From assembly GCF_003570885.1 (NCBI RefSeq), contig NZ_QXJC01000003.1, forward strand, positions 186,001 through 250,000: a stretch of 64,000 nucleotides of DNA, in the 5' to 3' direction. Positions within the stretch are counted from its first letter, which is position 1, and every line of letters begins with the position of its first letter. Below the pieces are notes generated by a model. It made no database searches. It saw nothing but the letters and a program-made list of their open reading frames with translations, and was not told where the DNA came from. The DNA comes from Simplicispira hankyongi (GTDB lineage: Bacteria; Pseudomonadota; Gammaproteobacteria; Burkholderiales; Burkholderiaceae_C). Shown one piece after another: positions 1 through 64,000 of the stretch. The translations under genes and the position numbers were made by a program.

Positions 1-176
1 TCGGCGAACTGGCGCAACGGCGGGGTGGCGGGCAAAGCGGCGAGCAGTCCCTGGAAACGCACGATATCGCCCTCCGACGGCGCCACCTGCGTCTGCGCCA
101 GGGCAGCGGGCAGGTTGCCGGCCTTGACAAGCGCCAGTACCTTGAGTGCCCAGGCATTCTTGTCACGCGTGGCCAT
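1..176 (-). CDS. Hypothetical protein, 3' end outside the window
   Basis: Only the first 58 codons are inside the window. The reading frame starts at ATG 176-174, preceded by GGGA about nine bases upstream, and begins MATRDKNAWALKVLALVKAG. It is rich in Ala and Leu with a basic N-terminus and no signal peptide or catalytic motif. I do not recognise the family. It is divergent from the small gene at 232. Confidence is limited by truncation. Confidence 0.55.
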   Translation of the reverse strand, partial: MATRDKNAWALKVLALVKAGNLPAALAQTQVAPSEGDIVRFQGLLAALPATPPLRQFA

Positions 177-231
177 GATCGCGTCCCGCAAAATTAGTGT
201 GTAGCATTGCCCGCCACTGTAACGGTATCCC

Positions 232-486
232 ATGGCCACCCAGACAATCGACATTCCCGGCTACAAGCTCTTTCCCTCGCCACGCAACCGCCACCGCGAC
301 GTGTTTGACGTACAGGTGTTTGTGCCTTACCCGTACGCGCTCATCGTGCTGGAAGATTTTCATTTTGGCGGCAAGGCCACGCTGTTCGCTGCCTGCCGCG
401 CCAGCGACGGCAAGATGGGGCAGTTGGTGAGCTTCGAGCTGGACGCCGACTGCGAAAAATTCGAGCGCCTGTTCACGCCCGACTGA
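232..486 (+). CDS. Conserved hypothetical protein, 84 aa
   Basis: This short soluble protein begins MATQTIDIPGYKLFP and has mixed alpha/beta character (FDVQVFVPYPYALIVLEDFHF) with no membrane segment or known motif. High GC at third codon positions fits the local coding pattern. The next gene begins 26 bases after its stop on the same strand, so the two probably form a small operon. No function can be assigned. Confidence 0.6.
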   Translation: MATQTIDIPGYKLFPSPRNRHRDVFDVQVFVPYPYALIVLEDFHFGGKATLFAACRASDGKMGQLVSFELDADCEKFERLFTPD

Positions 487-512
487 CGCCCCACGCACGC
501 CCCCGCACGGCC

Positions 513-830
513 ATGCAGGAACACGACAACCAGATCTTCGTCCCGCCAAGCTTCATCGCGCTCTACGCCGATGCGCGCGGCCGGTTGCGCGAGACCGCTG
601 ACACCCTGCGCCAGCGCTACGAGCTGTGCGAAGACCTGGCGAACCACCTGGTGGAGCACGCACAAACGCTGTACCACGTGCAGGCCCCGTCGGAGGCAGA
701 AATTCTGCGGCGCATCCATGCCGGGCTTTCCAGCGGCGAGGCCGGCCTGGCGCCTTGTGAGGCCACCTGGATCGTCAGCCGCCTGGCCGAATTGCTGGCG
801 TGGCCCTGTCCGGCGCTGACAGAGCCCTGA
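513..830 (+). CDS. Conserved hypothetical protein, 105 aa
   Basis: The protein starts MQEHDNQIFVPPSFIALY and is mostly helical and acidic, with ELCEDLANHLVEHAQ near the middle. I recall similar roughly 100-residue proteins in Comamonadaceae, sometimes labelled 'ATPase with chaperone activity'; no Walker motif is visible here, so I do not adopt that name. It follows the 84-aa gene closely and converges on the chemoreceptor gene, whose stop lies 31 bases beyond. Confidence 0.6.
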   Translation: MQEHDNQIFVPPSFIALYADARGRLRETADTLRQRYELCEDLANHLVEHAQTLYHVQAPSEAEILRRIHAGLSSGEAGLAPCEATWIVSRLAELLAWPCPALTEP

Positions 831-861
831 GACACGCTGAACACAGTACCCTGCGTGGGCC

Positions 862-2403
862 TCAGTGCTCCAGGCTGAACCCGCTCTTGGGCTTGAACAC
901 CCCACACCCAATCACCCGCTCGCTCCCCAAAGGCAGGATGTATGAGGTTTTTTCGTCCACCACCCCGGTTACCGGGTTGACTACCTCGTAATCCACCCAG
1001 CCGCCACCGCGCCCGGCGGCGGCGAAGAACTCGCGCAACACAAAATCACCATCGAGCCCGCGCACGTCGTGCACGGACTTGCCCACGGTGGCTGGCGTGG
1101 AGCCAAACACCTGGTACACGCCCCGGCGGTCGAAGACGAAAATGTACTGGTCGCGGTCACGGTAAGGCCCTGCTTGGTCGTGGAACTGCACCGCAGCCTG
1201 CGCAAGGCCGACACGCTCCACGAGCTGCGCCGCACGGCCTACCAGCGCATAGGCCTCGTCGGCTGTTCCCCGGCGCAAGCGGATGCCCGCCACCGAGGCG
1301 CTCAGGTTGGCCGAGCGCTCCGCCAAGCCCATGGTCGCATGCAGTGCCTCTTCCACCATGCTGCCGTTGCGCTGCGTGATCTGGTCGAGCTCCCGCACGG
1401 CCTGCGCCACTTCGCTCAGCGCCGCGCTTTGCGTCCCGCTGGCTTCACTGATGGCACCCAGGCCTTCTGCCACTTCGCCCACGCCATGGACCACGGTTTC
1501 CAGTTGGCCCCTCACCGCGTCAATGCGCGCCACGCCGGCGTCGACCTGTCCGCCCGAGCGCGCAATCAGCTCACGGATCTCGCGCGCCGAGGTGGCGCTG
1601 CGCTGCGCCAGGGTGCGCACTTCGCTGGCCACCACGGCAAAGCCGCGCCCGGTATCGCCGGCACGCGCCGCTTCCACGGCGGCGTTCAGTGCCAGGATGT
1701 TGGTCTGGAAGGCGATGCCGTCGATCACGCCGACAATTTCGCCCATGCGCCGCGAGCCGGCGGCAATCTCGCCAATCGCCGTGACCGCCACCTCCATGGC
1801 GCCGGCGCCGGCGCGGGCTTCGCTCTGCACGCGGCGCGTCAAGGCATCCACCGTGCTGGCGCGCTGCGCCGTACCTTGCACCGATTCGCTGAGCGCGGCA
1901 ATGCTGGCGCTGGCCTGCTCCAGGCTGGCGGCCTGGGCCTCGGTGCGCTGGGATAGATCTTGCATGCTGGCCGTGAGCCCGGCGCCCGCCTGGGACACGT
2001 ACAAGGCCTGGTTGCGGATGGTCCCCACCAGGCCCGAGAAGTTCTCGTTCATCGATTCAAGGTGGCGCCCCGCCAGGGCCAGATCGTCACGGCCCGGCAC
2101 CACCACGGTCTGAGACAAATCGCCGCGCGCGTTGTTGCGGGCCACCTGGCCCAGCGCCGCTACGGCGCCGAGCAAGTTGGCGGCAAAACCCGCATACAGG
2201 TAGGCAGACAGGCCCCACACCACCGCTGCCAGCGCTGCGCGCACCCCGAATGCCGAGTCGACAAGGCCCGGCCATGCCACCCATAAAGCCGCAGCGGGAC
2301 ACAGCACCAGGGCCAGCAGGGCCAACAGAGAAAACCGCGCCCGCAGGGACATGCGCTGCAGCAGCCAGGAAGGCGGAAAAAGCACGATTTCGAGGGGGCG
2401 CAT
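862..2403 (-). CDS. Methyl-accepting chemotaxis protein with C-terminal Cache domain
   Basis: This 513-residue chemoreceptor transmits ligand state to CheA/CheW. Two hydrophobic segments lie near residues 22-45 and 55-80 with only a very short loop between them, so there is no sizeable periplasmic sensor. The signalling domain follows, with its conserved hairpin tip ([20 protein letters not shown]) near residues 240-260. The last 120 residues resemble a single Cache sensor ([32 protein letters not shown]) placed after the signalling domain and so expected in the cytoplasm. I chose ATG 2403 because GGGAGA lies five bases upstream and the hydrophobic N-terminus follows; the open frame extends to 2538 without such support. 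Confidence 0.9.
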
Positions 2404-2707
2404 GGTGTCTCCCGTGGTGTCTGCTGCTGCAAGGACTTCGCCGCCGGCATCCCAAACCGATCCAGGCCGCAAGCCTACTGCGTGTCGCTCACGCAAGCAT
2501 GCGGGCATCCCATGATGTTTTTTTGATGCGCCGCACAAGTTATTTCAACCAGCCGCCCAGTTCTGCCGTCTTGGGACAAGCCATCTGCGATGGCCGGCCG
2601 GGGGCGGAAAGCAGCCATGCGCAGCCAGAACATCACCCTAATTTCCGGCTAAGGAATGCCTGCCAGCATCCAGGCCACACCACTGCGCAAAAGTGACCCA
2701 CCGCACC

Positions 2708-4357
2708 ATGCCAAGCATGTTCGCCCCCACGCCATCGCTATTGCTATCGCAGACACCGCTCGCGGTCGATGAATGTGCCATCGGGAAAGACAAACACCCC
2801 AGGCAGCAAGCCCCTGGCGCCTGGCCACCCGTCGCGCTGACGCTGCTGGTATTTGGGACCGTCTGGCTGGCACTTCTGTCGTTCGTCAGCCTGTCCCCAC
2901 CGACCGACAACATCGAGCAGCTCACGTGGGTGCACTCCTTGGAGGGCGGGTATTACAAGCACCCGCCTCTGCCCACCTGGCTGCTCTGGATTCCGGTCCG
3001 GCTGTTTGGAATCAATGCCCTCACCAGCTACGCCGTCGGTGCCGCCTGCACGCTCGCCAGCATGGCTGTGATGTGGCGGCTGCTGTGCCGCCTGCGGGAT
3101 GAACGCTACGCCACCATTGCACTGCTGGCAGCGCTGTGCATCACCTTCTACAACGGAAGGCTGTACTACTACAACCACAACGTCGTGCTGATGGTGTTCG
3201 TGGCGGCCAGTGCTGCCACCTACTGGCAGGCTTTCCGCACGGGCCTGACACGCTGGTGGGTGGCACTGGGCCTGACCATGGGACTGGGTGCACTGGCCAA
3301 ATACCAGATGGCGGTATCGGTCGCCTGCATGGTTGCTTTCTGGCTGCACCAGCGCAGTTGGCGGGTGCTCTCGCAGCGGCGCGGCCTGCTGCTGGCGACA
3401 TTGGTGTCCATGCTGGTGTTTGCGCCGCACGTACTCTGGCTGCGTGCCCACGATTTCGCACCCATCCAGTACGCGACAAGTTCGTCCCTGGGGCTTCACT
3501 TGCAGGGGCTGCGCCGCTGGATCGAATCAACGCATTGGCTTACCGACCAGCTCCTGAACCGTGCGCTGCCCGCATGGATTCTCCTTGGCCTGACGGTTTT
3601 CCACCTGCGACGCCAAGCACCTCGCAGCCAGGCCCTGCCGAACAAGATGCCCCCCGAACCAGACGCCGCCAGCCGGGTATTTCTGCTGATCTATGGGTTC
3701 GGCCCGCTGGTCTTCATGTTCGCCATGGGGCTCTTGACGGGGGCTGAACTTCAATTGCATTGGGGCACCCCTTTTCTGCTCTTTGCCGTACCGGCCGCCA
3801 TGGAGCTCGCAGGCCGGCATGTGGCGTGGCGAGCCGTTTCGATGCGCCCCGTCTACCTCACGTTCGCTGCATTGCAAGTCGTGCTTCTGCTAGTGGACGG
3901 GCTGACGTCTCCGCGCGGACCGGCGGCCTTGCAGGACGGCCATTGGCGCACGTTTGACAGCGTTGCCCTCGCGCGCGCCGTTGAAGGGCCTGCCCGTGCA
4001 GAATTGAACGGCAGGATCTGTGTCGTCTCCGGGCCACCTGCCGTGGCGGGAGCGCTGGCGCTGCAATTGGCAGACCACCCAGAAGTGCTGATTGATGGCC
4101 GCTATGACCGCAGCCCATGGGTCTCCCCATCCGTCGTGTCCCGGTGCGGGGAATTGATGGTTCGAGAAGGGCCACTGCTCGCAGGCTGGACCGCGGCGGG
4201 GCCCAGGTTCCCTTCCCTGTCGTGGTACGCAGAACGGCCCGCTGGCGCACCCGCCCAAAGCTTCGCTCAGGCGCCTACCCGCCCGTCACTGGCGGGAAAA
4301 AAGCCACCTCATCGCCTTCTGCCAGGCCAGCATGCTCATGCACGAGTTGCTGGTTGA
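2708..4357 (+). CDS. GT39-like (ArnT/PMT-type) membrane glycosyltransferase
   Basis: A 549-residue polytopic inner-membrane protein of the dolichyl/undecaprenyl-phosphate sugar transferase superfamily. The first periplasmic loop has the expected acidic and histidine residues (SPPTDNIEQLTWVHS, GGYYKHPPLPTWLLW), followed by eight or more hydrophobic segments and a soluble C-terminal part. Members transfer sugars from lipid carriers to lipid A or other envelope acceptors; the substrate here is unknown. The start is uncertain: ATG 2708, ATG 2717 or GTG 2693, none with a clear ribosome-binding site. The last 27 codons overlap moaD on the opposite strand and read as a basic, low-quality tail, suggesting loss of an earlier stop codon. 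Confidence 0.8.
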   Translation: MPSMFAPTPSLLLSQTPLAVDECAIGKDKHPRQQAPGAWPPVALTLLVFGTVWLALLSFVSLSPPTDNIEQLTWVHSLEGGYYKHPPLPTWLLWIPVRLFGINALTSYAVGAACTLASMAVMWRLLCRLRDERYATIALLAALCITFYNGRLYYYNHNVVLMVFVAASAATYWQAFRTGLTRWWVALGLTMGLGALAKYQMAVSVACMVAFWLHQRSWRVLSQRRGLLLATLVSMLVFAPHVLWLRAHDFAPIQYATSSSLGLHLQGLRRWIESTHWLTDQLLNRALPAWILLGLTVFHLRRQAPRSQALPNKMPPEPDAASRVFLLIYGFGPLVFMFAMGLLTGAELQLHWGTPFLLFAVPAAMELAGRHVAWRAVSMRPVYLTFAALQVVLLLVDGLTSPRGPAALQDGHWRTFDSVALARAVEGPARAELNGRICVVSGPPAVAGALALQLADHPEVLIDGRYDRSPWVSPSVVSRCGELMVREGPLLAGWTAAGPRFPSLSWYAERPAGAPAQSFAQAPTRPSLAGKKPPHRLLPGQHAHARVAG

Positions 4358-4526
4358 GTGCCATGCGCACGGCACGGCCAGGGGCCAGCGCCTCGGCCAG
4401 CGCGCCACCGCGCGCCAGCAGCTCCGCGCGCAGTTCGGCGATGGTGCCAGCCTCGGTGTCCAGCGATTCGCTGGCGGTGCCGGCCGCCTCGCGGATGGAG
4501 GCAAAGTAGCGTACCGTGATGGTCAT
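4275..4526 (-). CDS. moaD: Molybdopterin synthase sulfur carrier subunit MoaD
   Basis: An 83-residue ubiquitin-fold protein ending in the diagnostic Gly-Gly (FFPPVTGG). In molybdenum cofactor synthesis the C-terminal glycine is adenylated, thiocarboxylated and donates sulfur to precursor Z in complex with MoaE. Its ATG overlaps the moeA stop in an ATGA arrangement, so it is translationally coupled to moeA. moaE is not in the window. A MoeB/ThiF-like activating enzyme is encoded at 55495. The 3' end overlaps the glycosyltransferase gene on the opposite strand by 83 bases. Confidence 0.93.
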   Translation of the reverse strand: MTITVRYFASIREAAGTASESLDTEAGTIAELRAELLARGGALAEALAPGRAVRMALNQQLVHEHAGLAEGDEVAFFPPVTGG

Positions 4527-5752
4527 GACAACAGCTCCGCGAAGGAAATAAAGCGCACCGTGTCGCCCACCGCAATGGTATGGCCGGCCGGGTTGTCCAC
4601 CACACCATCGCCCCAGACGGCCGAGGTGAGCACGCCCGAGCTCTGGTTCCCAAACAGGTCCAGACCACCGGCATCGTTGTGGCGCACCCGCAAGAATTCA
4701 CGCCGTTTATCGGCCTTTTCGCAGGTGAAATCTGCACGAGCAGCTATTGTTTTAGGAGCGACGTCGGCCACACCTTGCAAGCGCAGCAAAAACGGCCGCA
4801 CCAGCACCGCGAAGGTCAGAAAGCTAGACACCGGGTTGCCAGGCAAGCCCATGAAGTGCGCGTTGCCGATGCGCCCATAGGCGAAGGGTTTGCCGGGTTT
4901 CATGGCGATCTGCCACAGGTCCAGGCGCCCGAGGGCCTCGACGGCAGGCTTGATGTGGTCTTCCTCGCCCACCGAAACCCCGCCGCTGGTCAAAATCAGG
5001 TCGTGCGCCTCGGCCGCCTTGCGCAGCGCGGCAATGGTGGCGTCCCGCTGGTCGGGCACGATGCCGAAGTCGCTCACCTCGCAGCCCAGGCGCAGCAGCA
5101 TGGCGCGCAGAAAGAAGCGGTTGCTGTTGTAGATGGCGCCGGGTTTCATGTTGCGCGGCGCCACTTCGCCTGGCATGACCAGTTCGTCGCCAGTGGAAAA
5201 CAGCGCCACGCGCGGGCGGCGTGCCACCAGCAGGTGCGCCAGGCCGATGCTGGCGGCAAGGCCGAGCTCTGCCGGGGTGAGGCGCTTGCCAGCGGCCAGC
5301 ACTTCGCTGCCCAGAGTGATGTCTTCGCCAGCGCAGCGAATCCATTGGCCGGGGCGGGGCACGGCGTTGACGCGGACGGCGCCGCCGTCCAGCGCCACGC
5401 AGTCTTCCTGCATCACGATGGCGTCAGCCCCTGCGGGCACGGGCGCGCCGGTGAAGATGCGCGCTGCGCTACCAAGTGCGAGCGGCTCACCCGCACTGCC
5501 GGCCGCAATGCGCTGCGAGACCGGCAGCTCGGCGCCAGCCTGCGGCACATCGGCGCAGCGCAGGGCGTAGCCGTCCATGGCGCTGTTGTCCTGGGGCGGC
5601 ACGTGCAGCGGCGAGACCGCGCCCGTCTGCAGCACGCGGCCGTCGGCATCCCAGGTGGCCACCGTGTCGCTGCCGGCCAGCGGCACTGCGTGTGCCAGCA
5701 GCTCGGCCAGCGCTTCGTCCAGAGGTTTGAGCGGCTTCATCGGTGGGCGCAT
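4523..5752 (-). CDS. moeA: Molybdopterin molybdenumtransferase MoeA
   Basis: MoeA inserts molybdate into adenylated molybdopterin. The 409 residues show the family signatures in order: DNSAMDGYA (about residue 55), TGAPVPAGADAIVMQ (about 100), SGGVSVGEEDH (about 260), MKPGKP and GLPGNPVSS (about 305). GGAGAG-like GGAGAG upstream of ATG 5752 (sequence GGAGAG, eight bases away) supports this start. It overlaps mobB by 16 bases and moaD by 4, forming mobB-moeA-moaD. Codons near 4741-4762 (protein PKTIAARA) are AT-rich and match one arm of the dispersed palindromic repeat. The product is needed by XdhAB encoded at 22-26 kb. Confidence 0.96.
   Translation of the reverse strand: MRPPMKPLKPLDEALAELLAHAVPLAGSDTVATWDADGRVLQTGAVSPLHVPPQDNSAMDGYALRCADVPQAGAELPVSQRIAAGSAGEPLALGSAARIFTGAPVPAGADAIVMQEDCVALDGGAVRVNAVPRPGQWIRCAGEDITLGSEVLAAGKRLTPAELGLAASIGLAHLLVARRPRVALFSTGDELVMPGEVAPRNMKPGAIYNSNRFFLRAMLLRLGCEVSDFGIVPDQRDATIAALRKAAEAHDLILTSGGVSVGEEDHIKPAVEALGRLDLWQIAMKPGKPFAYGRIGNAHFMGLPGNPVSSFLTFAVLVRPFLLRLQGVADVAPKTIAARADFTCEKADKRREFLRVRHNDAGGLDLFGNQSSGVLTSAVWGDGVVDNPAGHTIAVGDTVRFISFAELLS
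4741..4762 (+). repeat. Partial copy of the dispersed palindromic element, inside moeA
   Basis: The sequence CAGCTATTGTTTTAGGAGCG matches the AT-rich arm seen at 51204-51222 (CAGCTATTAAATCAGGAGC). The core hairpin is not preserved. It is an AT-rich patch in an otherwise GC-rich gene and remains in frame. This copy is the weakest of the set. Confidence 0.4.
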
Positions 5753-6306
5753 GGTTTGGTCTCTCCGTGCAGTTCCCAGTCGTAGTCGAAACGCTCGCCC
5801 TGGCGCAGCAGCCAGGCGGCCATCTCGGCCGGGGCGTTGAGGTCGAACACCGGCAAGCCGGTCGGCACGGGGAGCTTGTCGGGCGCATCGGTGGCGACGG
5901 CGATGACAAAGTCGTCGTTCGCGTAGCGCACCGGGTGCGGCGCACTGCCGGGCTCCGGGGCACGCCAGACTTCAATCTTGGGCAGGTCGCTTTCCTTGAA
6001 GCCTTCGACGAAGACCCAATCAACGCCGTCGTACAGCTCGGCGAGCAACTGGTGCACCGAAAGTTGGCTGGGCTGCTCGAACTCGCGCATCAGCGCCAGG
6101 CGCCGGTCGGACGCCACCACCACTTCGAACGCGCCGGCTTCCCGGTGGCGCCAGGTGTCCTTGCCGGCGTGGTCGATGTCGAAACTGTGGTGCGCGTGCT
6201 TGACGACCGAGACGCGCTGACCCTGCATGCGCAATTCTGGAATCAGCTTTTCCACCAGCGTGGTCTTGCCGCAGCCCGAAAAACCGGCAAAGCCGACAAC
6301 CTTCAT
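5737..6306 (-). CDS. mobB: Molybdopterin-guanine dinucleotide biosynthesis adaptor MobB
   Basis: A 189-residue P-loop GTP-binding protein with Walker A GFSGCGKTT at residues 8-16 and the MobB signature VVKHAHHSFDIDHAGKDT near residue 40. It assists MobA in forming the guanine dinucleotide form of the cofactor. The Shine-Dalgarno AGGAG (6311-6315 region, minus strand) lies at the edge of the palindromic element between mobB and thrC. It overlaps moeA by 16 bases and follows thrC by 70 bases on the same strand. Confidence 0.94.
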   Translation of the reverse strand: MKVVGFAGFSGCGKTTLVEKLIPELRMQGQRVSVVKHAHHSFDIDHAGKDTWRHREAGAFEVVVASDRRLALMREFEQPSQLSVHQLLAELYDGVDWVFVEGFKESDLPKIEVWRAPEPGSAPHPVRYANDDFVIAVATDAPDKLPVPTGLPVFDLNAPAEMAAWLLRQGERFDYDWELHGETKPCAHR

Positions 6307-6310
6307 GCGA

Positions 6311-6379
6311 ACTCCTGATTGCTATAAATTAAATAGCTATAGGCGCTTATCAATAAAGCGCTAGAGGCTGTTTTTACTA
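6311..6379 (+). repeat. Palindromic element copy 1 (between thrC and mobB)
   Basis: Core arms AGCTATAGGCGCTTAT and ATAAAGCGCTAGAGGC are followed by the standard end TTTTTACTA. The terminal CTA (6377-6379) is the thrC stop codon TAG read on the minus strand, and the other end carries the AGGAG that precedes mobB. Orientation: AGCT arm first on the plus strand. Confidence 0.8.
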
Positions 6380-7810
6380 CAAATCACAGTGCTGCGCGAT
6401 GAACGTCTTGATGTGCTGCACATCGGCAGGCATCACCTGCACGCGCTTGGGGAGCGCCTCAATCCCCTCAAAACGCGCCGGGCGCTCGGGCGGGTGGCCC
6501 AGCGCTTCGGTAATGGTTTCGGCAAACTTGATGGGCAGCGCCGTCTCCAGCACGATCATGGGCGCATCGCCAGCACCCAGGTGCTCGCGCGCCACCTTGA
6601 CGCCGTCGGCGGTGTGGGTATCGATGGTGGTGCCAAAGCGCTTGAAGGTGTCTTGAATCGTGGCCAGGCGGTCGGCATGCGTGCTCTTGCCACTGACAAA
6701 GCCGTAGCGGCTCGCGGCCTCGGCAAAGTGCGGGTCGGCGCTCAAATCAAAACGGCCTTCCCGTGCCAGCGCCTCGCCAAACAGCGCCTGCGTGCGCGCG
6801 CCGTCACGGCCCAGCAGGTCGAACACGAAGCGCTCGAAGTTGCTGGCCTTGCTGATGTCCATGGAGGGGCTGGACGTCTCGTGCGTGTCGGCGCTGCTGC
6901 GCACGCGGTAGACGCCAGTGCGGAAAAACTCGTCGAGCACGTCGTTTTCGTTGGTCGCCACCACCAGTTGGTCAATCGGCAGGCCCATCATGCGTGCGAC
7001 ATGGCCGGCGCAGACGTTGCCGAAGTTGCCGCTGGGCACCGTGAAGCTGACCTTCTGGTCATTCGACGTGGTCGCCTGCAGGTAGCCGGCAAAGTAGTAC
7101 ACCACCTGCGCCAAGAGGCGTGCCCAGTTGATGGAGTTGACGGTGCCGATCTTGTATTGGCGCTTGAACGCCAGGTCGTTGGAGACGGCCTTGACGATGT
7201 CCTGGCAGTCGTCGAACACGCCTTCGATGGCGATGTTGTGGATGTTTTCGTCCTGCAGGCTGAACATCTGCGCCTGCTGGAACGCACTCATGCGGCCGTG
7301 CGGGCTGGTCATGAAGACGCGCACGCCCTGCTTGCCGCGCATGGCGTATTCGGCCGCGCTGCCGGTGTCGCCGGAAGTCGCCCCGAGGATGTTCAGCTCT
7401 TCGCCACGCCGCGCCAGCTCGTACTCGAACAGGTTGCCCAGCAGCTGCATGGCCATGTCCTTGAAGGCCAGCGTGGGCCCGTTGGACAGGGCCTCCAGCC
7501 ACAGGCCGGGTTCGAGCGGGCGCAGCGGCACGATCTCGGGCGTGCCAAAGACTTCTGCCGTATAGGTCTTGCGGCACAGCGCGTGCAGGTCGGCGGCCGG
7601 GATGTCGTCGATGTAGAGCGAGAGGATCTGGAACGCGAGTTCTGCGTAGCCCTGCTCGCGCAGCACGCTGCGCAGACGCGTCAAGGCAGCGTCGTCGATC
7701 TGGGGGTAGTGCTCGGGCAGGTACAGGCCACCGTCGGGCGCCAGGCCTTCGAGCAGGATGTCGCAGAAGTGTTTGCGTTCGGCGTGGCCGCGCGTGGAAA
7801 GGTACAGCAT
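6377..7810 (-). CDS. thrC: Threonine synthase
   Basis: ThrC converts O-phosphohomoserine to threonine with pyridoxal phosphate. The 477-residue length fits the long bacterial type. The N-terminus MLYLSTRGHAE and the PLP-lysine region NGPTLAFKDMAMQLLG (about residue 110) are typical, as is GATSGDTGSAAEYA (phosphate binding). It lies 22 bases downstream of hom on the same strand. Its TAG stop is formed by the end of palindromic element 1. Confidence 0.97.
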   Translation of the reverse strand: MLYLSTRGHAERKHFCDILLEGLAPDGGLYLPEHYPQIDDAALTRLRSVLREQGYAELAFQILSLYIDDIPAADLHALCRKTYTAEVFGTPEIVPLRPLEPGLWLEALSNGPTLAFKDMAMQLLGNLFEYELARRGEELNILGATSGDTGSAAEYAMRGKQGVRVFMTSPHGRMSAFQQAQMFSLQDENIHNIAIEGVFDDCQDIVKAVSNDLAFKRQYKIGTVNSINWARLLAQVVYYFAGYLQATTSNDQKVSFTVPSGNFGNVCAGHVARMMGLPIDQLVVATNENDVLDEFFRTGVYRVRSSADTHETSSPSMDISKASNFERFVFDLLGRDGARTQALFGEALAREGRFDLSADPHFAEAASRYGFVSGKSTHADRLATIQDTFKRFGTTIDTHTADGVKVAREHLGAGDAPMIVLETALPIKFAETITEALGHPPERPARFEGIEALPKRVQVMPADVQHIKTFIAQHCDL

Positions 7811-7832
7811 GGCGGTCTCGTCTGGCCAGGGG

Positions 7833-9167
<1,335 letters not shown>

Positions 9168-9175
9168 AAAAATAT

Positions 9176-9236
9176 CAATCAAATTGGCCTCTAGCGCATA
9201 CCCAACAAGCGCTATCAGCTATCAAAACAGGAGTTA
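9176..9236 (-). repeat. Palindromic element copy 2 (between alaA and hom)
   Basis: ATTGGCCTCTAGCGC and AAGCGCTATCAGCTAT arms flank a short loop. The element fills the whole gap between the alaA stop (TAA at 9236-9234, at the element edge) and the hom start, so it sits inside a presumed operon. The outer sequence AAAACAGGAGTTAT resembles the outer arm at 51210-51225. Confidence 0.8.
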
Positions 9237-10463
9237 TTCGGTGCCAAAGCGCTTGCGCGCGGCGGCGAGAAAGCGCGCCACCCGGCCAATGGCCTCGCGC
9301 AGGTCGTCCTCATGCGGCAGGAACACGATGCGGAAATGGTCCGGCGACGCCCAGTTGAAACCCGTGCCCTGCACCAGCATGACGCGCGTCTCCTGCAACA
9401 GCTCCAGGAAGAACTGCTGGTCGTTCTGGATCGGGTAGACCGCCGGGTCCAGCCGGGGAAACATGTAGAGCGCAGCCTGCGGCTTGACGCAGCTGACCCC
9501 TGGAATGGCGGTGATCAGCTCGTACGCCAGGTCGCGCTGGCGGCGCAGGCGCCCGCCCTCGCCCACCAGTTCGTTGATGCTCTGGTGGCCGCCCAGCGCC
9601 GTCTGAATGGCCCACTGGCCCGGCACGTTGGAGCACAGCCGCATGTTCGAGAGCATGTTCAGGCCCTCGATGTAGTCCTTGGCGGGCTTCTTGTCGCCGG
9701 AAAGGACCACCCAGCCAGCCCGGTAGCCGCAGGAGCGGTAGCTTTTGGAGAGCGAATTGAAGGTCAGCGTGAGCACGTCTTCGCTGAGCGAAGCAATCGG
9801 CGTGTGGTGCACGCCCTCGTACAGCACCTTGTCGTAGACCTCATCGGCAAAAATGACCAGGCCATGTTCGCGCGCAATGTCCACGATGCCCTGCAGCAGG
9901 GTGTCGGAATACAACGCGCCTGTGGGGTTGTTGGGGTTGATGACGACGATGCCGCGGGTAGCGGGGGTGATGCGGGCGCGAATGTCGGCCAGATCGGGCA
10001 TCCAGCCATTGGCCTCGTCGCACAGATAGTGCACCGGCGTGCCGCCCGAGAGGCTGGCTGCTGCCGTCCACAGCGGGTAGTCGGGCGAGGGCAGCAGCAG
10101 CTCGTCGCCGTTGTCGAGCAGCGCGTTGGTCGCCATCACGATCAGCTCGCTGGCACCGTTGCCCAGGTAAATATCGTCCAGGGTAACGCCGCGAATGCCC
10201 TGCTTTTGCGTCTCGTGCATCACCGCCTTGCGCGCGGCAAAAATGCCCTTGCTGTCCGAGTAGCCTGCCGAATTGGGCAGGTTGCGGATCATGTCCTGCT
10301 GGATTTCCTCGGGCGAATCAAAGCCGAACACGGCCAGATTGCCGATGTTGAGCTTGATGATCTTGTGGCCCTCTTCCTCCATCTGCCGCGCCGCGTCCAT
10401 GATCGGGCCCCGGATGTCGTAGCAGACGTTGGCGAGCTTGGCGGATTTGTGGATGGTTTTCAT
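9234..10463 (-). CDS. alaA: Alanine-type aminotransferase (AlaA-like, class I/II PLP)
   Basis: A 409-residue fold-type I aminotransferase resembling AlaA (glutamate-pyruvate transaminase). Visible motifs are NPNNPTGALYS (about residue 175), ADEVYDKVLYEG, the PLP lysine in FNSLSKSYRSCGYRAGW (about 245) and the C-terminal arginine region DHFRIVFLP. It is the first gene of a minus-strand run alaA-hom-thrC-mobB-moeA-moaD, so amino-acid and cofactor genes may share a transcript. The start MKTIHKSAKL follows a divergent promoter region of 124 bases. Confidence 0.93.
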   Translation of the reverse strand: MKTIHKSAKLANVCYDIRGPIMDAARQMEEEGHKIIKLNIGNLAVFGFDSPEEIQQDMIRNLPNSAGYSDSKGIFAARKAVMHETQKQGIRGVTLDDIYLGNGASELIVMATNALLDNGDELLLPSPDYPLWTAAASLSGGTPVHYLCDEANGWMPDLADIRARITPATRGIVVINPNNPTGALYSDTLLQGIVDIAREHGLVIFADEVYDKVLYEGVHHTPIASLSEDVLTLTFNSLSKSYRSCGYRAGWVVLSGDKKPAKDYIEGLNMLSNMRLCSNVPGQWAIQTALGGHQSINELVGEGGRLRRQRDLAYELITAIPGVSCVKPQAALYMFPRLDPAVYPIQNDQQFFLELLQETRVMLVQGTGFNWASPDHFRIVFLPHEDDLREAIGRVARFLAAARKRFGTE

Positions 10464-10518
10464 GCGCGATGAAGCTAGGGTTTTTGCGGCAAGGGGCGTG
10501 CTGGCAGACGGCGAAACC

Positions 10519-10524
10519 TATAAT
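10519..10524 (+). promoter_or_regulatory. Candidate sigma-70 -10 box for the Mth938-like gene
   Basis: A perfect TATAAT lies 63 bases upstream of ATG 10588 in the divergent gap between alaA and the Mth938-like gene. No good -35 is visible at the right spacing, so the call is tentative. Confidence 0.4.
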
Positions 10525-10587
10525 TTGACCACAGTTCCTCCGCCCCTTGACCGCCTGCTCAGGCGTGCCACCCACACCCGAGACCGC

Positions 10588-10971
10588 ATGAAATTCTCCC
10601 CCGAACGCATAGACGCCCAAAGCATTTCGGGCTACGGCCCAGGTTGGGTGGCGGTAGCCGGCGAGAAAATCGAATCCAGCGTGATCCTGGGCGCCAAAGG
10701 CTTGCGCGAGGCCTGGGACGTGCAGAGCTTTGAGCAGCTCGGGCCGGAGCATTTCGCCCATCTGGCGACCCTGGACGCCGAAGTCATGCTGCTGGGAACT
10801 GGCGAGCACACGCGCTTTGTGCCGCCCAAGTGGCTCGCGCCGCTGTTTTCGCGGCGCATCGGGCTCGAAACCATGGACCGCTTCGCCGCCTGCCGCACCT
10901 ACAACATCCTCGCAGCCGAGGGGCGCAACGTCGTCGTGGCGCTCATCATCAGCCCACCCCCATCGGTCTGA
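10588..10971 (+). CDS. Mth938/NDUFAF3-like domain protein
   Basis: A 127-residue single-domain protein of the Mth938 (DUF498) family. It begins MKFSPERIDAQSISGYGPGW and contains VILGAKGLREAWDVQ and LLGTGEHTRFVPP, typical strands of the fold. Homologues in mitochondria (NDUFAF3) help complex I assembly; the bacterial role is not established. ATG 10588 is chosen because upstream codons give a non-conserved extension and it begins at the family's usual N-terminus. Confidence 0.88.
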   Translation: MKFSPERIDAQSISGYGPGWVAVAGEKIESSVILGAKGLREAWDVQSFEQLGPEHFAHLATLDAEVMLLGTGEHTRFVPPKWLAPLFSRRIGLETMDRFAACRTYNILAAEGRNVVVALIISPPPSV

Positions 10972-11121
10972 AGACTCAAGGCAGACGCTGCAGAGCCCCT
11001 CAGGATGCCGCGGAATGGGCTTTCAGAGTAAAATCACGGGTTGCTGCCGGGGTTATACGACAAAAAGAACAGATGCATGCCCCGGTTCTTCAACGACCTC
11101 ACCGAGAGAGATTAAAGATAT

Positions 11122-11607
11122 ATGGCGATCGTTGTCAATAAACCCCTCCCAGAATTTGAAGCCAACGCCACCGGTGGTGTGAAAGTAAGCAACATTTCGC
11201 ACAACGGCCAGGTCATGGTGCTGTACTTCTACCCGAAGGACAACACGCCCGGCTGCACCACGGAAGCCATGCAGTTTCGAGACAAATACAAGGATTTCGT
11301 CAAGCTCGGCGCTGCCGTGTTCGGCGTTTCGCGCGACAACATGAAATCGCACGACGAGTTCAAGGAAAAGCTGGAACTGCCTTTTGAGTTGATTGCCGAT
11401 ACTGAAGAAAAAATGTGCCACATGTTCGGTGTGGTCAAAAACAAGATCATGTATGGCAAAAAGGTCAAGGGCATTGAGCGCAGCACCTTCCTCATCGACG
11501 CCGACGGCACCCTCGCGGAAGAATGGCGTGGCCTGAAGGTGCCGGGCCATGTGGAAGAAGTGCTCAAATCGGTAAAAGCCCTGAATGCACTGAAAAAGGC
11601 GGCCTGA
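11122..11607 (+). CDS. bcp: Thioredoxin-dependent peroxiredoxin (Bcp/PrxQ type)
   Basis: A 161-residue peroxiredoxin that reduces hydroperoxides. The active-site strand YFYPKDNTPGCTTEAM carries the peroxidatic cysteine (about residue 46). The second cysteine usually five residues later in PrxQ proteins is replaced by methionine (CTTEAM rather than CTxQxC). The other cysteine visible is in EKMCHMFG, so the resolving mechanism must differ or the enzyme is 1-Cys. GAGAGAT precedes the start. It is followed by a short gap containing a terminator. Confidence 0.93.
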   Translation: MAIVVNKPLPEFEANATGGVKVSNISHNGQVMVLYFYPKDNTPGCTTEAMQFRDKYKDFVKLGAAVFGVSRDNMKSHDEFKEKLELPFELIADTEEKMCHMFGVVKNKIMYGKKVKGIERSTFLIDADGTLAEEWRGLKVPGHVEEVLKSVKALNALKKAA

Positions 11608-11695
11608 CTGGCCTTCCTGCCTTGCCTCGGGAGGCCTGGGTGCCGTGCATAATGGCCCGATGCCGCTGCACCGCGCGACGCCCGCCCTCCCCTTC

Positions 11696-11730
11696 AAGCC
11701 GCCTCGGTCTCCAGGCGGCTTTTTGTTTTT
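11696..11730 (+). terminator. Rho-independent terminator between bcp and phoH
   Basis: The stem AAGCCGCCT (11696-11704) pairs with AGGCGGCTT (11713-11721) and is followed by TTTGTTTTT. It lies about 90 bases after the bcp stop and 25 bases before phoH. Confidence 0.8.
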
Positions 11731-11754
11731 CTGAATTGCCCAGGTCCACTGCCC

Positions 11755-13473
11755 ATGCCACTGCCCCCCGCTCCCAATCGGCGCGCTGCGCTTCTCGCCC
11801 AGGACGCCTTTGACCACCAGCAGGCGCCCCAAACACGCAGCCGCAAACGCGTCGCCGAGCCCGATGAAGCCCCGGCGCCGGTCGCTGCGGCCGTGGTAGC
11901 ACCGGCCGCACCCGCCCCGTCAGAGGCAGCACGGCCAGCCCGGCCACGCACGCGCCGCAGCCAGGACAATGGCGTGGCCCCGGCGCCTGTTGCAGCGCCT
12001 GCCGCTCCCGTCGCTACCACTACGGCGCCTGCCGCGGCCCCGGCGCCCAAACCGGCGCGCGAGCGCAAGGCCCGCAGCATGGGCCCGGCCAAGCTCTTCG
12101 TGCTCGACACCAATGTGCTGCTGCACGACCCGACCAGCCTGTTCCGCTTCGAAGAGCACGACATCTACCTGCCGATGATCGTGCTCGAAGAGCTCGATGC
12201 CCACAAGAAAGGCATGACCGAGGTGGCGCGCAACGGCCGCCAGGTCAGCCGCTCGCTCGATGCGCTGGTCGCCACGCCGGGCGCGGACATCGGCCGCGGC
12301 ATCAAGCTCGATTCCACCGGCCAGCGCGCTGCTGGCGGCTGCCTGTTCTTCCAGACCTCGGGGCTCGACTTCGATCTGCCCGCCAGCCTGCCACCCGGCA
12401 AGGCGGACAACCAGATCCTGGGCGTTGTCGAAGGCCTGCGCAAGCAGCAGTCGGCGCGCGAGGTGGTGCTGGTGTCCAAGGACATCAACATGCGCGTCAA
12501 GGCGCGCGCCCTCGGCCTGCCTGCCGAGGACTACCAGAACGACAAAGCACTGGAGGACGGTGACCTGCTGTATTCCGGCATGCTGGCGCTGCCGCCCGAT
12601 TTCTGGAACCGCAACGGAAAATCGGTGGAAAGCTGGCAGAGCGGCGCGCACACCTTCTACCGCATCAGCGGCCCCATCGTGCCGCAGCTGATGATCAACC
12701 AGTTTGTGTACTTCGAGGCGCCGGGCGAGCCCAGCCTGTACGCGCGGGTGAGCGAAATCCGCGACAAGACCGCCGTGCTCAAGACGCTCAAGGACTACGG
12801 CCACGCCAAGAACGCCGTGTGGGGCGTGACCACGCGCAACCGCGAGCAGAACTTTGCCGTCAACCTGCTGATGGACCCCGAAGTCGATTTCGTCACCCTG
12901 GCCGGCACGGCAGGCACCGGCAAGACGCTGATGGCCCTGGCCACGGGCCTGACGCAGGTGCTCGACGACCGCCGCTACACCGAAATCATCATGACCCGCG
13001 CGACGGTGAGCGTGGGCGAGGACATCGGCTTCCTGCCCGGCACCGAGGAAGAAAAGATGGGCCCCTGGATGGGCGCGCTGGACGACAACCTGGAGTTTCT
13101 GGCCAAGGGCGACGGCGGCAACGCCGGCGAATGGGGGCGCGCCGCCACCAACGATCTGATTCGCAGCCGCATCAAGATCAAGAGCATGAACTTCATGCGC
13201 GGGCGCACGTTCATGAACAAGTTCGTCATCATCGACGAGGCGCAGAACCTCACGCCCAAGCAGATGAAGACCTTGATCACCCGCGCCGGCCCCGGCACCA
13301 AGATCATTTGCATGGGCAATTTGGCGCAGATCGACACGCCCTACCTGACCGAAGGTTCGTCGGGCCTGACCTTTGCCGTGGACCGCTTCAAGGGCTGGCC
13401 GCACAGCGGCCACATCACGCTGGCGCGCGGCGAGCGTTCGCGCCTGGCGGACTTTGCGAGCGACGTGCTGTAG
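11755..13473 (+). CDS. PIN domain-PhoH family ATPase
   Basis: A 572-residue protein with three parts: an Ala/Pro-rich low-complexity leader (about residues 20-100), a PIN nuclease-like domain starting KLFVLDTNVLLHDP (about 117), and a PhoH ATPase domain with Walker A GTAGTGKTLMALA (about 383) and Walker B VIIDEAQNLTPKQ (about 490). PIN-PhoH proteins are reported as RNA-unwinding and RNA-cleaving enzymes in other bacteria; the role here is inferred. The disordered leader is longer than in compact homologues. A strong terminator follows. It is convergent with dnaB. Confidence 0.92.
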   Translation: MPLPPAPNRRAALLAQDAFDHQQAPQTRSRKRVAEPDEAPAPVAAAVVAPAAPAPSEAARPARPRTRRSQDNGVAPAPVAAPAAPVATTTAPAAAPAPKPARERKARSMGPAKLFVLDTNVLLHDPTSLFRFEEHDIYLPMIVLEELDAHKKGMTEVARNGRQVSRSLDALVATPGADIGRGIKLDSTGQRAAGGCLFFQTSGLDFDLPASLPPGKADNQILGVVEGLRKQQSAREVVLVSKDINMRVKARALGLPAEDYQNDKALEDGDLLYSGMLALPPDFWNRNGKSVESWQSGAHTFYRISGPIVPQLMINQFVYFEAPGEPSLYARVSEIRDKTAVLKTLKDYGHAKNAVWGVTTRNREQNFAVNLLMDPEVDFVTLAGTAGTGKTLMALATGLTQVLDDRRYTEIIMTRATVSVGEDIGFLPGTEEEKMGPWMGALDDNLEFLAKGDGGNAGEWGRAATNDLIRSRIKIKSMNFMRGRTFMNKFVIIDEAQNLTPKQMKTLITRAGPGTKIICMGNLAQIDTPYLTEGSSGLTFAVDRFKGWPHSGHITLARGERSRLADFASDVL

Positions 13474-13494
13474 CGCGGCTCGTCACGGGCTAAA

Positions 13495-13538
13495 AGAGCT
13501 GCCAGCGCTTGTTCCACATGCGCTGGCAGCTCTTTTTG
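13495..13538 (+). terminator. Rho-independent terminator after phoH
   Basis: A 13-bp perfect stem AGAGCTGCCAGCG (13495-13507) and CGCTGGCAGCTCT (13521-13533) with a 13-base loop, followed by TTTTGTT. It ends the phoH transcript just before the palindromic element and convergent dnaB. Confidence 0.88.
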
Positions 13539-13562
13539 TTGATGGTGAAGAACGCGTAGCCT

Positions 13563-13621
13563 GCTACGCAATAGATAGCTGCTAGCGCTTACCCAATAAG
13601 CGCTAGCAGCCATTTTGACTA
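13563..13621 (+). repeat. Palindromic element copy 3 (between phoH and dnaB)
   Basis: ATAGCTGCTAGCGCTTA and AATAAGCGCTAGCAGCC arms are followed by ATTTTGACTA. The final CTA (13619-13621) is the dnaB TAG stop on the minus strand. A second small palindrome GCGTAGC-CTG-CTACGC (13554 onward) abuts it. Confidence 0.85.
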
Positions 13622-15028
13622 AAAATCGTCGCCAGACCCCATCGCCAGGCTCTCGAAGCGCGTCTGCGACTTCTGGAAGAACAGCTTGACCGTGCCCGTG
13701 GGGCCGTTGCGCTGCTTGCCAATGATGATCTCGGCGACGTTGGGCTCCTTGCTGTCCTTGTTGTAGTAGTCGTCGCGGTAGATGAACATGATGATGTCGG
13801 CGTCCTGCTCGATGGCGCCGGATTCGCGCAGATCGCTCATCATGGGGCGTTTGTCGGTGCGCGTCTCCACGCTGCGGTTGAGCTGCGAGAGCGCGATCAC
13901 CGGGCACTGCAGTTCTTTGGCGAGCATCTTGAGCCCGCGCGAAATCTCGCCCAACTCGGTGGCGCGGTTCTCGCCCTGTGAACCAGCCGAGCCGCTCATC
14001 AGCTGCAAATAGTCGACCACGATCAGGCCCAGCTTGCCGCACTGGCGCGCCAGGCGCCGGGCGTTGGCGCGCAGCTCGCTGGGGGTCAGGCCCGGGGTTT
14101 CGTCGATATGCAGCGAGACGTTGCGCAGCTTTTCAATGGCTTCCGTCAGGCGCGGCCATTCGTCGTCGGTCAGCTTGCCGGTGCGCAGATGGCCTTGGTC
14201 GATACGGCCAATGGAACCCACGATGCGCACGGCCAACTGGGCTGCGCCCATTTCCATGGAGAACACCGCCACCGGCAGGCCTTCGTTGAGCGCCACGTGC
14301 TCGGCGATATTGATCGCCAGCGCCGTCTTGCCCATGGAGGGGCGCGCCGCCAGCACCACCATGTCGCCCGCCTGCAGGCCCGATGTCATGCGGTCGAGGT
14401 CGATGAACCCCGTGGGCACGCCGGTGATGTCGTTGGGGTTGTCCGCCATCTCCTGCACGCGGTCGAGCAGGTTGACCACCAGGGTGTCCATGCCCTGGAA
14501 GCCCTGCTTCATGCGCGAGCCTTCCTCGCCGATGTTGAAGATCTTCTGCTCGGCTTCGTCCAAGATCTTGTCTACCGGTCTGCCTTGCGGATTGAAGGCA
14601 TTGGTGGCGATTTCGTCGCTGGCGGTGACGAGTTTGCGCAAAATGGCGCGCTCGCGCACGATTTCGGCATAGCGGCGGATGTTGCTGGCGCTGGGCACGT
14701 ACTGCGCCAAGGCATTGAGGTAGGCCAGGCCGCCAATTTCCTCCGACTTGCCGATGCTCTGCAACTGCTCGTACACCGTGATCACGTCGGCGGGCTTGCT
14801 GGCGTTGATCAGTTTGGAAATGCCGGCGTAGATCAGCCGGTGTTCGAAACGGTAGAAATCGCTCTCGACCAACAGGTCGCCGACGCGGTCCCACGCCTGG
14901 TTGTCAAGCAGCAAGCCGCCCAGAACGCTGGACTCCGCTTCGGTTGAGTGCGGTGGCACGCGCAACTGCGCAAGCTGGTGGTCGTACGGTGCGAATTCCT
15001 CGTCAACCGGCATCATGAATTCGGACAT
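13619..15028 (-). CDS. dnaB: Replicative DNA helicase DnaB
   Basis: The hexameric replication-fork helicase, 469 residues. The N-terminal domain (PPHSTEAESSVLGGLLLD) that contacts primase precedes a RecA-like motor with Walker A ARPSMGKTALAIN (about residue 208), Walker B VVDYLQLM (about 315) and the arginine-finger/DNA-loop region near ALSQLNRSVETRTDKRP. Its TAG stop is provided by palindromic element 3. Two DnaA-box-like 9-mers lie upstream. Confidence 0.97.
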   Translation of the reverse strand: MSEFMMPVDEEFAPYDHQLAQLRVPPHSTEAESSVLGGLLLDNQAWDRVGDLLVESDFYRFEHRLIYAGISKLINASKPADVITVYEQLQSIGKSEEIGGLAYLNALAQYVPSASNIRRYAEIVRERAILRKLVTASDEIATNAFNPQGRPVDKILDEAEQKIFNIGEEGSRMKQGFQGMDTLVVNLLDRVQEMADNPNDITGVPTGFIDLDRMTSGLQAGDMVVLAARPSMGKTALAINIAEHVALNEGLPVAVFSMEMGAAQLAVRIVGSIGRIDQGHLRTGKLTDDEWPRLTEAIEKLRNVSLHIDETPGLTPSELRANARRLARQCGKLGLIVVDYLQLMSGSAGSQGENRATELGEISRGLKMLAKELQCPVIALSQLNRSVETRTDKRPMMSDLRESGAIEQDADIIMFIYRDDYYNKDSKEPNVAEIIIGKQRNGPTGTVKLFFQKSQTRFESLAMGSGDDF

Positions 15029-15100
15029 GGATTTCCTGGGCTAGCACCCGATGGTAGCGGGCGCAGCCCGGCACGTCACCGCACAAGCCTGTGCGCAGGC

Positions 15101-15121
15101 TGTGGACAAGCCTATGGACAA
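15101..15121. promoter_or_regulatory. Pair of DnaA-box-like 9-mers upstream of dnaB
   Basis: TGTGGACAA (15101-15109) and TATGGACAA (15113-15121) are one and two mismatches from the reverse form of the DnaA box (TGTGGATAA). They are in direct orientation 12 bases apart, about 75-95 bases upstream of the dnaB start. Confidence 0.4.
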
Positions 15122-15166
15122 GCGGTGCAGGCCAGGCTGCAGGCCGCGCGCCGCAAGCCCCACACA

Positions 15167-16228
<1,062 letters not shown>

Positions 16229-16233
16229 TCAAT

Positions 16234-16258
16234 GAAAAAGGCCGCCCAAAGGCGGCCG
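16234..16258 (-). terminator. Terminator after the BMP-family binding protein gene
   Basis: On the minus strand GGCCGCC-TTTG-GGCGGCC is followed by TTTTT (plus-strand positions 16240-16257 and 16235-16239). It lies 28 bases after the substrate-binding protein stop and 21 bases before the deaminase start. Confidence 0.8.
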
Positions 16259-16285
16259 GGGCTGGCGCAGTGCAAGCGCGCTGGC

Positions 16286-17455
16286 TTACTTCTTGTCGCC
16301 GCCGGGCACACTGCCCTCGACGCCCTTGACGTAGAAGTTGATGCCCGTGAGGAATTTGTCGTCGGCGACAGCGTCCTTGGCGATGACTTCCTTGCCGGTG
16401 TTGTCCACCAGCGGACCCTTCCAGATGTGGAAGGTGCCTGCCTTCAGGCCGGCCTTGGCCTCGTCGACCTTGGCCTTGATCTCGGCGGGCACGTCGTCGG
16501 CGATGGACACCAGGTCAATCGCGCCTTCCTTCACGCCCCACCAGGCCTGGCCCGTGGTCCAGGTGCCGTCCAGAACGTCCTTCACGCTCTTGGTGTAGTA
16601 CGGCGCCCAGTTGATGATGGCCGAGGCCAGGTGGGCCTTGGGGCCGTAGGCTGTCATGTCCGAATCCCAGCCAAAGGCGCGCACGCCCTTTTCCTGTGCG
16701 GTCTTGAGGACGGCAGGCGAATCGGTGTTCTGGAACAGGATGTCGGCGCCACCGTTGATGAGCGAAGTGGCGGCTTCGGTTTCCTTGGGCGGGCTGAACC
16801 ATTCGTTGACCCACACCACCTTGGTCCGGATCTTGGGATTCACGCTTTGCGCGCCCAGCGTAAAGCTGTCGATATTGCGCAGCACCTCGGGGATCGGCAC
16901 CGAGCCGACCACGCCCAGGGTGTTGGTCTTGGTCATGCCGCCAGCGACCACACCGGCCAGGTAAGCGCCTTCGTAGGTGCGGCTGTCGTAGGTGCGCAGG
17001 TTCGGCGCCGTCTTGTAGCCGGTGGCATGCTCGAACTTCACGTCGGGGTTGTCAGCCGCCACCTTGACCATGGTTTCCATGTAGCCAAAGGTGGTGCCGA
17101 AAATGAGTTTGTTGCCCTGGCTCACAAAGTCGCGTATCACGCGCTCGGCGTCGGCCGATTCGGGCACGCTCTCGACAAAGGTGGTGACGATCTTGTCGCC
17201 AAATTCCTTTTCGATCGCCTTGCGTGCGTTATCGTGCGCGTACGACCAGCCACCATCCCCCACGGGGCCGACATAGGCAAACGCAATCTTCAGCGGCCCG
17301 GTCGCCGGCGCTGGCGCAGCGGCCACTGGTGCGGGGGCGGGTTCAGCCGCAGGGGCTGGTGGCGCCTCCTTCTTGCCACAGCCTGCGAGTGCGGCAGCGG
17401 CCACGGCGGACAGCGCAGCCACTTTGAGGAGTGTGCGTTTGTGCAGGTCGGTCAT
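16286..17455 (-). CDS. BMP-family ABC transporter substrate-binding lipoprotein
   Basis: A 389-residue lipoprotein of the basic membrane protein (PnrA/BmpA) family, which bind nucleosides or nucleobases. The signal peptide ends in the lipobox ALAGC (about residue 25), followed by an Ala/Pro linker. The mature part has KIAFAYVGPVGDGGWSYAHD, typical of the family's first strand and ligand loop. It is the last of four transporter genes on the minus strand, 78 bases after the second permease. Context (deaminase, xdhAB) suggests purine import. AAGTGTTACAC at 17518-17528 upstream may be a weak GntR-type site. Confidence 0.93.
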   Translation of the reverse strand: MTDLHKRTLLKVAALSAVAAAALAGCGKKEAPPAPAAEPAPAPVAAAPAPATGPLKIAFAYVGPVGDGGWSYAHDNARKAIEKEFGDKIVTTFVESVPESADAERVIRDFVSQGNKLIFGTTFGYMETMVKVAADNPDVKFEHATGYKTAPNLRTYDSRTYEGAYLAGVVAGGMTKTNTLGVVGSVPIPEVLRNIDSFTLGAQSVNPKIRTKVVWVNEWFSPPKETEAATSLINGGADILFQNTDSPAVLKTAQEKGVRAFGWDSDMTAYGPKAHLASAIINWAPYYTKSVKDVLDGTWTTGQAWWGVKEGAIDLVSIADDVPAEIKAKVDEAKAGLKAGTFHIWKGPLVDNTGKEVIAKDAVADDKFLTGINFYVKGVEGSVPGGDKK

Positions 17456-17533
17456 GTCGGGTTTCCTTATGGGTTGAAAAACTGGCAGGCTTGGAAGACG
17501 GTAAATGCCAATTATGAAGTGTTACACGCTATT

Positions 17534-18454
17534 TCAGCTACTGACGTGGAAGGGCTTGCCCAGCGACGCCGGCATGTTCACCCGAATCCACGCCGGGTTG
17601 CGCGAAATCAGGGCCAGTACCACGATGGTGGCCAGATAGGGCAGCATGCTGAGCCACTGGCTGGGCACCTGCACGCCAGAGACTTGCAGCTGGAACTGCA
17701 GCATGGTCACGCCGCCAAACAGATAGGCGCCGAGCAGCACACGCCCTGGGCGCCAGGTGGCAAAGGTGGTGAGCGCCAGGGCGATCCAGCCGCGCCCGGC
17801 CACCATGTTTTCCACCCACAGCGGCGTGTAGACGGTGGAGATGTAAGCACCGGCCAGACCGCACAGTGCGCCGCCCGCCATCACCGCGGCCAGCCGGATG
17901 CGGCGCACCGGGTAGCCCAGCGCGTGGGCCGATTCGGGCGACTCGCCCACTGAGCGCAGGATCAAGCCGGCTCGGGTGCGGTAGAGGAACCACACCAGCA
18001 CTCCGGCAAACGCCACCGTCAGGTAGACCAGCGGGTGCTGACGAAACAGCGCGGGGCCCACCAGCGGCAGATCACGCAGCCAGGGCAGCGTGAACTTCGG
18101 GATTTCAGGCATGCGCGCCTGCACGTAGTGGATGCCGGCAAATGCCGAAAAACCCACGCCAAACAAACTGAGCGCCAGGCCCGTGGCGTACTGGTTGGTG
18201 CCCAGCCAGATCACCAGCCAGCCAAACACCGCCGCCAGCAGCGCGCCCGCCAGCATGCCGGCAGCAAAGCCCAGCCAGGGATTGCCCGTGTGCACCACGG
18301 TGGCAAAGCCGGCAATGGCGGCGCACAGCATCATGCCCTCGGCGCCCAGGTTGACGATGCCGGCCTTTTCGTTGATCAACAGGCCCAGGGCGGCAATCGC
18401 CAGCACGGTGCCAGCGCTCAGCGTGGAGCCAATCAAGAGTGCCCAGGATTCCAT
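17534..18454 (-). CDS. ABC transporter permease, BMP-type importer, second subunit
   Basis: A 306-residue inner-membrane permease with about eight to nine hydrophobic segments and the family region LINEKAGIVNLGAEGMMLCA near residue 30. ATG 18454 (MESWALLIGSTLSAG) is preferred to the longer frame because it begins one base after the stop of the upstream permease, giving tight coupling. It forms a heterodimeric channel with the product of 18456-19535. Confidence 0.92.
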   Translation of the reverse strand: MESWALLIGSTLSAGTVLAIAALGLLINEKAGIVNLGAEGMMLCAAIAGFATVVHTGNPWLGFAAGMLAGALLAAVFGWLVIWLGTNQYATGLALSLFGVGFSAFAGIHYVQARMPEIPKFTLPWLRDLPLVGPALFRQHPLVYLTVAFAGVLVWFLYRTRAGLILRSVGESPESAHALGYPVRRIRLAAVMAGGALCGLAGAYISTVYTPLWVENMVAGRGWIALALTTFATWRPGRVLLGAYLFGGVTMLQFQLQVSGVQVPSQWLSMLPYLATIVVLALISRNPAWIRVNMPASLGKPFHVSS

Positions 18455-18455
18455 G

Positions 18456-19535
18456 TCAGCCTCCCGCCTTTGACACCGCTGGACGCACCCAGCGCACGCG
18501 GTAGGCAATCAGGGTGTCGCAGGCCAGCAGCGTGAACAGCAGCAGGCCCTGGAACACCCCGGTCAACGATTTTGGCAAACCCAGGCGCGATTGCGCCAGC
18601 TCGCCGCCGATGTAGAACATGCTCATCAGAATGGCCGAGAGCACCATGCCCACCGGGTGCAGCCGCCCGACGAAGGCCACGATGATGGCGGCAAAACCGT
18701 AGCCTGCCGGCACATAGGGCGTGAGCTGGCCAATCGGGCCCGCGACTTCCAGCGCGCCGGCCAGGCCGGCCGACCCACCCGACACCAATAGCGCAATCCA
18801 CAGCGCACGGCGCGACGAAAAGCCCGCGTAGCGCGCCGCAGCCGGCGCCAGACCGGAAACCTGCTGCGCAAAGCCGGCGCGCGAGCGGAACAGGAACAGC
18901 CACAGCACGGCCGAACCCGCCAGCGCAATCAGCAGGCCAATGTTCATGCGCGAGCCTGCCATGAGGCGCGGAATCTGCGTCACCTTTTCAAACGCCCGCG
19001 TTTGCGGAAAGTTGTAGCCCAAGGGGTCTTTCCACGGTCCGAACACCAGGTAGCTGAGCAGCAGTATGGCCACATACACCAGCATCAGGCTCACCAGGAT
19101 TTCATTGGCATTGAACTTGTCGCGCAGCAAGGCCGTGAGAGCGCCCCAGGCCATGCCGCCCAGCGTGCCGGCGAGCAGCACGGCCACCATGATCCAGTGG
19201 CCGGTGGTCTTGTCCGCCAGCAGCGCCACGCCGCCGGCGGCAATCGCGCCCATCACAAACTGGCCTTCGGCGCCGATGTTCCAGACGTTGGAGCGAAAGC
19301 ACACCGCCAGGCCCAGGGCAATCAAGAGCAGCGGCGTCGCCTTGACCATCAGCTCGCCCAGTGCATAGCGCGACTTGAGCGGCTCCCAGAAGAACACTTC
19401 GAGCCCGCGCAGCGGGTCTTTGCCCAGCAGCGCAAACAGCGCCACGCCAATGAGCACGGTGATGGCGAGCGCCAGCACGGGCGATCCGTAGATCCACCAT
19501 TTCGACGCCGCAGGGCGGGCTTCAAGCTTGAGCAT
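18456..19535 (-). CDS. ABC transporter permease, BMP-type importer, first subunit
   Basis: A 359-residue membrane permease with about nine hydrophobic segments; NVWNIGAEGQFVMGAIAAGG (about residue 85) is the conserved loop of this nucleoside/simple-sugar permease family. It overlaps the ATPase gene by 14 bases and abuts the next permease gene by one base, so all three are translationally linked. Confidence 0.92.
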   Translation of the reverse strand: MLKLEARPAASKWWIYGSPVLALAITVLIGVALFALLGKDPLRGLEVFFWEPLKSRYALGELMVKATPLLLIALGLAVCFRSNVWNIGAEGQFVMGAIAAGGVALLADKTTGHWIMVAVLLAGTLGGMAWGALTALLRDKFNANEILVSLMLVYVAILLLSYLVFGPWKDPLGYNFPQTRAFEKVTQIPRLMAGSRMNIGLLIALAGSAVLWLFLFRSRAGFAQQVSGLAPAAARYAGFSSRRALWIALLVSGGSAGLAGALEVAGPIGQLTPYVPAGYGFAAIIVAFVGRLHPVGMVLSAILMSMFYIGGELAQSRLGLPKSLTGVFQGLLLFTLLACDTLIAYRVRWVRPAVSKAGG

Positions 19536-21105
19536 GGTGGGCCTCCGCCGTCTGTTTCAGGTGCTGCTGCACATCGGCATGCCACAGCCCGCTCATCCAC
19601 TCGCCAATGCGCGGCGCGGTGGCGTCGGCACGGTTGACCGAGGGCGACAGATGCCCCTTGGCCATGACGTAGAGCCGGTCGCACAGATCAAACAGCTCAT
19701 CGAGCTCTTCGCTCAGCACCAGCACCGCGCAGCCGGCATCGCGCAGCGCCAGGATTTCGCCGCGAATCTGCTGCGCCGCGCCCACGTCCACGCCCCAGGT
19801 GGGTTGCGAGACGATCAGCAGGCTGGGGCCAGCGGATATCTCGCGCCCGACGATGAATTTTTGCAAGTTGCCGCCCGAAAGCGATTGCGCCGGCGCGTCC
19901 GGCCCGCCGGCCTTGACGCCAAAGCGCGTGATGATGTCCTGCGCCTGGGCGCGCAGCGCGCCCACATCGATCCAGCCGAGCTTGCGCACGGCGTCGCTGC
20001 GGGTCAGCAGCAGGTTGTGCGCCAGGCCTATGCTGGGCACGGCGCCCCGCCCCAAGCGCTCTTCCGGCACGAAATGCAGGCCCAACGCGCGGCGCTGGCG
20101 CGGCCCCAGGTGGCCGGCGTTGTGCCCCGCCACCTGCACCATGGCCGGTTCGGCGCGCGGGTCTTCGCCCGACAGTGCGTAGAGCAGTTCCTTCTGGCCG
20201 TTGCCCGACACGCCGGCGATGCCCACCACCTCGCCGGCCTGCACCTGCAGTTCCAGGTCGATCAAATCGACACCAAACGGATCGGTGCGCACCAGGCTCA
20301 GATGGTCCACGCGCAGCACCACGGCGCCCAATTGCACGGCGCGGTGCTCCAGCGCTGGCGGCTCGGCGCCGATCATCAGGCGCGAGAGCGAAGCGTTCGA
20401 TTCCTCGCGCGGGTCGCACACCCCAGTCACCTTGCCGCCGCGCATCACCGTGCAGGCCGTGCACAACGCGCGGATTTCGTGCAGTTTGTGGCTGATGTAG
20501 AGAATGCTGCAGCCCTCGGCCGCCAACTTGCGCAGCACCACGAACAGCCGCTCGACCGCCTGCGGCGTCAGCACCGAGGTGGGTTCGTCAAGAATGAGCA
20601 GGCGCGGCTCGGTCAGCAGCGCGCGGATGATTTCGACCCGCTGCATCTCCCCCACGCTGAGCGTGTGCACCGGGCGCTCGGGGTCGATGTCCAGACCATA
20701 GTCGGCTGCCTTGGTGGTGATGCGCCGCGCCACTTCGGCCAGCGTGAGGCTCTTGTCCAGCCCCAGCCAGACGTTCTCGGCCACGGTCAGCGTATCGAAC
20801 AGGCTGAAGTGCTGGAACACCATGGCGATGCCCAGCTGCCGGGCTTCCTGCGGGTTGCGCACCTGCACCGCGCGGCCGTCGAACTGCACGCTGCCCTCGT
20901 CGGGCCGCACGGCGCCGTAAATGACTTTCATCAGCGTCGATTTGCCGGCGCCGTTCTCACCGAGTACGGCATGGATTTCGCCCGGCTGCACCCTCAGCGA
21001 CACGCCGCTGTTGGCCACCACCGCCGGGTAGCGCTTGGTGATCCCGGTGAGCTGCAGGCGCGGCGGCGCCTGGCCTGCGGGCGGAGGAGAAGCGGAGGAG
21101 GTCAT
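19522..21105 (-). CDS. ABC transporter ATP-binding protein, tandem ATPase domains
   Basis: A 527-residue protein with two ABC domains. The N-terminal domain has a normal Walker A GENGAGKST (about residue 49), signature LSVGEMQRVEI and Walker B LLILDEPTSVL. In the C-terminal domain the Walker A region reads GVSGNGQKELL, lacking the GKS/T, as is usual for the sugar/nucleoside tandem ATPases; its signature LSGGNLQK is intact. It energises the two permeases downstream. It is the first gene of the importer operon and diverges from nothing; lysR lies upstream on the same strand. Confidence 0.94.
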   Translation of the reverse strand: MTSSASPPPAGQAPPRLQLTGITKRYPAVVANSGVSLRVQPGEIHAVLGENGAGKSTLMKVIYGAVRPDEGSVQFDGRAVQVRNPQEARQLGIAMVFQHFSLFDTLTVAENVWLGLDKSLTLAEVARRITTKAADYGLDIDPERPVHTLSVGEMQRVEIIRALLTEPRLLILDEPTSVLTPQAVERLFVVLRKLAAEGCSILYISHKLHEIRALCTACTVMRGGKVTGVCDPREESNASLSRLMIGAEPPALEHRAVQLGAVVLRVDHLSLVRTDPFGVDLIDLELQVQAGEVVGIAGVSGNGQKELLYALSGEDPRAEPAMVQVAGHNAGHLGPRQRRALGLHFVPEERLGRGAVPSIGLAHNLLLTRSDAVRKLGWIDVGALRAQAQDIITRFGVKAGGPDAPAQSLSGGNLQKFIVGREISAGPSLLIVSQPTWGVDVGAAQQIRGEILALRDAGCAVLVLSEELDELFDLCDRLYVMAKGHLSPSVNRADATAPRIGEWMSGLWHADVQQHLKQTAEAHHAQA

Positions 21106-21138
21106 GCGCGTTGTTGTCTCGGAAATGTTGTATTTTAA

Positions 21139-21196
21139 TAGTCAGATTGGCATCCAGCGCTTATTCTATATGCGCATACAGCTATCCTTTTGGAAG
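21139..21196 (-). repeat. Palindromic element copy 4 (3' end of lysR)
   Basis: TAGTCAGATTGGCATCC starts the element, then CAGCGCTTATTC and ATGCGCATACAGCTAT form the core arms. The lysR stop codon TAG (21184-21182) is inside the AGCTAT arm, the same position that provides the rsmD stop in copy 10. Confidence 0.75.
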
Positions 21197-22114
21197 CGAT
21201 TCGGCCACCTTGCGCACGCATTCGCGCAGCCAGGCCGCTGCGGCGGAATGCTGCGTCCGCGCATGCCAGAGTTGGTAGTAGCCCAGCGGCGGAAACGCCA
21301 GCGGCGGCGCCAGAATGGCCAGCGGCAGGCGTGCCGTGAAGCGCTCGCAGTACTGGCGGCCCGTGGTGAGCACCAGCAGGCTCGACGCCACCATCTCCGG
21401 AATCTGCCCGAAATGCGCGCAGCGGGCGACGATGTTGCGCGAGAGGCCCAGGCCGTCGAGGTGCGCGTCGATCACGCCGCGCGCGCCGGGGTGGGTGGGC
21501 GTGGGGGCAATGTGCTCGGCCTGGAGCCAGTCGTCCAGGCTCCAGCCCCGGCGCACGGCGGGGTGCTCGGGCGAGACCAGGCACACCACCTCATCGGCAA
21601 ACAGCTTGCCCAGGTGCAGGTCGCCCGGCGGCTCGGGCCAGTTGCCGATGACCAGGTCGGCCCCGCCATCGGCCAGTTGCGCGTGGTAGTGCGCGTCGGG
21701 CGAGAGCGGCAGGATCTCGATCGGGCACAGCGGCGCCTCGGCCTTGATGCGCGCCACCAGCCGGGGCAGAAACAGCGGGTCAAGATAATCGCTGGCCGCC
21801 ACGCGAAAGCTGCGCGTGCTGGTGCGCGGATCAAACCCCCGCGCATCGGAAAACAGCGCCTCGGCGCTGCGCAGAATGTCGGCCGCCGGCTCCACCATGC
21901 GCAGCGCGGCATCGGTGGGCACCATGCTGCTGCCCGAGCGCACCAGCAGCGGATCGCCCGCGAGCTCCCGCAGGCGCTTGAGCGCGGTGGACACGGCCGG
22001 CTGGTGCATGCCCAGGCGGATGGCGGCCCTCGATACGCTGCGTTCAGTGAGCACGGTGTGCAAGACCCTTATGAGATGGAGGTCTATCTTGTCGAAAAGG
22101 GCTTGGTCTCTCAT
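21182..22114 (-). CDS. LysR-family transcriptional regulator
   Basis: A 310-residue regulator with an N-terminal winged helix-turn-helix (residues 10-65, SVSRAAIRLGMHQPAVSTAL) and a periplasmic-binding-protein-like effector domain (FRVAASDYLDPLFLP onward). The NodD-like sequence style fits a local pathway activator. It is transcribed divergently from xdhAB across a 219-base gap, the classic arrangement for control of the adjacent operon, so a purine-derived inducer is plausible but unproven. Its stop codon lies within palindromic element 4. Confidence 0.92.
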   Translation of the reverse strand: MRDQALFDKIDLHLIRVLHTVLTERSVSRAAIRLGMHQPAVSTALKRLRELAGDPLLVRSGSSMVPTDAALRMVEPAADILRSAEALFSDARGFDPRTSTRSFRVAASDYLDPLFLPRLVARIKAEAPLCPIEILPLSPDAHYHAQLADGGADLVIGNWPEPPGDLHLGKLFADEVVCLVSPEHPAVRRGWSLDDWLQAEHIAPTPTHPGARGVIDAHLDGLGLSRNIVARCAHFGQIPEMVASSLLVLTTGRQYCERFTARLPLAILAPPLAFPPLGYYQLWHARTQHSAAAAWLRECVRKVAESLPKG

Positions 22115-22230
22115 AGTTGTTTGCGCATTCGCGTCATATGCTGGCGCTTATGCGGGCCAGCGCAATGCGTTCTACCCTTAGTAACCGCATTGGGAGCGGA
22201 TCACACCACTCAGCGAAGCGATCTTGGCTA

Positions 22231-22290
22231 GGCGCTCTGCCGCAGGCAGTACAAACCGTACGGCAAGGCAGAGCAACAACGCCAAGAGAG
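22231..22290. repeat. GTAC-type imperfect hairpin repeat upstream of xdhA
   Basis: GGCGCTCTGCC and GGCAGAG arms flank CAGTACAAACCGTACGG. The right half (CGTACGGCAAGGC, then GAGCAAC) is closely shared with 28576-28608. It lies in the lysR-xdhA divergent gap. Confidence 0.5.
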
Positions 22291-22333
22291 TTTTGTTATC
22301 CGCTCTCATCCTGTACCGCTGTACCCTTTGACC

Positions 22334-23829
<1,496 letters not shown>

Positions 23830-23833
<4 letters not shown>

Positions 23834-26256
23834 CTGCACGCGATGAGCTTTCCCTGAGCCGCGATGCCGTGGCCGATCCGGTGACCGTGACAGCCGACGC
23901 TGCGGGCAATCTGCCGCCCGCGCCGCAAAGCCAAGCGGCAGCCGCGTCACCGCGGGCGCTGGGCCAACCCCATGCGCACGAAAGCGCACGCGCCCAGGTG
24001 GCGGGCAACGCCAGCTATATCGACGACCTGCCCGAGCTCAAGGGCACGCTGTACGCCGCGCCCATCCTGTCCAAAGTGGCGCACGGGCGCTTGAACGGTG
24101 TGGACACAGCCGCCGCGTTGGCGATGCCCGGCGTGCGTGGCGTGGTGCTGTCGGCCGACATTCCGGGCGACAAGATGCTGGCCGCATTTGCGCACGACGA
24201 GCCGGTGTTCGCCTTTGAGACCGTGCAGCACGTGGGCCAGGTGGTTGGCGTGGTCGTCGCCGAGTCCGTCATGCAGGCGCGCCGCGCTGCGCGCGCCGTG
24301 CAGGTGGACATTGCCCCCCTGCCGGCGGTGCTGGACCCACGCGCGGCGCACGCGCAGCAGAGCTACGTGCTGCCGCCCGTGTTCGTGCGCCGCGGCGCGC
24401 CTGAGGAGGCCATGGCGCATGCGCCGCACCGCCTCGGCGGCAGTTTCGATGTGGGCGGCCAGGAGCATTTCTATTTGGAAGGCCAGATCGCCTACGCCCT
24501 GCCGCTGGAGCAGAACCAGTGGTGGATTCATTCCAGCACGCAGCACCCTGGCGAAGTGCAGCACTGGGTGGCGCACGCACTGGGCATCGACAACCACGCC
24601 GTCACCGTGCAGTGCCGGCGCATGGGCGGCGGTTTTGGCGGCAAGGAAACGCAGGCCGGCCATCTGGCCGTGTGGTCCGCCGTGGCGGCGCACAAGTTTG
24701 GCGCGCCGGTCAAGCTGCGGCTTGACCGCGACGACGACTTCCTGGTCACCGGCAAGCGCCACCCCTTTGCCTACGACTACGAGGTGGGTTTTGACGGGCG
24801 CGGCCGCATCACGGCGCTGGTGCTGACCATGTTGGCCAATTGCGGTTTTTCCGCTGACCTCTCCGGCCCCGTAGCGGACCGTGCGGTGTTCCACTGCGAC
24901 AACGCGTACTTCCTCGAAAACGTGCTGGTGGCGTCCTACCGCTGCAAGACCAACACGCAAAGCCACACCGCGTTTCGCGGCTTTGGTGGCCCGCAGGGCG
25001 TGATTGCCATCGAGCGCATTCTGGGCGACATCGCCGGCGCGCTCAGGCTCGACGCCTTCGACGTGCGCATGGCCAACCTCTACAGCGACGAGCCGCTTGC
25101 GGACGGCAAGGCCAAGCGCGACACCACGCACTACCAGATGCAGGTGGAAGACAACATCCTGCACGCACTGATGCCCCAGTTGGAGCAAACCTGCCACTAC
25201 CGCGCGCGAGCAACCGAGATTGCTGCCTGGAACGCCCAGCAGACAGTGCTGCGCCGTGGCATCGCGATCACGCCGGTCAAGTTCGGCATCAGCTTCACGG
25301 CCACCTTGTTCAACCAGGCCGGCGCGCTGGTGCATGTGTACACCGACGGCAGCGTGCAGGTGAACCACGGCGGCACCGAGATGGGACAGGGCCTGCACAC
25401 CAAGGTGGCGCAGATCGTGGCGGACGAGCTGGGCGTGCCGATGGCGCAGGTGCTGGTGACGGCCAGCGACACCAGCAAGGTGCCCAACGCCAGCGCCACT
25501 GCGGCGTCGAGTGGCACCGACTTGAACGGCCGCGCGGCGCAGTTTGCGGCGCGCAACATCCGCGACAACCTGGCCTCCTTCGTCTGCGGGCTCGACACCT
25601 GCGGCGCGGGCGAGATCTCGTTTGCCGGAGGCGAAGTCATTTCGCCCAAAGGTCGGCGCAGCTTCAACGAGGTGGTCAAAGAGGCCTACGCCAACCGCAT
25701 CCAGCTCTGGAGCGACGGCTTCTACCGCACGCCCAAAATTCATTACGACAAGACCACGCTGACCGGGCGCCCGTTCTTCTACTTCGCCTACGGCGCCGCC
25801 TGCAGCGAGGTGGTGATCGACACCCTCACGGGCGAGAGCCGGGTGCTCAAGGTGGACATCCTGCACGACGTGGGCCACAGCATCAACCCGGCGATCGACA
25901 TCGGGCAGATCGAAGGCGGTTTCATCCAGGGCATGGGCTGGCTCACCACCGAGGAACTGGTCTGGAAGGCCGACGGCGCGCTCGCCACGCACGCGCCCAG
26001 CACCTACAAAATTCCTGCCACGGGCGACGTCCCCGAACACTTTCGCATCGCCCTGTGGCCCGAAGCAAACCGCGAAGACAACGTGGGCGGCAGCAAGGCC
26101 GTGGGCGAGCCGCCTTTCATGCTGGCGGTCAGCGTGTACGAGGCGCTGCGCCACGCGATTGCCGCCGCCTGGCCAGGAGGCAAGGCCAACGGCCCCATTG
26201 CGCTGACGGCACCGGCCACCGCGGAAAACGTGCTGCGCGCACTCGGCCGCATGTAA
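23830..26256 (+). CDS. xdhB: Xanthine dehydrogenase large subunit (molybdopterin binding)
   Basis: An 808-residue subunit that binds molybdenum cofactor and hydroxylates hypoxanthine and xanthine to urate. Conserved segments include GQEHFYLEGQIAYALP (substrate channel glutamine loop), RMGGGFGGKETQAG (cofactor loop, about residue 260), TAFRGFGGPQG (about 380) and the C-terminal catalytic glutamate region GSKAVGEPPFMLA (about 755). The start ATG 23830 overlaps the xdhA stop by four bases; the longer open frame upstream is an out-of-frame shadow of xdhA. The maturation factor XdhC is encoded 11 kb away at 37.7-38.5 kb. Confidence 0.97.
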
Positions 26257-26269
26257 ACGGCAGGCCTGA

Positions 26270-28330
26270 CTACGTGTCCACCATCAACTGCACGGCTCCA
26301 CGCGGCATGACCACCCGATTGCGTCCAGCCCGCTTGGCCTCGTAGCACGCCATATCGGCAGCGCGCAGCACCGCCGATACATCTTTGAGCTCGCTGGTCA
26401 ACGGCACCAAGCCGATGCTGACGCTGAAGGTAAAGCTGCGACCACCGTACACCGGCTCCCAGGCAGACACGGCTGCGCGCAATTGCTCGGCCACAGCCAA
26501 ACCATGCGCAGCAGAGCAGGCAGGCATGACGACGACAAATTCATCGCCCCCCAGCCGCGCGACCCACCCCGCCTGGCGCACCTGCGCTTCCAGCAGGCGC
26601 GCAACGTGCGCCAACACGTCGTCGCCGGCTTCGTGGCCCGCAATGTCATTCACCAACGTGAAATAGTCCAGATCCAGGTACATGACCACGCCGCACAGAG
26701 CGTCAGGTTCTGAATGGCCCACCGATTGGCCTGCTGCCGCGCGACCCAGCAGCACCCCCCGCAGGCGGTCCTCAAATGCGCGCCGATCAGGCAGGCCCGT
26801 GACAGGATCGTGCAGGCGTTCGCGCCCGCGCTGTCGACGCGCCTCGTGCACGGCCGTCAGTTCCTCCAGAATCCACACCGTTCCCGCCAGCATGCCGGGT
26901 GATTCCGCGGCACGCCCCTGCACACGCGCCCAGACCGGGCTGCCGTCCTTGCGGGCGAAACAGACGTCACCGTCGAAAGCACCGTGAGCGGCAAACGCAG
27001 TGCGTACCCGCTTCTTCCATTGCCCATACGCATCATCGGACCCGTACAGCGCACGCACAGCCTTGCCTTGCAATTCATCGGGCGCATAGCCCAGCATTTG
27101 CGCGGCCTGGCGTCCCAGCATGCTCAGGCGCGCAGCGCGGGTAATCACAAGCCCTACCGGGGCATGGTCGAGAATGGCTTGCAGCCGCCCAGCCAACGCC
27201 CGATCATGCAGCTGCTGTCCATTGCGCTGCTGCACCATCGTCTCCAGCGCTTGTGTCAGCGCCGCCACCTCGTCGCCCCAGGCCTGCACCGGTGCCACCG
27301 AATCGTCGAATCCGCTCGGCTGCGCTAGCCGCACCGCACGCTCACGCAGACGTGCCAGTGGCTGCATTTGCCAAAGGTTCAGCATTGCCGCGACCAACGC
27401 GATCAGGCCCACTGCCATGGCGGCCAGCCACCACGCGCGGCGCTGCGCCCCCTTCAAAGGGGCCAGCAGCGCCTGTGTATCGCTGATGCGTGCAACGGTC
27501 CATTGCGGCAGCGGCATGCCCGCCAAGCTGACCACATGGCCTGACACCGTTTCGGTGAGTATCCGATCACCGCCCGCACCCTGCGCCTCAAGCCAGTGCT
27601 GGCTCACCTCTTTCAGCCCCGGCTCATCGCTCACATTCCCCAACACGCGCGTGGGGTCTGGATGGGACAGGATGGTGCCGTCCCGTGCAAACACCACAAG
27701 GCGCGAGCCCGAGCGTTCAGGAGGCGCAATGGACGCAGGCAGCAACCCCTGCGATTGCAGGCGCAATGCACCCGCGACCACGCCCATTACGCTCCCGTCC
27801 TTGGCGTGCAGCGGCTGGGTGAAGAGCACGCGCGCATCGCCGGCACGGTTGCCGACCACCTCGGACACAATGGGTTTTCCCTCCACCAGCGTGCGCCGCA
27901 GGGTATCGCGCTCATCGGGCTCCAAGGCGGCGGCCTCCCCCTGCACACCATATTGCAGGTTGACGCGCAACGATCCATCGGCCCGGGCCACCTGCATGGC
28001 GTCAAAAAACTGCACTGCAGGCAAGCCTTGCTGGAGCAGCCAATCGAGCGACGATGGCGCTTCGAGCATTTCAGGCGTAATGCCTGCGGCTACGGTGCGC
28101 AGCACTTTCTGGCTTTGTTCAATCTTGCTGGCGAGCACGCGCGCCAAGGTCTGCACTTCATCGCCCTGCTGGCGCACGACCCGCTGGAGGGCTTCGTCAG
28201 CGGCGGCGCGCGTGGCGACCCAGCCCGAGAAAGCCCCAGCCAAGGCCACGGCAGCGACCAGCAGCAAGACCATGCGCAGGCCCAAGGAGCCTGGCAGCAC
28301 GAAATGTCTGGCGTCCTGCCACGTGCTCAT
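26270..28330 (-). CDS. Membrane diguanylate cyclase (Cache-HAMP-PAS-GGDEF)
   Basis: A 686-residue sensor enzyme predicted to make cyclic di-GMP. A membrane segment (about 19-38) and a periplasmic double-Cache-like region (about 45-290) are followed by a second membrane segment (about 300-322), a HAMP-like linker, a PAS domain (about 385-500) and a C-terminal GGDEF domain. The active-site motif is intact (RLGGDEFVVV, about residue 595). The inhibitory I-site position five residues before it reads RQAG rather than RxxD, so product inhibition is not expected. It converges with xdhB, only 13 bases apart. Confidence 0.92.
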   Translation of the reverse strand: MSTWQDARHFVLPGSLGLRMVLLLVAAVALAGAFSGWVATRAAADEALQRVVRQQGDEVQTLARVLASKIEQSQKVLRTVAAGITPEMLEAPSSLDWLLQQGLPAVQFFDAMQVARADGSLRVNLQYGVQGEAAALEPDERDTLRRTLVEGKPIVSEVVGNRAGDARVLFTQPLHAKDGSVMGVVAGALRLQSQGLLPASIAPPERSGSRLVVFARDGTILSHPDPTRVLGNVSDEPGLKEVSQHWLEAQGAGGDRILTETVSGHVVSLAGMPLPQWTVARISDTQALLAPLKGAQRRAWWLAAMAVGLIALVAAMLNLWQMQPLARLRERAVRLAQPSGFDDSVAPVQAWGDEVAALTQALETMVQQRNGQQLHDRALAGRLQAILDHAPVGLVITRAARLSMLGRQAAQMLGYAPDELQGKAVRALYGSDDAYGQWKKRVRTAFAAHGAFDGDVCFARKDGSPVWARVQGRAAESPGMLAGTVWILEELTAVHEARRQRGRERLHDPVTGLPDRRAFEDRLRGVLLGRAAAGQSVGHSEPDALCGVVMYLDLDYFTLVNDIAGHEAGDDVLAHVARLLEAQVRQAGWVARLGGDEFVVVMPACSAAHGLAVAEQLRAAVSAWEPVYGGRSFTFSVSIGLVPLTSELKDVSAVLRAADMACYEAKRAGRNRVVMPRGAVQLMVDT

Positions 28331-28636
28331 GGCGCAGCTGACCGGGATCGCGAGGCGACCACGGTGACAGGTAAGAACGAAATGGCAGACATGGCTGCCA
28401 ATGAATATACGCAGCCCTCACAGCCACCGTGCTTGGGTGGAACCCGCAACAGGGCGTATGAAAACCCTGAGAAACACAGGACAGCCTCACGCAAACGGGC
28501 GGGCGAGGCCTTCAAACACAGGCACGAGCCTCATACGGGTTTGGAATCAAAGAGAACACAAGGCGCGAAGCCGCGAACCGTACAGACGTACGGCAAGGCG
28601 AAGCAACGCTATTACATCTTTGCTTGCGAACCTGTA
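28331..28636. other. 306-base intergenic region with a GTAC-type repeat
   Basis: No convincing reading frame lies between the diguanylate cyclase start and the Crp/Fnr gene stop. The only structure I see is the imperfect hairpin near 28560-28608. It should hold the cyclase promoter, but I see no clear sigma-70 boxes. Confidence 0.5.
28560..28608. repeat. GTAC-type imperfect hairpin repeat near the cyclase gene
   Basis: CCGTAC-AGAC-GTACGG (28578-28593) forms a small perfect stem, flanked by GCGAAGCCGCG and GGCAAGGCGAAGCAACGC. The right half matches the copy upstream of xdhA. Confidence 0.5.
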
Positions 28637-29269
28637 TCAAACACCCGCCACAGCCTGCAGCGCGCGTGGCTGCAAGAGCTTGAGCACATTGCCCGAGCCG
28701 TGAATCAACCCATGCTCACGCAGGCTGCGCAGTACGCGCGAGAAGGTTTCCGGTGCAATGCCCAGCTGCGCGGCAATCAAGCGTTTGCGCTGGTGCAGCG
28801 TCACACTCATCGCGCCGTTGGCGTCGTTCTGCGCGTGGTGCAACAGCCACTGCGCACAACGCGCTTCGGCGTCCTGCGCCAGGCGGCTCACCGCCAACTC
28901 TGTTTGTTGGTGGTACCCCATGGCCATGTCATGCATCAACAGTTGTGCCGCGCGCGGCAATGCTTCCACCGCCATTCGAAACTGCGGCAAAGGCTGGCGC
29001 CGCAATTGCACTCGGGTTTCGGCAACCATATCGACGACACAGGGCTGCTCCAGCATGGCAGAGGCAGCATCAAGCCAGAACGGGCCATCGACCACGCCGA
29101 GCTGATGGCGGATCTGTTCCCCCGCACGCACGCACAGGATCACCCGCCCTTGCAACAGATGCAAAACGTCCTGAGGGCGCTCATGGCGCTGCCGCAGCAC
29201 CTCGCCAGGTACCGCAGATTCCACTGCAGCGGAGAGAGGAGAAGAGAGATTGGGCAACATCCAAACCAC
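28637..29269 (-). CDS. Crp/Fnr-family transcriptional regulator
   Basis: A 210-residue regulator with an N-terminal cyclic-nucleotide-binding-like beta roll (about 15-110) and a C-terminal winged helix. The recognition helix contains ETFSRVLRSL, with the E--SR pattern used by FNR/DNR proteins to read TTGAT half-sites. The cysteines that hold the FNR iron-sulfur cluster are absent from its N-terminus, so it is more like DNR or an orphan member. A near-perfect FNR box sits 27 bases upstream. ATG 29269 or 29260 may be the start. The sensed signal is unknown. Confidence 0.85.
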   Translation of the reverse strand: MVWMLPNLSSPLSAAVESAVPGEVLRQRHERPQDVLHLLQGRVILCVRAGEQIRHQLGVVDGPFWLDAASAMLEQPCVVDMVAETRVQLRRQPLPQFRMAVEALPRAAQLLMHDMAMGYHQQTELAVSRLAQDAEARCAQWLLHHAQNDANGAMSVTLHQRKRLIAAQLGIAPETFSRVLRSLREHGLIHGSGNVLKLLQPRALQAVAGV

Positions 29270-29295
29270 TTTGCAAGGTGGTCAGAATGCAGATA

Positions 29296-29309
29296 TTGAG
29301 CAATATCAA
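29296..29309. promoter_or_regulatory. FNR/DNR-type box upstream of the Crp/Fnr gene
   Basis: TTGAG-CAAT-ATCAA differs by one base from the consensus TTGAT-N4-ATCAA. It lies 27 bases before ATG 29269, suggesting autoregulation by the Crp/Fnr protein or control by a genomic FNR. Confidence 0.65.
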
Positions 29310-29487
29310 AAGGGCTGCCGACCAGACCTCTGGCACGGGTGCCATTTGTCTTGCATCAAGCCGGCGCGCATGCTGCAATGCAACATCGATGGTCTGTCGA
29401 TTTCCCTGTCGCCAAGCAAGCGAGGCATGGTGGTCGCTGCATGATGATCCGAGAATTCGCCAGATACGCAAGGTTCCGGCATAGCGC

Positions 29488-30930
29488 TCAAGACCCGGCT
29501 GCGGGCGCTGCATCGCGCCAGCCACCCCCCAATGCCTTGTACAGCGCCACCTCGTTTTGTTGGCGCGCCAACCCAATCTGCGCGACGCTCTGCTGCGTCG
29601 CAAACAACGAGCGCTGGGCGTCGAGCACGTCCAAGTAGCTGGCAACGCCATTGCGGTAGCGCAGGTCGGCCAAGCGGAAACGGTCGGCCTCTGAGCTTGC
29701 TTGCGCCTGTGTCGCAGTCAGTTGCTCACCGAGCGTGGACCGGCTTGCAAGCGCATCAGCCGCCTCCCGAAACGCCACCTGAATGGTTTTCTCGTACTGC
29801 GCCACGGCCACCTTGCGACCGACCAGTGCCGAATCCAGATTGGCCTGGTTGCGCCCCCCATCAAAAATCGGCAGCAAGGCCTGCGGTGCCAAGGTCCAAC
29901 CCCAGGAGCCGTTCTTGAACAACCCGGACAGCGCACTGCTCCCTGTTCCCGCGCTGGCGGTCAGCGAAATACGTGGGAAGAACGCCGCACGGGCAGCGCC
30001 AATGTTCGCATTGGCCGCGCGCAACTGCTGCTCGGCTTGAAGCACGTCGGGCCGGCGCGTCAGCAAGTCTGAAGGCAGACCCGCTGGAACGTCTGCAAAC
30101 GTCGCCAATGGCAGGCCATCGGTACGAAGCAAGTCCTCTGGCAAGGGCCCACCCGCCAGCAAGGTGAGCGCGTTCACGTCCAGCGCACGCAGGCGCTGCT
30201 GCTGCGCGAGCGTAGCGCGCGCAGCAGCCGTGAGCGATTCGGCCTGGCGCAGATCAAGTGCCGAGCTCACGCCCTGGTCAAAGCGCAACTGGGTCAGCCG
30301 CTGCGAATCTTCGCGCGTGGCAAGCGTGCGCTGCGTCAAGGCCAGCAAGGCATCGTTCGTCTGAAGGCTCAGCCAGGCGTTGGCAAGCGCTGCCACCAGG
30401 CTGGTCTGCACCGCATTGCGCGCCTCCTGCGTGGCCAGATACTGGGCCAGCGCCGACTCTTGCAAACTGGCTATGCGGCCGAAAAAATCGATTTCCCAGG
30501 ATGCCAGGGCAACGCCCGCCGTATAGGCGCTTTGGATACCGCCACTGCCATTGGTCGCCGGCTGGCGGGTTCCGCTGGCCGCCAGGTTGGCGGTGGGAAC
30601 TCTGTCAGCGGCGCGGATCTGGTACTGCGCATGCGCCTGCTCAATGGCCAAGGCGGCCAGACGCAGGTCGCGATTGCCGTCCAGGGCGCGCGCAATAATG
30701 GCCCGCAGGCGTGCGTCGCGCACGAAATCCTGCCACGGGATGTCTGCCGCAGGCTGACCTGCGCCCGTACTGGCCGGCGTTTGAGGGAACTGTGCCGCGA
30801 TCGGCGCTTCAGGGCGCTGGTAGGTAGGCACAAACGAGCAGCCGGTAGCCAACACAGCGAGTGCACTGGTCGCCAGCAGCCGTAGCCGGGACACGCGCGT
30901 AGGAATGGGCTCCATGGTGGCCTCAGGCAT
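29488..30930 (-). CDS. Outer membrane efflux lipoprotein (OprM/NodT family)
   Basis: A 480-residue TolC-like channel subunit with a lipoprotein signal peptide (ALAVLATGC, Cys about 31) and two repeats of the outer membrane efflux domain (YQRPEAPIAAQFP at the mature N-terminus). It completes the tripartite pump. ATG 30930 is chosen because GGAGGA lies five bases upstream; the frame overlaps the RND gene stop by eight bases. Last gene of the operon MFP-RND-OMF. Confidence 0.94.
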   Translation of the reverse strand: MPEATMEPIPTRVSRLRLLATSALAVLATGCSFVPTYQRPEAPIAAQFPQTPASTGAGQPAADIPWQDFVRDARLRAIIARALDGNRDLRLAALAIEQAHAQYQIRAADRVPTANLAASGTRQPATNGSGGIQSAYTAGVALASWEIDFFGRIASLQESALAQYLATQEARNAVQTSLVAALANAWLSLQTNDALLALTQRTLATREDSQRLTQLRFDQGVSSALDLRQAESLTAAARATLAQQQRLRALDVNALTLLAGGPLPEDLLRTDGLPLATFADVPAGLPSDLLTRRPDVLQAEQQLRAANANIGAARAAFFPRISLTASAGTGSSALSGLFKNGSWGWTLAPQALLPIFDGGRNQANLDSALVGRKVAVAQYEKTIQVAFREAADALASRSTLGEQLTATQAQASSEADRFRLADLRYRNGVASYLDVLDAQRSLFATQQSVAQIGLARQQNEVALYKALGGGWRDAAPAAGS

Positions 30931-33900
30931 GGTGGTCCTCCGCCGCGTTGTGTTGGTGCGCATGCTGGGCGTCAAACTGGCGTTGGCGCGCACTGCCCTT
31001 GAACAGGCCGCGCACCAACACGAAAAAGATGGGAACAAAGAACACCGCCAGCGCAGTACCGGTCAGCATTCCGCCAATCACGCCGGTACCGATGGCGCGC
31101 TGGCTGGCCGAGCCAGCCCCAGTCGCCACCGCCAGTGGCAGCACCCCCAGCGTAAAGGCCATGGAGGTCATGACGATAGGGCGAAACCGCAAGTGGGCAG
31201 CCGCCAGCGCCGCCTCGATCACACTCTTGCCCTGGGCCTGAAGGTCCTTGGCGAATTCAATGATCAAGATCGCATTCTTGGCCGACAGGCCAATGATGGT
31301 CACCAACCCCACTTGGAAATACACGTCGTTCGAATAGCTTCGCAAAAACGTCGCGAGCAGCACACCGAGCACGCCCAACGGCACCACCAGGATGACCGAC
31401 AATGGGATGGACCAGCTCTCATACAGCGCCGCCAGGCACAGAAACACCGCCAGAATGGAGAAGGCGTACACGACGATGGCCTGCGAACCCGCAAGTTTTT
31501 CTTCACGCGACTGGCCCGTCCACTCGTAGCCGAAACCCGCCGGCAGCTGTGCGGCGAGCCGCTCCATTTCTGCCATTGCCGTGCCGGTGCTCTGACCTGG
31601 GGCCGCCGATCCGCTGATGCGCATGGCCGGATAGCCGTTGTAGCGCACGGTCTGCATGGCACCCGTCACCCAATGCGTACTCGCAAAAGCCGAGAACGGC
31701 ACAGCCTTGCCCTGCGCGTTCGGCACGTTGAGCTTTAGCAAATCTTCGGGCTGCATACGTGCAGGCGCATCGGCCTGGACCACGACCCGCTGCAGGCGTC
31801 CAGCATTCGGAAAATCGTTCACATAGGCCGAGCCCAGCGCCGTGGAAATAGTGCTGTTGATGGCATCGTACGACACGCCAAGCGCGCTGGCTTGGGCACG
31901 GTCGATGTCGATCTGCAATTGCGGCGCATCTTCCAGCCCGTCAGGGCGCACCTGGGACAGCACCTTGCTTTGGGCCGCCATGCCGAGCAACTGGTTGCGC
32001 GCGGCAAGCAGGGCGTCGTGGCCCAGGCCGGCACGGTCTTGCAGGCGGAAACTGAAACCCGAAGAAGAACCGAGCTCGGGAATCGGCGGCGGGTTAAGCG
32101 GGAAGATGAAGGCATCGCGAATGCCAGAGAGCGCACCGAACGCACGCCCGGCCAACCCCGTGGCAGAACTGCCTGGGCCCTTGCGCTTGTCCCAGTCGGT
32201 CAGTGTGATGAATGCAAGCGCCGCATTCTGCCCCTGGCCGGAAAAACTGAAACCGAGCACGCTCACCATGCTTTGCACCTCGGGCTGCTTGAGCATGAAG
32301 CCTTCGACCTGCTTCATCACGTCCAGGGTGCGCTCCTGGGTCGCGCCAGGAGGAAGCTGGACATTGACCAGCATGGTGCCTTGGTCCTCTTCAGGCAGGA
32401 AAGACGTCGGCAGACGCGTATAGACCAGCGCGGCCGCCACACCGATGGCGAAATACAGGATCAGCGTGCGCGGAGCACGCCGCAGCACGCGCGCCACCAG
32501 ACCTTCGTAGCCGTGGGTGGTGCTGCTGAAACCCCGGTTGAACCAGCCAAAGAAACCACTCTTGGCATGGTGGTGCCCGGCCTCCACCTGCTTGAGCAGC
32601 GTGGCGCACAGTGCGGGTGTGAGCGACAGGGCCAGGAAGGCAGAAAACGCGATCGAGGACACCATGACCGCTGCAAACTGGCGGTAGATATTGCCCACCG
32701 AACCGGCAAAGAACGCTAGCGGGGTAAACACGGAAATCAGCACCACCGTCACGCCCACAATGGCGCCAGAAATCTGGCCCATGGCCTTGCGTGTGGCCTC
32801 GTGCGGGGGCAGGCCCTCCTCGCTCATGATGCGCTCGACGTTTTCCACTACCACAATGGCGTCGTCCACCACGATACCAATCACCAGCACCATGCCAAAC
32901 ATGGTCAGCACGTTGATGGAAAAGCCCAGCGCCAGCAGCGTGGCAAAGGTGCCCAGCAACGCCACCGGCACGACAATCGTCGGAATGATGGTGTAGCGCA
33001 GGTTTTGCAGGAACAGGAACATCACCAGAAACACCAGGCCGACGGCTTCCGCCAGCGTCTGCGCCACCTGGGCGATGGAAATCTGCACAAAGCGCGAACT
33101 GTCGTAGGGAATCGACCACTTCATGCCTTGCGGGAAAAAGCGCTCCAGCTCCGCCATCTTGGCGCGCACCGCCTTGGCCGCTGCCAGAGCGTTGCCCGAC
33201 GGCGCGAGCTGCAAACCCACGCCGACAGACGGCTTGCCATTCAGGCGGGCCGAGGTGGCATACGACTGCCCCCCGAGTTCGATGCGCGCCACGTCGCGCA
33301 GGCGCACCGTGCTGCCGTTCGGGTTGGCGCGCAAGATGATGGCGCCAAACTCCTTCACACTGTCCAGTTGACCGTTGACCACCACCGTCGCCGAAATACC
33401 CTGACCGGCGACGTTGGGCAGGCTGCCCATCTCACCCGCCGACACCTGCGCGTTCTGCCCGCGGATGGCTGCCGTGACGTCGGCACTGCTCAGGTTGTAG
33501 CCAAGCAGCTTGTCCGGATCAATCCATATCCGCATGGCACGCTCGGTACCAAACAATTGCGCCTGACCAATGCCGGGGAGTCGCTGCAACTCGGGCACCA
33601 CGTTGCGCGAAGCATAGTCGCCCAGGGCCACCGGATCCCAATCGGGCGAATCGGACGAGAGCATGGCAAACAGCAAGAAGTTGCTGCGTGACTTGTCCAC
33701 GCGCACGCCCTGCTGCGTCACTGCCGCCGGCAGGCGCGGCGCAGCGCGGGAGAGACGGTTCTGTACGTCCACCTGCGCCAGATCGGCGTTGGTGCCGGGC
33801 TCAAAACTCAGCGTGATGCTGCCGGTTCCGTTGGCCTGAGACACCGATTCCATGTAAATCAGGCCCGGCGAGCCGTTCATCTCGCGCTCGATGACGGACA

Positions 33901-34084
33901 GCACGCTGTCTTCCAGCGTCTGCGCAGACGCGCCCGGGTACGCCGCCGAGACGACGATGGACGGCGGCGCCACCGGCGGGTACTGGGCAATCGGCAACTG
34001 CGTGATGGCCACGCCGCCGAGCACCATGATGAAAAGCGCGATCACCCACGCAAAGATGGGCCGGTCAATAAAGAATTTCGCCAT
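30923..34084 (-). CDS. RND efflux pump inner membrane transporter (HAE1 family)
   Basis: A 1053-residue proton-driven drug exporter of the AcrB/MexB/TtgB type. The N-terminus MAKFFIDRPIFAWVIALFIM is diagnostic, GIVVDDAIVVVENVERIM contains the intramembrane aspartate pair used for proton relay (about residue 405), and twelve membrane segments with two large periplasmic loops fit the family. It lies 12 bases downstream of the membrane fusion protein gene and overlaps the outer membrane channel gene. Expected substrates are hydrophobic antibiotics and solvents. Confidence 0.97.
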   Translation of the reverse strand: MAKFFIDRPIFAWVIALFIMVLGGVAITQLPIAQYPPVAPPSIVVSAAYPGASAQTLEDSVLSVIEREMNGSPGLIYMESVSQANGTGSITLSFEPGTNADLAQVDVQNRLSRAAPRLPAAVTQQGVRVDKSRSNFLLFAMLSSDSPDWDPVALGDYASRNVVPELQRLPGIGQAQLFGTERAMRIWIDPDKLLGYNLSSADVTAAIRGQNAQVSAGEMGSLPNVAGQGISATVVVNGQLDSVKEFGAIILRANPNGSTVRLRDVARIELGGQSYATSARLNGKPSVGVGLQLAPSGNALAAAKAVRAKMAELERFFPQGMKWSIPYDSSRFVQISIAQVAQTLAEAVGLVFLVMFLFLQNLRYTIIPTIVVPVALLGTFATLLALGFSINVLTMFGMVLVIGIVVDDAIVVVENVERIMSEEGLPPHEATRKAMGQISGAIVGVTVVLISVFTPLAFFAGSVGNIYRQFAAVMVSSIAFSAFLALSLTPALCATLLKQVEAGHHHAKSGFFGWFNRGFSSTTHGYEGLVARVLRRAPRTLILYFAIGVAAALVYTRLPTSFLPEEDQGTMLVNVQLPPGATQERTLDVMKQVEGFMLKQPEVQSMVSVLGFSFSGQGQNAALAFITLTDWDKRKGPGSSATGLAGRAFGALSGIRDAFIFPLNPPPIPELGSSSGFSFRLQDRAGLGHDALLAARNQLLGMAAQSKVLSQVRPDGLEDAPQLQIDIDRAQASALGVSYDAINSTISTALGSAYVNDFPNAGRLQRVVVQADAPARMQPEDLLKLNVPNAQGKAVPFSAFASTHWVTGAMQTVRYNGYPAMRISGSAAPGQSTGTAMAEMERLAAQLPAGFGYEWTGQSREEKLAGSQAIVVYAFSILAVFLCLAALYESWSIPLSVILVVPLGVLGVLLATFLRSYSNDVYFQVGLVTIIGLSAKNAILIIEFAKDLQAQGKSVIEAALAAAHLRFRPIVMTSMAFTLGVLPLAVATGAGSASQRAIGTGVIGGMLTGTALAVFFVPIFFVLVRGLFKGSARQRQFDAQHAHQHNAAEDHHA

Positions 34085-34096
34085 ATTGCGCGCCCC

Positions 34097-35413
34097 TTAG
34101 CGCTTGGCTGCACTGGCGGAAGAAGCCGGTGCCTTCGCACTGCTGGCGCCCCCCGGGGACGCGTCGGCGGCCGGGCTGGCCGGGCCGTCAGCCTTCTTGG
34201 CTCCAGGGGGGCTCCATGGCACGGCCTTGACGGGCGCGTTGCCGCGCAGCTTCTGAAAACCATCCACTACGACCTGCTCACCTTTTTGCAGCCCCTCGAG
34301 CACGACCCAATTGCCGTTTTGCTGACCCCCAAGCTTGACCTGGCGTGGCACGGTCTTGCCATCGGCCCCCACCACCAGAACGCTGTCGCCGCCAGCGGAG
34401 CGCGTCACTGCCTGCTGGGGCAAAAGCACCGCATTGCCGGCTTGCGCCTGCTCCAATCGCACACGCACATACAGGCCGGGCAACAGGCGCATGCCGGGGT
34501 TCGGCACTTCGGCTCGCAGCGTGATCTGACCGGTGCTGGCGTCTACCGTCAAGTCAGAGAACAGCAATTTGGCTGGCTCTCCATATTCCGTGCCATCTTC
34601 CAGCACCAAACGCACCACGGCGGCCTGCGTGCCGCTGGCACTCTTGAGACGGCCTGCCTCCATGGCGCTGCGCAGTGCCATGACCTGCGCCGCCGATTGG
34701 GTGAAATTCACATACAGCGGGTTGATCTGTTGAATCACCGCCAACTGCGTCGCTTCGCCCTGTCCGACCAGCGCGCCTTCCGTCACGAGCGACTGACCGA
34801 TACGACCGGAAATCGGCGCAACCACATTGGCGTATTTCAGGTTGATCTGCGCCGTGGTCACGGCAGCCTTGGCTGCCGCCACATCGGCCGCATTGGCCTG
34901 CTGCGCAGCCACGGCAGTGGCGTAATCCTGCTGGCTGACGGCATTGGCCGCGAGCAGCGGCTTGTAACGCTGCGCGAGTGCACTACTTTGCGACAAGTTG
35001 GCCTCAGCCCGCGCCAACGCAGCCTGCGCACTTTGCACGGCGGCGGCATACGGCGCGTCGTCAATGCGGTACAGCGACTGGCCGGCTTTTACATCGCTAC
35101 CTTCGCGAAACAGGCGCTTTTGCACGATGCCGGACACACGGGCACGCACCTGCGCCACCCGCGAGGCTTCGAGCCGGCCCGGCAGTTCGGTGAGCAAGCC
35201 CACTTCGCGCGGCTCAACGGTGATCACCCCCACCTCTGGCGGCGGCATCCCGCCACCGGGTGGCCCTTTCGGCGCATCCCCCTTGCCGCATGCGGTGAGT
35301 GCCAACACCATGGCGCCTGCAATGGCCAGACGGTTCACGCTGCGAGGCGGCCTGCCAAGAAGAGCAAGGGCAGAAAACACGGGGGCGAACGTAGCGCGTT
35401 GCAGATCAGGCAT
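34097..35413 (-). CDS. RND efflux periplasmic adaptor (membrane fusion protein)
   Basis: A 438-residue lipoprotein with lipobox ALTAC (about residue 42) and the biotinyl-lipoyl-like motif region LPGRLEASRVAQVRARVSG, then a coiled-coil hairpin (about 110-190) and beta-barrel domain. The C-terminal 40 residues are Ala/Ser/Pro/Lys-rich. It links the transporter and outer membrane channel. ATG 35413 precedes the signal peptide; earlier in-frame ATGs lie inside the operator and promoter region and are unlikely starts. Confidence 0.94.
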   Translation of the reverse strand: MPDLQRATFAPVFSALALLGRPPRSVNRLAIAGAMVLALTACGKGDAPKGPPGGGMPPPEVGVITVEPREVGLLTELPGRLEASRVAQVRARVSGIVQKRLFREGSDVKAGQSLYRIDDAPYAAAVQSAQAALARAEANLSQSSALAQRYKPLLAANAVSQQDYATAVAAQQANAADVAAAKAAVTTAQINLKYANVVAPISGRIGQSLVTEGALVGQGEATQLAVIQQINPLYVNFTQSAAQVMALRSAMEAGRLKSASGTQAAVVRLVLEDGTEYGEPAKLLFSDLTVDASTGQITLRAEVPNPGMRLLPGLYVRVRLEQAQAGNAVLLPQQAVTRSAGGDSVLVVGADGKTVPRQVKLGGQQNGNWVVLEGLQKGEQVVVDGFQKLRGNAPVKAVPWSPPGAKKADGPASPAADASPGGASSAKAPASSASAAKR

Positions 35414-35528
35414 GAGAAATTCTTTCGGGGACGCGGCAGGCGATACCGGCAAGCGCGCCAGTCTAGTAGGACTTTGGAAACCGCGTGCGACGCGCCGCAG
35501 AGGCGCCCAACCGCTCGGAATACAAAAA

Positions 35529-35534
35529 ATTATA
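35529..35534 (-). promoter_or_regulatory. Candidate -10 box of the efflux operon
   Basis: On the minus strand these bases read TATAAT, next to and partly overlapping the operator at 35533-35556. A bound repressor would therefore block RNA polymerase. The matching -35 region lies inside the operator and is weak. Confidence 0.5.
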
Positions 35535-35556
35535 CATACAACCATGAATGTATGTA
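35533..35556. promoter_or_regulatory. TtgR/AcrR-type operator
   Basis: A perfect inverted repeat: TACATACA (35533-35540), spacer ACCATGAA, TGTATGTA (35549-35556). It closely resembles the published AcrR operator of E. coli and the TtgR operator of Pseudomonas putida, which share the TACA...CCATGAATGTA pattern. It lies between the efflux operon and the divergent TetR gene. Confidence 0.85.
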
Positions 35557-35586
35557 CCATGACCGCCATGATTTTCCGTTCGCACC

Positions 35587-36219
35587 ATGGCCCGTCGTAC
35601 CAAGGCTGAAGCCCAGATCACCCGCGCTGCGCTGCTCGATGCGGCAGAGCTGCTGTTTGACGAGCACGGTGTCTCTCGCACCTCGCTGGCCGACATTGCC
35701 AAGGCCGCAGGCACCACGCGCGGTGCCATCTACTGGCATTTTGCCGACAAGGCCGCCCTGTTTGATGCCATGATCGAGCGCGCCACCGAGGCGCTCGCGC
35801 CCGACATGCCGTGCGACGAGGCGGCGATCGATATGGCGCAGCTGTGCTGCGGCCTGGTGGGGGCGCTTGAGGGCATTGCCCACCACCCGCACCTGCGCCG
35901 CGTCATGCGCATTGCGATCCACCGCGTTGAATATGTCGGCGAACTCGACGCGATCCGCGCCCGGCATTTGTCGTCCCACCGGGCCTGGACGGCGCGCAGC
36001 GAACGTGCTCTGGCCGTCGCATTTGCCGCGCAAAAGCAGCCACCGCCCTTGAGCAGCACGCTCGCAGCCATCGGCCTGCAGGCGCTGGTGGAGGGTTTGC
36101 TGCAAAGCTGGCTGCTGGACCCAGACGCCTTTGATCTGGCAGAAACCGGCCGCGCCGCCGTAGCAAACTGGCTGCGGGGGTTGGGACTGGACGATGCCGC
36201 CTGCGCCGCGCCTGCCTGA
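35587..36219 (+). CDS. TetR-family repressor of the RND pump (AcrR/TtgR-like)
   Basis: A 210-residue TetR protein. The helix-turn-helix lies at about residues 12-58 (TSLADIAKAAGTTRGAIYWH), matching the AcrR/TtgR subclass, and the remaining helices form the drug-binding domain. It is divergent from the efflux operon with a consensus operator between them, so ligand-relieved repression of the pump and of itself is the expected mode. ATG 35587 starts MARRTKAEAQITRAALLDAA. Confidence 0.95.
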   Translation: MARRTKAEAQITRAALLDAAELLFDEHGVSRTSLADIAKAAGTTRGAIYWHFADKAALFDAMIERATEALAPDMPCDEAAIDMAQLCCGLVGALEGIAHHPHLRRVMRIAIHRVEYVGELDAIRARHLSSHRAWTARSERALAVAFAAQKQPPPLSSTLAAIGLQALVEGLLQSWLLDPDAFDLAETGRAAVANWLRGLGLDDAACAAPA

Positions 36220-36252
36220 GGCCGCAGCGCAGCACCCCCTATTGCGTCGGCG

Positions 36253-37485
36253 CTATTGCACCGGCGCACCCGCCTCGAACCAGCGCCCCACCAGCGCACG
36301 CTCTTCGTCCGTCATGCCGGTGGCGTTGTTCATGGGCATGAGCTTTTGCACCACCACCATCTGGTAAATGCTCTGTGCGTTCTGTCGTACCAGGGCTGGT
36401 GAATCGAGCCGTATGTTCTTCATCTGTACCTGGGCGCCGTGGCACATGTAGCAGCGTTGTTCGAGAACGGCATGGAGTTTTTCATAGCCAATTAACCCTG
36501 CAGCGCTTGACTGGCTTGCGCTGGAAGCTATCGAACTTGTAGTACTCGCAACCACGGGAGCCGGCCGCAACCAAACGATGACGCCCACAATCACCGCCAT
36601 GCCTACCAGCGCGTACGGCAGCGGGTTGCCATTGCGCCCTAGTTTGTAACCGTGGCGCGTGACGAAAAACTGGCGAATCGCGGCGCCGGCAAACATCATC
36701 AGAATCAGTACCAGCCAGTTCTGCGGGTGGTTCCAGGTAAAGCTGTAGTGGCCGCTCAGCATGGCAAACAGCACCGGCAGCGTGAAGTACGTGTTGTGCA
36801 CGCTGCGCTGCTTGCCGCGCTTGCCGTGGATCGGGTCGACCGGCTGGCCGGCCTTGATCTGTGCCACCACGGTGCGCTGGCCCGGAATGATCCAGAAAAA
36901 CACGTTGGCGCTCATGGCGGTGGCCATCATGGCACCCACCAGCAAAAAGGCTGCGCGCCCCGCAAACCAGTGGCAGGCCAGCCAGGAGGCCATGCACACC
37001 AGCACCAGCACCAGCAAACCTACGATGGTGTCGCCATTCTTCTTCTGGCCAAACACGCGGCAAATGGCGTCGTACAGCACCCAGAACACCACCAGAAAGG
37101 CGAGCGCCACGGCAATGGCTTCGGCGGGGGCCCATGCCATCTTGGACTTGTCTACAAGATAGGTGCTGGCGCTCCAAAGGTACGACACCGTGAACAGCGA
37201 GAAGCCGCTTAGCCAGGTGGTATAGCTTTCCCAAAAGAACCAGTGCAAATGCTTGGGCAGTTGGGGCGGTGCCACATTGAACTTGACCGGGTGGTAGAAG
37301 CCCCCACCGTGCACAGCCCAGAGTTCGCCGCTGACGCCTTGGCGCTTTTGCTCCGCGTCCTCGGGCGGCGTGAGGCTGCTGTCGAGAAAGACGAAGTAGA
37401 ACGACGAGCCGATCCAGGCAATGGCGGTGATGACGTGGACCCAGCGCAGCAGCAGGTTGGCCCAGTCAAACAGATAGCTTTCCAT
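36253..37485 (-). CDS. puuD: Urate oxidase PuuD, integral membrane with cytochrome c domain
   Basis: A 410-residue protein that oxidises urate to 5-hydroxyisourate. The N-terminal part (MESYLFDWANLLLRWVHVIT onward) has about eight membrane segments with conserved histidines. The C-terminal part is a small class I cytochrome c with one CxxCH motif (CYMCH, about residue 362), passing electrons to the respiratory chain instead of producing hydrogen peroxide. GGAGGT lies upstream of ATG 37485, which decides the start. It is 193 bases downstream of xdhC on the same strand. Confidence 0.94.
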   Translation of the reverse strand: MESYLFDWANLLLRWVHVITAIAWIGSSFYFVFLDSSLTPPEDAEQKRQGVSGELWAVHGGGFYHPVKFNVAPPQLPKHLHWFFWESYTTWLSGFSLFTVSYLWSASTYLVDKSKMAWAPAEAIAVALAFLVVFWVLYDAICRVFGQKKNGDTIVGLLVLVLVCMASWLACHWFAGRAAFLLVGAMMATAMSANVFFWIIPGQRTVVAQIKAGQPVDPIHGKRGKQRSVHNTYFTLPVLFAMLSGHYSFTWNHPQNWLVLILMMFAGAAIRQFFVTRHGYKLGRNGNPLPYALVGMAVIVGVIVWLRPAPVVASTTSSIASSASQSSAAGLIGYEKLHAVLEQRCYMCHGAQVQMKNIRLDSPALVRQNAQSIYQMVVVQKLMPMNNATGMTDEERALVGRWFEAGAPVQ

Positions 37486-37633
37486 GTGGTGACCTCCGCG
37501 GCGGTTGCGATGCACGCCGCTGTGACAGCCTGCTCACCACTGCGGGCGCTCTGAGCAGAAAAAGAGGTCGCGCACTCGGGGTGCGTGGGCCATTGGACCC
37601 GCCCGCCCTGGGCACCGCTGCGACACAGACACG

Positions 37634-37657
37634 AAGTGTATGCAAATTTTGTGTGCA
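37634..37657. promoter_or_regulatory. Weak GntR-type site upstream of puuD
   Basis: AAGTGTATGCAAATTTT shares AAGTGTAT and TTTT with the palindrome at 39623-39638, with a degenerate right half, then TGTGTGCA. It lies about 150-170 bases upstream of puuD. It could be a lower-affinity site. Confidence 0.4.
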
Positions 37658-37678
37658 ATTCCAGCGCTGCGATGGCGA

Positions 37679-38521
37679 TCAGACCTCGGATTTACCCTCA
37701 AACCCAGCATTCAATTGTTGCAGCAACTGCGCCGCAACGGCCACGGCAATCACCTCGGGCTGTTTGCCCAGGATGCCTGGCACCCCGATCGGACAGGTCA
37801 CATGCTGCAGTTCCTCCGCCGAAAAGCCGCGGCGGCGCAGGCGACTGCGAAACGTCGCCCATTTGGTGGCGCTGCCGATCAGGCCAATGAACGGCAGATC
37901 TGCCGCCGTGCGGTGGCGCGTGAGGCAGGCAGCGACGATGTCCAGGTCTTCGGCATGGCTGAAGCTCATGATCAAGACGCGGGAGCCGCTCGCCAGTTGC
38001 GGCACGGCGCCGTGCACGGGCTCGGAATGCTCGCACACCACGCTCTCCGGCGCCGGGTCCGGGAAAATGCCGTCGCGGCTATCGATCCAGGTGATCGCGA
38101 AAGGCAGAGGCGCCAGCACGCGCACCAGCGCATGGCCCACATGGCCGCCGCCAAACAGCGCCAGAGGCTCGAGCGCGGGCGAGAGGCGTTTTTGCAGGTC
38201 CGCAAGCTCAGCATCCTGCGCCGAGAGATTTTCAAACCGCAAGTGCATCACGCCGCCACAGCACTGGCCCAGGCTGGGCCCCAGGGCGTAGCGCAGGGTT
38301 TCATTCGGTAGGGTCTTGGGGCCAAGCAAGCGGGTGCGCGCGTGGGCCATGGCCGCAAACTCCACATGGCCGCCACCAATGGTGCCCAGCACCTGATCTT
38401 CGAACACCGCCATCCACGCGCCCACTTCGCGCGGCGTGGAGCCCACGGTGCTCTCTATCGTCACAAGACAGGCTGGCGCCCTACGAAGAATTTGCAGGAA
38501 CTGGTGCAAAAATGCCATCAA
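37679..38521 (-). CDS. xdhC: Xanthine dehydrogenase accessory protein XdhC
   Basis: A 280-residue maturation factor that binds molybdenum cofactor, promotes its sulfuration and inserts it in XdhB. The N-terminal XdhC/CoxI domain has ESTVGSTPREVGAWM (about residue 25) and TIGGGHVEFAAM; the C-terminal Rossmann domain has ALFGGGHVGHALVRVL. Start ATG 38521 has GGAGGAG upstream. It is divergent from the lipoprotein gene at 38547 across only 25 bases. It is separated from xdhAB by 11 kb of unrelated genes. Confidence 0.94.
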   Translation of the reverse strand: MMAFLHQFLQILRRAPACLVTIESTVGSTPREVGAWMAVFEDQVLGTIGGGHVEFAAMAHARTRLLGPKTLPNETLRYALGPSLGQCCGGVMHLRFENLSAQDAELADLQKRLSPALEPLALFGGGHVGHALVRVLAPLPFAITWIDSRDGIFPDPAPESVVCEHSEPVHGAVPQLASGSRVLIMSFSHAEDLDIVAACLTRHRTAADLPFIGLIGSATKWATFRSRLRRRGFSAEELQHVTCPIGVPGILGKQPEVIAVAVAAQLLQQLNAGFEGKSEV

Positions 38522-38546
38522 TCAAGCTCCTCCAAAGACCATCGCT

Positions 38547-39056
38547 ATGAAACCCGATTCCCCGCCACCGACTGTGCCACGCCAGCGCTGGTTTCGCACC
38601 GGGCTCATGGCTTCGGTCGCGGCCCTGATCGCCGCCTGCCGCTCGGCGCCCAGTCCGTCACCCAGCGTGCCCCACGTCACCGGCCCTGTCCCTGCGACAA
38701 AGGGCTCGGCGCGCCCCTCGGCAGCGAGCGACCCGCGCGCCTACCGCCAGGACGCCGCAACCCACCTCTACGGCCTGAATGCATCCCGCATCTACCAAGG
38801 CCGCTTGCCGCCGCTCCTCTATGCCATTGGGGTGCTGCAAGTGGACATCGACGCCCGAGGCCGTGTGCTGCGCACATCCTGGATGCGCGCACCGCACCAG
38901 GCACCAGAAGTCATGGCCGAAATCGAGCGCACCGTGCGCGCAGCCGCCCCCTTCCCGGCGCCCGCCCGTATGGGCAAGGTCACCTACACCGACACCTGGC
39001 TGTGGGACAAGAGCGGCAAATTTCAACTCGATACCCTGACGGAAGGGCAGGACTAA
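38547..39056 (+). CDS. Putative lipoprotein with TonB C-terminal-like domain
   Basis: A 169-residue protein. Residues 13-32 (RWFRTGLMASVAALIAACRS) look like a signal peptide with lipobox IAAC. The C-terminal 90 residues (LYAIGVLQVDIDARGRVLRT, then TVRAAAPFPAP) resemble the TonB C-terminal fold used in small energy-transducer-like proteins, but no membrane helix and no Pro-rich TonB linker are present. ATG 38547 is preferred to an earlier frame opening at 38436 that overlaps xdhC. Function unknown. Confidence 0.7.
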   Translation: MKPDSPPPTVPRQRWFRTGLMASVAALIAACRSAPSPSPSVPHVTGPVPATKGSARPSAASDPRAYRQDAATHLYGLNASRIYQGRLPPLLYAIGVLQVDIDARGRVLRTSWMRAPHQAPEVMAEIERTVRAAAPFPAPARMGKVTYTDTWLWDKSGKFQLDTLTEGQD

Positions 39057-39225
39057 GTGCATTCCCCTGAGGCGCTTCGCGCCTTCCCCCTTCTCTCGCA
39101 TGGCTGCGCCATCCGGGAAGGGGGACGATGCCCTCACTGCGGGGCTGCCCTTGCTCGGCATCCCTGACCTGGGCCGCGCCCACTTCATCGCCCGAGCCCT
39201 ATTCCGCACTCGCAGCCCACTCTCG

Positions 39226-39576
39226 CTACGACCCCCGGTAGGTCGAATAGCTCCAGGGGCTGACCAGCAGCGGTACGTGGTAGTGCTGATCGGCGTGGGC
39301 CACTCCGAAATCCAGACGGACCTGGCCGAGAAAATTCGGCTCCGGCAAGGCCACGCCCTTGCCCTTGAAATAGCGCGCCACATCAAAAGTGAGGCGGTAC
39401 GTTCCGGTGCGCAGCGAGGCGTTGTCGAACAACGGCGCATCGGTACGTCCATCCTGGTTCAGTACCAGCTCCTTGAGCAACGTGGCCTGCTCACCGTCGG
39501 TGGAAAAGAGGGCGACGCGCATGCCAGCCGCCGGGCAGCCATGCATGGTGTCGAGAACGTGGGTACTCAGGCCCAT
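39226..39576 (-). CDS. uraH: 5-hydroxyisourate hydrolase (transthyretin-like)
   Basis: A 116-residue transthyretin-fold hydrolase converting 5-hydroxyisourate to OHCU. The family signatures are present: LSTHVLDTMHGCPA at residues 3-16 (catalytic His), HVPLLVSPWSYSTYRGS at the C-terminus with the diagnostic YRGS. The open frame extends much further upstream but that part is antisense to gntR; ATG 39576 (GGAGATCGCC upstream) is the family start. It is divergent from gntR with a perfect palindrome between. Confidence 0.96.
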   Translation of the reverse strand: MGLSTHVLDTMHGCPAAGMRVALFSTDGEQATLLKELVLNQDGRTDAPLFDNASLRTGTYRLTFDVARYFKGKGVALPEPNFLGQVRLDFGVAHADQHYHVPLLVSPWSYSTYRGS

Positions 39577-39622
39577 AAGGCGATCTCCTAAAGTTCTGGG
39601 GCAGGGCACTTTCTGTGCACCG

Positions 39623-39638
39623 AAAGTGTATACACTTT
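39623..39638. promoter_or_regulatory. GntR operator between uraH and gntR
   Basis: AAAGTGTATACACTTT is a perfect 16-bp palindrome in the 87-base divergent gap. The TGTATACACTTTT part recurs upstream of the permease gene at 46548. Its symmetry and place point to autoregulation by the adjacent GntR protein. Confidence 0.8.
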
Positions 39639-39663
39639 TGGCAATCGCGCCTATCATGCCGCC

Positions 39664-40332
39664 ATGGAATCCTCCACCCACGCCATTGTCGAATCGCTGA
39701 CCCGCGCCATCGTCGAGCACCGCCTGCAGCCCGGCACCAAGCTGGCGGAGCAGAAGCTCGCGGACCATTTTGGTGTCTCCCGCACGCTGGTGCGCCAGGC
39801 CCTGTTCCAGCTCGCGCAGAACCGCCTGGTGACGCTGGAGCCCGCACGCGGCGCCTTTGTCTCCACCCCGTCGGCCGACGAAGCGCGCCAGGTGTTTGCC
39901 GTGCGCCGCATGCTGGAGACGCAAATGGTGCGCGCCTTTGTGCAGAGCGTCACACCGGCCAAGATCAAGACGCTGCGCGCCCATGTCGCCAGCGAAGCCG
40001 CGGCCCTGGGCGCCCAGGACACCAGCGGGCGCACCGAACTGCTGGGCGACTTCCACGTGCGCATTGCCGAACTGATGGGCAACGACGTGCTGGCCCAACT
40101 GCTGCGCGACCTGATCTCGCGCTGTGCGCTCATCACGCTGATGTACCAGAGCGCCAGCGAAGCGGCGCACTCGCACGAGGAGCATGCGGAAATCGTCGCC
40201 GCGCTGGCGGCGCGCGACGAGGCACGCACGGTGCAACTGATGCACGAGCACCTCGAACATGTGGAAGCCAGCCTCGCCTTCGAGCGCAAACGCCCGGTCA
40301 ACGACCTTTCGTTGGCGCTCTCACCCCTTTGA
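39664..40332 (+). CDS. GntR-family (FCD) transcriptional regulator
   Basis: A 222-residue regulator with an N-terminal winged helix (EQKLADHFGVSRTLVRQAL, about residue 27-45) and an all-helical FCD ligand-binding domain with the metal-site histidines in DFHVRIAELMGN and HEEHAEIVAAL. Location between uraH and puuE, and palindromes at 39623 and 46548, make it the likely regulator of the second half of the urate pathway. The ligand is not known; allantoin or another pathway intermediate is a reasonable guess. Confidence 0.94.
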   Translation: MESSTHAIVESLTRAIVEHRLQPGTKLAEQKLADHFGVSRTLVRQALFQLAQNRLVTLEPARGAFVSTPSADEARQVFAVRRMLETQMVRAFVQSVTPAKIKTLRAHVASEAAALGAQDTSGRTELLGDFHVRIAELMGNDVLAQLLRDLISRCALITLMYQSASEAAHSHEEHAEIVAALAARDEARTVQLMHEHLEHVEASLAFERKRPVNDLSLALSPL

Positions 40333-40345
40333 ATCTGCACACGCC

Positions 40346-41296
40346 ATGACTTACGACAGCACCCTTGCCTACCCGCGCGACCTCGTCGGCTACGGCCCCA
40401 AGCCACCGCATGCCCGCTGGCCCGGCGGCGCGCGCATTGCCGTGCAGTTCGTGCTCAATTACGAGGAAGGCGGCGAAAACTGCGTGCTGCATGGCGACGC
40501 CGGCTCCGAGCAGTTTCTGTCGGAAATGTTCAACCCCGCGAGCTACCCCGAGCGCCACATCAGCATGGAGGGCATCTACGAATACGGCTCGCGCGCCGGC
40601 GTCTGGCGCATCCTGCGGGAATTCCAGCAGCGCGGCCTGCCGCTCACGGTGTTCGGCGTCGCCACGGCGCTGGAGCGCCACCCCGAGGTGGCAAAGGCTT
40701 TCGTCCAGGCCGGCCACGAGATCGCCTGCCACGGCCTCAAGTGGATTCACTACCAGCAGGTACCCGAAGCCGTCGAGCGCGAACACATGGCGCAGGCCAT
40801 GGAAATCATCGAACGCCTCACCGGCACCCGCCCCGAAGGCTGGTACACCGGCCGCGACAGCCCGAACACGCGCCGCCTGGCGGCCGATTTCGGCGGTTTT
40901 GCCTACGACAGCGACTACTACGGCGACGACCTGCCGTTCTGGATGAAGGTGCGCAAAACCGACGGCAGCGCAGTGCCCCAGCTCATCGTGCCCTACACGC
41001 TGGACTGCAACGATATGCGCTTTGCCCTGCCGCAGGGCTATTCGCACGCCGACCCCTTCTTCCAGTACCTGCGCGATACCTTCGACGTGCTGTATGCCGA
41101 AGGCGACCCAGCGGGCCTGGACCGGCCCAAGATGATGAGCATCGGCATGCACTGCCGCCTGCTTGGGCGGCCCGGCCGCATCACCGCCCTGCAGCGCTTT
41201 TTGGACCACATCGCGCAGCACCAGGGTGTGTGGGTGTGCCGCCGCATCGACATCGCCCGCCATTGGGCGGAGCAGCATCCTACACCGAAAATTTGA
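40346..41296 (+). CDS. puuE: Allantoinase PuuE (polysaccharide deacetylase family)
   Basis: A 316-residue NodB-fold enzyme converting allantoin to allantoate. PuuE-type features are NYEEGGENCVLHGD (about residue 40), ERHISMEGIYEYGSRAGVWR (about 75) and CHGLKWIHYQ (about 130). The PuuE family is described as a non-classical, metal-independent allantoinase. ATG 40346 follows gntR by 13 bases, so they may be co-transcribed. The TGA stop forms the end of palindromic element 6. Confidence 0.94.
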   Translation: MTYDSTLAYPRDLVGYGPKPPHARWPGGARIAVQFVLNYEEGGENCVLHGDAGSEQFLSEMFNPASYPERHISMEGIYEYGSRAGVWRILREFQQRGLPLTVFGVATALERHPEVAKAFVQAGHEIACHGLKWIHYQQVPEAVEREHMAQAMEIIERLTGTRPEGWYTGRDSPNTRRLAADFGGFAYDSDYYGDDLPFWMKVRKTDGSAVPQLIVPYTLDCNDMRFALPQGYSHADPFFQYLRDTFDVLYAEGDPAGLDRPKMMSIGMHCRLLGRPGRITALQRFLDHIAQHQGVWVCRRIDIARHWAEQHPTPKI

Positions 41297-41351
41297 ACAA
41301 AATTGGCCTCTAGCGCTTATCTGGTAAGCGTTGGCAGCTCACTTTTTGATA
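41294..41351 (-). repeat. Palindromic element copy 6 (between puuE and uraD-allC)
   Basis: ACAAAATTGGCCTCTAGCGC and GTAAGCGTTGGCAGCT arms flank TTATCTG. The puuE stop TGA (41294-41296) is at the element edge. The element occupies nearly the whole gap to the next gene. Confidence 0.85.
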
Positions 41352-41360
41352 GGAAAGCCC

Positions 41361-43142
41361 ATGGTTCTGACCCTGCAGGAACTCAACGCCGCCAGCCCCG
41401 CCGAGGCGCTGGCGCTGCTGGACGGCGTCTACGAGCACTCGCCCTGGATTGCAAGCCAAGCCCTGGCCGAGCGCCCGTTTCGCTCGCTCGCCCACCTCAA
41501 GCACGCCCTGGCGAGCACCGTGCGCAATGCGCCGGCCGATGCGCAGCTCGCACTGATTCGCGCCCACCCGGAACTGGCCGGCAAGGCCATGGTGAGCCAG
41601 ACCCTCACGGCGGAATCCACCCACGAGCAGGGCACTGCGGGGCTGACCGATTGCTCCCCCCAAGAATTCGCGCGCATCCAGCAGCTCAATGCAGACTACA
41701 ACGCGCGCTTTGGCTTCCCCTTCATCCTGGCAGTGCGCGGCCCGCGCGGCACGGGCCTGTCCCGCAGCCAGATCATCGAGACCTTTGCCCGGCGCCTGGA
41801 CAACCACCCCGACTTCGAGCGCGCCGAGGCGCTGCGCAACATCCACCGCATTGCCGAAATCCGCCTCGCTGACAAGTTCGACGCCCATCCCGTACTCGGC
41901 AACGATGTCTGGGATTGGCACGAGTCGCTCGCCCGCCATTCCGACCCCGGCTACGCCGAACAGGGCCAGCTCACCGTCACCTATTTGACCGATGCGCACC
42001 GCGCCTGCGCGCAGCGCATCAGCCACTGGATGCGCGACTGCGGCTTTGACGAAGTCGGCATCGACGCCGTGGGCAACGTGGTCGGCAAATACCACGCGGC
42101 CGTCGAAGCAAAAGCGGCCAAGACCCTGCTGACCGGCTCGCACTACGACACCGTGCGCAACGGCGGCAAGTACGACGGGCGCCTGGGTATCTTCGTGCCC
42201 ATGGCCTGCGTGCGCGAGCTGCACCGCGCTGGCAAGCGCCTGCCCTTTGCCATCGAAGTGGTGGGCTTTGCCGAGGAGGAAGGCCAGCGCTACAAGGCCA
42301 CCTTCCTGGGTTCGGGCGCGCTCATCGGCCACTTCAACCCAGCGTGGCTGGAGCAGCAGGATGCGGACGGCGTCAGCATGCGTGCCGCCATGGAACATGC
42401 CGGCCTGTGCATTGCCGACATCCCCAAGCTGCAACGCGACCCGGCGCAGTACCTGGGCTTCATCGAAGTCCACATCGAGCAGGGCCCGGTGCTCAATGAG
42501 CTCGATTTGCCGCTGGGCGTCGTCACCTCCATCAACGGTGGCGTGCGCTACGTCGGCGAGATGCTGGGCATGGCCAGCCATGCGGGTACTACCCCCATGG
42601 ACCGCCGGCGCGACGCTGCAGCGGGCGTGGCCGAGCTGCTGCTGTATGTGGAGCAGCGGGCCGCGCAGGACGGGAACTCGGTGGGCACTATCGGCGTGCT
42701 GAACGTGCCCAGTGGGTCGATTAACGTCGTGCCCGGCCGCTGCCAGTTCACCCTGGATCTGCGCGCGCCGAATGACACGCAGCGCGACGCGCTGAGCAAG
42801 GATGTGCTGGCCCAGCTCGCCGCCATCGCCACTCGCCGCGGCCTGCACTATCGGCTGGAGGAATCCATGCGCGCCGCCGCCGCGCCCAGCGCAGCGCCCT
42901 GGCAACAGCGCTGGGAGCGCGCCGTGGCGGCCTCTGGCATCCCCGTGCACCGCATGCCGAGCGGCGCCGGCCACGACGCCATGAAGCTGCACGAAGTCAT
43001 GCCCCAGGCCATGCTGTTCGTGCGCGGCGAGAACGCCGGCATCAGCCACAACCCGCTGGAATCGACCACCAACGACGACATGGAGCTGGCCGTGCAGGCC
43101 TTCGGCCATGTGCTGCACCAACTTGCCAAGGAACCCACATGA
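41361..43142 (+). CDS. UraD-AllC fusion: OHCU decarboxylase and allantoate amidohydrolase
   Basis: A 593-residue protein joining two pathway steps. Residues 1-170 are an OHCU decarboxylase (IRAHPELAGKAM with the catalytic His, ESTHEQGTAGLTDCS, FGFPFILAVRGPRG). Residues 185-593 are an M20-type allantoate amidohydrolase with metal ligands in GSHYDTVRNGGKYDGRLG and EEEGQRY, the dimer-lid region SHAGTTPMDRRRDAAAG, and SGAGHDAMKLHE. ATG 41361 has AGGAAAG upstream and starts at the UraD N-terminus. The fusion pairs non-consecutive steps, since PuuE acts between them. It overlaps the M20 gene by four bases. Confidence 0.93.
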   Translation: MVLTLQELNAASPAEALALLDGVYEHSPWIASQALAERPFRSLAHLKHALASTVRNAPADAQLALIRAHPELAGKAMVSQTLTAESTHEQGTAGLTDCSPQEFARIQQLNADYNARFGFPFILAVRGPRGTGLSRSQIIETFARRLDNHPDFERAEALRNIHRIAEIRLADKFDAHPVLGNDVWDWHESLARHSDPGYAEQGQLTVTYLTDAHRACAQRISHWMRDCGFDEVGIDAVGNVVGKYHAAVEAKAAKTLLTGSHYDTVRNGGKYDGRLGIFVPMACVRELHRAGKRLPFAIEVVGFAEEEGQRYKATFLGSGALIGHFNPAWLEQQDADGVSMRAAMEHAGLCIADIPKLQRDPAQYLGFIEVHIEQGPVLNELDLPLGVVTSINGGVRYVGEMLGMASHAGTTPMDRRRDAAAGVAELLLYVEQRAAQDGNSVGTIGVLNVPSGSINVVPGRCQFTLDLRAPNDTQRDALSKDVLAQLAAIATRRGLHYRLEESMRAAAAPSAAPWQQRWERAVAASGIPVHRMPSGAGHDAMKLHEVMPQAMLFVRGENAGISHNPLESTTNDDMELAVQAFGHVLHQLAKEPT

Positions 43143-44398
43143 CCGCCACGACCGCCGCCGCCCCCTACCAAGCGCTTGACGCCTGGATCGACCAGCATTT
43201 CGACGAGGAAGTGGCTTTCTTGCAGGCCCTGGTGCGCGTGCCCACCGACACGCCCCCCGGCAACAACGCGCCGCACGCCGAGCGCACGGCCGAGCTGCTA
43301 GCGCCCATGGGCTTCGAGGTGGAGCGCCACGCCGTACCGCAGGCCGAGGTGCAGGCGTATGGCATGCAGAGCATCACCAACCTGATCGTGCGCCGCCCCT
43401 ACGGCCCTGCAGGCAGTGGCCGCACCGTGGCGCTGAACGCCCATGGCGACGTGGTGCCGCCGGGCGAGGGCTGGACGCACGACCCCTATGGCGCCGAGAT
43501 CGTGGACGGCAAGATGTACGGCCGCGCCACCGCGGTCAGCAAGGGCGATTTCGCCAGCTTCACGTTCGCGGTGCGCGCGCTCGAAGCGGTGGCCAGGCCC
43601 ACGCAAGGCGCGGTGGAGCTGCACTTCACCTACGACGAAGAATTTGGCGGTCTGCTCGGCCCGGGCTGGCTGCTCAAGCACGGCCTGACGCATCCTGACT
43701 TGCTGCTGGCGGCCGGCTTCTCGTACGAGGTGGTCACCGCGCACAACGGCTGCCTGCAAATGGAAGTGACGGTGCACGGCAAGATGGCGCACGCGGCCGT
43801 GCCCGACACCGGTGTCGATGCCCTGCAGGGTGCCGTGCATATCCTCAACGCCCTGTACGCCCTCAACATCGAAAACCGCAAAGTGCTTTCCGAGGTTCCC
43901 GGCATCACCCACCCGTACCTGAACGTGGGCCGCATCGAGGGCGGAACCAATACCAACGTCGTCCCCGGCAAAGTCACTTTCAAGCTCGACCGGCGCATGA
44001 TTCCCGAAGAAAACCCCGCTGAGGTCGAGGCTGGCATCCGCACCTGCATCGCCAAAGCGGCAGGCGAATGCCCCGGCATCACGGTGGACATCCGCCGGCT
44101 ACTGCTGGCCAATGCCATGACGCCGCTGCCCGGCAACCAGCCGCTGGTCAAGGCCCTGCAAAAGCATGCGGGCGAGGTGTTTGGCGAAGTGCCACCGGCC
44201 GTGGGCACCCCGCTCTACACCGACGTGCGCCTGTACGCCGAGCAGGGCATTCCGGGCGTGATCTACGGCGCCGGCCCGCGCACGGTGCTCGAATCCCACG
44301 CCAAGCGCGCTGACGAGCGCCTTGACCTGGAAGACCTGCGGCGCGCGACCAAGGTGGTGGCCCGCGCGCTGCATGACCTGCTGGCGCAATCGGCATAA
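43139..44398 (+). CDS. M20-family metallohydrolase of unknown substrate
   Basis: A 419-residue ArgE/DapE-like zinc peptidase. The metal-site motifs are NAHGDVVPPGEGW (about residue 100), GRATAVSKGDFASF (about 125) and TYDEEFGGLLGPGW (about 165); the lid domain has VHGKMAHAAVPDTGVDA. It is translationally coupled to uraD-allC by an ATGA overlap, so a purine-related amide or carbamoyl substrate (for example a ureido compound) is possible. General M20 deacylases are equally consistent with the sequence. Confidence 0.88.
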   Translation: MTATTAAAPYQALDAWIDQHFDEEVAFLQALVRVPTDTPPGNNAPHAERTAELLAPMGFEVERHAVPQAEVQAYGMQSITNLIVRRPYGPAGSGRTVALNAHGDVVPPGEGWTHDPYGAEIVDGKMYGRATAVSKGDFASFTFAVRALEAVARPTQGAVELHFTYDEEFGGLLGPGWLLKHGLTHPDLLLAAGFSYEVVTAHNGCLQMEVTVHGKMAHAAVPDTGVDALQGAVHILNALYALNIENRKVLSEVPGITHPYLNVGRIEGGTNTNVVPGKVTFKLDRRMIPEENPAEVEAGIRTCIAKAAGECPGITVDIRRLLLANAMTPLPGNQPLVKALQKHAGEVFGEVPPAVGTPLYTDVRLYAEQGIPGVIYGAGPRTVLESHAKRADERLDLEDLRRATKVVARALHDLLAQSA

Positions 44399-44515
44399 CG
44401 GCCTTCTGCACGCGGGGCCGCACCGCCCTACACTGGCCGGCGCCTTCTGGCATCCCGCCTGCTCCGCGCATCCGGTGTCCCTCGAAGGTCCGATCCAACC
44501 CGAGGAGACACCCCT

Positions 44516-46300
44516 ATGAAACTCCGTCAGACCCTGCTGGCCAGCAGCCTTGCGCTCACGCTGCTCAATTTGGCCGCCTGCGGCTCCGCGCCGCAGGCGG
44601 CCGCGCCAACCGCTCCCACCGTTCAGCAAACCACTGCCGCCCAGGACGCGAGCGCCGCCTACGACTTCGACATGGACGTGTTCCACCCCGTGGTGGCGCA
44701 CCACGGCATGGTGGCGACCGAGCAGGCACTGGCCTCACAGATTGGGCTCGACATCCTCAAGGGCGGCGGCAATGCCGTAGACGCGGCCGTCGGCATCGGC
44801 TTTGCCCTGGCCGTGGCCTTGCCCAACGCCGGCAACCTGGGCGGCGGCGGTTTCATGGTGGTGTATGACGCCAAGACCGGCAAAAGCGTGGCGCTCGACT
44901 TTCGCGAAATGGCGCCACGCGCGGCCACGCGCGACATGTACCTCGATGCCAAGGGCAATGTGGTGGACGGCAAATCGCTCTTCACGCACTATGCGGTTGG
45001 CGTGCCGGGCACGGTGGCCGGCATGGAACACGCCCTGAAGACCTGGGGCACGATGCCGCTGGCCAAGGTGGTGGCACCGGCCGCCGCACTGGCCGAGCAG
45101 GGCTACCCGGTCAGCGAAACCCTGGCCAAGGTGCTGCTGCAGACCAGGAAGACCATGGGCCAGTGGCCCGCCACGCAGGCGATCTTCTGGAAGAACGGCG
45201 AGCCGCTCAAGTCCGGCGACTTGCTGGTGCAAAAAGACCTGGCCGCCTCCATCCGCCTGATTGGCAGCGAAGGCGCCAAGGCGTTCTACGAGGGCGCGAT
45301 CGCCACGAGAATCGCCGCCGAAATGGCATCCCACCCAGGCGCCCTCACGCTGGACGACCTGCGCAGCTACAAGGTGGTGGAGCGCGAACCCACGCGCGGC
45401 ACCTACCGGGGCTATGAGATCGTCACCATGCCGCCGCCCTCCTCCGGTGGCCCACACCTGGTGCAGATGCTCAACATGCTCGAACCCCTGCCGCTGGGCG
45501 AGTGGGGGCCCAATAGCGCGCAGACCATCCACTACATGGCCGAGAGCATGAAGCTGGCCTACGCCGACCGCGCGCAATACCTGGGCGACCCCGATTTCGT
45601 CAAGATTCCGCTCAAGGGGCTGACGTCCAAGCGCTACGCCGCGCAGCTCGCCGCGGGCATCGACCCCCACCATGCACGCCCCAGCAAGAGCATCCAACCC
45701 GGCAAGCCCCAGCCCTACGAAAGCGACCAGACCACGCACTTCTCGGTCGTGGACCAGGCCGGCAATGCGGTGGCCGTCACCTACACGCTGAACACCAATT
45801 TCGGCAGCGGCATTGTGGCTGCCGGCACCGGCATCACGCTCAACAACGAAATGGACGATTTCTCCGCCAAGCCCGGCGTGGCCAACGCCTATGGATTGGT
45901 GGGGGGCGAGGCCAATGCGGTAGCGGCTGGCAAGCGTCCGCTCTCGTCGATGACGCCGACCTTGGTGCTCAAGGACGGCAAGCCGGTGCTGGTGACCGGC
46001 AGCCCGGGCGGCGCGCGCATCATCACCACCGTGCTGCAAACCGTGGTCAACACCATTGACTTTGGCATGAACCCGGCCGAAGCGGCCTCCACGCCGCGCG
46101 TGCACCACCAATGGACGCCCGACGAACTGCGCGTGGAAAAGGGCCTCTCCCCCGACACGATGGCCCTGCTGCGCCAGCGCGGGCACAAGGTCGTGGTCAA
46201 GGCCTCGATGGGGCGCACGCAGACCATTGGCCTGCGCGGCGGGGTGCTCTACGGCTATTCGGACCCACGCAATCCGGATGGCAAGACGCTGGGCTATTGA
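44516..46300 (+). CDS. ggt: Gamma-glutamyltransferase, lipoprotein form
   Basis: A 594-residue Ntn-hydrolase precursor that self-cleaves before its catalytic threonine, here in SDQTTHFSVVDQ (about residue 410). The lid/substrate region PLSSMTPTLVLKDGKP and GSPGGARIITTVLQ follow. Instead of a simple signal peptide it has a lipobox (LNLAAC, about residue 22), so it should be membrane-anchored in the periplasm. GGAGACACCCCT precedes ATG 44516. It degrades glutathione and transfers gamma-glutamyl groups. A terminator follows. Confidence 0.95.
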   Translation: MKLRQTLLASSLALTLLNLAACGSAPQAAAPTAPTVQQTTAAQDASAAYDFDMDVFHPVVAHHGMVATEQALASQIGLDILKGGGNAVDAAVGIGFALAVALPNAGNLGGGGFMVVYDAKTGKSVALDFREMAPRAATRDMYLDAKGNVVDGKSLFTHYAVGVPGTVAGMEHALKTWGTMPLAKVVAPAAALAEQGYPVSETLAKVLLQTRKTMGQWPATQAIFWKNGEPLKSGDLLVQKDLAASIRLIGSEGAKAFYEGAIATRIAAEMASHPGALTLDDLRSYKVVEREPTRGTYRGYEIVTMPPPSSGGPHLVQMLNMLEPLPLGEWGPNSAQTIHYMAESMKLAYADRAQYLGDPDFVKIPLKGLTSKRYAAQLAAGIDPHHARPSKSIQPGKPQPYESDQTTHFSVVDQAGNAVAVTYTLNTNFGSGIVAAGTGITLNNEMDDFSAKPGVANAYGLVGGEANAVAAGKRPLSSMTPTLVLKDGKPVLVTGSPGGARIITTVLQTVVNTIDFGMNPAEAASTPRVHHQWTPDELRVEKGLSPDTMALLRQRGHKVVVKASMGRTQTIGLRGGVLYGYSDPRNPDGKTLGY

Positions 46301-46320
46301 GGCGCTCTCATTCCCTTCAC

Positions 46321-46349
46321 AAGCCGCCCCGCGCCGGGCGGCTTTTTTT
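46321..46349 (+). terminator. Rho-independent terminator after ggt
   Basis: AAGCCGCCC (46321-46329) pairs with GGGCGGCTT (46336-46344), followed by seven T residues ending at 46349. It lies 21 bases after the ggt stop. Confidence 0.9.
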
Positions 46350-46392
46350 GGGGTCATGGCAGTTGTGCGCGCGGCATGCAGAATCCGCACTT

Positions 46393-46451
46393 GCTATTGA
46401 ATATATAGCTGCATGCGCTTTACCAGTAAGCGATAGAGGCATTTTTTACTA
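46393..46451 (+). repeat. Palindromic element copy 7 (between ggt and permease)
   Basis: GCTATTGAATATATAGCTGC begins the element, then ATGCGCTTTACC and AGTAAGCGATAGAGGC arms and the end ATTTTTTACTA. It lies after the ggt terminator and does not touch a stop codon. Confidence 0.8.
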
Positions 46452-46547
46452 AAACTTTTTCCTCTTTTCAGGTGAGGAAGATCCGCAGCCAGAACCCAGA
46501 TCGCGCGGGAGCGCAGGGTTTCTCTCTAGTCGAATCTTCTTATGGTT

Positions 46548-46560
46548 TGTATACACTTTT
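46548..46560. promoter_or_regulatory. GntR-type operator upstream of the permease gene
   Basis: TGTATACACTTTT matches 13 consecutive bases of the uraH-gntR palindrome region (39627-39639). It is followed by TTGTATGGA and lies 77 bases before ATG 46637, a suitable place for promoter control. Confidence 0.7.
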
Positions 46561-46636
46561 TGTATGGACTCAGCCGCCATGCACGGCTGAGCGTTGGCGG
46601 CCACCCTTTTTCTTCGCACCCCGCAAGGAATGTTTC

Positions 46637-48124
46637 ATGCAAGCGACTGTTCACCCTGTTGACGAACACCTGCCGCTGGGCAGGCTGACTGCGCTGGGAC
46701 TCCAGCATGTGCTGGTGATGTATGCGGGCGCCATTGCCGTGCCGCTCATCGTCGGGCGCGCCCTCAACCTCACGCCCGACCAGGTGGCCAAGCTGATCTC
46801 GGCCGACCTGTTCTGCTGCGGCCTGGTCACGCTGATCCAGGCGCTCGGCGCCACCCAATGGTTCGGCATCAAGCTGCCGGTGATGATGGGGGTGACCTTT
46901 GCCTCCGTCGCCCCCATGGTGTCGATGGCGCAGACCACGGGGGGCACCGCCGGCGCCGGGCTGATCTTTGGCTCCATCATCGGCGCGGGAGTCATATCGA
47001 TCCTGATCGCGCCAGCGGTCAGCCGCATGCTGCGCTTCTTTCCGCCGGTGGTCACCGGCACCATCATTGCCGTGATCGGCATCAGCCTGATGCGGGTCGG
47101 TATCAACTGGATTTTTGGCAACCCGGTGGGCCCTACGGCGCCCGCCGTGGTCAACCCGGACTACGTCAAGTGGCTCAGCGAGGTGCAGGCCGCCGTCGGC
47201 GCGCCGGGCAGTTCGCTGCCGCCCGTCCCCAAGGGGTTTGCCGTGGTGCCGACCATTCCCAACCCCCGCTATGCCGACTTGACCGGCGTGGGGATTTCGG
47301 GGCTGGTGCTGGCAGCCATTTTGCTGATCGCCCGCTTTGCCAAGGGCTTTCTGGCCAACATTTCGGTGCTGCTGGGCATCGTCATTGGAGCGGTCGCCGC
47401 CGCTGCCATGGGGCTGATGAACTTTGACAAGGTCGCCAAGGCCGCCTGGTTCGACCTCATCCTGCCCTTCGAGATCGCCACGCCCATCTTCGACCCCATC
47501 CTGATCCTCACCATGACGCTCATCATGATCGTGGTGATGATCGAATCGACCGGCATGTTCCTGGCGCTGGGCGAAATGACCGACCGGAAGATCAGCCAGG
47601 CGGACCTGGCACGGGGCCTGCGCACCGACGGCCTGGGCACGCTGATTGGCGGCATCTTCAACACCTTCCCCTACACCAGTTTTTCGCAAAACGTGGGCTT
47701 GGTGGCGGTCACCGGCGTCAAGAGCCGCTTTGTCTGCGTGGCCGGCGGCGTGATTCTGATCATCCTGGGCGTACTGCCCAAGATGGGCGCGCTGGTGGAA
47801 TCCCTTCCCACCGTGGTGCTGGGCGGCGCGGGGCTGGTGATGTTCGGCATGGTGGCCGCCACCGGCATCCGCATCCTGGGCGGCGTCGATTTCCGCGACA
47901 ACCGGGCCAACGCCATGATCGTCGCCGTCTCCATTGGCGTGGGCATGATCCCGCTGGTGGCGCCCAACTTCCGCCAGTGGATGCCGCACGCCATCCACCC
48001 GCTGATCGAGTCGGGCATCCTGCTGGCGTCGGTCACGGCCGTTCTGCTCAACGTGTTCTTCAACGGCACCAACGGGGACACCTCGGCTGCCGTCCACGCT
48101 GCTCGCCAGGCCCAAGCCCACTGA
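46637..48124 (+). CDS. Xanthine/urate permease (NCS2 family)
   Basis: A 495-residue nucleobase:cation symporter-2 protein with about 14 membrane segments. Typical features are LGLQHVLVMYAGAIAVPLIVG at the N-terminus and the family signature region NTFPYTSFSQNVGLVAVTGV (about residue 335), with the preceding MIESTGMFLALGEMT glutamate helix. Specificity among xanthine, urate and uracil cannot be told, but the context favours xanthine or urate. ATG 46637 is preceded by AAGGAATG; upstream in-frame codons cover the operator and are excluded. Confidence 0.92.
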   Translation: MQATVHPVDEHLPLGRLTALGLQHVLVMYAGAIAVPLIVGRALNLTPDQVAKLISADLFCCGLVTLIQALGATQWFGIKLPVMMGVTFASVAPMVSMAQTTGGTAGAGLIFGSIIGAGVISILIAPAVSRMLRFFPPVVTGTIIAVIGISLMRVGINWIFGNPVGPTAPAVVNPDYVKWLSEVQAAVGAPGSSLPPVPKGFAVVPTIPNPRYADLTGVGISGLVLAAILLIARFAKGFLANISVLLGIVIGAVAAAAMGLMNFDKVAKAAWFDLILPFEIATPIFDPILILTMTLIMIVVMIESTGMFLALGEMTDRKISQADLARGLRTDGLGTLIGGIFNTFPYTSFSQNVGLVAVTGVKSRFVCVAGGVILIILGVLPKMGALVESLPTVVLGGAGLVMFGMVAATGIRILGGVDFRDNRANAMIVAVSIGVGMIPLVAPNFRQWMPHAIHPLIESGILLASVTAVLLNVFFNGTNGDTSAAVHAARQAQAH

Positions 48125-48141
48125 CTGGCGGCGGTGACAAG

Positions 48142-48176
48142 GCGCGGCCCCGGCAAGCCCGGCGCCGCGCTTTTTT
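48142..48176 (+). terminator. Rho-independent terminator after the permease gene
   Basis: GCGCGGC (48142-48148) pairs with GCCGCGC (48164-48170) and is followed by six T residues. It lies 17 bases after the stop codon. Confidence 0.85.
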
Positions 48177-48247
48177 ACATCATGGGAAGCGGCCATCCGC
48201 AAACCATTGCTCTATGCTTGTAAGGCCTTTGCCTTCTGGAACCTGAT

Positions 48248-50545
48248 ATGACCGAACCCCTCAGCAACGCCGAAATGACCCTGCGCGACGCCGCGCGTGA
48301 ATACCACCGCAACCCGACGCGTGGGAAGATTTCCGTCACTCCTACCAAGACGCTGTCCAACCAGCGCGATCTGGCGCTGGCCTATTCGCCCGGCGTCGCC
48401 TACCCGTGCCTGGACATCCAGGCCGACCCGTCGCTCGCCTTTGAATTCACCGCCCGCGGCAACCTGGTAGGCGTGGTCACCAACGGCACCGCCGTGCTCG
48501 GCCTGGGCAACATCGGCCCGCTGGCGTCCAAGCCGGTGATGGAAGGCAAGGGGTGTTTGTTCAAGAAGTTCGCCGGTGTCGACGTGTTCGACATCGAACT
48601 GGCCGAAAACGACCCGGACAAGCTGGTTGACATGATTGCCGCGCTCGAACCCACGCTGGGCGGCGTCAACCTCGAAGACATCAAGGCGCCCGAGTGCTTC
48701 TACATCGAAGAAAAGCTGCGCGAGCGCATGAACATTCCGGTGTTCCACGACGACCAGCACGGCACGGCCATCATTTCATCGGCGGCGCTGCTCAACGGCC
48801 TGGAACTGGTGGGCAAGGACATTGCGGCAGTGAAAATCGCCGTCTCGGGCGCCGGTGCCGCAGCGCTCGCCTGCGTGAACGTGATGGTGGGCTTGGGTGT
48901 GACGCGCTCCAATGTCTTCATGGTGGACTCCAAGGGCGTCATTTACGAAGGCCGCCCCGGTGGCTACGACGCCTCCAAGGCCCGCTACGCGCAAAAAACC
49001 GAGGCGCGCACGCTGGCCGACGTGGTGAGCGGCGCCGATGTGTTCCTGGGCTGCTCGGCCCCCGGCGTGCTCACGGCCGAGATGGTCAAAACCATGGCCG
49101 ACAAGCCCATCATCCTGGCGCTGGCCAACCCAGAGCCCGAAATCCGCCCCGAACTGGCCAAGGCCGTGCGGCCCGATTGCATCATCGCCACCGGGCGTTC
49201 GGACTACCCGAACCAGGTCAACAACGTTCTGTGCTTTCCGTACATCTTCCGCGGCGCGCTCGACTGCGGCGCGACCAAGATCACCGAGGCCATGAAGCTC
49301 GCCTGCGTGCGCGAGATCGCCGACTTGGCGAAGGCGGAAATGAGCGACGAAGTGGCGGCTGCCTACGCCGGCCAGGAACTGCGCTTTGGGCCTGACTACC
49401 TGATTCCCACGCCGTTTGATGCACGTCTTATCTTGCGCATCGCCCCGGCAGTGGCGCGCGCAGCGCAGGAATCAGGCGTCGCCACACGCCCGATTGAAGA
49501 CCTGGAAGCCTACCGCCAAAGCCTCACGCGCTTCGTCTACCAGACCAGCATGTTCATGCGCCCGGTCTTTGCCATCGCCAAGGCCCAGCCGCAGCGCGTG
49601 GCCTATGCCGAAGGCGAGGACGAGCGCGTGCTGCGCGCCGCGCAGTTTGCTGTGGACGACGGCCTGGCGCGCCCGATTCTGATTGGCCGCCCGGCCGTGA
49701 TCGAAGCGCGCATCGCCCGCGCCGGTCTGCGCATCCAGCCGGGGCACGACGTCGAGGTCTGCAACCCCGAGGACGACCCGCGCTTTCGCACCTATTGGGA
49801 GAGCTACCACGCACTGATGGGCCGCAATGGCGCGACGCCCGAAGCGGCCAAAGCGGCGGTGCGCCGCTCGAACACGCTGATTGCCTCGCTCATGGTGCAC
49901 CTGGGCGACGCCGACGCCATGCTCTGCGGCCTGGTGGGCAAGTTCGACAGCCATTTGCAGCACATCCGCGACATCTTTGGCGTGGAGCCCGGCGCCCATT
50001 GCCTGGCCACCGTCAACGCACTCATGCTGGACAAGCACACGCTGTTCATTGCCGACACCTACATCAATGACAACCCGGATGCCCTGCAGCTCTCGGAAAT
50101 CGCCCAGATGGCCGCCAAGGTTGTGCACCGCTTTGGCCTTCCGCCCAAGGTGGCTTTCCTGTCGCACTCGAACTACGGCTCGTCGAGCCGGCCTTCGGCG
50201 CGAAAAATGCGTGAGGCGCGTGATCTGTTTGCCGCCGCTGCGCCCGACATCGAATGCGACGGCGAGCTGCATGGCGATGCCGCCCTGTCCGAGAGCATCC
50301 GCGCGCACAGCTTGCTGGATTCAACGCTGCACGGCTCGGCCAACGTGCTGATCTGCCCCAACTTGGATGCCGCGAACATTCTGTTCAATGTGCTCAAGAC
50401 CACGGGCGGCCATGGCACCACTATCGGCCCCATTCTGCTGGGCGCAGCCGGCGCGGCCCATGTGCTGACACCCTCGTCCACGGTGCGCCGGGTGGTCAAT
50501 ATGACGGCGCTGGCTGCTGCGCACGCATTGGCAAGAAAGGGCTGA
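48248..50545 (+). CDS. maeB: NADP-dependent malic enzyme (MaeB type)
   Basis: A 765-residue enzyme that oxidatively decarboxylates malate to pyruvate with NADP. The N-terminal malic domain has [13 protein letters not shown] and [12 protein letters not shown], then the NAD(P)-binding region [12 protein letters not shown] (about residue 198). The C-terminal 320 residues form a phosphotransacetylase-like domain ([14 protein letters not shown] onward), regulatory in this class. Length fits the hybrid MaeB form. It converges with gpsA across about 50 bases containing a small stem without a T-run. Confidence 0.96.
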
Positions 50546-50594
50546 GCGCCCACATCGCCCGGCAACTGCGGGCGATCACGCCGCAAAAGCGCAG

Positions 50595-51614
50595 CTAGCC
50601 GCCTTCTGCGGTCGGCTCGCGCTCCATGAGCGCAGCGACGGCTTCTGCCGGCGAGAGCGTGCCGTCCAACAGCGCCACCACGCCCTCGCTGATCGGCATT
50701 TCCACCCCCAGAGCGCGCGCACGTTGCACCACGGTGCGGGCGCAGTACACGCCCTCGGCCACATGACCGAGCGAATCCACCGCTTGGGCCAGTGTCTGGC
50801 CCTGCGCCAGGAGCAATCCGACACGCCGGTTGCGGGAGAGGTCTCCCGTGGCGGTCAGCACCAGGTCGCCCAGGCCCGAGAGGCCCATGAAGGTTTCTGC
50901 GCGCGCACCCAGCGCGACGCCCAGGCGCGTCATTTCCGCAAGCCCGCGGGTGATGAGCGCCGCACGGGCATTCAAGCCCAGCGCCAGCCCGTCGCACAGG
51001 CCGGTGGCGATGGCGAGCACGTTCTTCACCGCACCGCCCACCTCCACGCCGACGATGTCGTCGTTGGCATAGACGCGCACACTCGGGCCGTGGAAGGCGC
51101 GCACCAGCGCATCGCGCACGGCCGCATATTCGCTGGCGGCCACCAGTGCTGTAGGCCGACCGGCCGCGACCTCTTGTGCAAAGCTCGGGCCACTCAGCAC
51201 ACCAGCTATTAAATCAGGAGCTACTTGCGCCTGTATTTCATGCCCTAGAAGCCCAAAAGACTGCGAATCCTGGCTGCTCGCCTCGAAGCCTTTGCACAAC
51301 CAGGCGACCGGCGCGCGGCAGTCGCGCAAGCCGTGCAGCAACCCGCGCAGCGCCGCCATGGGCGCGGCGAGCACCACCAGGTCGGAGGCCTGTGCGCGTG
51401 CCAGCAAGTCGGCAGCGTCGCCGCTGGCCAGCCCAAGAGACGGGGGGAAGGCCACGTCGGGCAGATAGCGCGCGTTGCTGCGTGCGGCCTGCATGGCCTG
51501 CTCCTGCGCCCTGCTGTGCGCCCACAGCGTGACGGCGTGGCCATCGGGATGGGCGGCCGCACTGATGGCCACCGCCGTCCCCCATGCTCCAGCGCCACAA
51601 ACTATTATTTTCAT
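50595..51614 (-). CDS. gpsA: NAD(P)-dependent glycerol-3-phosphate dehydrogenase
   Basis: A 339-residue enzyme that makes sn-glycerol-3-phosphate for phospholipids. The Rossmann motif is [12 protein letters not shown] (residues 7-18), the catalytic lysine lies in [15 protein letters not shown] (about 200) and the C-terminal helical domain has [14 protein letters not shown]. Two palindromic element copies touch it: copy 9 covers the start codon region (MKIIV) and copy 8 is in frame near residues 118-137 ([17 protein letters not shown]). The inserted codons lie near a surface region, but whether the site is a family-typical loop needs alignment. Confidence 0.95.
51205..51262 (+). repeat. Palindromic element copy 8, in frame inside gpsA
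   Basis: GCTATTAAATCAGGAGCTAC, then TTGCGCCTG and CATGCCCTAGAAGCCC, then AAAAGACT, match the element in a degenerate form. It is a clear AT-rich patch within GC-rich gpsA and keeps the frame open. Confidence 0.6.
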
Positions 51615-51660
51615 AGCTGTCTACACAAGAGAGGAAAGCGCTGGAGGCAAAAAAACCTAA
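51601..51660 (+). repeat. Palindromic element copy 9 (start of gpsA)
   Basis: ACTATTATTTTCATAGCTGT provides the gpsA ATG (51614-51612) and first codons. GAAAGCGCTGGAGGC and the A-run end ACCTAA complete the element. The MITE is inserted at its end, duplicating CTAA. Confidence 0.65.
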
Positions 51661-51825
51661 GGCGATGCTGAATAAGTCACCGCGATGGTGCGCGCCGTGC
51701 ATCGGGATGGGATGCAAGGCGCAAACCGCAGCCATAGCCGCAGCTATGGCGAGGATTTGCAACGCGGCAGACCGCCCGAGGTACGGATGCGCGGCGCGTG
51801 AGGGACTTGTTCAGCATTGCCCTAA
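51657..51825. mobile_element. MITE (161 bp) with 18-bp inverted repeats and CTAA duplication
   Basis: The left terminal repeat GGCGATGCTGAATAAGTC (51661-51678) and the right one GACTTGTTCAGCATTGCC (51804-51821) are inverted with 16 of 18 bases matching. CTAA flanks both sides (51657-51660 and 51822-51825) as a 4-bp target duplication. Inside, a large imperfect palindrome centres on GCCATAGCCGCAGCTATGGC near 51731-51750. There is no coding capacity. A 4-bp YTAR target with GG-starting ends is what IS5-group elements produce, so an IS5-family transposase probably moved it. Confidence 0.85.
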
Positions 51826-51826
51826 A

Positions 51827-52288
51827 TTACTGTGGCAGCGGAGGCGTCTCGCCGGCGCCAGCCGCCTGCGCCTGCTGCTGCTCGTACATGGCCTGAAAGT
51901 TGATTTCGGCCAGGTGCACAGGCGGAAAGCCGGCGCGATTCACGATGTCCGCCACGTTGCCACGCAGGTAGGGGTAGACGATCTGCGGGCAGGCGATGCG
52001 CATGATGGCGCCCATTTGCTCTTCCGGGACGTTGCGGATTTCAAAGATGCCGGCCTGCTTGGCCTCGACCAGAAACACCGTCTTGTCCTTGATCTTGGTC
52101 TGCACCGTGGCCGTGACCGCCACTTCGTAGATGCCGTCGGCGACTGGGCTGGCTTCCACGCCGAGCTGAATGTCCACGCTGGGCTGCTCGGCTTCGAGCA
52201 GGATGCCCGGCGAATTGGGCTGCTCAAGCGACATGTCCTTGAGGTAGACGCGCTGGATCTGGAAGATGGGGGTGTCGTTGTCGGCCAT
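51827..52288 (-). CDS. secB: Protein-export chaperone SecB
   Basis: A 153-residue homotetrameric chaperone that holds preproteins for SecA. Family features are [19 protein letters not shown] at the N-terminus, [14 protein letters not shown] and [20 protein letters not shown] (the SecA-binding region). The C-terminal tail is Gln/Ala/Pro-rich. The TAA stop is two bases from the MITE target duplication. A terminator-like hairpin separates it from grxC upstream. Confidence 0.97.
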
Positions 52289-52338
52289 GGTGTGCTTGCT
52301 TTCAGCTCAAACCGGGCCTGGCCAGGAGCGGCAGGCCC

Positions 52339-52376
52339 AAAAACAAACCCGCTGCAGGAGCAACTCCCGCAGCAGG
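52339..52376 (-). terminator. Terminator-like hairpin between grxC and secB
   Basis: On the minus strand CCTGCTGCGGGAG pairs with CTCCTGCAGCGGG (11 of 13 bases) around a TTG loop and is followed by TTTGTTTTT. It lies just after grxC, so secB may need its own promoter or receive attenuated read-through. Confidence 0.65.
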
Positions 52377-52390
52377 CACATAGGGCAGGA

Positions 52391-52651
52391 TTATGCCGCG
52401 CCCAGCAAGGGCATCAGCTCGCCTCGGCTATCGAGCGCCACCAGGTCGTCGTGGCCCCCCACATGGGTGTCGCCGATAAAGATTTGCGGTACGGTGCGCC
52501 GGCCGGTGATCTCCATCATGTGCATGCGGGCTTGCGGGTCGGTGTCGATGCGGATTTCCTCAATCGTCTCGACACCCTTGGCCTTGAGCATCTGCTTGGC
52601 CCGGATGCAGTAAGGGCAAACGCCGGTGGTGTACATCTTCACGGCTTGCAT
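52391..52651 (-). CDS. grxC: Glutaredoxin 3
   Basis: An 86-residue thiol-disulfide oxidoreductase with the dithiol active site CPYC (residues 12-15) and GSH-binding segments RRTVPQIFIGDTHVGGHDDL (TVP cis-proline, GG). It reduces ribonucleotide reductase and mixed disulfides. It lies 17 bases after the rhodanese gene on the same strand. Confidence 0.96.
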   Translation of the reverse strand: MQAVKMYTTGVCPYCIRAKQMLKAKGVETIEEIRIDTDPQARMHMMEITGRRTVPQIFIGDTHVGGHDDLVALDSRGELMPLLGAA

Positions 52652-52668
52652 GGAAGTCCTTTCATTTT

Positions 52669-53076
52669 TCAGGATTTTTCAACCGGCAGGTTGGCAGCAC
52701 GCCAGGCGTTGAGCCCCCCGGCGAGCACTTGCACGTTGGAGTACCCCAGTTTGCGCGCCACCGCTGCGGCGCGATTGGCGCGGGCACCGCTGGCGCACAG
52801 CAGCACGACCGGCAGCGCCTTGTTCTTGACCATCGCCGGCAAGCGCGCCTCCAGATCGGCCAGCGGAGCGTTGCGCGCCCCTACGGCGTGGCCAGCGGCG
52901 TATTCGTCGGCACTGCAGACGTCGATCAGCACGCCTTTCTCCCGGTTGACGAGCTGCACGGCGCCCGCAGGCGCGAGCCCGCCGGGCATGCCACCCTTGA
53001 ACATCGGCACCAGCAGCATGCCCCCCGAGGCGATGGCCATTACGAACAGATACCAGTTATCGAGAAAGAAAGTCAC
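52669..53076 (-). CDS. Membrane-anchored rhodanese-like sulfurtransferase
   Basis: A 135-residue protein with an N-terminal membrane helix ([19 protein letters not shown], about residues 8-26) and a single rhodanese domain. The catalytic cysteine lies in [15 protein letters not shown] (about residue 94). It forms a run rhodanese-grxC-(secB) found in many proteobacteria; YibN is the E. coli counterpart. Sulfur acceptor unknown. Confidence 0.92.
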
Positions 53077-53084
53077 AGGAATCC

Positions 53085-53113
53085 TTGGGTTGCAAACCTG
53101 TCAATTTTAGAAT
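53085..53113 (+). promoter_or_regulatory. Candidate sigma-70 promoter of gpmA
   Basis: TTGGGT (53085-53090) and TAGAAT (53108-53113) are separated by 17 bases, 35 bases upstream of ATG 53148, in the divergent gap with the rhodanese gene. Confidence 0.45.
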
Positions 53114-53147
53114 GTATGGTTTTGACCCGCTCGCACCCAGGCCATCC

Positions 53148-53891
53148 ATGCACAAGCTCGTACTCATTCGCCACGGTGAATCCACCTGGAATCTCGACAA
53201 CCGCTTTACTGGCTGGACCGATGTGGACCTGACGGACACCGGCATCGAGCAGGCCAAAAACGCCGGCCGGCTGCTGCGTGAAGAAGGCTACGAGTTCGAC
53301 CTCACCTGCACCAGCGTGCTCAAGCGCGCCATCCACACGCTGTGGCATTGCCTGGACGCCATGGAGCGCCAATGGCTGCCCGTGACCAAGAGCTGGCGCC
53401 TGAACGAGCGCCACTATGGCGCGCTGCAGGGCCTGAACAAGGGCGAAACCGCCAAAAAATACGGCGACGACCAAGTCCTCATCTGGCGCCGCAGCTACGA
53501 CACGCCGCCGCCCGCGCTGGACGCCGCCGACGAGCGCAGCGAGCGCTCCGACCTGCGCTATGCAGGCTTGGCCGAGGGCGAAGTGCCGCTCACCGAATGC
53601 CTCAAGGACACGGTGGCACGGGTGATGCCATTCTGGAACGACACGCTGGCGCCCGCCATTCGGTCGGGCCAGCGCGTAATGGTGGCCGCGCACGGCAATT
53701 CGATTCGCGCGCTGGTCAAGTACCTCGATGGCATCTCCGACGCCGACATCGTGGGGCTGAACATCCCCAACGGCATCCCGCTGGTCTACGAACTGGACGC
53801 GAATCTCAAGCCCCTGCGCAGCTACTACCTGGGCGACGCCGAGGCCGCAGCCAAGGCCGCCGCCGCCGTGGCGTCTCAGGGCAAGGGCTGA
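53148..53891 (+). CDS. gpmA: 2,3-bisphosphoglycerate-dependent phosphoglycerate mutase
   Basis: A 247-residue glycolytic enzyme interconverting 3- and 2-phosphoglycerate. The phosphohistidine motif [10 protein letters not shown] is at residues 6-15, with [12 protein letters not shown] (about 88) and the second catalytic His in [10 protein letters not shown] (about 185). The C-terminal tail is Ala-rich. ATG 53148 gives the family N-terminus [10 protein letters not shown]; the frame upstream is not conserved. Confidence 0.97.
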
Positions 53892-53981
53892 GCGGGTTTT
53901 CCCGCACGCTGGTCGGGAACCCTGGCGACTCAGGCGCTTCCAAGGCAGCACGGTGTATATTGAATCGGTTAAAGGGGCTGT

Positions 53982-55412
53982 ATGGGTCAAAAACTGAAAA
54001 TCACGAGTTGGGTGGCGATTGGCGTATTGGCAGGGGCACTCACGACGGTGTCTTTGCAGACGGTGGCACGTGGAGCCATGTCGCCGCTGCCGCTGGAGGA
54101 AATCCAGCAGCTGTCCGCCGTGTTCGGCCTGATCAAGACCGACTACGTGGAGCCGGTGGACGACAAAAAGCTGATTACCGACGCCATCTCGGGCATGGTT
54201 TCCAGCCTGGACCCGCATTCGCAGTACTTCGACAAGAAGTCGTTTGCCGAATTCCGCGAAGGCACAACGGGCCGCTTTGTCGGGCTGGGCATCGAGATCA
54301 CCCAGGAAGATGGGCTGATCAAGATCGTCTCGCCCATTGAAGGCTCCCCCGCTTTCCGCGCCGGCCTCAAGACCAATGACCTGATCACCAAGATTGAGGA
54401 CACGCCCGTCAAGACCCTGACCTTGAGCGAAGCCGTCAAGCGCATGCGTGGCCAGCCCAACACCCAGGTGACGCTGACCATCCTGCGCAAGAACGAAAGC
54501 CGCACGTTCCCGGTAACCATCACGCGCGAGGAGATCAAGACACAGTCGGTCAAGGGCAAGATCATGGAACCTGGCTACGGATGGATCCGGGTGTCGCAGT
54601 TCCAGGACCGCACCGTCGAAGACTTCGTTCAGAAGGCGCAAGAGCTCTACAAGCAAGACCCGAAGATGAAAGGCATGGTGCTGGACCTGCGCAATGACCC
54701 GGGCGGCCTGCTGGATGGCGCCGTCGCCATTGCCTCGGCCTTCCTGCCTGCTGACACCACGATCGTCTCCACCAATGGCCAGTTGGCCGAAAGCAAGGCT
54801 ACCTACAAGGCCGCCCCCGAGTTTTACGCACGCCAGGGCGACCCGTTGCGGGGACTGCCGGCCGGACTCAAGACCGTCCCCCTGGTGGTGCTGGTGAACG
54901 AGGGCTCTGCCTCGGCCAGCGAAATCGTAGCTGGCGCGCTGCAGGACAACAAGCGCGCCATCGTCATGGGCAGCCAGACCTTTGGCAAAGGCTCGGTGCA
55001 AACGGTGCGGCCACTGGGCCCGGACACCGGCATCAAGCTCACCACCGCACGCTACTACACGCCCAGCGGCAAATCCATCCAGGCCAAGGGCATCGTGCCC
55101 GACGTGCTGATCGACGAAACCGCCGAAGGCAACCTGTTCGCCGCCCTGCGCATGCGCGAAGCCGATCTGGCCAAGCATTTGAGCAGCGGTCAGGGCGCCG
55201 AAGTCGAAGACAAGGCCCGTGAAGAAGCACGCGAAGAAGCGCGCAAGCGGCTGGAAGAAGAATCCAAGAAACCACTTGCCGAGCGCCGCGTACCCGAATT
55301 CGGCGCCGACAAGGATTTCCCGCTGCAGCAAGCTCTGAACCAATTGCGTGGCAAGCCGGTGCTGGTGAGCAAGACGCAAACCGAGCGCAAGGAAGAGGCC
55401 AAGGCCAACTGA
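53982..55412 (+). CDS. S41-family carboxyl-terminal processing peptidase
   Basis: A 476-residue periplasmic CtpA-type protease. An N-terminal hydrophobic segment (about 9-27) is followed by a PDZ domain (about 90-170, GIEITQEDGLIKIVSPIEGS) and the catalytic domain with Ser in NEGSASASEIVAGAL (about 310) and Lys in GSQTFGKGSVQTVRP (about 335). A highly charged Glu/Lys/Arg helix (about 405-440) ends the protein. AAAGGGG precedes ATG 53982. It trims tails of envelope proteins and lies between gpmA and moeB/thiF. Confidence 0.95.
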   Translation: MGQKLKITSWVAIGVLAGALTTVSLQTVARGAMSPLPLEEIQQLSAVFGLIKTDYVEPVDDKKLITDAISGMVSSLDPHSQYFDKKSFAEFREGTTGRFVGLGIEITQEDGLIKIVSPIEGSPAFRAGLKTNDLITKIEDTPVKTLTLSEAVKRMRGQPNTQVTLTILRKNESRTFPVTITREEIKTQSVKGKIMEPGYGWIRVSQFQDRTVEDFVQKAQELYKQDPKMKGMVLDLRNDPGGLLDGAVAIASAFLPADTTIVSTNGQLAESKATYKAAPEFYARQGDPLRGLPAGLKTVPLVVLVNEGSASASEIVAGALQDNKRAIVMGSQTFGKGSVQTVRPLGPDTGIKLTTARYYTPSGKSIQAKGIVPDVLIDETAEGNLFAALRMREADLAKHLSSGQGAEVEDKAREEAREEARKRLEEESKKPLAERRVPEFGADKDFPLQQALNQLRGKPVLVSKTQTERKEEAKAN

Positions 55413-55494
55413 CTCCTCTAGGGACGTCTCGCAGGCTGGCGGCCTCTGGGCTGACCAGCCTTTGCTTTGCCCTTGGAAGCCTCGCAGCACTGCC

Positions 55495-56247
55495 ATGACC
55501 GACGACCAACTCCTGCGCTATTCGCGCCACATTCTTCTCGATGACATCGGCATTGAGGGACAGGAGCGGATCATGGCCAGCCACGCACTGGTGATCGGCG
55601 CCGGCGGACTGGGCTCCCCCGCCTTGCTCTACCTCGCAGCCGCAGGCGTGGGACGCATCACGCTGGTGGACGACGACACGGTCGATCTCACCAACCTGCA
55701 GCGACAGATCGCGCACACCAGTGCCCGCGTGGGCCTGCCCAAGGTGGTATCGGCGGCCCAAGCCATGCAGGAGATCAACCCGGACGTGCAGGTCACGCCC
55801 CTGCAGCAGCGCGTGGACGCCAACCTGCTGGACGACCTGGTCCCCGGCGCCGACGTAGTCCTCGATTGCAGCGACAACTACACGACACGCCAGGCGGTCA
55901 ACGCCGCCTGCGTGCGGCATGCGCGCCCGCTGGTGGCCGGCGCGGCGATACGGTTTGACGCCCAGATCACGGTAGTGGACCAACGCGTGGCCGACACGGC
56001 CTGCTACGCCTGCCTGTTTCCTCCAGCCGCGCGCTTCGAGGAAGAAGCGTGCTCCACACTCGGCGTGTTTGCCCCCCTTGTGGGCGTGGTGGGTGCTCTG
56101 CAAGCGGCAGAAGCGCTGAAGCTTCTGGTGGGTACCGGCCAATCTCTGGCGGGGCGCTTGTGGATGCTGGACGGGCGCTCCATGGAGTGGAGCAGCATGC
56201 GCACCCAGCGCGACCCAGCGTGCCCCGTATGCGCAGGTTGCACGTAG
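55495..56247 (+). CDS. moeB: MoeB/ThiF-type adenylyltransferase
   Basis: A 250-residue E1-like enzyme that adenylates the C-terminal glycine of MoaD or ThiS. Visible are the nucleotide loop GAGGLGSPALLYLAAAGVG (about residue 37), TNLQRQIAHT, the active-site cysteine region EEACSTLGVFAPLVGVVG (about 185) and two zinc pairs, CYAC (about 168) and CPVC near the C-terminus. MoeB is the favoured name because moaD is in the window; HesA/ThiF use cannot be excluded. ATG 55495. Confidence 0.9.
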   Translation: MTDDQLLRYSRHILLDDIGIEGQERIMASHALVIGAGGLGSPALLYLAAAGVGRITLVDDDTVDLTNLQRQIAHTSARVGLPKVVSAAQAMQEINPDVQVTPLQQRVDANLLDDLVPGADVVLDCSDNYTTRQAVNAACVRHARPLVAGAAIRFDAQITVVDQRVADTACYACLFPPAARFEEEACSTLGVFAPLVGVVGALQAAEALKLLVGTGQSLAGRLWMLDGRSMEWSSMRTQRDPACPVCAGCT

Positions 56248-56260
56248 GAGCTTGCCTACG
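56243..56260. promoter_or_regulatory. GTAGG-N6-CCTAC inverted repeat upstream of the receiver gene
   Basis: CGTAGG (56243-56248), spacer AGCTTG, CCTACG (56255-56260): a perfect 6-bp inverted repeat spaced six bases, at the end of moeB and about 95 bases upstream of the receiver gene. The same pattern occurs at 59016-59033. Confidence 0.6.
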
Positions 56261-56354
56261 GCAGGCACGTGCGTGTGCTGGCAGAATCATCGCCACTCGC
56301 TACGTACACTGCCCCCACGGGTCATGCGCTCCCGCCTCACCGGACTGGCCGACA

Positions 56355-56759
56355 GTGAAATTAAAAACCTACATCGTCGAAGACAACGCCACCATTCGGG
56401 AGAACCTGATCGGGACGCTGGAAGAGCTTGCAGCCATTGAACCGGTCGGAGTGGCCGAGACGGAAGACGACGGCAAAGCCTGGCTCACGCACCACAGCTC
56501 CGAGTGGGATTTGGCCATCATCGACCTTTTCCTGCGCCAGGGCAGCGGTTTGGGAATATTGGCGGCCTGCCACGAGCGCAAGCCGCACCAGCGGGTGGTC
56601 GTGCTGAGCAACTACGCCACGCCCGACGTGCGCATGCGCTGCGCACAACTGGGTGTCGACGCAGTGTTCGACAAATCAAACGAAATAGACGCTCTGGTGG
56701 ATTACTGCATCTCGCAGGCCGACAGCCTTGACGCTGACACTGCGCACCCTCATTCCTGA
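56355..56759 (+). CDS. Stand-alone response-regulator receiver protein
   Basis: A 134-residue CheY-like receiver with acidic cluster YIVEDN near residue 8, phosphoacceptor aspartate in DLAIIDLFLRQGSG (about 50) and the switch region VVLSNYATPD; the terminal lysine is in VFDKSNE. No output domain follows. The most plausible start is GTG 56355 (VKLKTYIVED), which places the receiver fold at the N-terminus; upstream in-frame codons are antisense or intergenic. It converges with the LuxR-type regulator gene. Confidence 0.88.
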   Translation: MKLKTYIVEDNATIRENLIGTLEELAAIEPVGVAETEDDGKAWLTHHSSEWDLAIIDLFLRQGSGLGILAACHERKPHQRVVVLSNYATPDVRMRCAQLGVDAVFDKSNEIDALVDYCISQADSLDADTAHPHS

Positions 56760-56814
56760 GTGCTCGGCACCGCGGCGCAGCTGTCTGTGCACCATGCACC
56801 GGCACCAGCGCTTT

Positions 56815-57447
56815 TCAGTCGATCAAACGATTTTTCAGTGCGTAATAGGTCAGATCGCTGTTGGAGCTGAGCGCCATTTTTTCCATCAGGCGCGTGCGGT
56901 AGGTGCTCACGGTTTTCACGCTGAGCGACAAATCCTTGGCGATGTCTCCCGCCGTCTCTCCACGCGCCAACTTCAAGAACACCTGGAACTCGCGCTCCGA
57001 GAGTTGTTCATGCGGCGGTGCATCGTCCTTGCGGTTGAGTTGCTGCGCCAGCAGTTCGGCCACGGCGGGGGTCAGGTAGCGGCGGCCAAGGGCAATGGTG
57101 CGAATCGCCTCGACAATCTCCTTGGGCTCGCATTCCTTGTTCAGATAGCCGCTCGCACCCTGGCGAATGAGCGAAATGGCGTAGTGCTCCTCGGGATAGC
57201 CGCTGAGTATCAGAATCCCCATCTCCGGGGCCTTGGCGCGCAGCATGGCCAGCGCATCCAGGCCGCTCTGTCCGGGCATGGCAAGGTCCATCAGCAACAC
57301 ATCGATTTCGTGGTTGCGCACCAGATCGATAGCCTCGCGCCCGTTGCCCGCCTCGCCCACGACGCGCAGATCTACATGTTCCGAGAGGAACTGGCGCAAG
57401 CCCGAGCGAACAATTGCGTGGTCATCGACAATGCCGATATTGATCAT
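56815..57447 (-). CDS. NarL/FixJ-family response regulator
   Basis: A 210-residue regulator with a receiver domain (MINIGIVDDHAIVRSG; phosphoacceptor in DVLLMDLAMPGQSG, about residue 53; lysine in GYLNKECE) and a C-terminal LuxR-type helix-turn-helix (LSEREFQVFLKLARGETAGD, about 150). ATG 57447 gives the usual family start. It is divergent from the histidine kinase gene across 140 bases and is its presumed partner. The inverted repeats at 56243 and 59016 are proposed binding sites. Confidence 0.94.
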   Translation of the reverse strand: MINIGIVDDHAIVRSGLRQFLSEHVDLRVVGEAGNGREAIDLVRNHEIDVLLMDLAMPGQSGLDALAMLRAKAPEMGILILSGYPEEHYAISLIRQGASGYLNKECEPKEIVEAIRTIALGRRYLTPAVAELLAQQLNRKDDAPPHEQLSEREFQVFLKLARGETAGDIAKDLSLSVKTVSTYRTRLMEKMALSSNSDLTYYALKNRLID

Positions 57448-57587
57448 GCTGCGTCTTTCTGCCCACCTGCTGGCGGCCTGTTTTTTGGTTTGAATGACAA
57501 CCATCTGGAGCTGACTGCCCTCAGGGTGCGCATGCAGATCATTATCCGGAATTTGGCATTGTGACCACCGTCTTTAGGACATTTTCC

Positions 57588-58964
57588 ATGCAATGGTCTC
57601 AATTGAAGAAATTTGCCTTCAGCCTGCCGATTGCGATAGCGGCCACCCTGGCGCTCTTGGCCATCAACGAAATCGGGTTTCGCAGCTCGGTCGCCGCACT
57701 CGAACAGGTGGAACGCACCCAGGCCCTGCGCGATTCGGTCATGCAATTGCTGCAAAGCATGCTGGACGCAGAAACAGGGCACCGGGGCTATCTTCTGACA
57801 GGCGACGAGCGCTACCTGGCACCCTACGACCAGGCGATCTCCACGGTCAATACCAACCTGGACCAATTGCGGATCATGGTGATCGGCTCACAGGCCGATC
57901 TTGCGGAGTTCGCACAACTCTCGCGCCAGGTCTCACGCAAGCTGTCGGAAATGAACCTGAGCCTGCGCCTGCGCCGCGAGGGCAACGAAGATGCCTGGAA
58001 GTTTGTGCTCTCGACCGACGTCGGACTGGAAAACATGGAGGCCATTCGCCAACACGCCAAAGCCCTCATCGATTTCACCACGCTGGCCACGTTGCAGGAC
58101 CGAGGCAAGATTCGCCAGTCGCTGCTGCTCTCGCGCCTGGGAATTTCTGCGGTGAGTGCCATTGGCCTGCTGGCGTTTGCCATGTATTTGCGCCAGACCA
58201 CGGCGCTGCAAAAGGCGACGGAACGCGAACAGGTGTTGCTGGAAGCCGAGCGTGCACGGCTCGAAGGATTGGTACGCGCGCGCACCGAAACGCTCTCCGA
58301 GCTCGCCAGGCACTTGCAGGTCGTGCGCGAGGAAGAGCGCGGGCACCTTGCGCGCGAACTCCACGATGAACTTGGCGCACTCCTGACAGCGGCAAAACTC
58401 GACGTGGCACGCCTCAAGTCCCGCACGGCGACCGCGGGCCCCGAAGTGGCAGAACGGCTCCAGCATTTGACCGACACCCTGAATGGGGTGATTGCCCTCA
58501 AGCGCCGCATCATCGAAGACCTGCGCCCTTCCTCGCTCTCGAACCTGGGCTTGACGGCGGCGCTCGAAATTCTCACGCGTGAATTCGCCGAGCGTGCCAA
58601 CCTTGATGTGCAAATCAACGTGGAGCCGGTCACGCTGCCCGATGCAACGAATCTCACGATCTACCGCATGGTCCAGGAATCGCTCAACAACATTGCCAAG
58701 TACGCCCGTGCACAGCATGTGCTGGTCACGGTGCACAACCACCCCGCGCACATCGCCGTACAGATTCGCGACGACGGCATTGGCTTTGCGGAGGAAAACG
58801 TCCGGCGCAACGCCCATGGCCTCCTGGGCATGCGCCACCGGGTCGAAGCGGCAGGCGGGCGGTTGACCATTACCTCGTCGCCGGACACAGGGACACTGGT
58901 TTCTGCAGTGATTCCCATTGTCCCTACGGCCCCTGCGGCCCCTGCGCTGGCCACAGCCATCTGA
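57588..58964 (+). CDS. Sensor histidine kinase, HisKA_3 type with CHASE3-like sensor
   Basis: A 458-residue kinase. Two membrane segments (about 9-30 and 190-210) bracket a periplasmic four-helix sensor resembling CHASE3 (DAETGHRGYLLTGDERYLAP, about 60-80). A coiled-coil linker leads to the phosphoacceptor helix HLARELHDELGALLTAAKLD (His about 266) and an ATPase domain with QESLNNIAKYA and DDGIGFAEENV. ATG 57588 with AGGA eight bases before it is preferred to GTG 57561. NarL-type regulators are the typical partners, consistent with the divergent gene. Confidence 0.92.
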   Translation: MQWSQLKKFAFSLPIAIAATLALLAINEIGFRSSVAALEQVERTQALRDSVMQLLQSMLDAETGHRGYLLTGDERYLAPYDQAISTVNTNLDQLRIMVIGSQADLAEFAQLSRQVSRKLSEMNLSLRLRREGNEDAWKFVLSTDVGLENMEAIRQHAKALIDFTTLATLQDRGKIRQSLLLSRLGISAVSAIGLLAFAMYLRQTTALQKATEREQVLLEAERARLEGLVRARTETLSELARHLQVVREEERGHLARELHDELGALLTAAKLDVARLKSRTATAGPEVAERLQHLTDTLNGVIALKRRIIEDLRPSSLSNLGLTAALEILTREFAERANLDVQINVEPVTLPDATNLTIYRMVQESLNNIAKYARAQHVLVTVHNHPAHIAVQIRDDGIGFAEENVRRNAHGLLGMRHRVEAAGGRLTITSSPDTGTLVSAVIPIVPTAPAAPALATAI

Positions 58965-59015
58965 GCTGCGGCGCCACCCCGGCGGCTTCACATCCTGCGG
59001 CAGCCGTGCGATTTT

Positions 59016-59033
59016 TGTAGGCCTATGCCTACA
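59016..59033. promoter_or_regulatory. GTAGG-N6-CCTAC inverted repeat upstream of the stress genes
   Basis: TGTAGG (59016-59021), spacer CCTATG, CCTACA (59028-59033), extended inward by a C-G pair. It lies about 150 bases upstream of the DUF1328 gene. A second symmetrical motif GTTGAA-ACC-TTCAAC is at 59120-59134. Confidence 0.6.
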
Positions 59034-59180
59034 CAACCACCCCCCTGCAAACTGACGGTGCGTGGCGACCGCACCTTGCAGCCCGCTGGTGGCAGCACGC
59101 TTAGAGTACCGACAACTGTGTTGAAACCTTCAACGCACACCCGCTCAATCGCACCGCGACACTGAAACAGGAGCTAAAAA

Positions 59181-59345
59181 ATGCTGCACTACGCCGTTGT
59201 CTTTCTTGTCATTGCGCTCATCGCCGCCTTGTTCGGCTTTGGTGGCATCGCTGCCGGCGCTGTGGGCATTGCCAAGATATTGTTCTTCATCTTTGTCGTA
59301 CTCGCAGTGCTCACGTTCGTGGCAAGCTTGTTTCGGCGCGGATAA
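59181..59345 (+). CDS. DUF1328 (YtjA-like) small membrane protein, 54 aa
   Basis: A 54-residue hydrophobic protein, [20 protein letters not shown] at the start, with two membrane segments separated by a Gly/Ala turn and a basic end FRRG. This matches the DUF1328 family of small inner-membrane proteins, often linked to stress regulons. CAGGAG lies seven bases before ATG 59181. It is followed by a helical membrane-anchored protein gene 45 bases downstream. Confidence 0.92.
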
Positions 59346-59390
59346 CGGTATTTCGCCCTACTCCAGCGCCACCCCCTATAGGAAACCGAC

Positions 59391-59801
59391 ATGAACCCGC
59401 AACAGGTCACCGAAAAAATCAACCAGGCCACGGATCGCACGGCTGACGCCCTACGCAACACCGCAGACGCCACCTTGCAGAGCGCACAGCACGCCGTGAA
59501 CGCAACGCGCAATGCAGCAAACACCCAGTTGGACCGGGCTGCGGCCGCCGTGGACTCCATGCGGGACGACATCGACCCCACGATCAACGAGCTTGCCGCC
59601 AAGGCCCAGGCCCTGGCAGAACGCAGCATCAACTACTGCGCGCACACCAGCGAGCGCCTGCGCCAGCAGGTAGACCACTACAGCCAGGCGACCACGCGCT
59701 ACGTGGTGGGCCAACCTGCCAAATCCATGCTGATTGCCTTCGGCAGCGGCGCGGCGCTTGCCACGCTGCTCATTCTCGCCACGCGCGGCCGACGCGACTG
59801 A
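59391..59801 (+). CDS. Membrane-anchored helical protein (ElaB/DUF883-like)
   Basis: A 136-residue protein with a long amphipathic, Ala/Gln/Asn-rich helical N-terminal part (repeats such as TADALRNTADATLQ) and a single C-terminal membrane helix (MLIAFGSGAALATLLILA) followed by RGRRD. The layout resembles ElaB/YqjD-type stationary-phase proteins, which have a similar tail anchor. TAGGAAA precedes the start. Likely co-transcribed with the DUF1328 gene. Confidence 0.75.
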   Translation: MNPQQVTEKINQATDRTADALRNTADATLQSAQHAVNATRNAANTQLDRAAAAVDSMRDDIDPTINELAAKAQALAERSINYCAHTSERLRQQVDHYSQATTRYVVGQPAKSMLIAFGSGAALATLLILATRGRRD

Positions 59802-59865
59802 CAGCCCACAACCGCCGCGGCCAAGTCCGACTTGCCCGCCCCATGACCAGCCAAGAAGGGACCCC

Positions 59866-60408
59866 ATGAGCAAGAAGACCAACAGCACCACCTTGGAACT
59901 CGACCACACCGCCTTGCGCGCCGCCGCTACCCAGGAGCTTGACCGCGGCGCAGTGACGCCCGCTTCAAGCCCGTACCGCGAATCCATCGTCAAATTGCTC
60001 AACGGTGCGCTGGCGACCGAGCTGGTCTGTGTGCTGCGCTACAAGCGCCACCATTTCACCGCCCATGGCCTGGCATCGCCCGCCATTGCCGACGAATTGC
60101 TGGTGCATGCCGATGAAGAATCCGGCCACGCGGACCTGCTCGCCCGGCGCATCGTGCAGCTGGGTGGCGAACCCGACTTCTCGCCCAAGGGCATTGAGGA
60201 GCGCAGCCATGCCGACTACGACGATTCCACCGATCTGAAAACCATGCTGCGCGCCGACCTGGTGGCCGAGCGCATTGCCGTCGAGGCTTACCGCCAGATG
60301 ATCAACCTGATCGGCGACAAAGACCCCACCACGCGGCGCATGCTCGAAGAAATCCTCAGCGACGAGGAAGAGCACGCCGACGAAATCCGCGATTGGCTCG
60401 ACCAGTAA
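59866..60408 (+). CDS. Ferritin-like (bacterioferritin-family) protein
   Basis: A 180-residue four-helix protein with diiron-type ligands: E in ALATELVCVLRYKRHH (about 48), EESGH in ADEESGHADLLARRI (about 83), E in ERIAVEAYRQMI (about 130) and EEEHADEIRDW (about 168). The N-terminal 30 residues are an extension. Family members store iron or protect against oxidative stress; the actual activity is not known. ATG 59866 follows AAGAAGGGA. Fits with the neighbouring stress-type genes. Confidence 0.88.
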   Translation: MSKKTNSTTLELDHTALRAAATQELDRGAVTPASSPYRESIVKLLNGALATELVCVLRYKRHHFTAHGLASPAIADELLVHADEESGHADLLARRIVQLGGEPDFSPKGIEERSHADYDDSTDLKTMLRADLVAERIAVEAYRQMINLIGDKDPTTRRMLEEILSDEEEHADEIRDWLDQ

Positions 60409-60529
60409 GCCCTCGCTTTTCCCTTCTCCCTTTCCCCCCACAGTCGGTCCGATCCGGGAGGTGCAACAGATCGACCGGCTGCATGTTTCCCAGCACCAGT
60501 GTTCCCCCACCAACTTCCAAGGAAAAACC

Positions 60530-60844
60530 ATGAAATACGCACGCGCCCTCGCCTTTGCCGCCATTGCCGGCATCACCGTCCTCTCCACCGGCTGCTCGGT
60601 GGCGCGCCACCAGCAAACGGTTGGCTCCTACGTGGACGACGCCGGCATCACCACGGCCGTGAAGGCCAAGATGGCGGAAGACAAGTCTGTCTCGGCCACC
60701 TCCATCAGCGTGGAAACGCTGAACGGCACGGTGCAGCTCTCGGGCTTTGCCAAGTCGCAACATGAGAAAGACACTGCAGCCGAAATCGCCCGCACCACCA
60801 AGAACGTGCGCGACGTGCGCAACAACATCGTGGTTCGTCCGTAA
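60530..60844 (+). CDS. BON-domain lipoprotein
   Basis: A 104-residue outer-membrane or periplasmic lipoprotein with signal peptide and lipobox VLSTGC (about residue 23) and one BON domain (ITTAVKAKMAEDKSVSATSI, GTVQLSGFAKSQ). BON domains bind phospholipid membranes and occur in osmotic shock proteins such as OsmY. AAGGAAA precedes ATG 60530. Followed by a series of terminator hairpins. Confidence 0.92.
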   Translation: MKYARALAFAAIAGITVLSTGCSVARHQQTVGSYVDDAGITTAVKAKMAEDKSVSATSISVETLNGTVQLSGFAKSQHEKDTAAEIARTTKNVRDVRNNIVVRP

Positions 60845-60863
60845 TTTTTTCGGATCAGAATCC

Positions 60864-60945
60864 AAAACCCGCTTCGGCGGGTTTTTTTACGTCTGCCCGT
60901 TTCGGTAGGTTTTTTGCGTTTGCCCGCTTCGGCAGGTTTTTTTAC
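60864..60945 (+). terminator. Tandem terminator array, one strong and two degenerate copies
   Basis: AACCCGC-TTCG-GCGGGTT with T7 (60866-60888) is a strong terminator. Two related units follow: CCCGT-TTCG-GTAGG with T6 (60897-60915) and CCCGC-TTCG-GCAGG with T7 (60924-60943). The repeated spacing suggests duplication of the hairpin. They separate the BON gene from convergent coaD. Confidence 0.8.
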
Positions 60946-61454
60946 GCAAGGTTCGGCGACGTCTGATCTCGCTTCTTTTGCATCAGGCGCGCCAGCACGC
61001 CGGGCGAGACGAACTTTTCGACCTCGCCGCCCAGCAGCGCAATCTCGCGCACGAAGGTACTGCTGATGAACTGGAACTTGTCGCCCGGTGTGAGGAACAC
61101 CGTTTCGACCTCGGGCATCAGCGCCCGGTTCATGCCGGCGAGCTGGAACTCGTAATCAAAATCGGTCACGGCGCGCAGGCCGCGCACCATGGCCTTGCCG
61201 CCGTTGTTCACGACAAAGTCGCGCACCAAGCCGTCGAAGCTCGCCACGCTCACCTGCGGATAGGGTGCCACGGCCTCACGCACCATGGCCAGGCGGTCTT
61301 CCAGGCTGAACAGCGTTTTTTTGTGGTGGCCGGCCGCCACCGCCACAATCACCGTGCCAAAGAGCTGCGTCGCCCGGTACACGATGTCTTCATGGCCGAG
61401 CGTGATGGGGTCAAAGGTGCCTGGGTAAACGGCGATGACGTTTTTCTGGGTCAT
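60942..61454 (-). CDS. coaD: Phosphopantetheine adenylyltransferase
   Basis: A 170-residue enzyme of coenzyme A synthesis. The nucleotidyltransferase motif is YPGTFDPITLGHEDIVYRA (residues 9-27) and the second signature ISSTFVREIALLGG (about 128). MRGLRAVTDFDYEFQLAGMN is the pantetheine-binding part. It is downstream of rsmD on the same strand, the arrangement seen in many bacteria. A 131-base gap between them includes palindromic element 10. Confidence 0.97.
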   Translation of the reverse strand: MTQKNVIAVYPGTFDPITLGHEDIVYRATQLFGTVIVAVAAGHHKKTLFSLEDRLAMVREAVAPYPQVSVASFDGLVRDFVVNNGGKAMVRGLRAVTDFDYEFQLAGMNRALMPEVETVFLTPGDKFQFISSTFVREIALLGGEVEKFVSPGVLARLMQKKRDQTSPNLA

Positions 61455-61541
61455 GGGCTTCTTTCAGCGGCTGCGCACCGCAGCCTGCGTGCGACACACC
61501 ATTATGGACGCCAAGCGGCGACCGGATGCAGCGTCGAATTT

Positions 61542-61601
61542 CAAGCAAAATTAGGCTGTAGCGCTTATTCTATAAGCGCAAGCAGCTATATTTTTCGGAG
61601 C
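61542..61601 (-). repeat. Palindromic element copy 10 (3' end of rsmD)
   Basis: CAAGCAAAATTAGGCTG starts the element, with TAGCGCTTATTC and TATAAGCGCAAGCAGCTAT arms. The rsmD stop TAG (61588-61586) is in the AGCTAT arm, as in lysR copy 4. Confidence 0.85.
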
Positions 61602-62182
61602 AAATGCGCATGCACCGCGCCGGCACGCAAGTGGCGGTGAACCGCAAGGCCCAGGTCCGCCAGGGTTTCGTCGCTCCAGCGCTCGGGGGCTTCCAGGTAA
61701 ATGAACCCCTGCGGCGCCAGCGCGGCAACCGCCGCGCGCAAGGCCGGCTCGAAGAGCGCGCTGCCAAAAGGCGGGTCGAGGAAGACCGCATCCAGACTGG
61801 CCGGCGCGCTCTGGCGCAGCGCAGACACGCCGTCGCCGCGCTGCACGCGCACGGCACCCGCTTGCAGGCGCTGCTGCCAGGCGTGCAACTGCGCCACCAG
61901 CGCCGGCTCACTTTCCACCAACTGGACCGAGGCCGCACCGCGCGAGGCGGCCTCAAAGCCGAGCGCGCCAGTGCCGGCAAACGCATCCAGACAGCGCCAG
62001 CCGCCCAGATCCTGGCCCAGCCAGTTGAACAACGTCTCGCGCACGCGGTCGGGCGTGGGGCGCAGGCCTTCGAGTTTTGCCACCGGCAAACGCGTGCGCT
62101 TCCATTGGCCACCAATGATGCGCACTTCACCCGGCGCTGCGGCGGGCTTGGCGCGCACGGCGCCCGGTGCGGGGCGCTTCAA
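61586..62182 (-). CDS. rsmD: 16S rRNA (guanine966-N2)-methyltransferase RsmD
   Basis: A 198-residue SAM-dependent rRNA methyltransferase. It has VRIIGGQWKRTRLPV at the start, the SAM-binding LDAFAGTGALGFEAASRGA (about residue 62) and the catalytic motif VFLDPPFGS (about 135). The C-terminus ends at a TAG inside palindromic element 10. Its ATG overlaps the stop of the upstream M16 peptidase gene (ATGA). Confidence 0.95.
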   Translation of the reverse strand: MKRPAPGAVRAKPAAAPGEVRIIGGQWKRTRLPVAKLEGLRPTPDRVRETLFNWLGQDLGGWRCLDAFAGTGALGFEAASRGAASVQLVESEPALVAQLHAWQQRLQAGAVRVQRGDGVSALRQSAPASLDAVFLDPPFGSALFEPALRAAVAALAPQGFIYLEAPERWSDETLADLGLAVHRHLRAGAVHAHLLRKI

Positions 62183-63525
62183 GGCTGCGCCCCCAGCACC
62201 ACGGTGACCATGCGATCGGGCTGGAGCTTGCGCGCCATGGCGGCGCGCACGTCGGCCACGGTGAGTGCGGCCACGCGGTCGGTCCAGCCGTCGAGGTAGT
62301 CGAGCGGCAAGCCATTGGTGGCAATGTTCACCACGTTGCCCAGGAGCTTGCGGTTGCTGTCGATGCGCAGGGCAAAGCCGCCAATCAGGTTGTCCTTGGC
62401 GGCTTTGAGCTCGGCCTCGGTGGGGCCCTCGGCGACGAAACGCTCAAGCACCGCGCGCGACACCTTGAGCGCTTCGGCCGCCTGGTCGGGGCGCGTCTGC
62501 AGGCTCACGACAAAGGCGCCGGCGTTCAAGCCCGGCGCAAACTGGCTGGAGACGCTGTAGCTCAGGCCGCGCTTTTCACGCACCTGCTCCGTCAGGCGCG
62601 ACGTGAAGCCCCCGCCTCCCAGAATGTGGTTGCCCACCAGCAGCGCGAGAAAATCCGGGTCGCTGCGCTTGAAGCCAGGCTGGCCGATGAGCACATAGGC
62701 CTGTGCCGACTGGAAGGGAATGTTGATTTCCTCGGCCTTTGCAAGCGGCTGCACCGCCGGCACGGCAGGCAGCGCAGCGCAGGGCGCACCGCTGGGCAGG
62801 TGGGCCAGCAAGGTGCCCACCAGCGTCTGCGCTTGCGGGCGCGAGACCGCGCCGACGATGGACACCTTGGCGCGGCAGGCCTGCAGGCTGCGCTCGGCAT
62901 AGGCGCGCAGGTCGGCCACTTCGATCTTAGAGACGGTCTCTGCCGTCACCTGCTGGCCATAGGGATGCGTGCCATACACCGCCTTGGCAAACGCCTTGCC
63001 CGCCACGGTGCCAGGGCGGGTGTCGGATTCGCGGATCGCCGCACTCCAGCGCGAGCGTTCGCGCTGCCAGACGTCTTCAGGCCAGGCAGGCTGGCCGATC
63101 TGGCGCGAGGCAAGCTCTGCGGCGCGCGCCAGCAGGGGTGCGTCGGTCAGGGAACGCAGCGAAAAGCTGAAGGCGTCTCTATCGGCCCCGGCGCCAAACG
63201 AGGCACCGAGGTCTGCCCAGGCCTCGCCGAGCGCGTTTTCGTCAATCGCCGGGGCATCGCCCGCAGCGCGTACACCCTTGGTGACCATGTCGGCCGCAGC
63301 GCTGGCGAGGCCCGCCTGCGCCGCCGGGTCGCGCCGGCTGCCGGCGTCGAAATCGACCTGCACGTCCACCATGGGCAGCGCCGGGCTTTGCACCAGCCAG
63401 ACCTGCGCACCGCTGGGCTCGACCCAATGCTCGATCGGCAGCAAAGCCCAGGCAGATTGAGAGTAAAAAACCACTCCAGCGCTTATTGCACAAGCGCGAG
63501 CAGCTATTTTTTTAATAGCGTTCAT
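62179..63525 (-). CDS. M16-family peptidase subunit without the zinc-binding motif
   Basis: A 448-residue protein of the pitrilysin/mitochondrial-processing-peptidase family with a signal peptide (about residues 1-27). The segment that should hold HxxEH reads GLASAAADMVTKGV, so it cannot bind catalytic zinc and is probably the non-catalytic partner. A Gly-rich loop GGGGFTSRLTEQVREKRGLS (about 310) is retained. ATG 63525 has AGGA eight bases before it; 63534 is the alternative. Most of the signal peptide lies in palindromic element 11. It is downstream of a second M16 gene. Confidence 0.92.
   Translation of the reverse strand: MNAIKKIAARACAISAGVVFYSQSAWALLPIEHWVEPSGAQVWLVQSPALPMVDVQVDFDAGSRRDPAAQAGLASAAADMVTKGVRAAGDAPAIDENALGEAWADLGASFGAGADRDAFSFSLRSLTDAPLLARAAELASRQIGQPAWPEDVWQRERSRWSAAIRESDTRPGTVAGKAFAKAVYGTHPYGQQVTAETVSKIEVADLRAYAERSLQACRAKVSIVGAVSRPQAQTLVGTLLAHLPSGAPCAALPAVPAVQPLAKAEEINIPFQSAQAYVLIGQPGFKRSDPDFLALLVGNHILGGGGFTSRLTEQVREKRGLSYSVSSQFAPGLNAGAFVVSLQTRPDQAAEALKVSRAVLERFVAEGPTEAELKAAKDNLIGGFALRIDSNRKLLGNVVNIATNGLPLDYLDGWTDRVAALTVADVRAAMARKLQPDRMVTVVLGAQP
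63461..63519 (-). repeat. Palindromic element copy 11, coding for a signal peptide
   Basis: Read on the minus strand: GCTATTAAAAAAATAGCTGC, then TCGCGCTTGT and CAATAAGCGCTGGAGTGG, then TTTTTTACTC. It begins two codons after the M16 start codon and runs almost to the cleavage region, encoding AIKKIAARACAISAGVVFYS. Confidence 0.85.
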
Positions 63526-63561
63526 GGAAACCATCCTGAAAATGCGGGTAGCGGCGTGGGC

Positions 63562-64000
63562 TTAGCGAATGGCGCCGCCGGCGTCGCCCGCTGGGCGCTT
63601 GCGCGTTCCGGGTGCCACCGGCTGGGGCAGCAGCGTCGCCACCGTCAGCTGGTCGTCCCCAAAGTAGCGCTGCGCCACGCTTTGCACCTCGCTGGGCTGT
63701 ACGCCGCGCAGCAGGGTCAGCAGCCGGTCTTCCGCATCGAGCGGCAGGCCTTGCACCCAGTTGCTGCCCAACTCGCTGGCCTGGTTTTGCAGCGAGTCAC
63801 GGTCGTACACGCGGCTGGCAATCCATTGGGTCTTGACGCGGGTGAGTTCCGCCTCGCTCACACCCTCCTTGGCCACGCGTGCAACCTCCGCACGCAGCGC
63901 GGCTTCGACTTGCGCGGCCGTCTTGCCAGTGGCCGGCACGCCGGAGAGGTAGAACTGCGACGGCCCCCGGCCAAACACCGAGGCACCGCTGTTGGCGCTA
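63562..64000 (-). CDS. M16-family peptidase, N-terminal part outside the window
   Basis: The last 145 residues of a second M16 protein: VFGRGPSQFYLSGVPATGKT, then a helical region (AEVARVAKEGVSEAELTRVKT) and WVQGLPLDAEDRLLTLLRGV typical of the C-terminal domain of these peptidases. By analogy with paired M16 genes it should be the catalytic subunit with HxxEH, but that part lies beyond the edge. Its stop is 36 bases upstream of the next gene's start. Confidence 0.88.
   Translation of the reverse strand, partial: SANSGASVFGRGPSQFYLSGVPATGKTAAQVEAALRAEVARVAKEGVSEAELTRVKTQWIASRVYDRDSLQNQASELGSNWVQGLPLDAEDRLLTLLRGVQPSEVQSVAQRYFGDDQLTVATLLPQPVAPGTRKRPAGDAGGAIR

Follow-up and report, generated by a model that had tools for sequence, protein, structure and literature searches.

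In Acidovorax ebreus the motif GCTTAT(N)5AAGCG occurs in 114 copies, of which 107 are intergenic (44 convergent, 4 divergent and 59 co-oriented). As far as the accessible part of that report goes, the motif is unnamed and its role unknown, and five copies inside genes are counted without being described (PMC5217627). Among the RU-1/RU-2 repeats of enterobacteria, the copy at Yersinia YPO1552 forms part of a signal peptide predicted by SignalP; the accessible parts of the sources add that its relatives in other genera have unrelated signal sequences and that YPO2495 and YE2643 also have predicted signal sequences (PMC2759123, PMC2229807). Rickettsia palindromic elements (RPE), as covered by the portion of the source available, are dispersed, lie in frame inside conserved genes and measure 105-146 bp with long stem-loops (PMC2229807). 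BRE, of ~90 bp or less, are found in Comamonadaceae and Alcaligenaceae, mostly between genes and in some cases in coding sequence; the sections of the report at hand give 69% GC in Bordetella and 1-4 copies in two Acidovorax genomes (PMC3110155). In the open literature we came across nothing that connects such repeats with signal peptides in this bacterial family, most subscription papers being outside the scope of that search.

The DNA analysed here, the window, is a stretch of 64,000 nucleotides from Simplicispira hankyongi. Towards its end lie two adjoining genes on the minus strand:

62179..63525, minus strand: M16-family gene (Peptidase_M16_C), from its open reading frame, Pfam domains and a conserved ATG at 63525-63523
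63445..63525, minus strand: predicted signal peptide MNAIKKIAARACAISAGVVFYSQSAWA, likely cleaved after AWA by the AxA rule
63457..63519, minus strand, in gene sense: element copy within the M16 signal peptide, 44.5 bits
63562..64000 and on past the window end, minus strand: 3' part of a second, upstream M16-like gene, from its open reading frame

The M16 gene matches PF05193 (E 1.4e-33) and PF00675 (E 1e-4) in a Pfam scan. Its protein has 448 amino acids counted from the conserved ATG at 63525 and 451 from an upstream in-frame ATG at 63534, which is missing from the three nearest relatives (L010-L012). The upstream neighbour is a weak M16 match (G000:C13:249622-250680, E 3e-6), and the junction of the two genes is the site of the element copy. 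A Sec signal peptide has a charged n-region, a hydrophobic core and AxA preceding the cleavage site. On sequence features alone, the N-terminus of the M16 protein meets these criteria, with a net charge of +2, a best 12-residue hydropathy of 1.69, and AWA present in 24/24 element-bearing M16 loci in the codon table. A sequence-only reading of this DNA had reported the peptide AIKKIAARACAISAGVVFYS on the minus strand, with a basic n-region and a hydrophobic core, and both statements are confirmed. It had also set the start codon immediately before the element and the cleavage site just after it. The ATG at 63525 is indeed conserved, but one codon (AAC) separates it from the element, and the likely site, AWA/LLP at ~63445, falls a few codons past the end of the interval which that reading assigned to the peptide. 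The product is most simply interpreted as carrying a Sec signal peptide cut at AWA/LLP; export and cleavage are inferences, with neither a SignalP run nor an experiment behind them.

The genome holds at least 150 copies of the dispersed element, which is ~70 bp long. A 101-base query found 31 places in its own genome at E<=0.001, itself counted. A model built from 22 other copies (R1), without the M16 copy, found 150/150 scored candidates, all at E<=2.3e-12; scoring covered these 150 of the 2520 first-look candidates. That model drew on two linker copies as well as the DUF1289 and L006 copies; all four were removed from the HMM used for scoring, which comprises 40 own-genome copies, none from a signal peptide, and still holds a few copies overlapping gene ends. 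The window and the next 40 kb (104 kb) contain 15 strong non-overlapping copies (E<=2.6e-8), a density that scales to an estimated ~500 copies per genome. The consensus of the 40-copy HMM, tGCTATTAAATAaATAGCTGCtAGCGCTTATcGaATAAGCGCTAGAGGCCAATTTgACTtAAAATTTttgc, has 71 bases and 35% GC, with the conserved blocks ATAGCT, GCGCT, TAAGCGCT and TTT and a 9-base inverted core. A conserved RNA fold was not found: across 22 copies the consensus structure forms 3 pairs (-1.09 kcal/mol), none of them with changes on both sides, and Rfam gave 0 matches above the gathering score in the window. Y1_Tnp, the domain of a RAYT transposase that might move the element, is present in 22/23 genomes, rich and poor in copies alike, and on this presence count does not track the element. 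The following further copies lie in the window:

4690..4776, minus strand: weak, uncertain copy inside a MoeA-type gene (MoeA_N, MoCF_biosynth, MoeA_C), 30.3 bits
6307..6386, plus strand: dispersed copy, 54.9 bits
9168..9244, minus strand: dispersed copy, 51.6 bits
13487..13546, minus strand: dispersed copy, 41.3 bits
13550..13631, plus strand: dispersed copy, 66.0 bits
21132..21209, minus strand: dispersed copy, 57.0 bits
22897..22970, plus strand: in-frame copy between Fer2_2 and FAD_binding_5, in a gene with Fer2, Fer2_2, FAD_binding_5 and CO_deh_flav_C
36478..36559, minus strand: copy within a Urate_ox_N gene, towards the end of that Pfam domain
41284..41357, minus strand: dispersed copy, 58.3 bits
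46377..46462, plus strand: dispersed copy, 57.8 bits
61532..61619, minus strand: copy at the end of the gene after M16 and in the following spacer

The gene and spacer at 61532..61619 are presumably rsmD-coaD. The place and orientation of this copy are shared by 19/29 loci across genera (L009-L037), and by eye it is better conserved than the surrounding spacer. The copies at 13487-13546 and 13550-13631 have opposite orientations and are a few bases apart. The host protein of the copy at 22897-22970 is of the xanthine-dehydrogenase type, and the copy around position 1501 of L339 sits in what we take to be a kinase-like protein; like the copy in the Urate_ox_N gene, both resemble protein-coding palindromic repeats. 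Context was assigned with crude gene calls to 51 copies in own-genome stretches not selected for signal peptides. Forty are intergenic (17 co-oriented, 15 convergent, 3 divergent, 5 at the edge of a locus), and the other 11 comprise 4 that touch a 3' end, 5 at a predicted 5' end (2 in gene sense) and 2 internal copies. L002-L008, which are in both the copy list and this count, were originally retrieved because they resemble the M16 stretch.

Signal peptides are of degenerate sequence and rich in Ala, and AT-rich gene starts are common; Ala-rich signal peptides written in AT-rich codons near gene starts might therefore mimic the element by convergence. Three observations make this very improbable. 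None of 300 synonymous recodings of the M16 signal peptide, drawn from the codon usage of 14 window genes, reached the 44.5 bits of the real sequence with the 40-copy HMM (mean -1.6, max 13.9). The third-position AT fraction drops immediately after the signal peptide, from 0.71 to 0.14 over the next 25 codons. Finally, N-termini of order-level relatives, and of the element-poor genomes G002, G005 and G007, have no element score. Recoding gave the same outcome (0/300 at the real score) for 25/25 candidate genes (one being a DUF1289 N-terminus, the other 24 signal peptides), 10/10 additional genes and 24/26 further M16 orthologues; one of these 24, L036, scores only 2.0 bits. Because synonymous recodings lose the match, the resemblance is at the level of the DNA and not merely of the peptide. 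Under a harsher null, in which codons were drawn at the frequencies found in the candidate signal peptides, 0/300 again reached the M16 score (mean 19.9, max 44.3); in several other cases recodings did reach the real score, most often for M16 of L013 (64/300), SBP_G021 (40) and M16 of L028 (9). Convergence is rejected by the recoding tests, as far as those go.

An M16-family match was found in 56/60 relatives. N-termini were readable for 29/30 M16 loci of the family, our own counted; L038, which has none, was left out. Of the 29, 24 (own included) carry element DNA at this position and in this frame, at 14.5-45.6 bits. It is missing from L031 and L032 (-5 bits each), L036 (2.0 bits), and L035 and L037, which lack it at that place and, having no ATG at the aligned position, were excluded from the recoding and codon comparisons. 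L037 (genome G034) was entered as element-free in the tree comparison described below; it has a 14.9-bit element-like fragment, shifted and preceding a different hydrophobic core, and its signal peptide seems to have been rebuilt otherwise. The M16 N-terminus of G017 carries the element (40.0 bits) and that of G007 does not. Among the best 80 of 487 M16 loci, 41 score at least 15 bits, 15 score 5-15 and 24 below 5; by label those at 15 bits or more include Acidovorax, Comamonas, Simplicispira, Giesbergeria and Rhodoferax. With the repeat searches, the recoding test and these 24/29 family loci, the proposal of the sequence-only reading that the M16 signal-peptide DNA is a copy of the element is upheld.

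A start further downstream, which would make the element an untranslated leader, is hardly credible for M16. Such a start is likely for other copies, in what we take to be an ABC-transporter ATPase-like gene in L006 and in a gene in L181, but with any later start the M16 protein would be left without an N-terminal export signal. Between the ATG at 63525 and AWA the frame is open in all 24 element-bearing loci, with well-conserved residues, and in G002, G005 and G007, where the DNA has eroded, the peptide can still be aligned by eye. An RBS-like tetramer stands 5' of the ATG in just 16/27 M16 orthologues.

Outside the family the element was not seen: 0/14 M16 N-terminal stretches from order-level relatives match it (N-termini legible for 13), and under stricter filters 0/24 order-level genomes have copies at E<=0.001. 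Orthologues lacking the element had been proposed as a check on its domestication as an export signal. The order-level relatives do lack it, but by eye their M16 N-termini are mostly signal-like, so replacement is likelier than newly gained export. Such element-free, signal-like orthologues had been named as grounds for refuting domestication; since several genera of the family have retained the element, we read them as pointing to replacement and not as a refutation. On comparative sequence grounds, it appears more likely that the element replaced an older signal peptide than that it created export.

It had also been suggested that the consensus itself reads like a signal peptide in this orientation and frame. 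Frame +1 is indeed Ala-rich, but 0/50 ordinary copies pass a crude test in this frame (our own thresholds: no stop in 21 codons, a 12-residue mean hydropathy of at least 1.6 and a net charge of at least 1), and only 34% are free of stops. In the other five frames 0, 1, 5, 0 and 2 of 50 pass, the five being in a minus-strand frame; for random pieces the figure is 59/4000. The frame is not pre-adapted, and capture requires subsequent change. In captured copies the differences from the dispersed consensus are concentrated at positions 30-34, 44 and 50-52, whereas positions 14-19, 24-27, 36-43 and 53-55 are largely retained. Since ordinary copies are often interrupted and too little hydrophobic and captured ones differ in the spacers, the likely path is capture followed by refinement.

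A further prediction, that other copies would do likewise at the 5' ends of genes for exported proteins, was borne out in eight additional families. In total, nine exported-type families begin with the element read in this frame: M16, SCO1/SenC, GspD, ABC auxiliary lipoprotein, Peripla_BP_6, DUF1775, SIMPL, cupredoxin and Chalcone_3. Most of those other than M16 emerged from a search of 26 genomes of the genus with a profile of the M16 signal peptides, which revealed many further places among the matches listed. From these matches 40 loci with long stop-free open frames were chosen by eye; 27 have exported-type N-termini, one (L158) is an apparent fused remnant and 12 are not signal peptides. 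For all 27, 0/300 genomic-codon recodings reach the real score. Pfam, run on one member per kind, identified SCO1-SenC, ABC_trans_aux, Peripla_BP_6, SIMPL, a copper-binding cupredoxin, Chalcone_3 and a GspD-type secretin; the DUF1775 case was drawn from the own-genome list. A second profile was made from 21 non-M16 signal peptides, five of them from our own genome. Element DNA lies beneath all of its best 30 own-genome matches (23-57 bits), and six of the 30 are signal peptides of long genes, M16 included; matches that contain a stop were not recoded. The own genome thus has six element-derived signal peptides (M16, SCO, ABC_trans_aux, Peripla_BP_6, GspD and DUF1775). The survey covers this single reading frame.

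The distance from start codon to element varies (MNAIK, MLRRTALR, MPSKTLK and a longer GspD leader), which indicates separate capture events. Two captured families look like lipoproteins, with a lipobox, by the general rule, at or just after the element. Among the matches listed, 11/20 GspD signal peptides carry the element (at least 16 bits), as do 4/25 SCO signal peptides (at least 13 bits) besides those of genus members; L284, L294 onward, L317 and L319-L327 are left out of these counts. In G002, G005 and G007, element-poor genomes of the same genus, neither the GspD nor the SCO signal peptide has the element. The DUF1289 gene (L162 1501-1773) has an N-terminal extension made of element that is uncharged, less hydrophobic (1.05) and not signal-like. 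In L158 (G010) an element-type signal peptide and an apparently worn cupredoxin N-terminus seem to be fused in frame to a downstream protein.

We consider it highly probable that the M16 signal peptide is a captured copy of the ~70-bp dispersed element and that capture has recurred in the eight other families. The identity of the DNA with the element, its frame, its conserved position, its recurrence and its absence from the order-level relatives examined are observed directly. The order of events is inferred, and may have been as follows. A copy would originally have sat in the short gap between the two adjoining M16 genes, and an ATG immediately 5' of it would have joined it to the reading frame of the downstream one. 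The copy would then have displaced the older signal peptide in some ancestor inside the family, and substitutions, chiefly in the variable spacers, may have made the frame hydrophobic while most of the conserved blocks stayed. Against this account stand the purely inferential status of export, cleavage and translation start, the 0/50 in the crude test, the 39/80 best loci that score below 15 bits (24 of them below 5), the recodings that reach the real score in several cases under the harsher null, the RBS-like tetramer in just 16/27 orthologues, and the choice of the 40 loci by eye among the matches listed, in one reading frame.

Codon choice in the M16 signal peptide is unusually uniform. Among the 24 M16 loci, orthologues that share a residue also share its codon at a rate of 0.86 within the signal peptide (0.59 expected), compared with 0.64 for the gene body (0.54 expected), the expectation being computed from the codon usage of each region. 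Ile8 is ATA in 22/24 loci, and ATA accounts for only 10/326 Ile codons in the 14 window genes. A non-coding copy lies downstream of the gene after M16 at the orthologous position in 19/29 loci, 570-780 bases past the M16 stop (L011 was left out of this comparison). Five of the 10 loci without it (L016, L018, L022, L026 and L034) nevertheless belong to element-rich genomes. These findings bear on whether the element is selfish or inert, with copies at gene starts surviving where they are tolerated and similarity reflecting shared descent without any function of its own. Coding copies do occupy tolerant parts of proteins, linkers included, and RPE in Rickettsia are called neutral or slightly detrimental in the part of the source available (PMC2229807). 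The correlation of element conservation with third codon positions (rho 0.80, 21 third positions) would equally be expected from simple descent. That reading is nonetheless doubtful: codon conservation exceeds that of the rest of the M16 gene, the downstream copy keeps its place, and genome-wide copies and signal-peptide element DNA have been lost together repeatedly.

This joint loss was followed in genomes classed as rich (at least 27 dispersed copies) or poor (at most 9), with a threshold of 12 bits for the M16 signal peptide. In 38 genomes, 12 bits were reached by 20/24 rich and 0/14 poor ones (Fisher p 3e-7; rho 0.84), and two poor genomes retain 9.4 and 5.3 bits. Adding 11 G genomes, a part of those scored, brings the counts to 26/31 and 0/18; L199 and L228 are outside the set. 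The rich genomes below threshold are L221, L233, L238, L240 and G034. On the M16 tree the poor label changes 9 times, at least 5 of them forced by well-supported branches. The Fisher and rank tests ignore kinship among genomes, copy counts of 82, 128 or 150 are lower bounds, and copy count and signal-peptide score both come from models trained on our own genome. A diverged repeat family could thus have been missed; searched with the M16 signal-peptide DNA of G002, the genomes G002, G005 and G007 each yield a single match (our own query has 31 in its own genome), so a missed family is not the explanation in these three poor genomes, the only ones covered by this check. Element-poor genomes are also bigger (median 5.6 vs 4.7 Mb, p 0.0007).

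Joint loss would also be expected if gene conversion by the dispersed copies maintained the signal-peptide DNA, or if GC-directed mutation removed it in some lineages, without selection on the element, and GC3 is indeed slightly higher in poor genomes (p 0.046). We judge this improbable. Whole-copy conversion would erase the differences specific to signal peptides (positions 30-34, 44 and 50-52), which persist; the GC3 ranges overlap, and GC3 has no predictive value for the score within the 24 rich genomes (rho 0.05). As the sole cause of loss, GC-directed mutation is on these grounds a weak candidate. A further possibility, which we consider open to serious thought but somewhat less likely than not, is that an unidentified factor acts on every copy of the element, which would then be a working DNA or RNA site conserved in its place. 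The export signals of several proteins would have been written inside working copies, and loss of the factor would let intergenic copies and the element DNA of signal peptides decay together while the peptide kept the form of an export signal. That something acting on all genome copies keeps the element DNA is an inference. If true, one DNA stretch would be a regulatory or structural element and a signal peptide at once. The coupling of genome-wide copies with silent sites of signal peptides makes such a second genome-wide function of coding sequence testable.

The element offers a natural repeated series, spanning genera and nine protein families, in which a dispersed bacterial repeat became a targeting signal. 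It suggests a way in which export signals get replaced during evolution, and that repetitive DNA can be put to use time after time as an address label on proteins. It also carries a warning: in this family, similarity between signal peptides can mean a shared repeat and not shared protein ancestry. Within the accessible parts of the sources, two components are already known, namely the core of the element as an unnamed motif and, in Yersinia, a repeat forming part of a signal peptide. The A. ebreus motif, as far as its report could be consulted, agrees with our element in its core, GCTTAT, 5 bases and AAGCG matching the consensus here, GCTTATcGaATAAGCG, and in being mostly intergenic (40/51 copies here) with few divergent copies (3). 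BRE, on the data available from its report, differs from our consensus of 71 bases, 35% GC and at least 150 copies; composition and copy number are the sole grounds on which identity with BRE was dismissed. Like RPE, the present element lies in frame within conserved genes, in signal peptides and linkers; unlike RPE it has no long stable stem-loop, and the available part of PMC2229807 gives RPE no signal-peptide role. The prior cases in the open literature, so far as the sources could be consulted, are one highlighted partial case and two predictions, all from enterobacteria. In the accessible accounts the RU repeats concern few loci, form part of a signal peptide and are conserved between Y. 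pestis and Y. pseudotuberculosis, whereas the element described here makes up nearly the whole signal peptide in nine families, across genera, and is kept at silent sites.
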